Shown one piece after another: positions 1 to 64,000 of a stretch of 64,000 nucleotides of DNA. Numbering within the stretch: the stretch's first letter is position 1; each line of letters begins with the position of its first letter. Where the stretch lies: NCBI GenBank assembly GCA_019055375.1, contig JAHQIW010005992.1:1-64000 (forward strand), written 5' to 3'. Source of the DNA: Parelaphostrongylus tenuis. Taxonomy: Eukaryota; Nematoda; Chromadorea; Rhabditida; Metastrongylidae. A program made the translations under genes and the position numbers. The notes under the pieces were generated by a model. That model did not search any database, had not been told where the DNA came from, and saw nothing but the letters and a program-made list of their open reading frames with translations.

Positions 1-178
1 ATTCTACTTTGTGTATATATCCTAATGTTGAACTTACTCATTGCTTTGCTCCGGAACTTGAAATGAAATCCGTCCTGGGTACGATATGAGTCGTATTTTC
101 ATGGAGTAAGCATCGGTGTTTACTAAGAATTGACGGAGGAAATGAAATTTAATGATAAGCGCACGAGAATAGGTGAAA

Positions 179-180
<2 letters not shown>

Positions 181-239
<59 letters not shown>

Positions 240-375
240 AATGTACATTTACATGTATGTGCATCTATGTCCCTATACACATATGTATATATATGTATAT
301 ATAATGTTTATTTGTTTGTTAAATTATTTATTATCATCATATATAATGTATATATATATATATATTATATATACG
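181..375. repeat. (AT)n microsatellite with ATGT interruptions
   Basis: Pure AT dinucleotides to about 240, then TATGTACAT-type interruptions, then AT again to about 375. It lies in intron 1 of the broken Srx copy and is absent at the same place in the intact gene. The open frames through it are low-complexity artefacts. Confidence 0.95.
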
Positions 376-1356
376 GTAAGGTATACGGTACATTCTGATT
401 AGATTGCTGGGAAAAGATGAAACTGCAGTTTCGACGCTTTGCATACTTTTCGAAAAAGATATTCGCAATGCTGCACTATTACATATTATTGTGCACTTTT
501 CTTGTGTAAAATGAAATGTAAAATAAATTGAAGGTTCAGACAGCTTTTTCCTTTTAAAAACTATTTGTCAAGATGGGACTTTCAAATGATTCACTTCAAC
601 GAGCGACAGTGTTAGTACAGACTTCTAGTGAGTAACGGTACAAGAGAGCTATTCCTTTTTGTGCTCCTCTACAAGCTTTGAAGATGCTGTAAGGCTTTGA
701 TTCGATTTGTTAATTTTTGGTCGATTCCGATAATTGGTTAGATTCAAGTTTATTCACTGCCGTTAGAACAAAAGATTGTGCTGGTCGACACTACTTCATT
801 CATGCGGTGTTCTGCCCTACTCAAGTAGTTTGAGCGTTTTACCTATTTCGCAAATTCTTAATTAGGATTCAGCAGTGATGTAAGGCCGATAAATAATTTT
901 CATACGAATTGCATTGTATTATTCAGCGATATCGCGACGTTACACTTTCAACGCCAGCGCCTCCTCGTTTGGACGAGCTGCATTACCAAGTACTATATGT
1001 CATTCCCACAAATTCGCTTTCATCAATGAGCTCTTTTCCAAGAAGAACAAGAATTTGTCAAAAACAGAGCCGATTAGAAACCGTGTTTAACGACGTAATC
1101 GCATCTGAGGCTCGCGAACTTCAAGCAACTGTCTTGAAAAGATTGTTTCTCTGTTCGAATACATGCATTCAGTTATGTAATTTTTACATAAATATTTTTC
1201 CAATCGGGTTTCTGTCACTTTTGCGATGCATTTTGATATCTCATCAGCCATCACCTGGTTTGGAGTGCAGAACTGCGTTCCCGTCACAGAACCGATCTGT
1301 GAAATAGGTATGGAGTTGAAAACATAAGAATATTGTCAAAAATATACGGGTTTTAG

Positions 1357-1517
1357 GTAGAAGTATTTAGGTTGGCTACAAACAGTATTGCTGTTCTAAC
1401 CGTGTGGCGCAACCCAGTGCTGCGGAGCTCTTTTGGCTTGCTGCGCTTCCCTCACTGCATCGCCAATATATGTGTTCTGCTCGTCGACGTCTTCTGGATT
1501 GCACCGGCTACATCATT
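1357..1517 (+). pseudogene. Srx exon 2 of the broken copy (open frame)
   Basis: 161 nt, TTTTAG acceptor and GTGAGT donor, no stop. It encodes TNSIAVLTVWRNPVLRSSFG and PHCIANICVLLV. This exon is undamaged; the copy is called a pseudogene because of exons 3-6. Confidence 0.8.
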
Positions 1518-1639
1518 GTGAGTACTTCTAGTTTCTAGTTTTGGAAAACTAGAAAAAAAGCAGCTGCAACATATGAGAGAAGGTGCAACATATGAGAGCA
1601 ACGGTTGCTCTGCTATGAACTCGTAGCCATTGAATCGAT

Positions 1640-1800
1640 CTTGCGCACATGGGTCACCATGTTTTTCGTCACTCCTCGGTCGACAAGTTGGTAATAGACT
1701 TGTATGGGAGGGCAACAGCACTTAGTTGATACGACAGTAAGTCACCAGTGTATTGTTGTCAAAGGACTGAGAATATATTCAGTGACCTCAGGCGATGCAT
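1640..1800 (+). mobile_element. SINE-B remnant in Srx intron 2
   Basis: Aligns to the middle and 3' part of SINE-B (TTGGTAATAGACTTGTATGG, AGCACTTAGTTGATAC, TTCAGTGACCTCAGGCGATG). A matching remnant is at the equivalent position of the intact gene (44555-44715), so the insertion is older than the duplication. Confidence 0.6.
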
Positions 1801-2989
1801 TTTTTTCAGAAGATACACAATAATGAGAATCATCTTTAAGATGCTTACTCGCTATTCAAGTACCGGATTGACAATGAACTGCAACAATCTCTTGCCTTAG
1901 CACTGACAGATAGCCTAATGTTTTTTGAACTTATCAACTTCCAAATCTCTTGCATTCCACGCTTTTTAGTTTCGAAAGAGTTAAACAAAATCTTTTAGCG
2001 AGACACTGACTGAGAGCATTGCAAGTTCATCATTTTTTTCAACTTCATTAATAGGTTGGTATCGTCGAGAGAATGATTGAGGAAACGGCGGCAGTAACTA
2101 GTCCTCTACCTTCCATTGCAAACTTCCATTAATTTCTCGGTCGTAGCCGCCTTACGGAGATTCCGTTGGAGCTCGTGAAAGCTACATCTCAATATTACGA
2201 AAAGATACCATGGAAATGGGCTGGAATGGCGAAAAACTTCGACCCTTTTCTAAAATAGAGCGCACTCTGATAGGGAGAGCTAAGCCTTCCAACACTGGGG
2301 AGCCGTTTTTTTTATGGAGATATTGAATTGTTTTCGAGCTAGAAGAATTGACAATACAATACGATATGTCAATATAAATTACAAACTTCATGAGTGAACG
2401 TCTCGTTTACCTAATTTCTTCAAAGCATGCATCGCGTACAGATACATCAGACGTAGGTTAGGCCGCGTTGTCTCCGTATAGAATGACCCAGCCGGCAAGC
2501 TAAAATCTAAACCAAGTACTCTCTAGTCTTGTATAGGACAAAGACGCATAACGGGACGGAGATCATTTCAAAATAACAGTTTCCATCCTCGCACAATGAA
2601 ATAAAACTTTACGAGCAGATTTTGGAAGCAATGTGGACAAACTCCGTCAAACCTAGCAGGAACCACAGAGAGGAATGCCACATACACGTGTAATAACACT
2701 ACAACATTGTTATTTCAATGTGGTGTTTCACCGTCCATATGATCCTTGCACGGTTAGTCCCCATTCATTAATAGCAGTGACTATATGAAAAGTTGTTCTG
2801 CGCTTGTTGCGATTAGAATCGAATTTGGCGACTTTTTCTATTGTATCAATGAACTTTGGCCGATTTGGTAATGGGCAGCCTGATCTTTAACCAGTGAAAG
2901 GACTAAGCCGCCGAAAGGTCAGCTGTCAGAACGAATTGCACTAGGTTAATCAAAAAGCTCCTCAACAACCAAGAAATTCAACATTTATG

Positions 2990-3665
2990 TTTGTTTTACA
3001 TAGCATCGGTTATTGCAAACTTATGGAAATATCTCAGGAATATTTCCATAAGAAATGTCCACGGTAAAGCTAGTTATAGTGCATCAAATTTTAATTTACT
3101 TTTCGGAAATCAAATGATGGCGATAGACAAAATTGAGCTTCAAGTTTTGATACGCTGTTGCTCGAAGCGACCACTTTCGACAAAGAAGCTGCGAAGGAGT
3201 AACGTGGAATGGTGGTGCCATCAATGCCGAACGTTACTGTGAGCCGCGGGACCGAGTCTACGCTGCGTTGAAAAAAAGTGCCCAGTATTGGTTCATTGAA
3301 AGCGCGCGCTGTTTCAACAAACCAATGCCAAAACTCTCGCTAAAAAAGACTAAGGAAAAGCTCAATGAGTTGGAGGGAGACGTAGTCTCGCCGCACTCAT
3401 CCTACAGCTCAGATACTGCGCCATCCAATTATGGTCTTTTCTGCTCAATGAAACATTTCCTGCGTGGACGCCGATTCTACATACTCAATCAAGTTGAAGA
3501 GGCATGTCAGGAGTTCCTTGATTCAAAGCTCACGTACGAGCAATTTCGAGCAGCTTGGAAGATTGCCAATCGTTAGCAGAAGATCGCGGATAATGATGGT
3601 GTTTATTTCGAAGAACAGTTGTTACTGCTTTTGATTGAAATTATGCAGAAGCTTTGAATTCTTAG
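2990..3665 (+). pseudogene. Mariner-like transposase remnant (C-terminal part)
   Basis: The frame at 3268-3576 has SPHSSYSSDTAPSNYGLFCS, then FLRGRRF and EACQEFLDSK. This is the mariner block HxPYSPDLAPSDYxLF, FLxGxxF, with the catalytic third Asp of the DDD triad seen as D in SDTAPSNY. A frame break follows, then QKIADNDGVYFEEQ. The upstream frame to about 2990 is too degraded to place. It is absent from the intact gene, so it inserted after the duplication. No clear TIRs were found. Confidence 0.75.
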
Positions 3666-3949
3666 CAGTAATAAAGAACCTTCTCGCCAATCTAATGTTA
3701 TATAAACGCTTTTAGTTTAGAAAGAAAGGTATGAACTATTTGAGGACGCCGAACTTAATGAATAACCGTTACTGAAAATTAATAGAAGGTGTGAATGATA
3801 TGTTTTCTGAGTGAGCGTTTCATTGCTGAAGGAAATCTTAGAATTGTCTGTAAAACTCAGTAAGGGAGAATGAATCAAACCTTTACATACAGTTGTTCTT
3901 ATGGTTCTGGCGTTAGACAAAACTTAATCTGATAAATATCTTGAGTCTA

Positions 3950-4232
3950 TCATAAGATCTGTTATGACACAGATACAGTGCTAAACACGTGTTCGGCATC
4001 ACAACCTCATCATTAACACAGTGCCTTTCGGTTTAACCAATTTCTTACACGGCGATAAAGCCCTACATATTGAGGAATCGACAGCGAAAAGACAACTGCC
4101 CCATTTGAGATGATAGAATTTTGGTTGGCTGATCCGAAGTGCACCGTGCTACTTGATTCTGCAATGCCGAAACACGTATTTAGCACTGTATGATTGTCAT
4201 AACAGACCTCATTACAGGCCAAAGATATGTAG
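3950..4232. mobile_element. Family D palindromic element in Srx intron 2
   Basis: The left arm (ACAGTGCTAAACACGTGTTC, ACACAGTGCCTTTCGGTT) is inverted on the right (CCGAAGTGCACCGTGC, CCGAAACACGTATTTAGCAC). The arms are about 105 bp with a centre of about 60 bp. The same ACACGTGTTTCGGC core recurs across the window. Confidence 0.65.
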
Positions 4233-4399
4233 CCATCACAGGAAGGTATTGAATGTGTACTGTTCCTCCATCCCCACACACTTTCACTTTTTCAAAAAAA
4301 CAAGTTTTTTTCTTTTTTGGAACTTCAAAAGTCGTTTGATAGCTTGAATCGCAAAAATTTCGGCGGTGAACTTGGTTTTTTGCAAAAAATCTTTTGTAC

Positions 4400-4640
4400 A
4401 ACTCGGTTGGACGGCGACAAATTCATAAAAAGATCTCATTCGCTGGACAGGAACTTTTCATAGGAGCGCTAGTAATAATTCGAAAGCTTGAATCTTTAGC
4501 TAGAGTCCTGCGCAATCGTTTATTCAGAACGCCCTTTCATAGCGCTGTGAAATCCGAAATAAAAATTACTTCCACACGACATGTTTTTTTTATCTCGCTC
4601 TTTCGCTGGACAGAATTCCTGGCTTAGAGTGCTAGCACTC
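4400..4640 (+). mobile_element. Family C fragment (left arm)
   Basis: GACGGCGACAAATTC, GCTGGACAGGAACTTTTCAT, AGGAGCGCTAGTAAT and GCGCTGTGAAATCCGAAATA align with the left arms at 22345 and the inverted right arm at 59940-60110. No open frame of interest. Confidence 0.55.
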
Positions 4641-5102
4641 ATTTTATACCACAAAGGTCGAAGAACTTCAAAATAAATTTGCTTCTTGAGAAATCTTCTT
4701 AAATCTTTGATCTCTTTTGGTCTTTTGATTTGTGCTTCAAATCTCGCCGGACAAAGCTTTTTCTCTAGACTATCTGTGTCATCCGATAACGTAATTTTCG
4801 CGATTCTACTATTTTTTTCGAAAATATGAATAAATGCACTTCCGTTCTGATTTGTTGTCATTCTAAATTTTGGAGCTTTACACGAACATTCTTCAGTGAG
4901 CCAATTTTTCATAACAATGTGTACTGTAAATTTCAAGGACGAAATATCAGCTGTGTCTGTCTTAAGTATCTAGGTGAAATCATCTTTTCAGAATGTTCGC
5001 AACGAAACAGAGAGATTTGTGAATTAATTTATAACATGATCATAAGCTATAGAGGACGTGAATACTGCAATCATCATCATTTTAAAATCTCATCATTTTC
5101 AG

Positions 5103-5676
5103 TGAGAGGGAATTATCTACCGAGTTGATAGGCAGAGTATTCGGCATGGTGATTGTTATATTTTGGAATGTGTGCATCTACTCTCACCTTGCTATTTCGC
5201 TGAACAAAGTAATCGCGGCCACATCTCCTCTCCTAGTTGTGAGCTTGCTGAAAGTAGAAAACACATTTTTAGTTTGTAATTTTTCCAACATTTTTGGTTT
5301 TCTAGAAACACAACATTCTAAACATTCTTTTTTGGAATTATTTGAAATGTTTATTGCGAGGTTTCAAAACTGTTCATTGTTATGGATCAATTTTGCTCTA
5401 CCAGTCGAGATCCATCGACTGAGAAGTGGTGATGGATCAGTGTCACTGTAAACTGTGCCGTCACCACATACGCCTCCTTCCTTGCTACAATGCAGGGGCT
5501 TAATGTGGGGCGTGGGTCACTGACGAGGAGGGCGAGACCTCCGAAATACCGGTGTATGGCCCTGGCGTACTAACCTCGCGTAGGCATTGAACATCCTTTT
5601 TTGAGATTATTTTGAACATTTCTAGTGTTTCTGATCGCTATGTTGTGTTTCCTCCATACAGTACCGTATTTTTGGA
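5103..5676 (+). pseudogene. Srx exon 3 of the broken copy, split by an RTE insertion
   Basis: Starts after TTTTCAG and encodes LIGRVFGMVIVIFWNVCIY and SLNKVIAATSPLL. After about codon 57 the frame runs into foreign sequence (about 5274-5631). The exon end, with CATACAGTACCG then TTTTTGGA and GTGAGT, resumes at about 5632. Apart from the insert it matches 46805-47028. Confidence 0.78.
5274..5631 (+). mobile_element. RTE-like fragment inside Srx exon 3
   Basis: Matches the opposite strand of 21790-22180: both hold TTATGGATCAATTTTG, a CATCGACTGA(G/A)(A/G)AGTGG segment, and the TAATGTGGGGCGTGGGTCAC block. The 21.8-kb copy continues into an RTE-type WAGHIVRRTDDR peptide, so this is probably a 3'-truncated or internal piece of the same LINE. 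Confidence 0.6.
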
Positions 5677-5974
5677 GTGAGTTTTGTTACATATAATTAT
5701 GAGATTAGTTGTGTTTTTTCAGTGGCGTGTCAATAATTATAGCGTTCAGCGAATTCACCACTTTGTAGGGTTTCCAATGGACTATGCGTGAGATTATTTT
5801 AACTTCAGTAGCGAATGTGTCAGAGCAGTGTCGCTTGGTTTAGTTGCGAGGGCTTGTACAACACTCGTGAACGTTGAAAGTGCGATGAGTACTGAGCATT
5901 CCTGCCACACAAGTTTTATAATATTCATCCAAGCAACAAAAAATCCGCTATACAAACAACCCATAAAAAATAAA

Positions 5975-6288
5975 AATAAAAGCTCTTGGCAAATCAATCC
6001 CTGTGGTATGCTCCATACATTCGCCTTCAATTTTTAATCTCATTTGAGGTGACTGAATGCATATCCGATCTTGATAATGACTCGTAGTGGCATACCGCTG
6101 TATTAAGTCAGATGTTTGTCCTCTCACAGTATTATGTCACAGATTTCGACTAATCTGGTACCAATTTACTGTCCCTGGAGGATGGATGGCTTGGTGAGCC
6201 ATGAATGCGGAGTCGAGCCATCAGCCTCGTGTACGATGTAGAGCACCTGTACGCACTGCATCACATGCGCTCTCTGAATAACCTGTAA
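5975..6288 (-). mobile_element. SINE-B copy
   Basis: The reverse complement reads tRNA-like head (GCATGTGATGCAGTGC, boxes A and B), then GCTCACCAAGCCATCCATCC, and tail GAAGGCGAATGTATGGAGCA. It is near full length but diverged. It lies in intron 3 of the broken Srx copy. Confidence 0.75.
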
Positions 6289-6289
6289 A

Positions 6290-7560
6290 ATATTATATTA
6301 TGACAGCATTGCAGCAATAATAACGTAAAATGCTAATCACACAATGACGATGCGTTAAGTAAGAGCATGCGGTAGCATCAATTATGATGTCTTCTCATGA
6401 AGTGAGGGTTAAGATCCGAAGCAATGAGATGCATGAAGGACAATGAGCACCTCATAACAATGATTAGAGTCATGTCAAGTTATAGAACAAATTAGTGACA
6501 CTCATTATGGCACTCCTTTGAACCGTGGAGCCATGATGCTATATGATCGATGCGGGGAATCTGTCCACGGAGCACGACTAATCGGCGGAGTCTAAGGTGA
6601 TGTCAAATGCTTTTTCTAAAAGTTTGCATCTGAGGTGGTAGTGAGTAGGCGATAAAATATGGTGCAATTGAGCCACTAGGGTCTGACATAAGGTTTTGTT
6701 TCAATGTGCAGGCCAGCGGTTCTTACACACCCCTTAGCGTGATCAGCAACATGGATGATAACAAGACTGGCCGCCTTGCCTCAGTGGCGAAACGGACTTG
6801 CCCACTTTAATATACTCCCTCGCGGAATTGGATGCCGTATTACATTACCATGGACTCATTTTAGAGGTAACACGGCGGTGAATGATAACAATGCGATTTT
6901 GCACAACGACAATGCAATAAGAATGATTCCGATACGTGCAATGTGTGATAGTGAAAAGTATGGGAATCACCTGACCTTTTGAATACGACAGGAACACGAC
7001 AATGGCGAGCCTCGCTCGTCTGCGGCAGATAGTTCGTAGTGGTTAGTGGTGCTGCTGGCCATCGGACAAAAGTTTGTTGGCTTGGTCTCCTTTCATGACG
7101 CTCCACTATAGTTTTTGGTGTCATTTTTTGGCATCGATCGGTACTGAAAATGCTTCATAAACATGATCATAACAAAAAAAAACGCCTAGTTCTTACCACT
7201 TTTTCGTAAGGTCAATAGATCCGTAATGTAACACTACTCACTGAATTTGCAATATTGACTGACTCCACAAACTTTTTTGAATAGTCGTAATACACTGTAG
7301 AGAATATTTTCAACATTCGACATTCACTGCATCGTCGAACGGCTGCCATGACTCACTGCATGCGCAAATGGCTATAGTGATTATCTACAAATGCTACTAT
7401 AGATTATATAATGAATAAGATATGCAATAAACATAGATGAATATGGATATAGCAATTATTACAAGAATAATTTTCCGAGTAGCCGCTATACTGGTAGCGG
7501 TTGAAAATATAAGGATCTGTGAAGTCACGTTGAAAACATGCATTTTGAAGCTTGATAAAA
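6290..7560 (+). other. Srx intron 3 block shared with the intact gene
   Basis: No exon seen. The stretch aligns well with 47330-48200 and 49660-49830, for example TCTGTCCACGG(A/G)GCACG and GGTCTGACATAAG(G/A)TTTTG. The alignment breaks where the intact gene carries an extra 1.2 kb (48400-49640). Confidence 0.6.
7030..7115 (+). mobile_element. SINE-G tRNA-like head
   Basis: GTTCGTAGTGGTTAGTGGTG (box A-like), GCTGGCCATCGGACAAAAG, then GTTGGCTTGGTCTCCTTTCA (box B-like). The same unit is at 48076-48150 in the intact gene, and inverted at 48520-48620. Confidence 0.5.
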
Positions 7561-8045
7561 TGACTCTTGTTGAATATTAGGACGAAGAAAAGCATAATTT
7601 TTCCACTAAACTAGCATGAATACTCCGACTGTGTTCTTGAAAGCTAACCGGCATTAACGGTTTTTATAATTAGTAAATGTTTGCTTACAGTTATCAACCA
7701 TTGAGGGAGGGAAGGCTCGATTATCTTTTTCGATCAGTCGGAAACCATTGAGGCATTAAAGGCTATCTCAAAACACTAAATTAACCTGCTTTTCCACTTG
7801 CAACAAAATTTAATGGATTTCGTTCCCACATCGACTTGCCGAACATTTCCTATTGAAATTCATTTGACTGAAACAACGGAATTCTGAAATGAATGCATAG
7901 AACCAGTGTTATGGCAAACTACGATGTCTCTCAATAAATTTTCTCGCGTCATACACTATGCATGATTTGTACTGAAATACCCCACTCTGAACTTTCTGTG
8001 CAATTATTTGAAAGTGCCTTTCTCTATATGCTGGTCTTCTTTCAA

Positions 8046-8218
8046 CTAAAAGTTTCTTCCATTTCGATACGACGAAGTGGATGTGGACAATTTCAGTTGC
8101 AAAATGCTTAGAATTATGTTTGTTTTTTTGGGTTGGCGTCGACATAACTCTGGCAGTTGTTATCCTGATTATTGTACTCGACTGTTCCACATTAATCTGT
8201 TTGAAAAAGGCAATCAAG
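8046..8218 (+). pseudogene. Srx exon 4 of the broken copy (acceptor lost)
   Basis: Open frame HFDTTKWMWTISVAKC, then TLAVVILIIVLDCSTLICL, with a GTTAGT donor like 50556. At the aligned 5' boundary TTTCAG has become TTTCAA, so the normal acceptor is missing. Confidence 0.7.
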
Positions 8219-9184
8219 GTTAGTGCTAAGTATGATTGTTTATTTTGAAAACTTCCTCTACTTTTCTTAGCGCAGTTTAGAAGGGCAATATCCCACGCGA
8301 CAGACGACACTATGAGGGAGATTGTTATATGGAACAATTACTCTTCAGCTGAATTAGCTGAAACTTTTTTATAAATTCTTCGATTCTATATTTTATCGCT
8401 TCATTTTGATGGAAAGTCTTTTCTGAAGGACTAACCAGAGTTTCTAACATAAAATTCCTTTCACCGTAGGGCCTTACCACCTAAAACGAAAGTCAGTGTT
8501 TCAATCATAATACCTACGAAGAGTAAATCTTTGTTAGGAATCATCGTTGTTTATTAAGAGCCTAGTGCAATATGTCCTTTAAGAGTTGCTGCAAATGAAT
8601 TCTAAAAGAAACGTGCTAACTCTTCGTGTAGCTAAGTTGTTCAACAAAAAATACGCTCATGTTGAGACAACTCCCTCCAAAAGCAAAACGCTATCATTTC
8701 CGTTATTGAATCGCAACATGGAGGTCGTTTCACAAATTAGACTCAGCATCAAAATCTGTATTTCTCAAGATAGTACATGAACATAGATCAAAAAAGAAAC
8801 AAAGGTAAATAAAAGTTATACAGCAGTTGGAAATATGTCCATTCTTGGAACTACGTGGTCTTCTCGGTGAGACATCAGAAACTTTCCAACACTTGGGCGC
8901 TCTTCATATGGAAGAAATTTTTATTTTAGCGTCTTCTCTTTTGTGATATTTTATCATTGCCTTCTTCAAACCCAAATTTACCAAAAACTTCCCACCTTTT
9001 CATTGCTGCGGGGGCGGAAAATTCTGGCACGCAGCGTGTGACGTGGTAAAATATGGCGTATATGTCTAACACGCGTCCCTTATGCATTGATAGATCTAGA
9101 TAAATCTTGTAGTGCTGATATATTCCAGCACTTTATTTAATCCGTCATAACAGTATCTTTTATCACTGTGCAAATCCCAACACT

Positions 9185-9392
9185 TGCAGCATTCAGTTCG
9201 TTTTTCGCCTTCTCCTTAAACGGCATAAAATACTGGTTGAGCCAGTCTCCTTACAATCTCGAGAATAGCCTTCCATAGGCCGTTGTTGTTGACTTCCGGA
9301 GAGAGGTGATGGGTAGGGCTCGGCCCCACGCGCGCCGCGACGAGTATAATTACCTCGGCTACGGCGTCCCCCGTCCCGGCGATGTATTATCA
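9185..9392 (-). mobile_element. SINE-A copy (Ser/Leu-tRNA-like head)
   Basis: The reverse complement has GCCGTAGCCGAGGTAAT (A box), GGGGCCGAGCCCTACCC in the B-box position, then a tail with TCAACAACAACGGCC and AAGGAGACTGGCTCAACCAG. Copies at 18712-18905 (-) and 61800-62010 (+). It interrupts intron 4 of the broken Srx copy. Confidence 0.7.
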
Positions 9393-9574
9393 TTACGAAA
9401 TATTGGTAATTAAGATAGATGTTATTTCGAGCTAATCCTGCATTATAACGAATTTTTGCGATTTTAGATGAATGAAATTTTGCGTACATAGTCTATGTGA
9501 TGGAGATTTACAATTTTGTAATCAAGGAAAGAAATTCTCGTAATCCTGGTGGTATGCACTCAAGTGTCGCTTAA

Positions 9575-9834
9575 AGATAATGAAAAAAATGGAAGTTCGA
9601 TTTTTCGAACAAGTAAGCTGCAAAACTAACCTTAGAATAATCAACAAATTCGATAAAATCCATCAAGACTTCTCAAACAAATGTTTTCAAATCTATTACA
9701 GACAGTGCATCAAAACTCGTAATATTTCAACAATTTGTTCCTTTCTGCATATTTCCGCTGCTCCAAAACAAATGGGCCATGTTCTTTGCGGCCACATTTT
9801 TTATTTCTTTTGTTTCACGCGTTGAATGGCTATG
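9575..9834 (+). pseudogene. Srx exons 5 and 6 of the broken copy
   Basis: Exon 5 aligns to 52018-52056, but CGCTCAG is CGCTTAA, the second codon is TAA and one base is missing. Exon 6 starts at 9702 after TATTACAG, has a 4-base deletion near codon 6 and then restores LLQNKWAMFFAATF. The donor region reads TATGTAAGAT. A family E element is inserted 37 bases later. Confidence 0.72.
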
Positions 9835-9900
9835 TAAGATAATAGTTTTATTTCCGACTGTTTTGAGACCCATTGATGTAGAGCAATGTGCAAAACTTTC

Positions 9901-9973
9901 GCGCCAAGCGGGAATAGAACCCGCACCTCGCTCTTTCCGGGAATGCGTGCTCTATCCGTTACACTACTGACGC
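9901..9973 (-). tRNA. tRNA-like domain of family E (probably not a functional tRNA gene)
   Basis: The 73-nt reverse complement begins GCGTCAG and ends TTGGCGC, which pair over seven positions with wobbles. The T arm GCGGG-TTCTATT-CCCGC is perfect. The D and anticodon arms do not close well, so it is SINE- or transposon-borne. Confidence 0.45.
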
Positions 9974-10210
9974 CCATTTTACACATCGCTCTTTTCTACT
10001 CTTCAGCGCACATATATGCCACCGCCATAACATCATACCACCGCTAAAAGCGGTTAAGAAAAAAACGAATATCATTTGATCTTTAATACCCAATATCTAT
10101 CAGAGTGACTGGGTTCAATGTCGAGATCGACTGCCCGGGCCAGGCCGTTGACGGCTGGCGGCTGGCAGATATGTGCGCTAAAGCGTAGAAAAGAGCGATG
10201 TGTAAAATGG

Positions 10211-10283
10211 GCGTCAGTAGTGTAACGGATAGAGCACGCATTCCCGGAAAGAGTGAGGTGCGGGTTCTAGTCCCGCCTGGCGC
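10211..10283 (+). tRNA. tRNA-like domain of family E (probably not a functional tRNA gene)
   Basis: GCGTCAG pairs with CTGGCGC (one G-T); the T arm GCGGG-TTCTAGT-CCCGC is perfect. The anticodon arm is two bases longer than in the 54.8-kb copy and folds poorly. It mirrors 9901-9973. Confidence 0.45.
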
Positions 10284-10431
10284 GAAGTTTTGCATATTGC
10301 TCTACATCAATGGGTATATATTTGAAACATCATACCACCGCTAAAAGCGGTTAAATAAAAACGAGTATCATTTGTTTTGAGACCTCCTTCAAAACAGCAC
10401 AATCTGACAACATATTTGGACCCTCTCATAA

Positions 10432-10752
10432 GATCTAATATGGCGACACCTATACAGCGCAAGACACGTGTTTTGCCATTACAGCCTTGTCAGTTGCACA
10501 GTGCCTCTCGGTTCAATCAATTCCTTGCTGAGAGATATCGCTGTCCCCTGTTTCACTAGCCAAGATCAGTCGACTGTACAACACTGGTCATTCGGTGATT
10601 CTACGGCCTTGTGGCAGAGTGGATTTTTTGGCGCGCTTCCTCTATGTAGGGAATTTCTCTCCTCGGATGACTGAACCACAAGGCACCGTGCAACTGACGA
10701 GGTTGTAATACCGAAACACGTGTCTTGACTGTATAAGTGCCACAAAAGTTGC
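10432..10752. mobile_element. Family D palindromic element
   Basis: Left GCAAGACACGTGTTTTGCCA, then GTTGCACAGTGCCTCTCGGTT. Right GAACCACAAGGCACCGTGCA, then CCGAAACACGTGTCTTGAC. Open frames on both strands are just the arms read in either direction. Confidence 0.7.
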
Positions 10753-10759
10753 CACATTT

Positions 10760-11800
10760 TGTGGAAATAATAATTGTAATAAATGAGAAATTAGAACATC
10801 CCCAGCTATATCTCGCCTGTTCATTTGTGCATTTTTTCGTGATTATTGGCCAGCTACGTCCCATCCGGCACTTGGAATAAATTCAGAGATGTAAGCAGTG
10901 TATATAGCCCAGTTATGATTCTGACATTTTTATCTATGGTTTTTTTTTCAGCTCATTTTGGCAAAATTTGATGTATGGTCTACCAAGGTTTAAATTTATT
11001 GCTCATTTAAAACTATGTGATTAGCACGCAGGCTCATCGATGTACTATTTCACTTTCCTCTCTCTTACCTCGATTACTTCATTGTAAGTGCTGAGAGATG
11101 ACTGAGTAGTATCAATTGGTAAAATGTCAATTGCTCGTCGTCCTCACTATTGCTTTTGTCTAAGAATTTGATGGACCGACTTCTGAGTAACATTGTATTT
11201 ATAGAAAAATAACTTTATATCTACGCTTTGCTTTTGACGAGCAGATACAAGGCAAAAAGCCTGTGAACACGTGATTCGTTCACCATATCAAAATTTGACC
11301 GACATAGACGTAAATTGATTTGGAGATATTGATTTCGTTGAGTCATACATATCACTGAAAATCATATAGGGCTCGAGTAGTCTTTTTTAAAATGCTGTCA
11401 TGTTATAAACTTCTCAATCTTTCTGCCGCTGAAAAAATTTGTGCTCACTGCCAAAAACCGGCAGGTCCGTCATCTTCGAGGGTTAGCGGTCTGCGATAGG
11501 TCGGCCAAGCGAAAATATGCGTAGTCGTGATGGGGCTTGATTGTCGTGTTCCATCATGTTGCAAAGTAATTCCCGATTTATGTAGCGCACTAAAATAATT
11601 CCAGCAATCATTGCTTTATAACAATACCTCGCAGTCGACAATTTTGAGACCTAGCTTAAAAATCCAATCGTGTGAAAGAGTTTCATCAGTACTACATGCC
11701 TTTCTCATCAATGTTCCCTTACAACTAATGAATACGACGCCAAAGATGTATCATTTCCTGTAAAGTGAAAAGATTATTTGATGTTACGGTTTACAATGAT
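10760..11800. other. Intergenic, partly aligned with the 3' flank of the intact gene
   Basis: No gene seen. GCAGGCTCATC, TTTCACTTTCCTCTCTCTTA and CAATTGGTAAAATG near 11030-11130 align with 52728-52790, so the duplicated unit extends past the receptor coding region. 11460-11570 weakly resembles 59080-59200 (GGTCGGCCAAGCGAAAATAT). A Srx exon 7 equivalent was looked for and not found. Confidence 0.4.
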
Positions 11801-11807
11801 TATTTTG

Positions 11808-12010
11808 GTCGATGGTTTACGGCTGGTAAACACGGCATATAGCAATACCTTCCAATCGACTATTTTGTGACCTCTTCTGATACCTAACATACCTCTTTAG
11901 GTACTAGAAGCACTCCGTTAGGCTATATTGTGTTTTTGATTGAGCCTTCAAAATAGTCGAGTGGAAGGCATTGCTATATGCCGTCTTACCAGCCGTGAGT
12001 CATTGACTGA
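11808..12010. mobile_element. Family I MITE-like element with about 55-bp inverted ends
   Basis: Left TTTACGGCTGGTAAACACGG, CATATAGCAATACCTTCCA, TCGACTATTTTG. Right CAAAATAGTCGAGTGG, AAGGCATTGCTATATG, CCGTCTTACCAGCCGTGA. About 80 bp lies between. Similar single ends are at 11625-11660 and 58563-58600. Confidence 0.7.
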
Positions 12011-12424
12011 AAATCACTTAGATCGCGCCAATAAGTGATCCTTTTCCTTGACGTGGAAAGATGCATGTTCAGCGCCGATATCCTCACTCGTAAAGACACA
12101 TCTGACATAAAGGCATGGGGTACTGATGATTCGTGTGAGAATGCCGAAACGCATTTTTCCATTCGAGATGCCGTATCAGATCGTTTAAATTACTTAAAAT
12201 ATTCTATTCTACTATAGTGAATCACTGGTTTGCTTTGTCATTGCATTGTGAGACGTAATGAAGTAATTAATTCGTCGGGTTCGATAATCCTACTTTGTCT
12301 CACTAACATAAGTTCTACCTAGCTACAAACGTGTCGCAGGCTGATTCACAACTAATCTAACTAATTTTCAATCTTTTTTCTCGGGAGTAAGTATGTTTTC
12401 CACTGAAATCTCATTGATTTTCTT

Positions 12425-12790
12425 GACTAAGTGATCTGAGCAATTGCACTTTGTTGTGCGACGTGGATAACAAACCCTATAGTAATATTACGACCCGTGT
12501 ACAAAACAAATTCTCGCAGGTGATTCTCTTCATCAATCTGTGACCGAGGCGGTATTTCACTACTTTTCTTAGAGCTCTTCTTTCTGATAGTCATCATATG
12601 CTGCTTTACTACAATCATTACTTCTTTCCTCATTCTTACTCTTGCGTATTTTGGTTACACCTATGTCGTGAAAAAGGAACAAAAACATTAGTGAACTTAG
12701 AAGAATAATTATGAGTATAAGTGCCGTCAACTGACTCACCTGGTGGTACTCCACTTAATTTTCTCCTATATTCTAGTGCATCGCGTAATG
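12425..12790 (-). other. Unidentified module F (copy 1)
   Basis: On the - strand: GCACTAGAATATAGGAG, then a GTGAGT...TAG spacer, then AAGAATGAGGAAAGAAGTAA and GATGAAGAGAATCACCTGCG, then TTTGTTTTGTACACGG. Four copies are in the window. This one has the longest frames: a hydrophobic LILIIILLSSLMFLFLF stretch (which may be intronic) and a Lys-rich tail. I do not recognise a family. Its link to each receptor unit suggests a co-duplicated gene remnant or UTR rather than a free transposon. Confidence 0.4.
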
Positions 12791-13257
12791 TACTTTAAAG
12801 GCGGCCGATATGATATGAAAGTTTTGTCAGTTTCGATATTAGTATTTCTCAAGAGTGCCCCATATTCATCTGTCTGAATCATTTGACTCTTACGAAATCG
12901 GCTATGAAGTTATGTGTTACATTAAGAAGTTTAGTGTTGTGACTGAACATAAATAGATGACAGTAGACGTTTGTCTTACCACCGAAAATTCGAAAAATGC
13001 AGAAAATATGTGAATCTACTCAATCAGTTGCACCGACGCGTACTTTCCATTGCTGACTAGCTAGAAATTTGAACTCTACCATAACGATTTTTTGCGAATA
13101 AAAGCTGGATCCTAACTGGAAAGCGATGTATGAAAAAAATTTTTATTCAAGCTTTGAGGAGTACCACAGAATAAGATAGGATCCCATCTTAAGAAGTTAA
13201 TTCGCTAAATGGATTTAGTAGAAATTCATGCAGCAATTTAAAAAAGGCTTCAATCTA

Positions 13258-14075
13258 ACTTGACTCAAATAGTCAATTTACTTCGTTCAAAACCTCGTGT
13301 TAGGTCACCTATAAAAAGGTGCCATATTCGCTTGCTACTCATACACGTATGGCGCCTAGGGGAAAATGCTAGTGCAGCGGCGCACATTATTAATGGAGTT
13401 TGTGGTGATCATATCGCTACAGAAAGGTTATATAGTTCGCGAAGTCTAAAGCTGGAGAGAGCAGTCTGAAGGATTGGTCGCGCACAAGCCATCTACAGAA
13501 TGTATCAACATATCAATGCATCAACACGTCATGGTGTCCCTGACATGGTCGAAGAGAATCCCTCAGTGACATGTCGAATGCTAGCCGCAGAGTTCGAAAG
13601 CTTCAAGACTATCGCGAATATTCTGCGTGAAGTAAGGTCTGAAAGAAGTCAAAATTTGCGCTAAATGAGTTGACCGAAACCCAGAAGGAGAAGCGTGTTG
13701 GACTTGCTTATAGTCCCACGGTCAATAAGCTCTCAAGCCCGACTTTCTGAACGACATCATCACTTAACAAAAATTGGGTGGCCTTCAGCAACACTATATT
13801 TTGAGAATACTTTGACTATTAGTTATGCCTTTTTCTCGGAACAAAGGATTGCAAAAATCATATCAAAGATTAAAGCACACGACTGATGGAGCTTCCTCTG
13901 GACAGATCGAGCGCGACTGATCCTCCAGGCTGTTTTTTTCCAGCTATGGGCTTCGCAAACCACTTCCCAGTCACCATTTCTGCAACGTATCATCGCTTCA
14001 GCCTCTATTAATCGTGCCCGCCACTTCACTCGCATTCCCCTTTGCCATTCGTGTATGAGTAGCAAGCGAAATTGT
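13258..14075. pseudogene. Inverted mariner-like transposase fragments
   Basis: On +, 13340-13700: GENASAAAHIINGVCGDHIA (first HTH of mariner), MVEENPSVTCRMLAAEF (second HTH), then NELTETQKEKRVGLAYS (the HELTxxQxxxR block), with stops and shifts between them. On -, 14070-13880 repeats the first HTH (LLIHEWQRG in one frame, GNASEVAGTINRG in the next) and the GRAQ-like SRARS segment. The two pieces face each other. No catalytic block is left. Confidence 0.65.
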
Positions 14076-14079
14076 TTTC

Positions 14080-14655
14080 AGGACAGATCCATTTCAAATC
14101 AAAATAGACAAGTTGTATACCACAATGTTTTTAAGAAAAGGTCTATATGAACGGTGCCAAAAACACGAATTTTGCTGCGGAAATCACATTAAAAAACTAA
14201 AATGGTACAAACTACATACACATCCTTCTTTTCAAGATGTTTTGAATGGTAATCCTCCGTTGGTAATGATTTATTCTCTTCGCGTAAGCTATGCAGAATA
14301 GTCGATGCCATTAGAGCAGCACAATAGCCTCAGCCTGTAATTAGCTTCACAGATGTCGAAGACGTCGCAGCGATAATCAACGAAATCATATTCATCATCT
14401 TTGTAGTATCAAACCCAAAGTTCAGCTCCTCTAATCCTCGCTATGAATAATAAAAAGTATCTCACAAACTATCCTTTCTTTGGAATGACACTTGACAAAG
14501 CTGAAATTCTTAACTGAATTTTAATGGCTAACGTTTTGTCGACATCGCCCTTATTAGAATCTTCTCATCTTTTGATGGAAGAGGTTGCCTGTATCTCGTA
14601 ACACAGTGTGAAAAAAAGCTGACTCCGGTCAAGGTAAGAGCACCAATCTTGTGCT
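14080..14655. other. No recognisable feature
   Basis: AT-rich sequence with only short chance frames. No match to the window's repeat families was noticed. Confidence 0.3.
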
Positions 14656-14659
14656 AATG

Positions 14660-15335
14660 AGAATATGACATGTTTTGAGCCGTTAAGGTCCAAGTGCTAG
14701 CTAGGCGCCTGTTTCGTCCTACCTGGATTCCTCAGTAGCACAGTTCCTCGATTCAGCTGTTCTCTTAAGGCTGTACTTCTCTATGAAAGAATCGACGCCG
14801 AGTAACAAATTACCTCAAGTTAGATGACGGTATCTCCTGGCATTGCAGAGACCAAAAATCGAGCTAAGTTGTGTTCAACTCGGCTGTCAGCTCAGTTATT
14901 TTTGAGCCATGCATGAAATCTGTTAAATAACAGTCATAGAGTGCAAGATACGTGTTTCGGTCTTTCAGCCTCATCAGTTGCACGGTGCCTTATAATTCAG
15001 TCAGTTCCGCAGAGAGATGTCCCCTATCTAAAGAAACCGATGCTGTAATACTTACACGCGCTGCCAAGTGATAAAATAACAGAGCGGGCAGTGTTGCACG
15101 CTTGATTACACGTGGCTGGTAAACGTGCAATAATATATTTGTCACAGTGCTCGTTCGGTAATTTTATCATTTGACTGTGCGTGTAAGTATTAAGGAGTCG
15201 GTTTCTTAAAAATGGGGATAACTCCGAGCGCATTTGACTCAGCCGTAAGGCACCATGGAATTGACAGGACTGAAAGGTCGAAACACGTGTCCTGCACTGC
15301 ATAACTGTCATTAAACAAAGCTGATCAATTAACTT
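14660..15335. mobile_element. Two adjacent family D-type elements
   Basis: 14660-14900 has the variant head GTGCTAGCTAGGCGCCTGTT and TCCTCAGTAGCACAGTTCC, like 25455-25620, ending TTTTTGAGCCATGCATG. 14928-15335 is a classic D: GCAAGATACGTGTTTCGG, TCAGTTGCACGGTGCCTTA, inverted as AAGGCACCATGGAATTGACA, GGTCGAAACACGTGTCCTGC. An inner pair ACTTACACGCGC / GCGTGTAAGT extends the fold. Confidence 0.65.
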
Positions 15336-15379
15336 ACCACGCTTATTGACTTTTGAGCGAAGTCCCAAGAAACACTGGC

Positions 15380-16160
15380 AATGAAAGGACTGAGTATATA
15401 TGAATGGTCAAGAGACGAACTAAAAATAGGATGCTGACTCTAATTTTCTACAATAATAACACCAATTTTATTTTCCTCAGTAAGATTATGGTCCATGGCA
15501 GCTTCAGCCTATGAGAATTGGAGCAATCTATTTGCACCATATCCTACCTACATGTCTGTTCACTTTTTGAGTTTTGTGCGCAGAGCACACTTTTGTTACT
15601 TACGAGTTCTTATTTAATTTTTGTACATTCACTTTGCTTCAATGTATTTAGAAACGATATCCTTTAAAGTCTTGGTATGCCACTTGCCAATAGTTCCCGC
15701 AGACTGTTTCGTTAGAGCTATTATGGTCTCTTGTAAAAGATCGTCAGAAATGTTCCTTGCTTTTTGGAGGCAAATATTTGTGTCGCTTCTCTTCAAAGTA
15801 TGCCCTGCTCCTTGGTTAAGTGGCGTTCTAGTTTGTCACGCTTTTGATACTTTTACTGATTTCATTACTGCACGAAAATGTTTAACCTTGTAAGGCAAAA
15901 GTTGTCAAGAATTAACTTCGTTCATTATGAAGGATGTGCTCTTTGCTTTTCAAAGCTTTCGATGACACAGTTGAGATCCCGGCTCGCACGATACGTAAGC
16001 TGCAAACGACTCTCCTTATTTGCCTGAAGCATTTTTTCCTTCTTCAAAAATTATGGTTTTGCAGTACTTTGATGCTCTACGTTTTCCTTTCATAAAATAT
16101 GTTTTTTTGCATAAATTCAAATATTCGACTTTCTATAAACCTCGGCATAATTAATTGATA
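15380..16160. other. Unassigned; one open stretch on the - strand
   Basis: Between about 15,840 and 15,628 on - an uninterrupted frame without a good start reads in part KARNISDDLLQETIIALTKQ, then GTIGKWHTKTLKDIVSKY, ending AAAG-TGA. It has no match I recognise and no clear splice sites. It might be an old transposon piece next to the Penelope-like element. Confidence 0.25.
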
Positions 16161-16183
16161 TATGAACATCGAGAAAACTTATC

Positions 16184-16265
16184 TTGATTAGCTGACGCGA
16201 GTTGGTAAATTACTCGTAGTAATTCGGCTGACGTTTCGGCTACCCGCCTTCTTCAGAGCCGATTC
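16184..16265 (-). ncRNA. Hammerhead-ribozyme-like motif at the Penelope-like end (- copy)
   Basis: Reading -: GGCT, core CTGAAGA (16250-16256), stem II GGC-GGGTA-GCC, then GAAA (16234-16237) with CG pairing to CG of CGTC (16194-16197), then AGCTAATC pairing imperfectly with the 5' flank. Known: Penelope-like terminal repeats carry hammerhead motifs. The order CUGANGA, stem II, GAAA, NUH fits. Activity cannot be judged. Confidence 0.5.
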
Positions 16266-16384
16266 GCAGGATCTTGTTTATATGCTGCCTAGGTCATGTT
16301 AAGAGATCAAATGAAGGAAAGGCGCGAGATCTTGTGTGATGGTGAAACATTCGTTCCTCCGGTTCATTTCGAGGTTTCTGTAGC

Positions 16385-16760
16385 TTATCCAAAATGCCTC
16401 AAAAGTTTTGAGCGTGGATGTTTTGATTCCTGTGTTAGGATTGTGACAGTCACATCAGAATCCTTGTTACTGTGTTTTTGTGTCCTATGTAAACCTAAAG
16501 GTTTCGTTTCATCTAATTTAGATTTGCTATCTAGATGTTCTACTATGCGCATGAAGAGTGGTCTACCCGTTTCGCCCAAATGATCTTCCTCGCATGTCTT
16601 ACATGTTACCAAATAATTTGTGCCCGATCTCATACAGTACCCCTCTTTTCCGTTAGGGCAGATTATGCAGACTTTGGTGTTGCACAATCGAGCGTATAGT
16701 CTTGCGGATCAGCTGATGGCGTACGTAGGAGGTGGGATTTAAATAACTACCACGGAATTT
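16385..16760 (-). pseudogene. GIY-YIG endonuclease domain of the Penelope-like element (- copy)
   Basis: CNTKVCIICPNGKEGYCM, then SGTNYLVTCKTCEEDHLGET, then GRPLFMRIVEHLD and HRTQKH. This is the Cys-rich linker followed by GIY-YIG (here NYLV...DHLG) and the GETGRPLxxRxxEH helix. The second motif is degraded (DHLG for EYIG). Confidence 0.75.
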
Positions 16761-16782
16761 TCGAGACCGCATCTTCGAAGTC

Positions 16783-17097
16783 TTGAAAGGGCAGTCAGAG
16801 CATATAAAATTTACGCGAGAAAGTCCAAACGGGAGCAGGCTTCCATTATCAAACATCCAAGTAATTTTGGATAGTAGTCATAGTACAAAATGGTTTGGAA
16901 AACCAAATAATAGAAACATTTTGGTTGGTCATCTTTCCTCTTATCCTTCACAAATGGAAAAATCGCTAAATGAAAACATGTTTCAAACGGCTAAAAATGT
17001 GTGCACAGGAGAAGAGGAAAGGAACGATTCGTTAAACTTGGCGCGAAAAATTGCCATTTCCAAAGGCTGCAAAAGTTGTGCCATCGCGAAAATTTAA
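16783..17097 (+). pseudogene. RT C-terminal (thumb) region of the Penelope-like element (+ copy)
   Basis: HIKFTRESPNGSRLPLSNIQ, then TKWFGKPNNRNILVGHLSSY, then MFQTAKNVCTGEEER. The layout IKFTxE...LPFLNxQ...TKWYRKPxNKN...SxHP is that of Penelope-type RT after the catalytic core. The YxDD core itself is not present, so the copy is 5'-truncated. Confidence 0.72.
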
Positions 17098-17219
17098 AAA
17101 GTGGCATTAGGTCTTAAAAGAACAATACTCCACACTTGAACAGAATTCCCTTCAAACTGCTATTTATAATAAGCGAAATCAGCAGTGCGGTTAAAGAGTG
17201 CCTAGAAAGATGCGGTTCT

Positions 17220-17700
17220 GGAAATTCCATGGTAGTTATTTAAATTCCACCTCCCACCCTACGCTATCAAGTGATCCAGAATAGACTATACGCTCGATTG
17301 TGTAACACCAAAAACTGTATATTCTGCCTCAACGAAAAGGAGAGGTATTGTATGAGATCGGGGACAATTTATTTGGTATCATGTAAGACATGCGGGGAAG
17401 AATATATAGCCGAAAAGCGTAGACCGTTTTCATCCGCATATAAGAACATCTAGGTAGTAAATCTAAAATACACAAAACCAAGCCTTTAGGCTTACATAGG
17501 GCACAAAACATAATAACAAAGAATTCCATGTAACTGTCACAATCCTAGCGCAGGAATCAAACACATCCACGCGCAAAGCTCTTGAGGCATTTTGGATAAG
17601 CTCCAAAAACTCCGAAATATACCGGAAGGTCGAATGCGTCACCATCACACGAGATCCCGCTCACTTTCTTCGTTTTATCTTTTTACCTGACCTAGGCAGC
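17220..17700 (+). pseudogene. GIY-YIG endonuclease domain of the Penelope-like element (+ copy)
   Basis: RLYARLCNTKNCIFCLNEKE, then YLVSCKTCGEEYIAEKRRPF, then after a frame break PLGLHRAQNI- and AKLLRHFG-like sequence. It pairs with 16385-16760. ETGRP has become EKRRP. Confidence 0.72.
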
Positions 17701-17747
17701 ATATAACTGAGATCCTTCGAATCATTCAAATAGACTAATACTGCATG

Positions 17748-17830
17748 CGCCCAAGATCTGGAGAAGGCGAGTCGCTGAAACGTCACCGCATTACTACGAC
17801 AACTATACCAACCTCGCGTCAGTTAATCAA
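17748..17830 (+). ncRNA. Hammerhead-ribozyme-like motif at the Penelope-like end (+ copy)
   Basis: Same layout as the - copy: CTGGAGA (17758-17764), stem II GGCG/CGCT, GAAA (17777-17780), then CGTC at 17817-17820 followed by AGTTAATC. The core A changed to G in CTGGAGA should kill cleavage, so this is a decayed copy. Confidence 0.4.
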
Positions 17831-18063
17831 GATAAGTTTTCTCGATTTTCATGCTTTTTGCATATATAACTCTTATATCTGAAGAAAGGAATGAAAATTG
17901 GATCACGGTGATTACTTCGTTAGGAACGGCACTGTATACTACATACGATGTCAGTTCATTGATAAACATTTTCAATTGCTCAATACTGGTGCAATCCAGA
18001 AGTTTGGCCTTCTATGAGTCTAGAGACAGTGTTTTTCTATTGTTCTCTAGGTAATACATTTTT

Positions 18064-18345
18064 GATGTAGAGTGATGTGCAAAACTTTGGCGTAAGGCGA
18101 GACTCAAACCCACATCTCCCCTGTCCGGGAGCGCTGCCCTAACTCGTTGCATTACCAACGCCCGCTTTGCTCACCACTCTTCTACGCCGCAACGCATCTA
18201 TCTGTCAGCAACCAGCCGTCAAGGCTTGTCCTAGGCAGTCGCTTATCGACATTGGACTCAGTCACGCTGGCACATATGGGGTATCAGATTGTCAAATAGG
18301 GTTCCTTTTTATTTACCCTCTTCTAGCGGTTTTATGATGTTACAA
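18064..18345 (-). mobile_element. Family E unit, diverged
   Basis: The reverse complement has CATCATAAAACCGCTAG, GTGACTGAGTCCAATGTCG, GGCTGGTTGCTGACAGATAG, then the tRNA-like domain (GCGTTGG to CTTACGC), then AAGTTTTGCACATCACTCTA. Only one inverted end is kept. Confidence 0.65.
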
Positions 18346-18700
18346 AGACTTTCTCAAAGGCCAAAGCTAGTTCCAGGACCAATGAGATTTGAGCCATCAA
18401 ATAAGTGCTGGCAATTCAGTGAAAGCTTATGCATAGGCGTTAGCCGTGCACAAAAATCGCGTTTGGGAAGCGTAGTTCTATCTTGGGTTCTAAATCGCAT
18501 TAGGAAGGTTTTTTCAGAAATGAACATTGTTTTGAAACCATCGCTTCTTGAAGTGACAAATGATTACCACAGCACCCAAAGAAGCTTTGTCCGCTGTAAA
18601 AACGAAGCAATTACTACTACGTGCAAAACGCACTTTTATTAGCATTTTAGTGCGTCATTTAATTCTTTATCACAGTCCTTTTTTCAGTGTACGGATCCCA
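18345..18700. other. No recognisable gene
   Basis: Contains a long chance frame on +, with no family motif and no splice support. Confidence 0.25.
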
Positions 18701-18711
18701 GTACTTCGAGC

Positions 18712-18905
18712 ATTAAGTTCGTTTTTCGTCTTCTCCTTGAATAGCGTATAATATTGGTTGAACGAATCTACTTGCAGGATAGCCTAGCTGTGGTGTTCCA
18801 TAGGACGTTGTTGTTGACTGCCAGAGAGAAGTAGGGGATGGAGCTCAGCTCCACGCGCGCCGTGACCAATGTCATAACCACTCGGCCACGGCTCTCCCGT
18901 AATAC
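18712..18905 (-). mobile_element. SINE-A copy
   Basis: The reverse complement has GCCGTGGCCGAGTGGTTATG (near-perfect A box), the CGCGCGTGGAGC arm, AGTCAACAACAACGTCC, and tail GGAGAAGACGAAAAACGAAC. It aligns throughout with 9185-9392 and 61800-62010. Confidence 0.75.
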
Positions 18906-19019
18906 ATACTGCACGCTTCAAAGGCAGGGTATAATCTTTTTTTAGATGCTATACCACACCAATAAACAGTTAGTGATGTGCTGATGGATACCTCATGCAT
19001 CGTCGGTAGACCACGCTCT

Positions 19020-19215
19020 CGGCTTTCTAGGACTTGCGCGGCATATTTTTGATGAAAACTGCTCGACAACAAGCAGACAATCAATTTCGGCTTTTAGGGG
19101 AAACAACTCCGAAAGTTGGATCCATTAGTGCGGCAGAAACGTGCGAAACGACTCATTGTCGCCTTTCTCCAGGATATCGCTAGACGTCTTCACATTGCAG
19201 AGTCGACTCACCACA
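19020..19215 (+). pseudogene. Transposase-like remnant (family J)
   Basis: AACTGCTCGACAACAAGCAG and CGAAACGACTCATTG match the - strand of 29520-29670, where the sequence runs on into a mariner-type C-terminus. A frame here reads RAKRLIVAFLQDIARRLHIA. Too short to classify further. Confidence 0.4.
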
Positions 19216-19714
19216 TTTTCAAGAAACAGGCCTAGGCAACGTACCTTATAAACAGTAGGGTTTAAATTTGCTCTATCACATTATAATCTCTTCATCGCTC
19301 TCGTGCAATATCTGCGAGAAGAAATTTGAAAGAATTCAGTCAGCTCAAAAGTGGTCTCACCGATTTCTTTGGTCACCAGCCTTATTCTTTCAAACGGAAG
19401 TCCTCTAATCTTTACCAAGCTAATGGTTGCCTAGTATTGATCATGACGGTTATTATATTGTCAGTCGAAGCATACTTTAAATAAACAACAAGTAAATTTA
19501 CAAATGTGTAGAACTGTGAGAGAAATCTTGGGACAATCCTATATATAAAGTTCCCATTTTTTGAACTATCTGAATTAGGAGCCGTTAGAGTCTTTAATAA
19601 CTTTTGTCCAACGCCACAGCTTCCCGATGAGCCTTGGTCGCCCAAGGAACTGCAGAGCACCTGGCTTCTCTGAAAGCTCATAGAGTCCACTAAAATTAGT
19701 GATCCCTTCACATT

Positions 19715-21200
19715 AAATTAGGCATAAGGTAACAGTTTATTGAGTTGCTCGAAAAATAATGAAGAAACTGCAAAGTCGTTGTCCTTGCATCTGTTTCAGA
19801 AAAAGCTTTTGCGATAATGTGCTACTGTGCATCATTGTGCACTTTTTTGCTCAAATGAAATAGAAAATTAATAAGAGTAACAGAAGATTATATCTTTGAA
19901 AAATAAGTATCAAGCTGGATTCTCCAATTGTTAACTTTTACGAGCAACAGTATCAGTTTCGACTTTCAATCAATCCTGTTGCTGACCAGCAATTCCCTTT
20001 TATTCCTTATTAATAATCACAACATGTTGTCAAGAACTTCATTCGGTCCATTAATTCTTGGGCATCACTCAGGAAAGAACGTCATATGTCATGGAGAACT
20101 GCTTATGTTACGTTTGTCACCGTCTTTAAAGTTTTCTTAAAGAATTGTGCTGATCGATACTACTTCATTCATGCGGTATTTCACTCTACTCGGAAGGCTA
20201 TAAGTCTCAATTATTTTGTGCATCCTAGAAAAGGATTTGACATTGAGAATAAGATCGATAAATGAATGCCGTGCGAATTGCATTGTTCTACTCAACGATA
20301 TCACGACATTATACCTGCCCCACCAACGCTGTCACGTTTGAAAAGACTGGCTACGAAGCTCTACGTCATCCGTTATAACCTCAAACTTCTATCATATAGA
20401 TAAGGTTTTTTGAGAATTTTTATAAACATTTGTAAGAGACTTTTTTCAGAAGCGAAGGCGATGAAGAAACTGTAATCAGTAACGTATTCGCATCTGGAAT
20501 TCCGCAACTCTAGGCAACTGGAGTAAATGAATACATTTCGCGTTAGGAAGGATGCGCAGATTCTAATGGCTTCGATTTACAAATTCATACACCGCAAGCA
20601 GGTGTCTAAAACTACCCGGATACACTTTGAAGTTCCTTTTCAGTTCTCGAAGAATTTGGAGAGCAAAACCATATTGCTTCCCTACAGTTGTGATCTGGGA
20701 AATTAATTGCGATGATTAAGACATATGAAGACTATTGAGAATATAAAGGTTAAATTAGGAGTTTTCAGTTTGGTTACAAACAGCTTGGCTAATCTATGCG
20801 TGCGGTGCAATCCTGTGCTGTGGAGCTCGTTTAGTTTCCACTGCTTCTCTCACTGTATCACCAATACGTGATATCTTCTGATCTCCGTATTATGAGTCGT
20901 ACCGACCATATCGTTGTAAGTATTTATAGGCGTTTATATTTCAACGTGTGAGGACTAAGAAGGCTAGGTAGCTGGATATTCCCTAAAAGTAATGTAACTT
21001 CATTGATATTTACTAGCAAACAAAACAGACACTCAAACACGCTAACGTACGAAGTAGTTGTTTACAGTGAAGAGGATCTTGCAACAATACGATAGTGAGC
21101 TACAAAGATAAGCTTTCTCAGTAAGCGTTCCGTTGCTTGAGAAAACATTGGAAATCTCCATAATGCACAGTGAGGTATTATATGTCATTTCAGGTAAGAA
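19715..21200 (+). pseudogene. Srx receptor fragment (intron 1, exon 2, part of intron 2)
   Basis: It aligns with the intact gene from about 43,430 to 45,790 (for example CATCATTGTGCACTTTTTTG, CTACTTCATTCATGCGG in the broken copy, and GTTCCGTTGCTTGAGAAAA). Exon 1 and exons 3-7 are missing. It is bounded on the right by RTE sequence. Confidence 0.7.
20755..20915 (+). pseudogene. Srx exon 2 with two in-frame stops
   Basis: Still exactly 161 nt and followed by GTAAGT. It encodes LVTNSLANLCVRCNPVLWSS and CFSHCITNT, then TGA. A second TGA follows. The acceptor is AAA in place of CAG. Confidence 0.78.
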
Positions 21201-21559
21201 ATTTTATGAATGGAATTCGACAAGCATTTTGTTTCAATTCTTCGGTGTTGTAAATCTTGATGTTCTCAATGAATTTTTTGCACTGGAGTCGATTCTCTAG
21301 CAGTATGCATTGAATCCTGTTATGCAATAATATATTGAAGCCCTTTCCAAAGTCACCTAAAATCGTTGAGGACGGTTTTTCCGCATTTTCGCGAAATTGT
21401 AACTGAGCCGTGAGAGCAATGTAAAAAATCACAGATGGAGCACATGCTCTAACTATCCTGAGTAGCTAGGTGGAACAATTCGTCAAATTGTCTGTATCTT
21501 TAATTATCAAATTTTGCTTACTTATTTGAATACTTGAATGACCTTTTCTCCCTGGTAGT

Positions 21560-22185
21560 GCTAACCTTTGCAAAGTTTCCATTCGTTTCTCGGGCATTTG
21601 TCATCTATGGTGGTGGTCTACCTCGAGCATAATGACTTAGGCGGGTTCCTTTCCGCGGAACCAAACTTTCTACCATACGCAGATGCAGATGCTTGACATT
21701 ATCCGCAAACACGTCAGCCTATCGTCGGGGCGGTTTTTCAAAGGAACGTTTGCAGTCTCTTACACTCCACTCCAGTGTTATATTCGTCTATCTGTCATCT
21801 GTTCTTCTTACTATGTGACCGGCCCAACTTTGTTTCACCATTGATGTATAAATCCAGAAAAGAATGTTTAAGCGTAAGCAAGGTCGGTACGTCAGGACCA
21901 TATAACGGTGTTTCGGAAGTCTCGCTCTACTCGTGAGTGACCCACGCCCCACATTAAGCCCGGCATTGTAGCAAGGAGGGAGGCGCATGTGGTGACGACA
22001 CAGTGCACAATGACACTGGTCCATCACCACTCCTCAGTCGATGGATTTTGGCTGTTAGAACAAAATTGATCCATAACATTGACTGTTTTGGAAGCCTGGC
22101 AGTAGAAAAATCTTTCTGAAATTTTTGTGAAATGTTTTCTTGAAATTGTTTTGAATGTTTATTGCGGGGTTTTGAAAAGTTTTCT
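21560..22185 (-). pseudogene. RTE-type LINE 3' end
   Basis: The - frames give YTSMVKQSWAGHIVRRTDDR, then CKRSFEKPPRRADV-like sequence, then PRKGTRLSHYARGRPPP. This is the WAGHVxRxxDxRW...GRPPxRWxDxF C-terminal region of RTE-type ORF2, with several stops. The 5' part (to 22185) matches the insert in Srx exon 3 at 5274-5631. Confidence 0.65.
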
Positions 22186-22339
22186 CGTCATGAGCTTGTC
22201 TTCCTCTTGTTTATGGACGATCTAATCATTTTCCCGCGTCACTAATGGATTTACCATAGTCTTTGACACTGGAGCTTTTCGAAAAGATGCTGATGTCATC
22301 CGCAGAACAAACTTTCTTAGGAATTTTGGTACTTCCATA

Positions 22340-23100
22340 TTAGACGGCGACGAATGGAAAAACGATCTCATTCTCTGGACAGGAATTTTTCATAGGAGTG
22401 TTAATAACCGTTCAAAAGCTTGATTTCCGCGCTGCAGCTCCACGTGGCTATTTTTCAAAACGACACCTCTATAACGCTGTTAAATCTAAATAAAGTTATG
22501 TTCTAAATCCATCGCTCGGCTTCACGTTTATCATGCGTCTAATTCGCTGGAAGCACGAAAACTATATCAACGTGGAGAGAAATTTCCGCAATATTTAAAT
22601 CAATTGTTTTATCTGCAGTTTCTTTCAAAGCAGAGAAAAAAATAGCAGCATGTCAAATGCGATCGATCGCCCCGCCTCGCCCCCCTTTGTGAATTAGTCG
22701 ACAAACAAGCTCGTCGAAAATGTTAAAGCGATCTTATTTCTCCTCAAAAGTGGTACTACCAAAAAATAAGTGCAATATTGGAATTATTGAGAATTGTGCT
22801 CTCGAAAGATTATTAATAGTCTGAAGAAAGAATTCTATCTGGTGAGGTGTAAAACACAAATATTCCCTTCTCCAACAGCGCTTTCAAGAGAGCTTTCCCA
22901 AAAGACAAATACATTCTTGAGTTCTTTGGCACTTGAGCAAGCAAATGAGTAAAACGCGTCATCATTGAGCTCAATTTTATTTTGATTTAACAACGTATAA
23001 AAGCGTGTTTTGAAAAATCACCTAAGTGCAGCTATAGCCAGAGATTTACGCCTTTCAACGATTACTAACATTCCCGTTAAATATGTCTAACGAACGAGAT
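22340..23100. mobile_element. Family C element, near full length
   Basis: The left arm (GATCTCATTCTCTGGACAGG, AGGAGTGTTAATAACCGTTC, CAAAACGACACC, GCTGTTAAATCTAAATAAAG) is found inverted at 22970-23100 with roughly 70% match. The interior aligns with 59480-59900 (AAGCAGAGAAAAAAAT, GATCGATCGC, GTCTGAAGAA(A/G)GA). No coding capacity seen; probably a non-autonomous DNA element. Confidence 0.65.
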
Positions 23101-24485
23101 CAGTTTTTCATTTGTCGAAGTTCAATATAAGTACTGAAGCTTTTATGATTACGTATGCCCATCTCGCCTCAATCCAGAGACGTGCTTTGCATTATAGTGT
23201 AGCAGTGACACTTTCGTGATATCGTGTCGCTTTATCGAACCTCCTTTTCTTTGGCGATGATGGGGGATTTGTGGAAAAGGCGTACATCTGTGCCGCAGGT
23301 TCGATAGCAGACGGCTGGTGTTCGTATATTCGTATATGGGACCTCAGTGGAAGAGCGCTGGTAGGATTAGATTTATTTTGACGCTATCAAAAGTGTTCCC
23401 TTCCCACAGTCAGTAAGGGTTTGAACAAGAAGCATATGGCATTCTCGACGGGCTTCAATGACTGACACGTTTAGATGTAGACGCAGCAGATGCGGTTTTG
23501 GAATTTTACTTGTTCACTGGTTGTGCCTCATCCAAAATCGTAGTTGTGGGAAAAAATAAGCGAAGTGAAGAGCTGGTAAGATACACCCAAGAAACATCTA
23601 ATACAAGGGCAAAAAGTATCCTTTCTCTCCCTTTTTTGGAAGGATAACTGTGCGCGATGTGCTCCACTGTTCTGGAATTACTTAATCACCTTCTCATGAA
23701 TTTGTGTGCTTATATCGATTTGAATACTCCTCCAAAAATCTTTTACATCTGGCATTTATTATCATCCTAATTATGTGTGCTACAAAAAACTCGAGTGTCA
23801 GTTCTCTTTTTTTCCACTTAACTCCTCAGTGGCAGTAAAAATGCGTTCCAAATTTTTATTTTGCGGAACTGATGCTAGTTCGGCACAAGCTTGAAGTCCA
23901 TTGAAAAGCAGACCGTAGCCTTTGGTCAGGATATATTTATTGACCGGTCATATGAGGAACACCTCTGTCGAGAATATCTTCGTCGTACACAACTAGTTTT
24001 GCTTTCTCTGGCGATGACACCACTTCGTTCCCAGCATGTGGCTGAATTGAATCTTTGCACCTAAGAGGCGGATATCAGATCCCGTACAAAATCCAGTACG
24101 ACTGAAGTATCAAAGTAACACAATTTTCTACTGGGAAATAAATGATCGATGTCCGTCTTCTCGAGAAATGATTTTCCAGGAGCTATGTGCCGCGGTTAGA
24201 AGTCATACATCGGTCTACGTTCTAATTTCGTTATCTCATTCAATATTTTCCTATCTTACACTCATTTGTGCCGATCGCTCCTGATCTGGCATTGACATGT
24301 CTAGCAACGAATTTGTGGACTTTTTGTTGCGCATGAATTGTTCGAATCAATTGAAAAGCAGATCTAAATCTCTTTCATCAGCCGCAAAAGTTGGCGAATG
24401 CAGTTGACGATATCGACTTTCTTTAGACGTGGTCAAAAATGCTACAAAATTTTTAACACTACATGTGGATAATTTTTTAAATTGA
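23100..24485. other. No recognisable feature
   Basis: Unique-looking AT-rich DNA with short frames only. GGTTCGATAGCAGACGGC near 23307 is B-box-like but has no matching A box, so no SINE is called. Confidence 0.3.
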
Positions 24486-24487
24486 AG

Positions 24488-24860
24488 ATATTAGGACGTT
24501 CCATAAGTTTTGACGCTAAAGATATAAACACTAAATATATTGAGCAGAAGTAGCTGAAATTGCATGACTTTGGTGTCGTCCAATCATGCATTCTGCAGCG
24601 AAAATTCTGGTATACTTGTTTATACTGGCTCTAAGAGCACTCTATCTTGAGAACAATTTCGCTTATTATCCATGCACTAATGGCGCGGAGGGGAAAACGC
24701 TAATGAAATATCGCACAAGAATAATAAAGCTTTCTGTGGACTGCTTGAGCGCGACTGATCTTCCAGACTAGTCTCCCCAAATTTGACAGTCACGAACGAG
24801 TTCCTCCAGTCCTGCTTGAGTAGGAAGCGAATTTGTTTTCCAGCAAGATAAGAATGAGAG
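24488..24860. pseudogene. Mariner-like remnant with a 5' terminal sequence
   Basis: TTAGGACGTTCCATAAGTTT at about 24491 has the look of a mariner TIR (TTAGG...CCATAAGTTTT). Downstream there is a weak HTH-like + segment (NGAEGKTLMKYRT) and, on -, the segment shared with 13880-14090 (CTTGAGCGCGACTGATCTTC). No right TIR seen. Confidence 0.45.
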
Positions 24861-24939
24861 TTGCCATAATTGGTTCAATGGCGCGATAGCTTATAAACCC
24901 ACTATTGTAAAATTGTGCTTTCTGTGCACAAATGCCTCT

Positions 24940-25935
24940 TGCATGTGTATCTGATAATTATTTTTGAGCCAGCATGTCATGTAGTCTTTCTATGGGCAAT
25001 TCACAAAGCCCAATACGCGTGCTTCGACTTTGACAGCCTCATCAGTCGGGCAGTGTCCTTCGACTTAACCAATCCTTTCGGAGCCTTCGGAATTCCCTTG
25101 TATGAAGTAGGCGACGGCAAACTGTTTACATATGCGATCATGTGAAATGAACTACTAGATCGGCATTATTTAACATTCGATTGCTCTTGGCTGGTATTTT
25201 GGCCAGATATTAAATTTTGAGCGTGGTTCCAAAAGAACACTGGTAACGTTAGAGGCTCCCGAGCGGATTAGCTAAAATGAAAAATAGTGTCCAACTGATG
25301 AGGCTGCTAAGGTCGAAACAGGGTATCGAGCTCTATGAGTTGCCCATGAAAAGACCACATGACATATAGGCTCAAAGTGATTCCTTCTCATTCGGTCACC
25401 TTTTTAAAGGGTTAGCTTAAAGGATAAAAGTCTGATATAATTATGACATGTTTCAAACCATGTCTAAGTGCTATATAGGCGCCTGGTTTGCCTTGCCGGA
25501 ACTCATCAGTAGCACCGTCCTTCGGTTTATGGGAGGTGTATTACGACCTCAAAAGTTCGGCTCAATCGAGGGACGGTGCTACAGATGAGTCTTCGTGGGA
25601 CGAAACAGCAGCCGTGTAGCACTGAGGCATGACTTGAAACATACTGAATCCTTATCAAAAATGATCATCAGATATATTGAATTTTGAGCGTGGTCTTGAA
25701 AGAGCACTGGAAATGTTCGTTTTTTATTTCATAGTGGGGATTTGGGGGTCCTCAAATTGGCGAAGACAAAGGATACTGCCCGAACGATAAGGCTGTTAAA
25801 GCCGAAATACGTGTACAGGACTCTATAAGCTGCCCAGACAAATACATGTTGGCTCAAAAATATTTATCAGCTATATTGAATTTTGAGCGTAGTCGCTAAA
25901 ATACATTCGAAGAGAACGGTATGATATTAACACGT
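24940..25935. mobile_element. Pile-up of family D elements
   Basis: At least three overlapping palindromes: 24955-25385 (GAGCCAGCATGTCATGTAG inverted as CACATGACATATAGGCTC), 25432-25655 (GTGCTATATAGGCGCC, CATCAGTAGCACCGTCC inverted as GGACGGTGCTACAGATGA), and a right arm at 25745-25920. Three copies of the outer end TGAATTTTGAGCGT(G/A)GTC occur (25205, 25680, 25873). Confidence 0.65.
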
Positions 25936-26361
25936 GTTTCAGACCGTCTAGTTTGCTGACAAATGGCAACGTTGCTGCCATAAATTTACTATACGCGATT
26001 ATTTGGCTTTACAGTTTTGACACATCAAGGACAAAGCTTTGATGTCGATGAATATGGGTGCCATGCATTCCAATCCATCGGCACTGTTTGAGGAGAATGA
26101 ATGTTCATGTAATTTTTGCAGTGACTCGCAGTGGCCTGGCAAAGTACCAAGACAGTGCTCCGGGCCTTTTAAACAAGTGGGCATCAACTAACGACCGCGG
26201 AAGGAGAGCGAACTTGATGAATGTGTGCAGGATCAAACCGTGGACCACATGTGCGTTGCTGAACGACTATAACCAAGGCGACACGCATAATCGCTCGCTC
26301 TCACACACACACGAGTTACAGCTGCCTTTTCTGATTTCCCGAACCATAAATAATTACTTAC

Positions 26362-26522
26362 ATCAGTATAGTCGGTGCAACCCAAAAGACGGCAATAAGT
26401 AGATAACATATGTTGGCGGTGCAGTGCGAGAAACACAGCAAGCCAAACGAGCTCCGTAGCGCTGGATTGCACCTCACGTTTAGTATAACAGTGCCGTTTA
26501 GAATCAAGCCCAACATTCCTAT
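26362..26522 (-). CDS. Srx exon 2, intact reading frame, in the inverted copy
   Basis: 161 nt between TTTTCAG and GTAAGT, with no stop. It encodes IGMLGLILNGTVILNVRCNP, ALRSSFGLLCFSHCTANICY and LLIAVFWVAP. The residues diagnostic of Srx TM1-TM2 are all present. Confidence 0.75.
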
Positions 26523-27777
26523 CTGAAAACCTCATATTTTGACATTCTGTAACGTCTTCCACCGCCTAATCAACATATCAACATTGTAGGAAGATTTTGC
26601 AGTTTTGCACTCTACATTAGTCGATAACTGATAGAAAATTTTAAAGTGTTTCCTTGGTATGACACAAATTTTGTGGCAAGTAAGTGATTTTGTAAAATTG
26701 AAATTATCAGAATCTGTGAATGCAATAATAGCGCGAAACAATACTATTCGCACCAGTTTCTTTAAGCTCCCGGGTCTCAGGTATGATTATGCCGCTGAAC
26801 AAGGTTCCATTATTGGCTTGGCTTTTTGAATAATTCTCGTGCAAACATTAGATGAAAATCTTGAAGAAGTACTCGTCAATACAAGAGACGTTTGATTGCG
26901 CGACAGATAAACGTAGAAATTTGTAGCCCAGCATATTAAAACGTGGCGGCGTTAGTGGGCCGTATAGTGTCGTGATGTCGCTGAGCACTACAACCTAATA
27001 TGTGCGGATTTCATTTATAAAACCCTTCTCAAAGCAACATCTTTTTCTAGGTTACACAAAGCATGTGAAAGGTTTATACTCCCTTAAGTAATGTAGAAAA
27101 TACCATGAATGAAATAGTGTCGACCAGCGCAAGCCTTTGGCAGAAAATTTTAAACGCGGTGACTGATTTGACACAGACAGCTCCCAATGTTAAGAGACTT
27201 TTTTTGATTCACAAAAATTAACTAACCGAATGAAGATGCTGACAAAATTTTGCAAGTTCACCTAAAGAGAGAAAAAGAGAACTGGTGGCTTGCACTAAGA
27301 ATCATTAAAGGTTAGGACTATACTGTTGCTCGTAATGGTATATCAGTCAAAAGTTCCATTTTGCAGCTTATTTTTCAAAAAGTAAATTGCCTAAAACTTA
27401 GATTTTCAAATTCCATTTTGGACAACAAAAGTAAGCAATGATGCATGGTAATACAATATGGCGAAATTTTTTTCCTAAAACACATGCAAATGCAATGAAT
27501 TTGCAAATCCTACGTTATTTTCAGAGCAACTAATCGTCGCCTCTGCCGTACCTCATTTCATATAGGGGCATCACTGATTTCATTTCCTTTGGTAATCCTC
27601 ACTCAATACGGATGTTTACTATGTGAAATTACGATTCGTACTGTACACAATCTTGAGGTTTTTCAAAATTCCAGGACAAAGTAGAATAAGTTCAACCGTA
27701 CTAAACATGCACAAAATAGAATTTTTAAATAGATTATTACCTGCATAAGTTAGAAAAGAATTGACCTAGGACCTTCC

Positions 27778-27849
27778 CGTGGCTATCATCATCGAAGCGG
27801 CTGTATCTTCAAAATGATTATACAACGAAGTTGCTGTGAGGTTTGCCAT
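27778..27849 (-). CDS. Srx exon 1 in the inverted copy
   Basis: ATG then ANLTATSLYNHFEDTAASM, ending in ACG, the same length and ending as 43121-43192. It has an NLT glycosylation sequon. The base after GG should be a donor T but is G, so splicing to exon 2 looks lost unless another site is used. Confidence 0.65.
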
Positions 27850-27882
27850 TTGAGAAATAAGTGATGTTCTAGTGTTCAACAG

Positions 27883-28122
27883 TTCACACGATGGCTGGCG
27901 GAGGATGTGGATGGCGAAATAGCCAGTGACGTGGGCTATGAGAAAGAGGACATTGATTCGACCTCCTACCCAACACAACTGAAAGCAATCAAAGATCACC
28001 TCATGAACTTGGACAAGGATTCTTACAAACTCGTAGAAAACGCGAAATGTTCGAAGACTTTTGCGAGGCATGTATGCAAGAAAAGTAATCGAGTGCTACA
28101 AGTGCTGGAATCCGCGCAGTAA
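27883..28122 (+). CDS. Possible terminal exon of an unknown gene
   Basis: After TTCAACAG an open frame of 79 codons runs to TAA: FTRWLAEDVDGEIASDVGYE, KEDIDSTSYPTQLKAIKDHL, then NLDKDSYKLVENAKCS and CKKSNRVLQVLESAQ. Composition and codons look protein-like: acidic N part, basic C part, no repeats. CAATAAAAG lies about 110 bases downstream at 28230. I do not recognise the family. It starts 34 bases from the divergent Srx exon 1 and no upstream exon was found. Confidence 0.3.
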   Translation, partial: FTRWLAEDVDGEIASDVGYEKEDIDSTSYPTQLKAIKDHLMNLDKDSYKLVENAKCSKTFARHVCKKSNRVLQVLESAQ

Positions 28123-28399
28123 AATATGTAAACAGGTCGTGTAAGGAAAAGAATCAAAAAATTCAGATAGTAAATTAGCAGAGCTAAATTTAACACCAAT
28201 TGTGAGAAAGCTCGATATTTGCAATTTTCAATAAAAGAAAGGAGTCTTGAAAATTACAAAACCTTGTAACATCATTCTGCTTACTTGATAGTGTATTCAT
28301 TGGCGCGAATCACTTAACACCCAATTACATATCCGATAAAATCCTGAGAGCTGTATCTCTTTTGAACTCTGATACAATGAATTCTCGCTAATATCTTAT

Positions 28400-28865
28400 A
28401 ACTATTATTTGAGCCAACATGTCACGTAGTTTGTTAAGAAGCTCTTGTACAGCCCGATACATTGAAACACGTCTTCAGCAGCCTCGTAAGTAGGGCAGTG
28501 TCCTTCGTCTTTAGCCAGTCCTCTAGGGGTGCTCCAGTCTCCCATTAAGAGTAGTCGCCGACGAAGCGTGGTCTTAAGAAAACACTCAGGACGAACGATG
28601 TAAGGATCCAAGATAACAACCAAGAACAATTGAGCGTACAACACTGCAGATCTAGTGATTTTTGACTTGACGACAATTGCTTAAATCGTTGACCGTCGCC
28701 TACTCTTAAAGGGAGACTGGAGGATCTCGAGAGGATTGCCTAAAGACGAAGGGTTCTGCCTGACTGACGAGGCTGCTCAAAGCCAAAACACGTGTATCGG
28801 ACTGGACAAGCACCCATTATCAGACCACATGACAAGTTGGCTCAAATAATAATCATATGATATGT
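28400..28865. mobile_element. Family D palindromic element, long arms
   Basis: Left TTATTTGAGCCAACATGTCA, then AGCTCTTGTACAGCCCGATA, then GCCAGTCCTCTAGGGGTGC. Right GGATCTCGAGAGGATTGCC, then ACACGTGTATCGGACTGGAC, then TGACAAGTTGGCTCAAATAA. The arms are about 160 bp, diverged. Confidence 0.7.
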
Positions 28866-29239
28866 TGCAATTCAGGCAACGTCTCAAAACGAAACGAACG
28901 GCGCTCACTAATAGTGTGGACGCACATCGTGAGTTGTGAGAAGGTGCTCTCAGACGTCGAGCATCGATGTAAAGAGAGCATTTTTGGTTATAACACAATT
29001 TCACAGCCCTTGTTTGACGTTTCAATTCATTCATCTCTTATGATTATTCTATGTAAGGAAAAAGGTGAGGACTAACCTACATAAACAATGGATTCAATGA
29101 GCTGCCAAAAGGTCCTAGGTGTTTCCTCCTCCTTAAGCGACTGGAGTTTACCTAGAAATTGTGGCGGTGAATAAGAGCTAATAGGGATCATACCGCTTTC
29201 CGATCTAGCTACTCGATAAATATATCGGGTGTCCCATTA

Positions 29240-29690
29240 TTTCTTTCGAGTCCAAAACCTGTCAATTCAATTGTTGTCTGTTCAAAGAAATCACTTGACC
29301 AACAATATAATCATCAGCATAATCAATGACACACAGCCAGTTGCTGTGAAAAGATTGGATGCCCTTCTTCATATGCTGCTTCAAAGCGCAGAAAATGCTA
29401 TAATGCGAGGTGAACATATCAGGGCTATACGGTGGATTTGGTACCGTAGTCCAAGTCAGTTTCTCCAAAACGTGACGAGACGACTATGCATTGTGAGGTC
29501 AAGAGTTACTCTAGAGAACGACGGCAATGAGTCGTTTCGGACGCTTCTCTGCACTGCTGCTGCCAATTTCCACGGTTGCTCTCCGTCGACATCGGCTTTG
29601 ATTATCTACTTGTTGTCGAGCAGTTTGCAAATCAGCATGCTCTGGTAACTCCGGAAAATCGAAACATGATCCTTCGAACATGGATAAGGT
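29240..29690 (-). pseudogene. Mariner-like transposase remnant
   Basis: The - frame WTTVPNPPYSPDMFTSHYSI, then FCALKQHMKKG, is the HxPYSPDLAPSDYHLF...LKxxLxG block, with the catalytic Asp present in SPDM. Upstream, ARQQVDNQSRCRR and EKRPKRLIAVVL (shared with 19020-19215) lie in a separate frame. Confidence 0.65.
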
Positions 29691-29699
29691 GATCAAGAT

Positions 29700-32090
29700 G
29701 AATCAATGAGGCTGTTCTGTTCTATGTACTGTAGCATTATCGAGAAAAGTACATTTTGCTTCTAAAGTGCATAGTGTGTTTTCCAATTATGCTTGTTTGC
29801 TTTCTTCAACACATAGAACTTTTCCGTAGACGCTTTAGTAGTCATTCGCCAGCTTTGGAAACGACGATTCTGAGGCTGTATTCACATTCTCATCTTCTGA
29901 GTGTGCTGTTGTGGCCGAGGCCTTGAGTGCGAATCGTATACACGGTTAATGTCCGTGCATGGGTTTTCATCAAGCTTTTAGTAACTAATCGTTGGCTCAA
30001 GTCTTGATAATTTCAAGATTACTTTTAACTTTGGGAAGCTCTTCATTGAGCGCTGTAGAAGTTTAGTTTTCTCTCGGAATAATTCATCCCTTTGCTTGAA
30101 TTCCATAGCGCGTTTGTTAGTGAGGCAAATCGAAAATAAAAGAGCCAACACTCATAGAACATGGGTAAGAATTTTTTTTTAGTAAATCTAGTCGGAACTT
30201 TTCGAGTACACTAGCGTTTCAAAAATCTGTGATATCTATTGATAAATTGACTTCGAATACAGTGCAAAGTACCATTTCTGACAGAGTATCAATCGTGCTT
30301 TTTTATTTTCATTATTTTATTCATAATAAGAGATGTATTTAAGCACTAAAGGCATATCGGGTATAGGGTGAATCGTGAAGTATTAGAGCAATACCAGAAA
30401 CCTAATTTTCAGAAGGGGAAGTACCTCAATAAAGCTGCCAAAATTGCGTGCCTCTCTCGAACTGCATGGAGTACGATCATTCCGAGTGTGGTTTCAAAAT
30501 AGTTAGAAACCGAGGAGCACTGCTCTTTGCAGCAATAGAAGTAAATTTTTGGGAACTCCTGCCTAACAATGTCACACTTTCTCCTACAATGATGAAATCA
30601 TCAAAAGTGTGAAAAGCCGTGAAAAACCTGAACGGATTTTAACTGAACGGCGCTATGTCTTGGGGAAAATCGACATGAATATTTGCTTCCAAATGCATGG
30701 AGCGTGAAAGTACCTCCTACTAGAGACTTTAATAGCTTTGATGAGTTGCTGGTGACCGTGACAAACGTCATTTAGAAATTTTTAAGGCTTCCGTTCCTGA
30801 ATGTATTTATGCAAGGTGGGAACTTAGAGAGTGAATAGCAGCCACCGAATCTTTTATGTGCCTCTTCAAGCATAGAACGCCAAATAAGGAAAAGGCACGT
30901 AGGGAGGATGTGATTGTCAAAAGGAAATAATTGCACTCTGCTGTCATAATCTGAAATTGCCTACATCATACTTCTTTTGTGGAACATAGAATTGTTCTGA
31001 ATGTTTTTGAAATGGAGGTAAGGGAAGTAAGCGTATTTAATTTTTACTTTGCCTCTCACTTACCTATTTACATATCTGCATCAAACATAATCGTAAAATT
31101 GCTTTCGTTGACTAATTTTCTATACAATTCACCCATTATCACAAACTGATGAACAAGACACAGTTGACTGTCTTTTCGACATCTTCGGCTTATTAAGCCG
31201 ATGCCTTGAACACTGACTTCAAATTCATGATGAGCCTTATGTTAGATGATACTGATATCAATTACTGAGAATATATTGCCCTGAGAAAATAGAATATTAT
31301 CAACGCAACATCACACAAATCTATTATACATACCATTGTCTAGATTAGAACATCGCCCAATGAGGTTTCCGTCATTCTTCCGTTGTCTCAATTCAGTTTT
31401 TAATTCTACGGAAAAAGAGCCTTTTCTGTTTTCTTAGACTTATGATGATCATTTTGTAACTTGAATTTCGAGCATTAATTACTGAACTTGATTTCTTAAA
31501 AATTTTTCCTACTGCGCTTTAACAGCAAAAAGAAACTGGAGTTTCAAACTTGGCGAGCATTTTTCCCTTTGCTAGGGTGTGTTTATGGCTGTCTGGATGG
31601 AATTTTGTATGATTAGAACACAATATTCCTAGAAGGAGCGTAGTCATTTAGATATAGGTCTCAGAGGACCAATTCCGTTAAAGAAAAGTTTTCCTCAATA
31701 ACCGTTCTGACGCATAAACGTCTCCGAGTTTGACACTCAAGAGCTGTACTACGACTGCAGGTGGCTTCTGTCTAAAATGTTGATGGCCACTCGATAGCCC
31801 AAACACGTCAGTCTTGATAATATAACTAGCTTCTGGAAAAATTTATATAGAGCGCTGCTGAAACAAAAAGAATATCATGCTTAGCACTCAAAGAGTTCAG
31901 CTCATCGCCTGAGCATCATGGAAGGTTCGCTTGGCAATGTGGAACAAAAAATAAGCTTGTACTTATACAACGATAAAACAAAGTTTACTTTGCAAAACTC
32001 ATACAATTAACGTCATTCAAGAGACGCGCCGCTTTCATGATTTCTTTGAGATCTTTTCCCTGTTTTGAAGGAATTTAAAGGTTCCTTGTA
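29700..32090. other. No recognisable feature
   Basis: AT-rich, no frame over about 60 codons, no splice-supported exon noticed. Weak D-like pieces (CCCAAACACGTCAGTC near 31798) only. Confidence 0.3.
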
Positions 32091-32094
32091 TTAG

Positions 32095-32400
32095 AGTAGT
32101 GATTCTTTCCTGTTAGACGGCGAGAGATGAAGAAAGGATTCCTTTCTTTGAAAAAGAACTTTTGATAAGAGTGCTAGCAACGATTTGTAAACCTAAATCT
32201 CTGGTTAGTGCCTTAGGTGTTCCTTTTTTAGAAATAACCTATTATAGACTGTAGCACGTAAACTATAATTACATTTTACACTGGCCACACACTCTAACTA
32301 TTACTTTGCTGGAAGCACGAAAAGCATATGAACGTTTAGAGAAAACCTTGTGGTATCAAAGCCCTTAGTGAAGGTAATTAATGTTCTTTTTTACTAATGA
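32095..32400 (+). mobile_element. Family C fragment (left part)
   Basis: TTAGACGGCGAGAGATG, AAGAGTGCTAGCAACGATTT, then TTTGCTGGAAGCACGAAAA and GCATATGAACGTTTAGAG align with 22345-22620 and 59445-59500. Confidence 0.6.
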
Positions 32401-32929
32401 GCTAAAACAAGGCTTCTGTTAGAAGAAAATACGACTGACTGATTTTACTAAGGTTATAGGAAAGTCGCTAGAAATATTGCTAAGATTTTGCCAGAATGGG
32501 GGAATCCTGTGAATTTTGTAGGATGGATTAAATCCCAAAATTGGGAAGCTATGCTGTTTTGCATTACTCGCTTGAACGCAAATGAAAAATTTCCTCACGT
32601 CGTGCTTTCCAAAGAGAATCCAGCCTTCGCTGATCAAAAGTCGTCGCAATAGGGTTCAAATTTCTCACCTAGTCAACAACAGAATGTAAGTGTAGATGCA
32701 ACTCAACGTTGCGGATTTACATCTTTCGTGCAGTTTTTGATTGCCCATGGATAACATGAGCTCTTAGTGCCATCAATTTCTCGTTCAAACATATCACTAC
32801 ATTTCATATAACGTAGAACGGAAACTTCAAAAGCGATTCTATCTGAGTCACTTGAATCGATGAATATGGGCACATCTGGACGAATTGCTCTACTACGACT
32901 GACAAATCACCATATCACTCCAGCCGCTT

Positions 32930-33305
32930 ATATAGTACTTTACTCGCTGCACCAGAATATAGCAGGTAGGAGTTTGGAGCACTGTCAAGAGAGTTATTTG
33001 ACGGTACTTAGGCAATTAGACATATGAACAAGGAAAGAAATGTAATGATTGTTAAGAAGCATGATATAGTTATCACCAAACCAGAATAAGAGCTCTTTGA
33101 AGGAACTAGCGAGATACTACCTCAATCATACATTGATGGAAGAAAATCACCTGCAAGAGGTTGTTTTGTGTATGATTTTTGATGGATTTTTGATAGAGTT
33201 ATTTGTCTACGAAGCAATCATGTTGCCAATTGCTCAAAATAGAGCTAGCCAATTGTGGACAATTCAATGGAAAATATTCGTATGCCCAAGAAAAATGAAT
33301 AAGTA
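32930..33305 (+). other. Unidentified module F (copy 2)
   Basis: CTCGCTGCACCAGAATATAG, CAAGGAAAGAAATGTAATGA, GATGGAAGAAAATCACCTGC and GAGGTTGTTTTGTGTATG align with the - strand copies at 12.4, 38.0 and 61.1 kb. The orientation is flipped together with the neighbouring inverted Srx copy. Confidence 0.45.
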
Positions 33306-33734
33306 TTCGCTAGAGATAATTATTGTTAATTGTAAATCAACCTCCAAACGTTTGATTAGGTGGAACTTCTGCTGTTGAGGAGAGTCCTAAAATATTAGGA
33401 GTTCCAACAAATGGAAAAGCAGCTATCTCATCATATTCTTGCAGTAATATTCCGGCTGCAAGCAAAAATGAGGTGATGCGGACGTGAAGCATTGCAGAAA
33501 ATATTTTATCAATCTAACTATCACTACATGCATGATTCATTTTGCTGCATAACCTCATATTTCGTCATGCAAGCACATTACTGTTGTCTTATTGTGAAAG
33601 ACTTATTGATGTTTGCGAGTTTTGCTATGTCGGCGGCTTACGTAGGTTTTGGCCAGCTTGCTGCCTCGTCGGAGCCACACGCCTCACCCGCCTAAGACCT
33701 GACGAATTAAACTTTTGTCTGATTCTTCACTATG

Positions 33735-34245
33735 CTTAATAGTTATTTTTGAGTCATGCATGTGTTGTGCTATGGGCACTTATACAGTGTGTTCCACGTG
33801 TTTAGGCCTTCCAGCCTCGTCAGTCGGTGTGCCTTTTCCCTCAGTCACTCCCGTGGGGAGAAACTATACGGAGGAGTCGACAAGGCCAAACGTTTTACAC
33901 CAGCCGTTGAGTGATAATATCACCAACGAGCAGTGTTGTACACGCTATTGCTCTTGGCTGGTATCCTCAAATATGCCATTCCTTTTGTTCTGAGTGTTTC
34001 TTCAGACCACGATTGAATTTCTATATGTTTTGTAGAACAGTTATGTGATCTGTTATGAGATCCTGAGAAGGATTGGCTCAGAAGAAAAGCACCGTGCAAC
34101 TGGCAATGCTGGAAGGCCAAGGCACATGTATTTCACTCTATAAGTGTCCAATACAAACCACGCATGGTTCAGAAATAACTATTAGGTGTACTGAGGTTTG
34201 AGCGTTGTCTGAAGAAACACTTGAAACCAAAGATGTGAGTCTTTC
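33735..34245. mobile_element. Family D element
   Basis: Left TTATTTTTGAGTCATGCATG, CCACGTGTTTAGGCCTTCCA, GCCTCGTCAGTCGG. Right GCACCGTGCAACTGGCAATG, GGAAGGCCAAGGCACATGTA, CATGGTTCAGAAATAA. The D outer end (TGTTTCTTCAGACCACG and its inverse) occurs both inside and at the right. Confidence 0.65.
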
Positions 34246-34249
34246 ACTG

Positions 34250-35565
34250 TCGATGACAAACGGCTGTAATTGATATTTATATAGACTTTCCCTTCTGATC
34301 ACCCATTTTCTGAACCTTGTTTCGAGCTTCGTGACATTCTGAAAGAGTTATTTATTGTGGAAGACTTAGGCAGAATTTTGCTTCGTTAGGTCTTCTCATT
34401 CTGTGTCTCACCTTTCCTATTACGTAGAAGTAACTGGTGGAGCGCTGAGCTCTGACGGGCGAGTGAGATTGTGAAAGGTTATAGGCCACTCACATATCAA
34501 GCCTCGAAACGTGGAACGTGTTTCGGGAAATATTGTAGTTCATAAACGAGGTTCAAGAACATTAGATCAAAAGAAAATACCGTCGAAATTGGGAACTGCT
34601 TTGCAATTTACTCTAAGTCCCTTTTATCAGTTTGTACGAAGCCACCTTCAGTACGATAGCTTTGAATTATTAAATCACTTAATATTCAGTTGATAGCTGA
34701 TGGTTTTTTAATCTGATCTAATGAGTAGTTGCGAAATCATCTTCTTCTATAATTGTAGGTGCAGAATATGGCTTTTCCGATTGAGGTCGACCACAATATC
34801 TTTCTCCAGCAACCTATACATCGACTTGAAAACATGTGGCGTAAAAGCTCTGTACAGCGGATAAACCGGAAAAAATGCAGGCGCACAAATGCTGAAAATC
34901 TGTGGTGTGTTTCAGCATACATAACAAAATTAATGCACATGGTCGCTTTGCTGTTTCAGATCTTTGGAAACTATCCCATCTTTGCGATCCGCAAATTGCA
35001 CATCGGCAGCTGGAACACACATAGACCTCTCACATAATAATAACAACTGATGAAAGATGGAACAGAGAATAAGGGAGTGGACTCCATGAGAATGTAAACG
35101 GCCTTTTGGAAGACCACCGAATGATAGGCGAGCGCGTTTGTTTCTTCAACCATTCTCATCCGCAGATGATAAAAAGTTTGCATCGTCGAATGGTTTCCGC
35201 GTGCGTCTTCATCATGAACGACAATTGTGAGAGAAAGAATTGAAAACTATCATGGAGCTCGCACAGCCAGTGAAGGAATTCGTCTAGGTATTTAAGTGTT
35301 CAGGTTATTGTTACTATCTAATTTAACTAAAACTCAGTCCCACGAGTTTTCCCCAATATAGAGGGAACGGCAATCGTATTCGACATTTTTATAGTCATTA
35401 TTAATTAGTCACCTTCACAAAAAATACATGAGTTAATTCTCACAAGTCTTCTCTTCACAAGTTCTCGACTTTATAACACAGTGAAAACTGATGAACTCTT
35501 CGTCTCCTGCTTTCACATCTTCAAATAATGATATAAGACTATCGCTTGATTAGATGAAATTCTCT
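34250..35565. other. No recognisable gene
   Basis: Several overlapping frames of 60-90 codons on both strands near 34.7-35.1 kb, without domain motifs or compatible splice sites. Confidence 0.25.
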
Positions 35566-35569
35566 TTAT

Positions 35570-36095
35570 TTAACCGCTCTAGCGGTGGTACGATGTTATG
35601 AATATACCCAGTAATGTAGAGTATGTGCAAAACTTTTTGCGCCAGTGAGGACTCCAACCCACATCTCACTCTATATGGGAGCCAGTGCTCTAACACATTG
35701 CACTGCTGATTCCCATTCTGCACACTACTCTTCTACGTTACAGCGCATCTATCTGTCAGCCGCCAACCGCCAACGGCCTGGCCCGAGTAGTCGGTGTCGA
35801 CATTGAACCCCAGTCACGCTGGAAGCGGTTAAATAAAATGAATTTCATTTGATCATCAATATTCAATACGTGTAGCGTGACTGTGGTTCAATGTCGACAC
35901 CGATTACCCGGACCAGGTCGCTGACTACTACCGGCTGGCAGATAGATGAGCTGTAGAGTTGAAAGAGTGTTGTGCGAAATAGGCGTAAGTAGTGCAACGG
36001 GATAGAGTACGCGCTCTCGAATAGAATGAGATGTGCGTTTGAGTCCCGCCTGACGCAGAAGTTCTGCACTTCACTCTACAACACTGGATATATCG
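35570..36095. mobile_element. Family E head-to-head pair
   Basis: A - unit (35570-35840) and a + unit (35845-36095) mirror each other. Both have CCAACCGCC / GCTGGCAGATAGAT, a tRNA-like domain (35640-35713 on -, about 35983-36057 on +) and the outer AGTTTTGCACATACTCTACA-type end. A CCGCTCTAGCGG hairpin is at the left edge. It has the same layout as 9859-10384. Confidence 0.68.
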
Positions 36096-36099
36096 ACTG

Positions 36100-37130
36100 T
36101 TTGTTCAGGTTTAGAAGATCTTGACGAACTCTTGAGAAGTCTGCGCCAAGTAGATATGTTGATAGAAACAATGTAGGTGCTCAACTTTACCGTCTTAGCG
36201 TTTTACTATTTGACACCGATATAAGAGAGACGGAAGTGGAATAGTGACGATGAGCCTGCAACCTACATAGTACCATATAAGCGGGGAACTTCAAACCATG
36301 CAAATACACTGATCAAGTTTCATCAGTACAAACTACGGAAAAATCATAGGTGAAGCTCTTTGGACAAGGAGAAGGTCTTAAGTACACTATTTGTACTCTT
36401 CCAATTGAAACCCTGAAAAAATTATAACTTTGGTTATATCAATTGTATAATATTTCCGTACATAATAAGAGAAACAAAACTGTGCTAACACAAAGTTATT
36501 TTCCCAGATGTGTAATGGAATATACATAGCAAATGCTCACAAAAGCTTGCACAAGTGAACAGCTGGGAATTAGCCAACGAGAACGCCTATTCGTTCTACA
36601 CTTTTCTATAACCTTGTTGAAAGTAGATGTTTTAGATCTTCTCAAAATCTAATGGATCTCCTCAACATAGGCTTATATGGCACCCAAAAATTATTGCAAT
36701 CACCCTTCTAACAAGTGAATCCATAGCCATTAGAACGTGTTCGTGTAGAGGATACGGCTCATTTGTTTTGAAGAAGCGGATTGATATAAAAATAAATAAT
36801 TTGTAGGAAGATCAGTGACGCGTTTTGATACATTGCGTGCAAAATACGAAATAAGTACTCTGAGAGGTTCACTGATTTATTGAAAGTTTGATCTAGCGAT
36901 TTGCTTGTTTAACAAAGCGACCTTTCATTTCCTTTCCTTTCCGTTGAATTATTCGACACGAAATTGTAAAACTGTGTCGCATGGAATATGCGCAATATTG
37001 CATTTATCCAAAGTCGTTGGCTTCCATTGAATCAGAGATTCAACTCGGAGCAGCACTGCAATATTAGGCATTCTCATGGGTTTTGGCACAAGAGCAATAG
37101 ACACTAAATTTGTTAACGACTAGTATCATA
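36100..37130. other. No recognisable feature
   Basis: AT-rich unique-looking sequence with no coding or repeat signal noticed. Confidence 0.3.
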
Positions 37131-37134
37131 CCAT

Positions 37135-37310
37135 TCGTTTCAAGTGTTTTCTCAAGAGCACGTTCAAATCTCAGTATACATAGTATACAGGACACATACA
37201 GAATATGAGTAAGACACTACGCAACTGACAAGATTCAACGCAAAAACATGAGTATTACACTGTGTAAGTGCCTATGACAGATCACACGCTGCTACTCTCT
37301 GAATCTCTCG
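37135..37310. mobile_element. Family D fragment
   Basis: The outer end TTTCAAGTGTTTTCTCAAGA, GCACGTTCAAATCTC is followed by the inner GACACTACGCAACTGACAAG and ATGAGTATTACACTGTGTAA. The two halves are joined with most of the left arm missing. Confidence 0.5.
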
Positions 37311-37314
37311 ACAA

Positions 37315-38035
37315 CATCAACAAAGCAGAAGTTTCAAATGGTGGTACTGTTAAAACTTTGGTACACATCGTATGTTTCGAGCGATACGAATTGGTTGGTG
37401 CGCCTTTACCGTTGATAATAGTTGGCTTCTAGTGCTGTCTGATTCCATCACTCGATGGTTACCTCCCTTCAATGTTGAATTCATTGATCAAACTACTTCC
37501 ATTAGGGCCAAATGTTGATACTACTTTGAACCTCAAGCAACAATGACGCTTTACAACGGCTAACTTGATGTATAGAGCTTTTCTGCCGTGGTATGCTTTG
37601 ATCGAGTGAAGTTCTATTGTGCAACTAAGGGCACACAAAAAACCGACTTCCCATGTTTTTTTACGGACCAGAAATTGAGTGGCACTTGACAACTATTCCA
37701 TTCCAATTGCTGTAAATGGGTTGATTCAAATGTATTAAGGTATTTTTGTGGAATTACAAAGATTAGCTATTCGCACTGGTCTGACCAAGTGAAAAATACG
37801 TGGGTTGTGAGAGCAAATTGTTTTGCTCCTTATCCTGGCAAACAGTATTTCAAAGTGCATCCTTAGAGGTAATTCTAAATTGTTATGATATGCAATAAAC
37901 TATTTTTTTGCAAACACTGCTTTACGATTTTCAGCAATATAGTGAAGCTGTAATGAAAAAAACACCTTGCCAAGTTTCAGCACACTTGTCTTTTCGAGCC
38001 TTAACAACGCATGGTCTACACCTAACGACACCTAA
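37315..38035. other. No recognisable feature
   Basis: A 77-codon frame on - at 37459-37692 has no family motif and is probably chance. Confidence 0.25.
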
Positions 38036-38039
38036 TGGC

Positions 38040-38475
38040 CACGCAAATGTTTTCTACTGAAAGTTCTATAATTTGCTAGCGCTATGTGATCTGGACAAAT
38101 GTTATTATGATTTGCGACGTAGACAGTTAACTCTACCATGAATTCATTATAAACCATGTACAAAACAACTTCTTGCAGGTGATTTTCTTCATCAATGTAT
38201 CACTGACGCGACATGTCATTGCTTCAGAGAACGCCTTTTTTAAGGAGGCTATAATGTACTGCTTTTTGGTTATCATTAAACTTCTCTCTTCATTCTTCTT
38301 CATATTTATTCAACTGCGATTGTCCAAAATTCACTAAGAAAGGTGTAAATGTGCATTGGTGAGTGTAGAAGAGAAGGACCGTCAAGTACTAGCCTAACAG
38401 AAATCCGCTAAATCACCTGCTATATTCTGGTCCATCGGCTGAAGTGCTATACAAGTAGTTTAATGTGAGATGTTA
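38040..38475 (-). other. Unidentified module F (copy 3)
   Basis: On -: GCCGATGGACCAGAATATAG, GAAGAATGAAGAGAGAAG, GATGAAGAAAATCACCTGCA, AGAAGTTGTTTTGTACATGG. It lies 4.6 kb upstream of exon 1 of the intact Srx gene. Confidence 0.45.
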
Positions 38476-38564
38476 GTTCAATCGTGGTGGTAATGCAAAT
38501 CCTTCGAAGGTTTTTCTTACGAATGAGATGATATGTAAGGTCGAACCACTCCACAATAGCCAGA

Positions 38565-39427
38565 ATGCCTAAACTTCTCAAAAAAAGGTTAGCAAAAGTC
38601 CGCAGTAGCGAAAACTATGAGCTGCAGTCATTTTCAGGCCTCTGCGATAATCTGGCCGACATTTGCGCCACCGCAGAGAAGGCGCCGGTCTTCGTCAACA
38701 GAAGCGTCAAAATCAACGCAGTCAGCTATCAACAGAGAATTTTAGGTAGAGTACTAGTGTCCTGAAGTACTCAACACTTACCCGCCAAATAATTTACGCT
38801 TCACCAGGAGTTCGCATCTGCGAATTCGGCTCTCTAAGCTGTGCGTCGGGAGGATATTGCTTAGTAAATTAGATTGACAAGAGGATATTATCACTCTTCA
38901 ATGATAAAATGTCAATAAAAAGAGGCCTGTGAAGGTTTTCATGCGTGTTTTGATTGAAAGAAAGCTATCTGTAAGAAAATAAACCATTTTCCAACCAGAG
39001 ATTTCACATCTTCGCAAAAGAGAATGCATTTTCAACCTTTATTTAACATTTGTTTCTTTTTTGTCTATGTTTTTATAGTTGTTCGATAGCTCGCAAAAAT
39101 GCCGATTCTCATAGACATGTTTGGTTTGTGGTTCAACTTTCATACTGCGTTTTCCTAACCAATAAAATAAAAGGTTCTGCGATCTTAGTCCATTTTCTGG
39201 ACATCACAGCTGATATTTTGGAGGTATGTAATATATTCTAGATTATATTAGATGGAATATTATTGGGGGAACACAAGATAACGTATTTTCAGTGGAAAGA
39301 CCGCACAGATTTCTTAGAAAGGTCCACTATTCTTTATGAAATGAGTGGAATGCAGTCGCATCGAGTGAAATGTGTTTATAATTTCCTACCTTTTTCACTC
39401 AGCAGAGCTTTTTCACCAGACTATTAG
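38565..39427 (+). CDS. Possible small spliced gene, unknown product
   Basis: Three open segments. 38565-38745 starts with ATG (MPKLLKKRLAKVRSSENYEL, then CDNLADICATAEKAPVFVNR) and ends at a GTAGAG donor. 39079-39223 follows TTTTTATAG and ends GAG before GTATGT (IARKNADSHRHVWFVVQLSY, then AILVHFLDITADILE). 39293-39427 follows TATTTTCAG and ends TAG (WKDRTDFLERSTILYEMSGM). The last two join in phase 0 across a 69-bp intron. The first does not join the second in phase, so an exon is missing or the first is unrelated. No family recognised. Confidence 0.28.
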
Positions 39428-39531
39428 TTATCAATCAACGCCTTGGAAACTGGAAAGTTAAGTACTAAGCCTCTTTTATGAGAATACCTCCATAGTAAGC
39501 ATGATTAACAAAAGATTGACTTTATGCTCAA

Positions 39532-39835
39532 AAGCGTATGTGGCGCAGTGGTTAGGGTGTGCTGCATCGCACACGAGGTAATTGGTTCGATCTCGCGTTC
39601 ATGCCTCACCAAGTTTTCCATCGCTTCTGATCAATGAATTTGTGCAAAACATGTCTAGCGGCATAACGAGCACTTGCTTATTATTTTGGTAGGCCACTGC
39701 GAATCATTGTAAAGGCCAGACATGCATTCAATTACCTCGAGCGAGAATATTATTTGCAGACGATTGCATGGCGCACCGCTCAAAGATTTTTCGGCGCGTA
39801 GAGATTTATCCATCCAACTCTTTGCTCTAGGAGTG
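39532..39835 (+). mobile_element. SINE-B copy
   Basis: Head GCGTATGTGGCGCAGTGG, TTGGTTCGATCTCGCG, CATGCCTCACCAAGTT. Middle replaced or diverged; tail CATTGTAAAGGCCAGACATG and TTGCATGGCGCACCGC. The 3' end resembles the consensus AGAGATTTATCC. Confidence 0.75.
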
Positions 39836-39914
39836 CGTTGTTGCAAGACCCCCGCGAACTTTGCTCAGTTTTATGAAATGGATTTTGTATTCTAAGCATA
39901 CTTCATAGGCACGA

Positions 39915-40560
39915 AAAGATTGAATATTGCTGGAGAGAGTTCTGTAAGTGAATTTCCTTTGAAAAATGCTCATATCCCAAAAAACAGGAGGAAACGGGCG
40001 GCTTGGGGAGCATCTAAGAGCATCGAAGATTTAGTGAAGAGCACAAAGAACATCCGACTCCGTGCCCACCATTTCAACTTGTCGATTATCCCTGCCCTAA
40101 CGTATGCAATAGAAACCTGGTCGCTACTTAAGTAGGATGAAAGATCACTTGGCGTTATTGAATGTGCAGTCGAAAGGTCGATGCTACGAGTATCCTGTAT
40201 CTCGCAAATGAGAGGATCCGCATTGAAAGATGGAAGATCAAAGACGCCGTCCTACACGCTAGAATATCGGAAATAAGATGGGCCGGACACGTGATGCGCT
40301 TCAACGATAACTGATGGACAATAGCCGTTACCAGCTGGATTCCTCGGGATATCTAGCTCTCTACAAAAAGACCACCGATCTGATGGCCTGATTTCCTCTC
40401 TAAAAGCATAGAAGAAAGATATGTAGCGCAACGAATGACTAGAACGAGAAGGACCCACTGGGCTACTCTTGCACGCGGTAGGGAAAAAGGAAGTGCTTTC
40501 TTGTACTCGCTGAAGTCACTCGACACTCAGCGGGACGGCAGGTGATACAGGTGATCACAA
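39915..40560 (+). pseudogene. RTE-type LINE 3' end (ORF2 C-terminus)
   Basis: KRAAWGASKSIEDLVKSTKN, IRLRAHHFNLSIIPALTYAI, ETWSL; then frame breaks, IRWAGHVMRFNDN, SWIPRDI, and RRTHWATLARGREKGS near the end. This is the standard C-terminal block of RTE-clade reverse transcriptase proteins. It ends in the RTE-like GGTGATACAGGTGATCAC tail. 5'-truncated, several stops. Confidence 0.85.
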
Positions 40561-40599
40561 AAATTCCTCTTTTTGAGAAAGGTTATACCTGCGAAGGCA

Positions 40600-41390
40600 A
40601 AGCCTCTTAGCTGTTCTTTTCCCTTTGTTTCGGAGACTTTGCAAACGCAGATCTCAAAAGCCCATTTTCTCCATTTTCTTAACTAAAATTTCCTATTTCT
40701 TTGATGTCGTGAATATTTTGTTGAAAATATTTTTTAATGATCGAAAATTGGGCGATCACATTGATCAAAAACTTGCCAAAAACTCTCGACTCAGAATGCT
40801 CGTACCTTTTTTCACAGCACTACTCTATAGTCTTTCTAGATCCAGCCCCTTTTATTCGTCACATATATTTTCCTGCCCTTCAATCAGCTCGTATTGATTG
40901 GTCAGGAACAGTTCATAAAAGTACTAGCGCCTTGAATGTGAGCATTAGGTGGCTTTAAACTCCTGCAAGTCGTCGTCAAAGGACAGGGTTTTGGATGAGG
41001 GATCTTTACATCACCCGGCATCTGCGACAAATGCATTGTCTTCCATATTCTCCTCAACATCACCGAACTCCCCTTAGGTACTGCGTGCATACTATGCAGA
41101 AGACAATTCACTCACATGGGTAAGGAGGAATGATATCCATAGGAAGCAGATAGTAGACCAGGTTTGTCATGTAGTTATGGACAGCTGCATTCGGCTACAG
41201 ATGATTCTGTTGAAGTTGTTTGGAGAAGTTGAACCCGACAAAGTGCAATAGTTCGTCAAGAGACTAAGAAGGAATGCATAGGACACCTGAATCAGCGCGT
41301 TTGTCCAGTGACAAACTGCTTTGATAGATGGTGTTCACAGCGCAATACAAGATGATAAGAATACTCATAGCTTTCAAAGGATAGAAGGAT
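40600..41390. other. No recognisable feature
   Basis: Short overlapping frames only. Confidence 0.25.
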
Positions 41391-41394
41391 AGAG

Positions 41395-41695
41395 GATAAA
41401 GCTCTCGGTGTTGATCAATTCCTGAAAGATAGTCCTTGCATTCGTCTTCAATTATTAACTTCGAGTGGGTGATTGAATGCACATCTGGCCTTTATAAAGA
41501 CTCGCGGTAGCCTCTCGCCAAACCGAGTCAGTGCTGTTTATCCTCACAGACAGGTCTGCGACCCGTCCGGTACCAATCTACCGATCCCGCAAGGATGGAT
41601 GGCCTGGTGAGCCATGGGCGCCAGATCGAACCATCAACCTTTTGCGCGACGCAGAGCACCTGTTACCACTGCGCCACATGCTCTCTCGCTGAAAG
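41395..41695 (-). mobile_element. SINE-B copy
   Basis: The reverse complement runs from GCATGTGGCGCAGTGGTAAC, through TGGTTCGATCTGGCGCCCAT, GGCTCACCAGGCCATCC and CGGTTTGGCGAGAGGCTACC, to GAAGACGAATGCAAGG and GAGAGCTTTATCC. Full length with a well-kept head. Confidence 0.8.
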
Positions 41696-41699
41696 GATA

Positions 41700-42490
41700 G
41701 AACAAATTAATTTCTATATTATATAGAGGTCCCAACTCCTAAAATACGCTGATAATGGAAAATTGGGGAAAGTTTAGTTGCATCGCATGCAGTGTACAAC
41801 CCTGTTCTTGGCAATCTATCCATTGCCCTGTAACTTACCACCACAATGATGCTTTTGAGGTATACGTCATGAGATTATACCAAAATTAGAAAGTTAATTT
41901 CGATATATTTTGTTCGCAAGTACATGCTGTCAGTATAAATTATAAGTTTCCGGTATTTATTGAATTGATTACGGACGCCTATTTGCAGCAATGAATAGAG
42001 GTGATTGCTCCTCATATAGAAGATGATTGATAAACCTCAGTGAAATGTGGATAAATGTAAATGAGAATGCATGAAATAGTTCCATAAGAATCCGGACTAT
42101 GATTTTTTTTCGCAAGCATTTGGGTTTCCCTTCCAAAAAAACATGCTGTTTAGGAAAAGCATTGACGGGATTTCCAGGCTACGGTTATGAAACGACAGTC
42201 ACATAAAGTTCAAGTGAATTTATAGAAAGTTTTCACTCATGAGCTAGTAGTGTGAAGTCTCGTTTACAATTTTATAGAAGCTTCAACTCCTAAAGTCTTG
42301 CAATTGCGAAAAATTTCACCGAACTACCGCTGAGTTCACATCGCGTTACAATATGCAGTATCAATTTGAAGAAGATTTCGTTGTTTCATGCTTGCTTTGA
42401 CATGTTCCAACCAAATATTATCTTATTGATGTTTTTTTATCATATTCTCTATTTTACTGAGGATTAAACTCTCTCTAGTGGCGAAATGAT
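41700..42490. other. No recognisable feature
   Basis: AT-rich, many stops in all frames. Confidence 0.3.
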
Positions 42491-42494
42491 CTGA

Positions 42495-42750
42495 ATGTCA
42501 TTGGGAAATTACCACATTGTCATCGCAACGAGCTGCTCTCGTCGCCTTACCGCGCGGGCCATGCACCGCGCACAAAATCCACGTGGTTCCCAACGTGTTA
42601 AGACGGTTTTGACACTCTCTGGGCACGAAATCACGGCAGAAACGTGTGTGAGCGTCTTTGGACATTTCCGCAAGTCACTTTGTGAATGCGCAAGCGACAA
42701 AGGAGGCATTTTTAAGAATTTTTATGAACTTTTTTGTTTACTGTTATAAT
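42495..42750. other. GC-rich open segment, unknown
   Basis: A 200-bp patch clearly richer in G+C than its surroundings, open on both strands (+ MSLGNYHIVIATSCSRRLTA; - PPLSLAHSQSDLRKCPKTLT). No motif, no splice sites and no second copy in the window. It could be an exon remnant or a repeat. Confidence 0.2.
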
Positions 42751-42879
42751 TGTTGATCTAATAATCTAATTATTCCTCTAATTTAGAGAATCTACTTGTG
42801 TATGCAACATTTTTATAGTGGTGAAATAACCAGAAAGATTAAAAGAGCTTTTCCCGCACCTGGTATATGCAATAACATA

Positions 42880-42900
42880 TATAGGGATATATATATATCC

Positions 42901-42938
<38 letters not shown>

Positions 42939-42945
42939 AGATAAA
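42880..42945. repeat. (AT)n microsatellite
   Basis: ATATATATCC then an almost pure AT run. It lies about 180 bp upstream of the Srx start codon. Confidence 0.9.
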
Positions 42946-43049
42946 TAGCTAGATATTGGACTCTTCGCTAGCCATTGCTTCTTAGTAAACACCGGCCGAT
43001 TAATGAGGTGTAGATCGTGATCCTTTCATGCCGGTTTCGTGTTCTTCTG

Positions 43050-43120
43050 TTCAGCGGTGTTGAGCTCTTGTCAAAATTTCTATCAAACGAAACTCGCGTA
43101 TTTCGCAGATTGTTTTTTAA
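43050..43120 (+). promoter_or_regulatory. Conserved 5' flank of the Srx gene
   Basis: GTGTTGAGCTCTTGTCAAAA and TCAAACGAAACTCGCG are matched at the window end (63935-63990: TGTTGGGCTTTTGTTTAAAA, TCAAACGAAAACTCATG). Conservation between the 5' flanks of two copies fits a core promoter or 5' UTR, but no defined element can be named. Confidence 0.35.
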
Positions 43121-43192
43121 ATGGCGACCTTAACAACGACTCCATCGCATAATCACTCTGAAAACAAAATTATTTCAGCAATAATGGCCACG
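43121..43192 (+). CDS. Srx gene exon 1: start codon and extracellular N-terminus
   Basis: 24 codons from ATG, ending in ACG before GTGAGT. The segment is short, polar and Thr/Ser/Asn-rich (MATLTTTPSHNHSENK), as expected before TM1, and has no signal peptide. The start is supported by the inverted copy at 27778-27849, which has the same 72-nt length, an aligned ATG, and an Asn-Leu-Thr sequon. An in-frame ATG at codon 22 is too close to the exon end to be the likelier start. Confidence 0.8.
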
Positions 43193-46100
43193 GTGAGTTT
43201 TAGGCTGTATCTTTTGTAACTCATGAAAGTAGCAGTCTCTCTAGAAATTCTATTTTGTATATATTCTCTAACGTTAAACTCATTCATTGTTTTGCTCCGG
43301 AACTCAGAACGAAATCCAAAGGAGGTACGGTACGATGGCTGCTTTTTTCTAGCAAACATCGGTGCTTACTAAAATTGACCGTGGGAATAAGAATTAATGA
43401 CAACTTTGCACGAAAATAGGTATACGGTAGGTTACCTGATTAGGTTGCTAAGAAAATGATGAGGAACTTGCAATTTCGACTCCCTTGTATATTTTTCAGG
43501 AAAAATTTTACGATGATGCACTACTGTACAATACTGTGCACTTTTATTGGGCAAAATAAAGTATGAGATAAATTGAAGTTATAGACCATTCTACCTTTGA
43601 AAACTATGTTGTCAAGATGAGGCATTCAAATTATTTACTCTAACGAGCGACAGTATCAGTACCGACTTTCACTGAGTCTTGGTTCAGGGGAGCTGTCCTC
43701 CCTTTTTGTCGTTCTGCAGGCTTTCAAGATGCTGATTTTGAAAAGGATTTAGAATTGATAAGAAGTCAATAAATAAATTCTATACGCATTGAATTTTACT
43801 GCTCGGCGATATCGTGACAAGCACTTTCACAGCCAACTTTGCCGCGTTCAGCAAAACTGCACTACATAGCACGTTATCTGAAATCCCCTCAAACTTTCTT
43901 CTTATCGATGAGTTCTTCTGTAAGAACTTTGACCAATCTGGTGCAAGAATTTTCCATCAGCAAAGCCGATAGCAAAATCATATTTGGCGATGTAATCGCT
44001 TCTAAAGCTCAGGAACTCTAAGCAACTAGTGCAAATAGATTTGCTCCGTGTTAGAAAACATGCACAGATTTCATTTCTTCCCATTTCACCAGATTATTAA
44101 TTCCAAAAAAGCATTTGCTAGTTTTGCGATACACTTTGAAATCTTATCAGTCTCGCGTGGACTGGAATGCAGAAGTGCACTGCCCATAACTAATCTATGA
44201 AATAAGTTGAAGACATTTGAAGAACTTGAAATACATGAGGATTTCAGGTAGGAGTGTTTGGGCTGGTTACAAACAGTGTTGGTATACTAACTGTACGGCG
44301 CAATCCGGCGTTGCGGAGCTCGTTTGGCTTGCTGTGCTTCTCTCACTGCATCGCCAATATGTGTGTTCTACTCGTCGGCACCTTCTGGGTCACACCAGCT
44401 ACATTACTGTAAGTGTTCTGTAGTTACTAGTTTTCAGAATTAGGAAAAAGCAGCTGTAACATGTATGAGAAGATGAGTATGACGCAATTGCTGCTTTGTG
44501 GTAGACACGTGGTAGTTGGATCGCTTTTACGAACATCGCTCACTAATCCTTCCATGCCTTCGTCGTCCTCAAATTGCTACCACGCTTGTCTGGAGGATAA
44601 CAGCACTGAGTTGGTACATCGATAAGTCACCTTGAATCATTGTAAAGGGTTCACCGTAAATTCGCATTCAGTCACCTCAAGCGATGTTTCATGGAGCCCA
44701 GTGCTTGGAATGCATGGCTCATCCCCAGGCCGCTTTCTGCCACTCTATCCCATTCATTCTTCAGTTGCACTTGTGGCTTTAGAATCCTACTATGAAAGCG
44801 GCCAGTAAAACGAAGCATGCTCAGGATATGTGACTAACAAGGAATTGCAGCGAGCTCCCCGCCGTTAGTGCTGACGCATAGCCAAATGTTCATCTAACAC
44901 GTCAACCCTTGACTTTCTTGGCGTCGTATTTTTTGAGGTGCCGTTTTCATGGAAACTTTTGATCCTTGTTGAGCCGAAAAATTTACAATACACTACAATA
45001 TGCTAACATAGATTGCAAATTGCACAAGTGCTGGTATGGTTCACCTAATTTCTTTCAAAGCGTGCGGCCATAAGTACATCAAACATACGACCGACCACGC
45101 TGTGCCCGTATGGAAAAAACCTGGTCGGTAAGCTAAAATTCGAAACCAAGTATTGCCTAGGCCTGCGTAAAACACAGACGCATAACGAGACGAGGAGTTT
45201 TTGAAGTAGGAGTCCCGATTCACGCACAGGAAAAAAAGCGGGCAAGATTTTGGAAGCATTCTGGACAAATGTCGTCAGTTCAAGCACGAAGCGCAGGAAA
45301 GAATGTCGCGTAAGCGCACGTGATACTAACCAATATTTGAGACTGTTATTTTGATGTGAGAAGTGCATTCGCAGTTCACATGATTTTTCACGACTAGTCT
45401 CCATTGATAAATAAAAAGCGGTGAATATTTTGAAAAACTGTTTTACGCTTGATGTAAACAGAATCCAGATTTGCTGGGTTTTTTTGTGCTATATTAGTGG
45501 AGGAGTTTGGTTCAGTGAGTTGTGAGCATTCTGATCTTTCCACGCTCTGAAGAAGGCTAACCCGCTTCAATTCTCAGTTGTCAGAATAGATCATATAAAA
45601 ATATAAAGACCTCGTGTTTGATTTAAAAAGAAGAGAGGACAATGATTTATCGAAGAATGGCAAAGTTGATAAACAGCCGGTCTTGGAAGTTACTACAAGT
45701 CTAATTTTTATGTTTTCCAGAGAAACGTTCCATCGCTAGAGAAAATCTTGAAATTTTCATAAGGCTCAGGAAAGTGTTGAATGGGTACTGCTCCCTTGCC
45801 TGTACCAACTTTCAGCCCTTTGGGAAAAATATCGTTTTCTGCTTTTCTAAGGTTTAGGTACTTTTTCGATAGCTTATATCTCGGAAATTTCAACGATGTA
45901 CCTATTTTGACAAGAAAATTTTTTTAGCACTAGGATAAGAAATAAATTAGGCTTCACACTTGGGCAGTTACCGCTAGCCACAGCGTTTTTTCTAAACTTT
46001 CAAAACATTCATTAGCACAAATCCCGAGTAGTTCAATGGTATGCAGAGCTTTTTGAAAGCGATTTCGTAGTTACCTCGTTTTGTAGGCAGAACAAGATTG

Positions 46101-49100
46101 GATTCCGTATGTGACGCGTATTTTCACCGGCTAGGCTGTCTGTAAAGTGCGATGGCTTGACACCAATGTTGAGAAATCCTATTCACATAGCGAGGCAGAG
46201 AATGAGCACTACGTGTAAAATGTAGTAATATTTTCAGTGCTACAGCGCAGGAAAAATTCTTTACAAAAAAAGAAATGCGCCATCAAAATTGTGGAGAAAA
46301 GAGCTATTGAGTGATTACTAAAATCTAAGAGAGTTCTGTTTAGCAAAAAATTCCTGAGTGTGAAAATTGGTTTTATTTTTACGAGCCAGGCCATTTTAAA
46401 ATTAAAATGCATTGTTGAGATTCTTCAGGCATAAGCCATCAAATGAGTGCTAAAGCTGAAAAATTTCGAAAAATCTTTTTCATAAGGAGCTGAACATGGG
46501 TGCTGATGCACTTACGTTCTAAATCCTTGTCGTTGGAACACTGCATGAAGATTTTGCCGTGGAGTCAATTTCTTGCAGCGATGTAAATTGCGAAGTTCAA
46601 AGCTGAAATAGCAGCTTTATCTATCCTCAATATCTGAAGTGAATCATCTTTTCAGAATTTTCACACCTTCGCATGTTAGATGTTACAACAATATAGAGCA
46701 TAGAAATATGTGTGACAAAAGAACGGGAAAGCGAATTATTTTCATAATGATCAGAAACTATAAAGAACATGATTGTTGTAATTAAAAAATCCCTTCATTT
46801 TCAGTGAGATGGATTTATCTACCAAGCTGATAGGCAAAGTGTTTGGAATGGTGATCGTTATGTTCTGGAATGTGTGCATCTACTCCCACTTCGTTATTTC
46901 GCTGAGCAGAGTCATCGCGACCATATTTCCTCTACAAGTTTCCAGTTTACTTAAAGTGAAAAACATCTCTCTAGTACTTCTGCTCTGCTGGATGCTAGGT
47001 TTCCTTCATACACTACCGTATTTTTGGAGTTAGTTTTGTTACCTACATTTATGAGCTTCGTTGTAGGAGTTTTAGTGGAGTGCCAGTAGTTATAGAGTTC
47101 GGCGAATTTACCACTTTGTAAAAGTTTCGGTGGCCTGTGCGTGAGATTATTTTAACTATAGCAGCGGATGTTCCAATGTAGTTTGGCTTGACTTAGTTAC
47201 GAGAACTTGTGTAGTATTTGTGGAACGTTGAAAGTGTGACATGCGATGATTACTGAGTACCTGCCGCATGGGTCTTACTATATTTGTCCGAACAATTAAT
47301 GACGCGCCACATACGCTCTATGAGCAAGCTATAAAATTCAGCAGTTACAACAGTAATAACACAGAACACTAATCACACGATGCCGATAATGCGTTAGGTA
47401 GGAACAATAGGATGGCCGATTATGATGTGTTCTCATAAGATGAGGTTTAGGATTTCAAGCAAGGAATTGTATGAATGGAAATGAACATCTCATAACGATG
47501 AATAGAGCCATGATAAAACATAGAACGATTCGATGAGACTCATAGTGGTAGTCAGTCAGACCGTAAAGCCATGATGCAAGATGTTCAATGCGGGCGATCT
47601 GTCCACGGGGCACGGCTGATCGCTGGAGTTTAGGATGTTGCTATGTACGACCCGTGAAAGTTTACACCTGAGGCAGTTGTCAATAGGTGATTAAACATGA
47701 TGCAATTGGGCACACGGGTCTGACATAAGATTTTGTTGCAATGTGCCGTTCAGCTACTCTTATACACGCCGCAGTGTGTTTTGCACTATGGCGTCTAGTA
47801 AGACTGACCGCCTTGCCACGATGGCGAAGAGAATATAACACTTTAGTATACTACACCGCATAAGTGGCTGATGTGTTACATTATTATGGGCAACATGTTA
47901 GAGGCGACACAACAATAACGATAACAGTGCAATATTATGCACCGACAGTTCAGTTTGAATAACCCGGTGATAAGTTTAATATGCTTCAGCGATGAGTGTA
48001 GGACTCACTTGACCCTTTGGATACGACGTCAACACTGCTCTAGCTCGTCTCACTCGCTTTCTGCGAGTAATTCGCTGTGCCAAGTGGTTAGTGGTGCTAT
48101 TGGCCATCGCCAAGAAGTTTGCTGGTTCGACCTCCTTTCATTGCGCTTTACAAAAGGTTCTGTAGAAGTGATCATATCAAAAGAGACTCTCACTTACTTA
48201 CTTCTTGATACGATACATAGATCCAATCAGTGAAAATGGAGCCAACGCACAGGTGCTGCAAAACTTACTGCATCCACTTGTATATAAGTTCCTCTCAATA
48301 GTCGTGCAGTTCAAAGAATATGTTTCACTACAACTTTCGCCATATAGTCGAAGAAAATGCGAAAAAAGTTGGATTTGCGGTGTTACCACATAAAATTACA
48401 TTTATAACTAAAAAATTATGAAATGTCAAGAGCGGACGTTTTTTGTGCTGCAGTGATTACGTCTATAATACAAGCTACAATGTTAAGTGACACCAAACAA
48501 TAATCCTGAGAAAAATGCCGTGAAGCGTAGTGAGAGTGGGTCGAACCAGTAACATTTTTGTGATGGCCGATATCACTAATCACTCAGCACTACGGACAAC
48601 TCACCGCGCGGCGAGGCAGGTCGCTGTGCATCTACCGTACACAGAAGGCTGCCATTATTTTGGCATATCCTAATCGAAATTATGCAAGAAGTGATGGCGA
48701 TGCTCAAGCTTCGTCTAAATTGAGGTGACAGTGCTGAAGAAGTGATCCCATTTATCCTGCCTGTAAATAGCTGACATGCCCAATTTTGGCCAACTGAAAA
48801 GCCAAAAACGTGAGTTTGTTGGTGCAACGAGAGCATTCCATCATCTCAAACTTGGGTAATTAAACATTTATCTTATCTACATAATAATAATATTATTAAC
48901 ATAACAAACAATAACAACAGTAGCGGCGAATACGGTACTATGCGACATGAGGGATGATAGCTGTTAGACACTGTGATCGAACTAAAGTATTGGTTTAGTG
49001 TGTATATATTGATGATAATTTATAAAATTGATATGAGGTGGTGGTTCAGTGGCTTATGTACTGGGAGAGAGAGAGAGTGCAAGCTAGTGAGCAAGAGAGT

Positions 49101-52100
49101 GTGAGCAAGTGAGAGACGTCAGAGAGCAACGTGTTAGATAGGGAAGTGTGCTATGAGAAAGAGATATGCACTACGTCGATTACACGTTAGATTCACTCAA
49201 CAGTCATACAATGCATATGGACGAATCAAAGACTATTACAAAGAACGATGCTCCCTTCCATTGAAACAGATCGGAAGGGAACAATAGTGCATTCCACACA
49301 ATGCACTGGAGAGATTCGCGTGATAAAGCAAGGTGACGACATTCGATAACAGTTGGAGGAACCAGAGAGCATGATTAAGAATCAATATTCAATGGGAAAA
49401 ACGATAGAACGAAAGACAGCCATACACAACCAACAGCAATAATGATGACAAGACGACGTAGATGGACCGACCATTCTCCGCCGGCGCACGCTGGTGAATG
49501 CCGGTTGGCTCGTCGTCGATAGCTGGTCGTCGCTCGGCCCATCGGACACAGGTGTGCTGTGTCGTCGAGGCGTCCTGAAGCTTGTCTCGATTGATTAATA
49601 TTGAAATAGCAGCTATTTCGAGAATAATAGCTATAGAGCAACTGTTAGAAAAGCATGAGCCGGTTGTCATGACTCACTACCTACGCGACTAAATGGCTAT
49701 GTTGATTATCCACAAATTCATAGGATGATTTTCAATAATAGATGATATGAGATCAATATGGACACAGCAGTTCTTAGGAAAGTTATTCTCTGAATAGCTG
49801 CTATACTGCTATTGTTTGAGAATATGAAGATCTGGTCTGGTCAATTTTTACTGAAAACATACATATTACAGCCCATTTACACATTTTTTTAAGGTAGTAT
49901 CGTAACTTGTTTAACAATACAAACGACCCTTGCTGATTATTAGGGTTATAAGAGATCATAGATTCTATCCCACTGAGTTTGCTTGAGTACTCCGACTGTG
50001 CTCCGAACGTCAACTGATATCGGCGGTTTTTATGATTAAAGACAAATTAGGTGGTATTTATCAATCTTTGAGGGAGAGAGGGCTGGATTGACTTTTTGAA
50101 TTTACCGGAATTCATGCGTGCATTGGATGATGTCACGAAACACTGCCTTAAACCCGTCTGTTTTTACAACAAATGCTGATTATTATTATTCTCATGTCAT
50201 GTCGCTGAGTAATTCCCATGAAGATTGACCTCTCTGTATGTTATCAAATACTAAGTTGACTGCATAGAACCAAGCTTCATGGTAGACGTTGTCTCACAAT
50301 CGATTTTTTCGCGTTATGGAATGTGAGGGATTTGAACTGGTGAGTATTGAACATTTGTTTTTCTTCACGTGGTGGTTTTTTTTCAGCCAATTGTTTTATC
50401 TATTTCGATACGACGAAGTGGATTTGGACACTTTCCGATACCACATGCTTGGATCTAGATACACTATGGATCACCATCTATATCGCTGTGGCAGTTGTAA
50501 TTCTAATTATTGTAGTTGACTGTACCACATTGATCTGTTTAAAAGTTACACACAAGGTTAGTGCTAGATATGGCCGTTGATTGTGAAAACTGTGACATAA
50601 CTATGCACCATAGTTTCAGTGAAATAGTGTCTATTTTGTACATCATATCATTCGTTTCGAGTGTTTCCTTAAGACCACAGCTCAAATTTTAATATGCCAA
50701 AGAATCATTTTTGAGCCAAGCATATCACGTGGCCTGTTAAAGATGGTCTAACTTGCAGAGCCAGATACACGTGCTTCGATTTTACGATCTCGTCAGACTT
50801 TGTGTTCGGTGATGATTTCACTGGACATAGAGTTTGAAACGTTTGTCGTCGCTAACTGTGTGGGGAAGGGGCACCCACAGAGATCAGCAAAAGACGGAAA
50901 TGGGAAACTGCCCGACTGACGGGATCGTAATATCAAAACGCGTGTATCAAGCTCTATAAGTCAGCCCATCTCTAACAGAACACATGACATGCAGGACTCA
51001 AAGATGATTTTCAGGCACAGCGTCTATCTGTTTTTTCCATCAGCACATTGGGTGCCATAGACTCAAGGCGCTAGCCCTGTCCCGTCGGTGACTCGTTAGC
51101 GCCATAGGTTTGTCGTACTCAGTGTGTTAGCAATACTAGCAGTCTTCTCGCACTAAATATTTCATTTTAATACCATTGCTTAATTCAACAGATAAGAATT
51201 ATGGAAGGACTAAGATTTCGTTCATCACTACTAAGCCATTGTTCAGTGCATAATACTCTCGTCTTCTACTCTTTCCAGCGCAAAAAGAGGGTAACGTGCG
51301 GTGTGACACACGCCAGCGAGAAGGAGATAGTTATATAAAACAATTAATCTCCAGCTGAACTGGCTGTAGCTTTCGAAGTATTTTTTGGTTTTACATTTCA
51401 CCTCAGTTTCACGATAAGCTCTGAAGGATTTGCTAAAGTTTATAACAAGAATTTTCCTTCACCGTAGGGCAGTAAAACGCAGTATGAAGATCATTTCATG
51501 AACCAACCTGCCGCACCCAATATAAAGATTGTGGAGCAATTGGAAATGTATTCGTTTTTTGATGTGCTTTTCTTGTTGAAACATAAGAGATTTTTCGGCA
51601 CATGGGCGCTCTCTATGCTGAAACCCTTTATAAAACTCTCCTTTGTGTTATTATACCACCTAGTCTTTCAAAACACAAATTTACCAGAAACCCTCTAGAT
51701 TTCCATCGCTGCGTACGCGATAAAAAAAATTCCGTGGCGCGGCGCTTCACTTGGTGAACCGTGCTACGTATACATACCACGCGTTCTCAACGCACTGATA
51801 AATCAAAATGAATCTTGTAGTATTTATAAGTATCATAAGGTCGCACTGAAAATTATGAAAGGTGTTATTCCGAACTGACCCTCAAAAGTATTGGATGCTT
51901 ACAATTTTAGAAGAATGAAATTTTGCGTACAGATATTACTTGATAGAGTTTACAATTTTCTGCTTTAAGGATGGAAAGTTTCGTAATTCTGGTGGTATGT
52001 ATTCAAATGTCGCTCAGAGGAAAAGAAAAGAAATCGAAGTTCGATTCGTGAAACAAGTAAATTATCAAATTAACCATGAAATAATCCACAAATTCGAGGA

Positions 52101-52480
52101 ATTCCGTCGGGACTTTTTGAACAAATGTTTTCAAATCTATTGCAGACAGCCTATCAAAATGCGTTACTTATCTTCCAACAATTTGTTTCTTTCTGTGTTC
52201 TTCCTCTGCTCCAAAACAAATGGGCCATATTCTTTGCGATCACATTCTCACTGCCATTGTTTCATGCGCTGGATGGGTAAGTGTCATATTGGATTTGTGT
52301 TCAAAACGTTGTATAGCCACATTTTGTGGAAAGTGAATATTGGAACGAGGGACAATCCAAAACATCCGCCTTGAAAGAAGTTGTAGAAAAAGAGTGAAGG
52401 AGTTTTACAACCTTGTTGACTTTCCCAGCTGTTTCATTTCTGCAAACTTCCGTGGTATTCGCCAACTACACTCCATTTAG
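43121..52480 (+). CDS. Complete seven-exon Srx-type 7TM chemoreceptor gene
   Basis: Seen: exons at 43121-43192, 44248-44408, 46805-47028, 50387-50556, 52018-52056, 52146-52276 and 52429-52480. Each is bounded by AG and GT and the phases join as 0,2,1,0,0,2, giving 849 nt with one terminal TAG (282 aa). TM1-TM2 lie in exon 2 (TNSVGILTVRRNPALRSSFG, then CFSHCIANMCVLLV). TM3 is in exon 3 (FWNVCIYSH, then SLSRVIATIFPLQ), as is TM4 (LCWMLGFLHTLPYFW). TM5 is in exon 4, a basic loop in exon 5 (RKRKEIEVRFVKQ) and TM6-TM7 in exon 6 (WAIFFAITF, then HALDG). Known: the NP.LR.SFG, CxSHxIAN, FWN.CIYSH and HA.DG patterns are typical of nematode Srx (PF10328) receptors, which act in sensory neuron membranes. 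Inferred: it is functional, because a 9.4-kb gene full of repeats has no stop, no frameshift and no non-GT/AG junction. The weakest donor is GTTAGT at exon 3. The length is normal to slightly short for the family. Confidence 0.85.
44248..44408 (+). CDS. Srx gene exon 2: TM1 and TM2
   Basis: 161 nt, acceptor TTTCAG, donor GTAAGT, ending in phase 2. It encodes TM1, a first cytoplasmic loop with RRNPALRSSFG, and TM2 with FSHCIANMCVLL followed by FWVTP. The loop and SHxIAN stretch are the most diagnostic Srx pieces in the window. Three other copies of this exon (1357, 20755, and 26362 on -) are also exactly 161 nt long. Confidence 0.88.
44555..44715 (+). mobile_element. SINE-B remnant in Srx intron 2
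   Basis: TTGTCTGGAGGATAACAGCA, CTGAGTTGGTAC, TTGAATCATTGTAAAGG and TCAGTCACCTCAAGCGATG match the SINE-B 3' half. It sits at the same position relative to exon 2 as 1640-1800. Confidence 0.6.
46805..47028 (+). CDS. Srx gene exon 3: TM3, second intracellular loop, TM4
   Basis: 224 nt, acceptor TTTTCAG. The donor is read as GTTAGT; the copy at 5,676 has GTGAGT at the same place, which supports the boundary. It encodes KVFGMVIVMFWN, CIYSH and SLSRVIATIFPL (the DRY-equivalent end of TM3), then TM4 ending in LHTLPYFW. Reading past the donor hits TAG at once. Confidence 0.85.
48070..48155 (+). mobile_element. SINE-G tRNA-like head in Srx intron 3
   Basis: CTGTGCCAAGTGGTTAGTGG (A box), GCTATTGGCCATCGCCAAG, GCTGGTTCGACCTCCTTTC (B box). 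The same insertion is at 7030-7115 in the broken copy. Confidence 0.55.
48400..49640. mobile_element. Copy-specific insertion in Srx intron 3
   Basis: Missing from the aligned intron of the broken copy (junction about 7320). It holds an inverted SINE-G (48520-48620), an AATAATA-rich part, a GA-rich stretch (49060-49110) and a conserved-looking unit ending at about 49640. On -, 49375-49641 is open (RRANRHSPACAGGEWSVHLR, then a hydrophobic IIAVGCVWLSFVLSFF). Not assigned to a known class. Confidence 0.45.
50387..50556 (+). CDS. Srx gene exon 4: extracellular loop 2 and TM5
   Basis: 170 nt after a T-rich tract and CAG; ends CACAAG before GTTAGT, phase 0. It encodes NCFIYFDTTKWIWTLSDTTC, a loop with Cys and Trp residues like the Srx second extracellular loop, then a strong hydrophobic span (YIAVAVVILIIVV) as TM5. 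The diverged copy at 8046-8218 keeps the FDTTKW.WT motif. Confidence 0.83.
50645..51010. mobile_element. Family D element in Srx intron 4
   Basis: Outer end TTTCGAGTGTTTCCTTAAGA, then TTTTTGAGCCAAGCATATCA, GATACACGTGCTTCGAT. Right arm AAACTGCCCGACTGACGGGA, ATCAAAACGCGTGTATCAAG, ACACATGACATGCAGGACTC. Absent from the broken copy. Confidence 0.65.
52018..52056 (+). CDS. Srx gene exon 5: basic cytoplasmic loop 3
   Basis: A 39-nt micro-exon (RKRKEIEVRFVKQ) between CGCTCAG and GTAAAT, phase 0 on both sides. Basic R/K-rich residues followed by E.RF.KQ match the pre-TM6 loop of Srx receptors. The copy at 9575 aligns but has lost the acceptor and one base. Confidence 0.78.
52146..52276 (+). CDS. Srx gene exon 6: TM6 and TM7
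   Basis: 131 nt, acceptor TTGCAG, donor GTAAGT, phase 2. It encodes ALLIFQQFVSFCVLPLL (TM6) and NKWAIFFAITFSLPLFHALD (TM7). The closing HALDG is a strong Srx hallmark. The upstream intron is only 89 bp, a usual nematode size. Confidence 0.85.
52429..52480 (+). CDS. Srx gene exon 7: C-terminal tail and stop
   Basis: 52 nt after TTTCCCAG. Exon 6 ends GAT GG, and this exon adds C to give GAT GGC. The tail continues CFISANFRGIRQLHSI to TAG. Short tails with an FR.IRQL-like segment after HALDG are usual in this family. The exon was chosen because it is the only nearby acceptor that keeps frame and is followed at once by AATAAA. Confidence 0.75.
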
Positions 52481-52487
52481 CAAATGA

Positions 52488-52493
52488 AATAAA
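52488..52493 (+). terminator. Polyadenylation signal AATAAA of the Srx gene
   Basis: A perfect AATAAA eight bases after the TAG at 52478-52480, typical of very short nematode 3' UTRs. It supports the exon 7 assignment. Confidence 0.6.
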
Positions 52494-53074
52494 AATACTC
52501 TGTTAGAGCAGCTTTTTTCTTGTTATGCATAAAAATCTTGTATAATTGACAGAAGTGAAGTACTCTTTTTTGGTATTTTAACGGAAGGAACCAAGCAGTG
52601 TACTCGTCGACTTCCTTTAATGTTAAGAACTCCTTTCGTTTTTCTTTTTTCTTCATAATTTGTATTGATAAAATCAATTAAGAGTTAAGCACGGTCTGAG
52701 ATTCTTCGCTTACGAAGCTCTTCAAGTTGCAGGCTCATCCTTGTATTATTCCACTTTCGCCTCTCTTATCTCGGTATCAAGTGGTAGAATACGTGAATGG
52801 TGACGTAGAACAGCAAATTTTTTCTATCGACATACCTATTCAACGCATTCTTTATAGGATCTTCCATGTCTAGCCCAATATCATCACGATCTTCCATAGA
52901 TCTTGTTTAAGAGTGAGAAGGAATGAATTATTTTGAATGCTAACATTGTCAATTATGAGTGCCCTTCTCATTGTTGCTTTCGTAGCATTTGTGAGATCTC
53001 GAAGAACTGACTTCGGGCTAAATTCGGTATCGTTGATAAAGTTTATTTGACAATATATACTCTTTTTTGGGCAT

Positions 53075-53295
53075 TTCATAAGCTCATTTATGGGTACTTA
53101 TACAGTACAGTAGACGTGCTTCGGCCTTGCTGGCCTCGTCAGTTGCACAGTGCTCTTCATCTGGGCCAAACGCTTTCGGTGGAGAGCGTTCTTTGCACAA
53201 AGGAGTGACCTACAAAGTGTTGCACTGCCACGTGTGAAACGAAAATTCACTTCACACTCGGCAGATATTGCTTTGAGCGAGGTATAAATAAAACA
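53075..53295 (+). mobile_element. Family D left arm
   Basis: TGGGTACTTATACAGTACAG, TAGACGTGCTTCGGCCTTGC, CCTCGTCAGTTGCACAGTGC, then GTGTTGCACTGCCACGTG. No right arm was found. Confidence 0.5.
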
Positions 53296-53299
53296 GGCA

Positions 53300-54560
53300 A
53301 ATATTAAAGCTTCTTTGATTCTACGAATTGATCTTGGCGGGCCGACGTCAGGTAAAAAACTTGCATGTACATAAGTCGTTTGTCCTTTTGAATTACAGAT
53401 ATGGGTAAACATAACTGTTTCATTTGAAAATATTCATTCCGTTGGGCATGAATGGGGTATTTAGGACCAATCCGCTTTTCATGAACATTGTATGCATGAG
53501 ATTAAGTTGGATGCCGATATTTCCACAAGTTTTCTCAAGATCGACATTCCTTTAGCTTGATTGATGCTCTTCGTCGTAAGGACGACGTAATGAACAAGCA
53601 AAAGAGGTATGATTGTCGACTTTCGTAAATCACATTATTAACACTATTTGCAAAATAAACATTATTAACGACATTAAACAATCTGAAATACGATGGGAAG
53701 AATCTAAGATACTTGGAACGCGATTTATGTGGAGTAGTTACTATTCAAAGAACGACTAAGAGGAAGGTCGAACGAAGGGCTCGATATTACAGCACAAACA
53801 TGAGCGCCACTGGATAGGGTATTCGTGGTTCAGTTTTACACCACATGCATTGGGCTTCAATTTCTGCCATCACCTTAGCATTTTTTGGTCTATGATGCAT
53901 TTCCGATCGAAAAGAAAATCCGTAATGCTATTAAACTTTTCTTTCTCATGTTTTTTGGTTTGCAAATATTTCATACCATGTGGTTACTAATTTCCGGTTA
54001 ACTTGCCACTATTCCCTTTTCCTCTGGCTAACTTGAATATATCTTAGATTGATTTGGTGACATTGCGTTGTCAAAGGACGAAAAAAACTAGTTTTTGCAA
54101 AGATTCATAGCCAGCGAGTAGCTTTTTTTTTGCTTACTGTAAGGATGCGATGCCTGCAAACATTATCGAATATGTGTAGAAAGCACGGCAACAAAATGCG
54201 TATGCTTACAAAGAAGAACTGAGATCAGTGCATGTCTTCTCAGATAGAAACTTCAGGAACGGAAGAGAGAGCGTGTTTTATCGTTGCTGAAAATATGAAA
54301 AACGTACTGAGTGAAACTTTATCATAAGTTGAAGGTGGTAAAAGTCGTGAACGAGCCGCAATGAAATTATCAATACTTAGACTAAGTTCCTAGCCACCTC
54401 TTTGCTGGTCGTATTCCTAAAGATGATTTATTCTAATTGAACTCCCCTATTATTCTCTTTAGTACAATTATGACTGGAAGAGAGGCACAACAAATAGAAT
54501 GTTTTGCCGTGGATTGGATCTTAGTAGTAGTGCATAGCACTGCCCATCGCGATCAGACCA
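53300..54560. other. No recognisable feature
   Basis: No long frames and no repeat match noticed. Confidence 0.3.
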
Positions 54561-54564
54561 AAAA

Positions 54565-54915
54565 CTCTGCCTTGATGTTATAGTATACCCAATATGTGGA
54601 GTGCTGTTCAAAAACGTTTGCATCATACCACTGCAAGTGGCAGTCAAAATAGAAAGAATTTAGAATGATTATCGATATCCAATATCTGTCAACACAAGTG
54701 GATTCAATGCCGATAGCGGCTGCCCCGCCAGACCGTCGACGGTTGGTGTTGGCAGACAACGCGCTATAGCGTAAATAAGAGTGCTGTGCAAAACGAGCGT
54801 CGGTAATGCAGCGGTTAGCATACGCTCACGGAAAGAGTGAGATCCGGGTTCGGATCCCGGCTGACGCAAACGTTTTTGCACAGCACTCCACATATTGGGT
54901 ATAACTCTGCCTTGA
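54565..54915 (+). mobile_element. Family E solo element: tRNA-like domain inside 38-bp inverted repeats
   Basis: The left end 54586-54623 and right end 54866-54903 are inverted copies with one mismatch in 38 (TATACCCAATATGTGGAGTG...). The direct repeat AACTCTGCCTTGA at 54565-54577 and 54903-54915 suggests a 13-bp target duplication. Inside: hairpin CCACT-GCA-AGTGG, a GC-rich middle, then a tRNA-like domain whose last two bases overlap the right TIR. No open frame. Confidence 0.75.
54797..54867 (+). tRNA. tRNA-like cloverleaf carried by family E
   Basis: 71 nt. Acceptor GCGTCGG/CTGACGC (7 pairs, one G-T); D stem ATGC/GCAT; anticodon stem CGCTC/GAGTG (5 pairs, one G-T); loop ACGGAAA; variable AGAT; T arm CCGGG-TTCGGAT-CCCGG. 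Loop position 33 is C rather than the usual T, and the triplet would be GGA without the long variable arm of tRNA-Ser. It is therefore a mobile-element tRNA-like domain that may still drive pol III through its A and B boxes. Confidence 0.6.
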
Positions 54916-55092
54916 ATCCATAGTTTTTCATTTTTCTACATAAACGTAAGTCCCAGAGCTCATTCTGACATCCATATATTAGGAATAGGCATTCTGCAAA
55001 ACGTTACCTAGCACACGCTTAGCATACGCTGCCAACGATGAGCTTGCAGTCTCTGTCGTCTTTACTGACATTCAATCTCCACCTAATTTAAC

Positions 55093-55395
55093 ATGGGCAC
55101 ATGTGACGTAGTGGTTAGAGGTGCTGTGCATAGCGCACACTGTCGATAGCTCGATATCAGGCTCTCGCCTCATCAAGCCATCCATCCATTCCACCGGGCT
55201 CGGTGAATTGGGATCACTTCTGTCTGAGAGGATAAGACCCACGACTCGTTACAGCCTTAGGCCACCACGAGTCATTATAGAGGGCAGATATGCATTCAGT
55301 TACTTCAAACGAGGCTAAAATTGAAGGCGAATGCACGGAACATCCCTCAGAGGTTGATCAACGCCGGGAGCTTCATCCTAATATTCTTTGGCTTA
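55093..55395 (+). mobile_element. SINE-B copy
   Basis: CACATGTGACGTAGTGGTTA, GAGGTGCTGTGCATAGCGC, CTCATCAAGCCATCCATCC, TTGAAGGCGAATGCACGG, CAACGCCGGGAGCTTCATCC. Full length. Confidence 0.78.
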
Positions 55396-55431
55396 AGTGA
55401 CAGAACAATACAAGAATTTTACAGATGTTAT

Positions 55432-55632
55432 AAAGCTCTGAAAGCTGAAGCTCTCGGCGTTAATCAATCCATGTGGGATGCATTACTTATTCGTCTTCAG
55501 ATTTTGAATTCGTTTGAGGTGATTAAATGCATATCTAGCCTTTACAAAGACTCGCGGTGGCCTCCCGCTGAACCGAGTCAGCGCTGCATATCCTCCCAGA
55601 CAAGCCTGAGACCAGTCTGATACCAATAGCAT
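55432..55632 (-). mobile_element. SINE-B copy, 5'-truncated, tail-to-tail with the previous one
   Basis: The reverse complement has TGGTATCAGACTGGTCTCAG, GAGGATATGCAGCGCTGACT, CGGTTCAGCGGGAGGCCACC, GCGAGTCTTTGTAAAGGC and tail GAGAGCTTCAGC. It lacks the tRNA head. Confidence 0.78.
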
Positions 55633-55639
55633 ATCTTTT

Positions 55640-57080
55640 GAATATATGACGCTCGAAGTATTAGAACATGTCGAGATATCAAATAACTTTGACAGAAGAT
55701 AACAGCGGTCTTTTCATGAAAAGGTTTTTCCTTAGAGGTGATTAACTGGTGAAAACGAAATATGAAGCAACTCCGATGCTCAACAGTGTTTGAGTTACTC
55801 GATTTTAACAAGGGATGCAAATGATAGAATGTTGATCGGAAACTAGCGGTTACTTTTTGCTAGGGTTCACTGGTAAAAGTCTATCAAAACTAAGTATCAG
55901 CTCCCGTATTCTAACACTCTCTAAACTGCTGATAGTGATCTAAATAGTTCGATAAGTTACGCCGACGTTTAATACATCTTTGTGTTCAACAGAAATACTA
56001 GCTCTTAACTGTGAATATAGTAGACCTTCGAAGAATTTCATTTTACAAGTTTTGAACTCCATTACGGTGTGGGCCGAAGGATGATAGCAGTTTTCGAAAA
56101 AATCTTGACGTAGCGCAGCAGGACAAGTTTTTTTTTTCATGCTCTGAATTACGCATACCATGGAACTGAATGATCTCTGACTCTGCTTGCGGGACGGCCA
56201 GGTTTTTGTAGTAGATGAAGCGAGCAGAACGAGAGAACAAAAAATTGAGATTGAGATCAGTTTTTTCCTTTACCGCCGTATTTTCAAAACCTCTGATGTC
56301 TCCATAACAATGGTGTTGGTATCGTCTCAGTTTTTCTGATAGATCGCGTAATACGTCCTCCCAAAATATCCTATGGGTTTTTCATGGTTTAACAAACCAT
56401 GAAAATTATCGCTAAACGTAGAATTTCGAATTTGTGGTATAGCGCTAAATAGAGAGAAATCACGAAATTTGCAACAAAGTATTTAGAGCAACTCTAACGA
56501 AAAGGTTTTGGCTTCGGCATTAAATTGCCAAGTGATATACAGTTGTCGGATGCTTCAACGAGCCGATGCATCAATATTGTAAAGTTTTTTATTGTATGTA
56601 ATAAGTCTGTCGAGCAGACATTATTGAAATGCTGCAGCTCGGTATACCCGAAATTTGGTTGAATAAACCTTTGACTCAAGCATGCTGGATAACTTATATT
56701 CGGTAAGATCTCCACCGACTTTGATATACGACAAACCTACATAGCCTCCTAAACGTGGAAGCGTCTAGATGCTTCGAAAAGTGGGAAAGGGACGAGGTAC
56801 ATTGAACTGTACTGAGTACACTCAAAAAAATTTGCTTGCAACATTTAAGATTGTTTATTGTGATAGTAAACTATAGATGGGCAGATAAAAAAATTATATT
56901 CTATAAAGCGACGCAAAAAACTTTCTTCTAAGATTCTGTAAGGAAATCAACTCTCAAGGTGTTCGGAAGATTGCTAAGAGCTATCGATGAGCCGGTATCG
57001 CGCAGTGTGTCGCACCATTTTCTACGACCTATTCATTGTTCTCTACTTCCTATCACTATTGTGGCAATGAGATAATGTAT
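55640..57080. other. No recognisable feature
   Basis: Scattered short frames and no motif. GCTCGGTATACCCGAA near 56637 is just a local palindrome. Confidence 0.3.
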
Positions 57081-57085
57081 TGAAT

Positions 57086-57222
57086 CTTTTATGAGGTATG
57101 GTACGGCACTTATACAGTCGGCTTTTAAACTCTGTATTAGCACAATGCCTTTCACTTCAGCTGATCCCTTGCAGAAGGATAAGTCTAGCACTGTATAAGT
57201 GCCGTACAAGACCTCATAAAAG
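57086..57222. repeat. Short palindromic element with 33-bp arms
   Basis: 57086-57118 and 57190-57222 are inverted copies with two mismatches (CTTTTATGAGGT..GTACGG, CACTTATACAGT). The central part has GTATTAGCACAATGCCTTTC, similar to the family D core. Probably a deleted D element. Confidence 0.7.
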
Positions 57223-57386
57223 GCTCAAAACATGTTATGAGATTATCAGATTATCACTGTATATGAGAACGTCTATAAAAGAAGTCAAATGAAGAACTAT
57301 GATGACATCTGGTCAATGTATGTAATGAGGTGGTATTAACTCTAAAAGGTTTTGATCTCAATATTTTATTTGAGAACCAAAACGAC

Positions 57387-57953
57387 CATGTAATTGATTC
57401 TTTTCATTATTATTTGAGCCAACATGTCATGTGTTCTGGTAGGGGCTCTTGTACAGCCCGAGACACGTGTTTCGTCCTTACAGACTCATCAGCCGGGCAG
57501 AACCCGTCGTCTGTCGATCTTTTTATAGTCAGTTCTCTCGGGAGCATTACACTCCTTATAGAGAGTTGTCGACGACGTACGTTTTACACTCTATGTCAGG
57601 CGAAATTTTCACCTAACACAGAGTGCTTTCGCACTCGATTGCTAGCTGGCTGGTATTTTTATCATATTATGCCTTTCCTGACAATTCGCCTGACATAGAG
57701 TGTAAAACGTACGTCGTCGACAACTCTCTATAAGGAGTGTAATGCTCCCGAGAGAACTGACTATAAAAAGATCGACACACGACGGGTTCTGCCCGGCTGA
57801 TGAGTGTGTAAGGACGAAACACGTGTCTCGGGCTGTACAAGAGCCCCTACCAGAACACATGACGTGTTGGCTTAAATAATAATGAAAGTCCATTGAAATT
57901 TGAGCGTGGTCTTAATAAAGCACTCGAAGGAAAGGTATAACATGTAATTGATT
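57387..57953. mobile_element. Young family D foldback element with near-identical 203-bp arms
   Basis: 57402-57604 and 57685-57887 are inverted copies differing at 4 positions, around an 80-bp centre. The direct repeat CATGTAATTGATT lies at 57387-57399 and 57941-57953. 53 bp between the right arm and the repeat carry the D outer end (TTTGAGCGTGGTCTTAATAA). The two long open frames, one per strand, are the same arm translated twice. Confidence 0.85.
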
Positions 57954-57984
57954 ACTGATAAAGTATGCAAAGTGTTAATGTCTG

Positions 57985-58265
57985 GTGCGTGGAGCGCACT
58001 GGTTAGAGGTGCGCTGTGGCACAAACGTGGTCAATGGTCTGATTCTGCACACAAATTCACGGAGCCCTCTATCTTTCCCAGCTCGAGGAGTTGATACCAG
58101 ACTTGTCTAGAAAGATAGCAGAACTGACTCAACACACCTACTAGCCATCACAAGTCGATGGGAAGGCCATATGTGCAATCAGTTATTTCAAACGATCCTC
58201 TGTAAGGTTGAATGCATGGCGCATCATTCACAGAGCGATTGATTTTGAGAGCTACCGCGTCGAAA
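57985..58265 (+). mobile_element. SINE-B copy, diverged
   Basis: GTGCGTGGAGCGCACTGGTT, AGAGGTGCGCTGTGGCAC, TACCAGACTTGTCTAGAAAG, GGCCATATGTGCAATCAG, TTGAATGCATGGCGCATC. Confidence 0.72.
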
Positions 58266-58527
58266 ACCTTGCTGGAAATAAAGCTCGTTTCCTGGTAGAT
58301 TGTTTCAAGGGTTTCATGTGGTATGTTGTAGCACTTCGAGTGCTGGAAGTATATATGGCTTTCTAACACGTTTCATTACTATCACAAGCAAATCGGCTAT
58401 TTGCAGCCTGTTATAGGGAAACGACGCCGAACATGTTACATACCGCAAAAGGTGAAAAGATCACCCAACGTGAAATTCCTCTAGAGTGATTGTCGATTGA
58501 TACAGGCTTGAGTTACAGCTCGCGTAA

Positions 58528-58528
<1 letters not shown>

Positions 58529-58561
<33 letters not shown>

Positions 58562-58625
58562 ATAATTCAGTCGACTATTTTGAGGCCTCTCTTAAAAATT
58601 CAAAATAGTCTCGTAGAATATTAAA
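58529..58625. repeat. (AT)n run followed by a family I end
   Basis: (AT)n to about 58559, then CAGTCGACTATTTTGAGGCC, TCTCTTAAAAATTC, AAAATAGTC. Matches the family I end at 11625-11660. Confidence 0.5.
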
Positions 58626-58629
58626 ACAA

Positions 58630-59255
58630 TGTAGTGTAACACATTTGACGTCGATTTCTTATGATAAAGAGCGGTAGCCAAATAGCATGTGCTACTGATA
58701 AGGCTTGCTAGAAAGCGAAAATATGCGCCTAGCCCTAGAAGTGCCATAACAGATCTCTTGAATGACTCAAAACATTCCATCAGACTTGGACACTCCCCAC
58801 CTACAATGTAATGGTTTATGGTCAAAGAGTTGTTCGTGATAGTGTTTGCCTTTATTGATAACATTATCAAGATTGAGCTAAATATGGAAATAAACAATTA
58901 TGTATCAATCTTCATCTGCATTTCTATACTCCAATACATCACAACAAAAACATTATCGACGACTCAGGCCTGAGTAGAAGGAATTCTTGATTGATTTCAT
59001 ATGCAGAGTTGAAAAATTGTGCTGCTCAGTAGACCAGTCTCCTGTAGTACATCATAGCTCGTATCCAAAGATTGTCTTGGTTCTACATCAATATCCAAAG
59101 ATTTGTGATTTGCAGTGAGTCGGCCAAATGAAAAAACGCGTGATCGTGAAAGGATCGAACTGTTATGCTCCATATCGCCTCGTAAAGTAAATTTAAGTGT
59201 ACGCTTAAAGGTATTTTTAAATGGTGTTATATAATGCAGTAAACTGTCTTAGCAC
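58630..59255. other. No recognisable gene
   Basis: The 101-codon - frame at 58592-58897 has two hydrophobic stretches but no motif or splice support. 59090-59170 weakly resembles 11480-11550. Confidence 0.25.
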
Positions 59256-59261
59256 TTTCCG

Positions 59262-60125
59262 ATTATATGAGGAAAAATGAATAATTGACCTCATTTGCTG
59301 CACAAGAATTTTTTATAGAAGTGTTAGATCATTTAAAACTTGCTGGCCGTAGCCCCAAGAGACCGGTTTTTTATAACACCTTTTTATAAAACTGCAGCAT
59401 CTAGAAAAAAAACTATGTTTCATACCTGCAGTACGCCTTTATTTCTATACGCATATGATTGGCGGAAGCGCGAAAATCATATCAACGTGTGGAGGAACTT
59501 TTGTGGTGTCTTAATCAACCATTCTATCTGGAGCTCCTTCCAAAGCGGAGAAAAAAATTTACAATCGAATAACGACACGTTCTAACGCGATTGATCGCTC
59601 CGCTGCTGCTCCCCCCGCCCCGTGGAATAGCTGGTAGACAAGCTCACCGAAAATGTAAAACTCGGATATATCCTCCTGATAAACGGTATTTCCACAAAGC
59701 ATACACGGTGTTTGAACATTGATACTTACGCCATCAAATTATCATCAATAGTCTGAAGAAGGAGCTTTGTTCGGCAAGGTGTAAGGCACAAATATTTTCT
59801 TTCTCCTACAACACATTTGAAAGAGCTTTCTCAGAAGCAAACATATTTTTGAGCTCTTCGAAACTTGTGATATCGAATGATTACTAGCACTCTGAGGTAT
59901 GAGTTTTTTCAGCTAAATATAAGCGGGACAAGGAGAAAACACGTGGTGTTGTAAAAGGTACTTTTATTTTCGAGTTCACAGCGTCATAAAGGAGTGTTTT
60001 GGAAATTCGCTTAAGTGCGGCTGCAGAGAGAAATTCTAACTTTCGAATGATTGCTAACACTCCTATGAAAATTTTCTCTCCCGCGGATGAGGTCAGATAA
60101 TCATCTCTCCCCTTATAATCGAGAA
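59262..60125. mobile_element. Family C element, full length
   Basis: The right arm (60125-59935 read on -: GGAGTGTTAGCAATCATTCG, CCAAAACACTCCTTTATGAC, GCTGTGAACTCGAAAATAAA) pairs with the left part (59310-59460). The interior matches 22560-22960, including GCGGAGAAAAAAAT and TAGTCTGAAGAAGGA. No coding sequence seen. Confidence 0.62.
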
Positions 60126-60284
60126 GAACCCAACTTTTCGCAATCATTGCTTTACACTGCAGCAATATTATGAGACTATAATAAGAAAACTACTTCCTTG
60201 GAGTTCAGTACCTTTATTACTTCGAGTTTGCCTCAACAACACAAAGTCTACCTATCTGCAAAAGTGCTAAAGGTTCATTCACAA

Positions 60285-60985
60285 CCAGTATCACCTGTTT
60301 CACCTGTCTTCCCGTTGATCGTCGAATGACTCGAACGGGCACCAGCAACACTTCCATTATTCCCTATCGCGTGCAAAAGTAGCTTAGTGGATACTCCTCG
60401 TTCCATTTCGTTGAGGATCTTATTTTTGTTCTAGGCTTATCGTAAAGAAATCGTACTATTGGGTCGGTGGCCCTCTTGTAAAGCGCTTGATATTTCGAGA
60501 AATCCAGGCGGTAACAGCTTCCGTCCATCGTTTTTAGCTGAAGTACTACTGGTCCTGTCCACATTATTTTCGACACCTTGGTGTGTGGAAAGGCGTCTTT
60601 GATCTTCGACCGTTGACGTAGGTGGGAACTTCAGACCTTTCTCTCACATGTGCGATACGGGATACTTCAAGCATCGATCTTTCGACTGCGCGTTTAATAA
60701 CGCCAAGTGACTTTTCATTCTGCTCACATAGCGAACAGGTTTCTGCTGCATGCGTTAGGGCAGGGATAATTGTCGAATTGAAAAGGTGGGCACGGAGTCG
60801 GATGTTTTCTGTCCCCTTCACTACATCTTCGATGTTCTGAAGCGTTTTTCAAGCCGCTGGCTTCCTCCTGGTCAACTCTGGAGCTACGTCGTTCGTCATG
60901 TTGATTTCACGACCTAGATAGACGTAACTAGAGCATTTGGAGATTGTCACTCTGTTGAGCGTGAATGAAGCATTCAAAACCCATA
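60285..60985 (-). pseudogene. RTE-type LINE 3' end (ORF2 C-terminus)
   Basis: On -: CSSYVYLGREIN-type segment, then IEDVVKGTENIRLRAHLFNS, TIIPALTHAAETCSLCEQNE, KSLGVIKRAVERSMLEVSRI, AHVRER. It aligns with 39915-40560 and ends at the same GGTGAAACAGGTGATAC tail. Frame breaks near 60,840 and 60,590. Confidence 0.82.
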
Positions 60986-61084
60986 ACACAACCAGTATGG
61001 AGGTTAGTTATTCATTCATATTTCTTGAGTATGTGCATGTCTTTTGCTGAAATCTCCATTACTTGGAAACGCTAAAAGTTCTGA

Positions 61085-61425
61085 GCAAATGGCATTAAAA
61101 TATGCGACATAGAGAGTTAATTTCACCATAAATTAATTCATCATGTGCTATCTACAAAACAATTTCTTGCACGTGATTTTCTTTAACTTTTCGGCCATCA
61201 TCATATTTCTTCCATCATTTTTCTTTCTATTTACTTATCTAGGATAGCCCATTACTCATTCAAAAAAATTAGGTGTTAGTATTAGTGAGCATAGGAAAAA
61301 GGACCGTCAATTTACTCTGCGGAAATCCACTAATTACGTGCTATATTATGGGGTATCGGCAAAAGTGCTATACGAGCAGCCAATGTGCGATTGTAGTTTT
61401 GTCGTCATGGTATTGCACACTTTTT
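61085..61425 (-). other. Unidentified module F (copy 4)
   Basis: On -: ACCCCATAATATAGCACGTA, GGAAGAAATATGATGATGG, AGAAAATCACGTGCAAG and AAATTGTTTTGTAGATAGC. It lies 2.5 kb before the start of the next Srx unit at 63.9 kb. Confidence 0.42.
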
Positions 61426-61699
61426 CGGAGTCCCCATATTAATCGACCTGTATTTTTGATTCCAACAGGACCTGCATTGAGTTTACATGCTACGATAGAG
61501 GAAACGATGATATGCTGAACGTGAAATGGTTGACACTAAGCGTTAGCGATGTCAACGAATATCCAGAAACGCAGAATAGATTCTATTCTCTATCGCACAT
61601 CTGAAATTTCCACCTTCATTATAGATTATTTGAATTAGAAGCCAGTTGAAATGTTTTGACACTTGCCTTCAGTCGACTAATTTCCAAGAGCTTCGCTAT

Positions 61700-61798
61700 A
61701 GAACTATGATAAATATATATGTGTATGTACATAGATATACACATATGTATATCTACATATATATAAACATATATATATATATATAAACATATATTATT
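61700..61798. repeat. (AT)n / ATGT low-complexity run
   Basis: TATATGTGTATG, ACATATATATATATATA and similar; directly precedes a SINE-A. Confidence 0.85.
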
Positions 61799-61799
61799 G

Positions 61800-62012
61800 A
61801 TCCTGGGACGCCATGGCCGAGTGGTTGTGCTACTCGTAACGGTGCGCGTGGAGCCGAGTTTTACCCCCAACTCTATCCGGCAGTCAACAACAACACCCAA
61901 TGGAGCGCCACAGCCAGGTTGCGTTCGAAATTGCAAGGAGACTTACCTCCAGCCATATTCGGAGACGTTCAAGAAGAAGACGAACAACGAATTAAATGCT
62001 AGAAATACTGCG
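61800..62012 (+). mobile_element. SINE-A copy
   Basis: CGCCATGGCCGAGTGGTTGT (perfect A-box TGGCCGAGTGG), GTGGAGCCGAGTTTTACCCC, AGTCAACAACAACACCC, CAAGGAGACTTACCTCCAGC, AAGAAGACGAACAACGAATT. Best-preserved head of the three copies. Confidence 0.8.
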
Positions 62013-62019
62013 TGTCGAC

Positions 62020-63475
62020 AAGTCTACTAGTATCTTCAAATATAAATTCTTCAAGAAACCACGATGATTAATTCTTTGCATATCATTGAAAAATCAATAT
62101 TCTAATTCTAGCCAACCAAAAAAGTCAAGCAATGAGTCATAAGCAGCCGATAGTGTCCTCGTATGGCGGATGGCTCGTTTTTCTACTCGCAGCTGACGCC
62201 CGAACTGTGCTTTTCAGTCAAACAGAGGCGAACGTCTGCGGACGATTGGCAGATAGTCACGCCTACTATGGCACTTTAGTCGCCTTAGATCCATCGTCAA
62301 AATCGCCAACATCCGATCCTTTTGCTTAATCTCTTGCATACACTTATACGTCCACCTCTACTTCGACAAGTTCCAAACTAGAATGAGGCTACGCTCTCTC
62401 AGCAGGCAATTCACATGAATATCTAATGCAATACAATCCTTGAGCATTCTGTTAGGTCCAACCTCATTAACAATTCCTCTCCTCTCGTGCCACGTTGCAT
62501 TGTATTGAGAGGACTGTAGGAGAATGCACTGTAGTGAATATATCGCACTGAATGCATCTTTACCCTTTGAGGCTTAGGCTGAATCTGAGAAAAGATTAAT
62601 GCTCATCATGTCATTCTTAACTTTCTCGACTGCTTACCGTACATTGTTTGCCCGAACTCTGGCTCTCACTTATGGCACATCGCCGTGTATCCTGTGTTGT
62701 GCACTGTCTTGAACAGGTTCACATTTCTCACGCTTACGGCAGGGACCTCGTGTACACCTGCAGTAGAAATCTTGTTATCGTCATCAAGCATACTGGTCTA
62801 ATGAAAATACCTACTTTGTAGTACACTTCTATATTTAACACACCTCCTCTCCCATATAATCACTCGTACACTATTTCACTACTACTCTGCGTAGAGCTTC
62901 CCATATCACTCTGCCACAGCGTTCGTATCATCATTAACAATTGTAAACCTATTGAACCGCCACTCTAAAGCATTTCTTGCGGTTATTGTTTGACCTTAGA
63001 TCGTCATTATCGTTATTATTCGTTATGTTAGTAGTTACTATTTGTAGATAAACGGTCAGTTACCCAATCTGAGATTTGCGCTGTGGACACGGTGCTGGCG
63101 AGACCTGTGTGGTCAAGGAAGAACAGTGATCAGCAAGTACAAACGTGCGGATTCAACTTCAACTGCGTATCAATGCGTGAACGAGCACTCGAGCTCCATT
63201 TCTGCACCGAGAATCCAGCGTCGTGGGTTATCTGTCTTCAATAGCCTACACATTCAGTGTGGCATCACAACGTGTCATTTCAACTAACGTATCAATTCTA
63301 ATTCACACCTTCTCAGACACGAAAAAGGGTAGTTGCCTACATTACAGAGATTTCCAGACAGGTGGACCTCAATCTAAATCAGAGGCTCGTCCCAACAGAA
63401 GACTTTCGCACTATATATTTTCAAACATACTGGGAGCCGTGTAGTGAAAAATTACTAGGAAGACGGATCAGATGA
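62020..63475. other. Unassigned region of distinct composition
   Basis: Less A-rich and more C-rich on + than the rest, with little low-complexity sequence. A 65-codon frame at 62132 (SYGGWLVFLLAADARTVLFS) and a 73-codon frame at 63223 have no motif. No match to the other repeats. It could be one larger uncharacterised element. Confidence 0.25.
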
Positions 63476-63512
63476 AATAATATATATATATATATATATA
63501 TATATTGACATA

Positions 63513-63839
63513 TATGTACATATTACGAGCGCATGTGGCGCAGTGGTTAGAGGTGCCTTGCGTCGCACACGAGGTCAATGGTTCGATCTCGCGCTCATGG
63601 CTCACCAAGTCATCCATCCCTCCGGGGTCGGTAAATTGGTACCAGACAGGTCTTAGACTTGTCTGGGAGGATAAGCAGCACTGACTCGGTTCAGCGGGAG
63701 GCCACCGCGAGTCATTGTAAAGGCCAGATGTGCATTCAATCACCTCAAACGAAGTTAAAAATTGAAGGCGAATGCATGGCGCATCCCTCAGGGATTGATT
63801 GACGCCGAGAGCTTTATCCTTTTTTTATGTACATATTAC
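63513..63839 (+). mobile_element. Full-length young SINE-B with a 14-bp target duplication
   Basis: TATGTACATATTAC at 63513-63526 and 63826-63839 brackets a 299-bp element. Head GAGCGCATGTGGCGCAGTGG, TTAGAGG (A box) and ATGGTTCGATCTC (B box); body with the TGGTACCAGACAGG and AGCGGGAGGCCACC blocks; tail GAGAGCTTTATCC then T6. The T-rich tail and long duplication indicate target-primed retrotransposition. Used as the family reference here. Confidence 0.88.
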
Positions 63840-63872
63840 CATGTATATATGCATATATTATATATATATATG

Positions 63873-63916
<44 letters not shown>
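63840..63916. repeat. (AT)n microsatellite
   Basis: Mixed ATGT/AT then a pure AT run; continuous with 63478-63510 before the SINE-B inserted into it. Confidence 0.9.
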
Positions 63917-63917
<1 letters not shown>

Positions 63918-63934
63918 GACTTTTTCCTCTCCTA

Positions 63935-64000
63935 ATCAACAATGTTGGGCTTTTGTTTAAAAATTCTTGTCAAACGAAAACTCATGTTCACTCCGATAAC
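63935..64000 (+). other. Start of another Srx unit, cut by the window end
   Basis: Aligns with 43055-43110 just upstream of Srx exon 1, also preceded by an (AT)n run. An exon 1 would be expected within about 20-80 bases past the window. Confidence 0.5.

Follow-up and report, generated by a model that had tools for sequence, protein, structure and literature searches.

What kind of element brings together an inverted repeat, a tRNA cloverleaf and a target duplication of 12-13 bp? The three occur in combination at positions 54563-54915 of the window, the stretch of 64,000 nt from the nematode Parelaphostrongylus tenuis that we analysed (GCA_019055375.1, contig JAHQIW010005992.1, positions 1 to 64,000). 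The original prediction for this locus had considered a snap-back SINE as well as a MITE with a captured tRNA.

The 54-kb copy and its repeat unit

The inverted repeat at 54 kb has arms of 42 nt (54584-54625 and 54862-54903) that are 95% complementary and lie 236 nt apart. The direct repeat AACTCTGCCTTGA is found at 54563-54575 and 54903-54915, with 8 bases between its left occurrence and the left arm, and as a target duplication of 12-13 bp it scored 11.65 against a control maximum of 8.35. ARAGORN predicted a tRNA at 54797-54868 on the plus strand with anticodon GGA and a short variable loop; at the Rfam gathering score this tRNA was not called, whereas both tRNAs of another copy at 10 kb were. 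Eukaryotic tRNA-Ser has a long variable arm. The designation tRNA-Ser given earlier was based on the anticodon; the long variable arm is missing here. As predicted, the last bases of the tRNA (54862-54868) lie inside the right arm of the inverted repeat. A further inverted repeat of 15 nt with 100% complementarity encloses the tRNA directly (54779-54793 and 54874-54888, plus strand), which extends the stem below the cloverleaf and corresponds to helix 7 of our structure alignment.

Positions 54621-54903 (plus strand) represent one full unit consisting of a stem-loop, central hairpins, the tRNA and a GGGTATA end. The segment 54576-54625 (minus strand), previously regarded as the left terminal inverted repeat (TIR), is a short inverted copy of the tail-less unit end plus 5-8 bases of the stem-loop. 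The apparent TIR of the 54-kb copy is thus one short form of a variable head-to-head duplication. To the right of this copy (55096-55200) we noticed by eye another tRNA-like A-box word and a B-box-like stretch (GACGTAGTGGTTAGAGG..).

We searched the genome assembly (481.5 Mb in 5,105 contigs) with the 54-kb copy and obtained 3,891 candidates; among the 40 that were scored, the top copies were 88-95% identical. An 18-nt word of the unit had 1,592 genomic matches with at most one mismatch, and the reversed-pattern control had 0. Three additional copies were found in the window at 10, 18 and 35 kb. These copies and the word matches argue against a chance arrangement and bear out the expectation that a tRNA-like fold between inverted ends and target repeats marks a mobile element, here termed family E.

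The 10-kb copy comprises an inverted partial unit (9868-10027, minus strand) with a tRNA at 9900-9973 (minus strand), and a forward unit (10029-10374, plus strand) with a tRNA at 10211-10284 and a tail of about 49 nt at 10326-10374, flanked by the duplication TGTTTTGAGACC at 9859-9870 and 10373-10384. The 18-kb copy is a single truncated unit (18062-18346, minus strand). At 35 kb, an arm on the minus strand (35547-35821) with its tailed end at 35547 adjoins an arm on the plus strand (35822-36093) with its tail-less end at 36093; a target duplication above threshold was found for the 54-kb and 10-kb copies and not for this one. The layout of the 10-kb and 35-kb copies is that of two overlapping head-to-head copies and not of a TIR. 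In a tree built from window units only, the two 10-kb arms clustered together (95% alike) and the remaining units formed a star near 75%, so that age could not be separated from template in this tree. Elsewhere in the window (3151-3576), a frame resembled the end of a mariner transposase by eye, with no match in Pfam. A homologue search with a mariner-like fragment gave no hit.

A tandem array with a period of 291 nt at locus L027 provided the unit coordinates u1-u291. The unit is non-coding and starts with a stem-loop, the "tail" (u1 to about u43-57), followed by the central hairpins, the internal tRNA (u181-252, anticodon u214-216), five T shortly thereafter (u257-261) and GGGTATA (u281-287). 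In a predicted circular fold, about u276-286 would pair with u58-68, and a long stem would extend the tRNA acceptor. When the structure was applied to 7 aligned units, 3 of them from one subfamily and one of them the source of the structure itself, 91.7% of cells were paired, and 30-44% were still paired when the partner was slid by 1-3 columns. Cells with both sides changed numbered 23 versus a mean of 11.4 after shuffling (0 of 500 shuffles as high) and 2-6 after sliding, and further pair types (44) did not exceed the shuffled value of 44.8 for the 7 units. These comparisons support, and do not prove, conservation of the extended stem and of the modelled unit structure. A scan of the 10-kb copy at relaxed stringency, the one copy scanned in this way, yielded no convincing hammerhead or other Rfam family beyond tRNA up to E 5, and a search with the tail pattern gave 0 viral contigs.

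Outer ends and target sites across the genome

We read 37 loci selected by full-length similarity and 85 selected via a motif. Loci L001-L008, whose places are already represented by L009-L015 and the window, were excluded, as were segments below 82% identity. Removal of 4 repeats and 1 group at a locus edge left 123 insertions, and removal of 2 duplicate loci left 121, which do not include the 54-kb window copy. The motif set holds only insertions with an arm reaching u270-287 and consists of the first places in contig order, not of a random draw. Written as strand orders, the layouts of the 121 insertions were '-+' (92), '-++' (1), '--+' (2), '+' (13), '-' (12) and '++' (1). Accordingly, 95 of 121 distinct insertions were arranged head to head with their 3' ends outward. 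Partial tandems also occurred, as at L027, and 36 of 150 arms spanned at least one unit.

The outer ends fell mostly at two sites of the unit. Site A lies at about u276-290 with peaks at u287 and u281 and gives a tail-less end; site B lies at about u36-61 with peaks at u43 and u52-56 and gives an end with a tail of about 50 nt. In the predicted fold, the two pairing segments are located next to site A and just past site B, respectively. The 95 head-to-head pairs were mostly divided between the two sites: 78 were AB, 2 were BB, none was AA, and 15 had an end outside both classes. Under equal chance, AB in 78 of 80 classed pairs has a probability of 3e-21. The class bounds mattered little to this rule, since the counts (AB, BB, AA, other) were 68, 2, 0 and 25 when u1-9 was excluded from class A, 75, 2, 0 and 18 with refined ends, and 52, 1, 0 and 15 in the motif set alone. 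Insertions with a single segment used both sites about equally (A 12, B 10, other 4, counted before the last duplicate was dropped), and a shortage of either end therefore does not account for the rule. Inspection of the alignment by eye showed that the 10-kb and 35-kb copies follow it as well. The 54-kb copy breaks it, with one end at A and its left end 5-8 nt into the tail, which makes it AA by class bounds.

In 75 pairs, the sub-sites of A and B showed no fixed register (Fisher P 1). Insertions differed in inner junction and arm length, and the inner ends occurred in many combinations in these 75 pairs. This variation indicates that the TIRs were remade at insertion and not inherited, and the 42-nt repeat, although present at 54 kb as described before, is not a terminal inverted repeat in the inherited sense.

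A target duplication scoring above the control maximum, taken from 185 mismatched-flank pairs of the first 37 loci, was present in 61 of the 95 head-to-head insertions. The original prediction had staked itself on genomic copies that end at the inverted repeats and carry duplications, which largely agrees with this figure, but 34 of the 95 showed no such duplication. The lengths ranged from 9 to 20 bp, with 12 or 13 bp in 34 of 61. We further compared the joined flanks of 63 insertions with all fetched DNA and obtained matches for 9 loci, of which 8 were inspected (L046 was left out). Convincing paralogous empty sites, in which the duplicated word is present once, were seen for L080, L016, L086, L103 and L114 at 70-88% identity, and those for L045, L066 and L119 were ambiguous. 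At L016, family E sits inside a hammerhead element, and the empty site is visible in the 57-kb window copy of that element and in L119. The joined flanks of L045 share a repeat with window positions 39986-40423 and 60417-60894; these flanks also match L075, L030, L007 and L080. Oriented target sites were A-rich before the duplication and T-rich after it and nearly mirror-symmetric (33 sites), consistent with an enzyme that treats the two strands equally when cutting.

Source of the arms and inner ends in the tRNA

Of 393 non-consensus bases, 117 (30%) were common to both arms of an insertion, compared with a mean of 10% and a maximum of 14% after 200 permutations of partners; the count covered 80 of 93 pairs and was made before 2 duplicates were dropped. 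A single RNA, or sister RNAs with a common source, therefore probably served as template for both arms. Taken together, arm sharing and the A/B rule suggest that one complex makes both ends, and we lean towards a single complex that uses both reverse transcriptase (RT) start sites. In the insertions read, each start site is used once, as predicted by a model with two sites and one complex and not by independent priming.

Inner ends were located inside the tRNA in 104 of 220 cases, compared with 54 expected. The most conspicuous position was u213, which corresponds to tRNA position 33, the second base of the anticodon loop, and which held 16 of 220 inner ends with varied neighbours (P 3e-11 versus the local rate). 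With C at the preceding base u212 in 162 of 178 readings, an artefact of the consensus does not explain the peak. The peak might reflect either a cut of the RNA in the anticodon loop or a halt of the RT there. We gave no weight to a smaller peak at u197 (8 of 220), since the reference unit and the family consensus have different bases at u196. A search for a sharp RNase P peak showed a modest 4 ends at u181 and 4 at u182 out of 220.

For the tRNA as a whole, we tentatively propose a function as a stop or cutting module for RT or template. Among the roles considered, that of a folded or processed module which halts RT, or at which the template is cut, appears most likely, rather than that of a promoter for the whole unit. 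The five T after the tRNA make a promoter role for the whole element doubtful, as judged from the sequence, and a pol III transcript would probably end before site A.

One specific cause of the u213 peak might be 3-methylcytosine (m3C) at tRNA position 32 (u212), a modification which we assume to occur there and to stop RT. The peak lies exactly 3' of C212, and C-to-T changes at u212 were the most frequent among 46 non-CpG C sites (13 of 171 versus a mean of 2.2%; P 1.2e-4 before correction for 46 sites). Against m3C, the neighbours u211 and u213 are variable too, the tRNA does not have the long variable arm that tRNA-Ser has, and 0 of 220 ends were found at u238, the expected place of a block at A58. 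Where one insertion was read twice, variants at u212 were mixed in 5 cases and alike in 2, compared with 658 and 137 elsewhere, which is neutral on this point. Overall, we assign the m3C explanation a low probability. Family E would allow RT stops or RNA ends within a tRNA fold to be read from genome sequence alone.

Penelope-like and hammerhead elements and competing explanations

The same genome contains long-frame Penelope-like elements (PLEs) with the same layout. A search for GIY-YIG frames gave 1,723 candidates; the 150 that were scored and listed were all over the cut-off, with open frames of up to 902 aa. Neighbouring frames less than 6 kb apart among these 150 were, by eye, head to head in 20 cases, tail to tail in 0 and on one strand in 2. 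In one PLE copy, read from the adjoining stretches L132 and L131, a single frame encoded RVT_1 and then GIY-YIG, and the nearest named relatives of its protein were from the strongylid nematodes Necator, Ancylostoma and Haemonchus. The window itself holds decayed PLE pieces, of which one set forms head-to-head arms at 16227-17785 (GIY-YIG at 16305-16699, minus strand; RT/GIY-YIG at 16765-17682, plus strand). No significant sequence similarity was found between family E and the one PLE read (L131, L132). Two PLE copies (L131:610-632 and window 16229-16262, minus strand) contain, towards their 3' side, a short word resembling a hammerhead core, CTGAAGA..GAAAC; the window occurrence was found by eye, and Rfam made no call in L131.

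Published descriptions of PLEs, as far as covered by the text of these sources available to us, match family E in several respects. PLE insertions carry inverted pLTRs, an optional tail of 31 bp on one of them and duplications of 8-10 bp, some lacking the latter (PMC3846280), and tandem pLTRs have been reported together with internal starts of RT at two neighbouring positions that match the tail (PMC11167929). Head-to-head partial copies, partial tandems, a tail some tens of nt long on one side and a target duplication are equally found in family E, for which internal RT starts at two adjacent sites and cutting and extension of both strands may be supposed by analogy. In vitro, a PLE protein cut and extended both DNA strands, with no difference between the strands in where RT started (PMC11167929); given this lack of a strand difference, the study, in its available portion, does not itself predict the A/B rule. 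Unlike the PLEs so described, family E encodes nothing, measures 291 nt per unit and contains a tRNA; the one copy that was scanned yielded no hammerhead, and the duplications are mostly of 12-13 bp instead of 8-10 bp.

We conclude that family E is very probably a non-autonomous retroelement of PLE type, moved in trans by a protein with Penelope-like RT and GIY-YIG domains, its presumptive mover. In the proposed mechanism, a dimeric PLE protein would bind an RNA that contains the 291-nt unit, sometimes as a partial tandem. At a target of the form AA..TT, roughly symmetric, this protein would cleave the two strands at positions some 12-13 nt from each other. The 3' ends so exposed would each start reverse transcription at an internal position of the RNA, the first at site A (u281, u287) and the second at site B (u43, u52-56 of the next unit), about 50 nt downstream. 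The two cDNAs would stop variably, often in the tRNA, and be joined head to head, and fill-in would yield the target duplication.

Twin priming inverts a 5' part of an insertion with little duplication. If a LINE had mobilised a SINE and this process had inverted its 5' part, the tRNA with its A- and B-box-like words (by eye), the target duplications of 9-20 bp and the inverted 5' parts would fit. Family E shares with tRNA-derived SINEs the tRNA domain, the size and the target duplications, but it has head-to-head insertions and two 3' initiation sites: two overlapping arms both end at 3' sites, and 78 of the 80 classed pairs have a tail at just one end. In addition, its tRNA occupies u181-252 of 291 and not the 5' end and is followed by five T, an arrangement that does not look like a 5' pol III promoter. 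We therefore consider such a SINE very unlikely. The original idea of a snap-back SINE came close in supposing a retroelement of snap-back type, and it fails as an ordinary SINE for the same reason. Snap-back in the strict sense, in which one cDNA primes itself to make both arms, has been proposed for some PLE palindromes (PMC3846280, in the part available) and would agree with the variants common to both arms; a second fixed end is unexpected under self-priming, however, and we regard it as unlikely, because 78 of the 80 classed pairs have one outer end at A and one at B, and the 75 pairs compared combine their inner ends in many ways. The alternative of a MITE or foldback DNA transposon with a captured tRNA gene, to which inverted ends and a duplication point at first sight, is extremely improbable. 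Inner junctions and arm lengths vary where inherited TIRs would be fixed, single-arm and tandem copies exist, and the ends lie at two sites of one RNA-like unit.

A tRNA-bearing element assigned to PLEs, or a count of A and B ends, was not found in the full-text literature that was accessible, with Repbase and subscription journals outside its scope. The earlier statement that no named family has this layout thus holds for tRNA-bearing PLE families in that literature, but the layout as such has a parallel in PLEs. Elements of the TRIMp3 group, such as Helenus, duplicate 4-6 bp of target, in contrast to the mode of 12-13 bp in family E. The TRIMp3 elements Cassandra, Helenus and Ajax resemble family E in carrying a small-RNA gene within a non-autonomous retroelement, but according to the available text of PMC10886601 they are LTR elements with PBS and PPT, whereas family E has head-to-head arms and a longer duplication. 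In the scheme given there (Kojima), small-RNA-derived elements comprise SINEs, with non-LTR elements as movers, and TRIMp3, with LTR elements as movers. If our reading is true, PLEs join LINEs and LTR elements as movers of repeats derived from small-RNA genes. PLE integration is poorly understood, and the short, readable arms of family E represent hundreds of natural integration events. A practical consequence is that tRNA finders can count family E copies as tRNA genes.

The closest small relatives might be metazoan (non-LTR) retrozymes, which in the accessible parts of PMC7229834 and PMC7761336 share with family E a short non-coding tandem unit of about 300 nt and duplications longer than 4 bp, and which differ from it in having a type I hammerhead in place of the tRNA. 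PLEs or Terminons have been named as likely movers of animal retrozymes (PMC7761336, same limitation). The best reading is that in family E the tRNA stands where related small elements carry the hammerhead. A wider proposal, that family E represents a class derived from small-RNA genes on PLE machinery, in which a tRNA on an extended stem replaces the hammerhead, one RNP uses two RT starts, the tRNA is recognised in the cell and the u213 peak is a footprint left either by cleavage in the anticodon loop or by a base at position 32 that blocks RT, is speculative and in this full form rather doubtful.

A hammerhead-bearing family resembling metazoan retrozymes is present in the same genome, with 3,191 candidates, of which 40 were scored. 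In the window, this non-coding family was found at 10.4, 14.9, 24.9-25.9, 28.4, 33.7, 50.7 and 57.4 kb. The 57-kb copy (57402-57887) consists of two 203-nt arms head to head with an Rfam type I hammerhead at 57456-57498 (minus strand), and it was the only copy to pass the Rfam gathering score. In most window copies, two inverted arms had their 3' ends outward. At 15.3 and 34.1 kb the second of these was weak, and solitary arms also occurred. Paired arms were head to head with 3' ends outward in 9 of 9 cases judged by eye, the other scored regions listing one arm, and in the three readable pairs (57 kb, 50 kb and L087) a tail was present at one end only.
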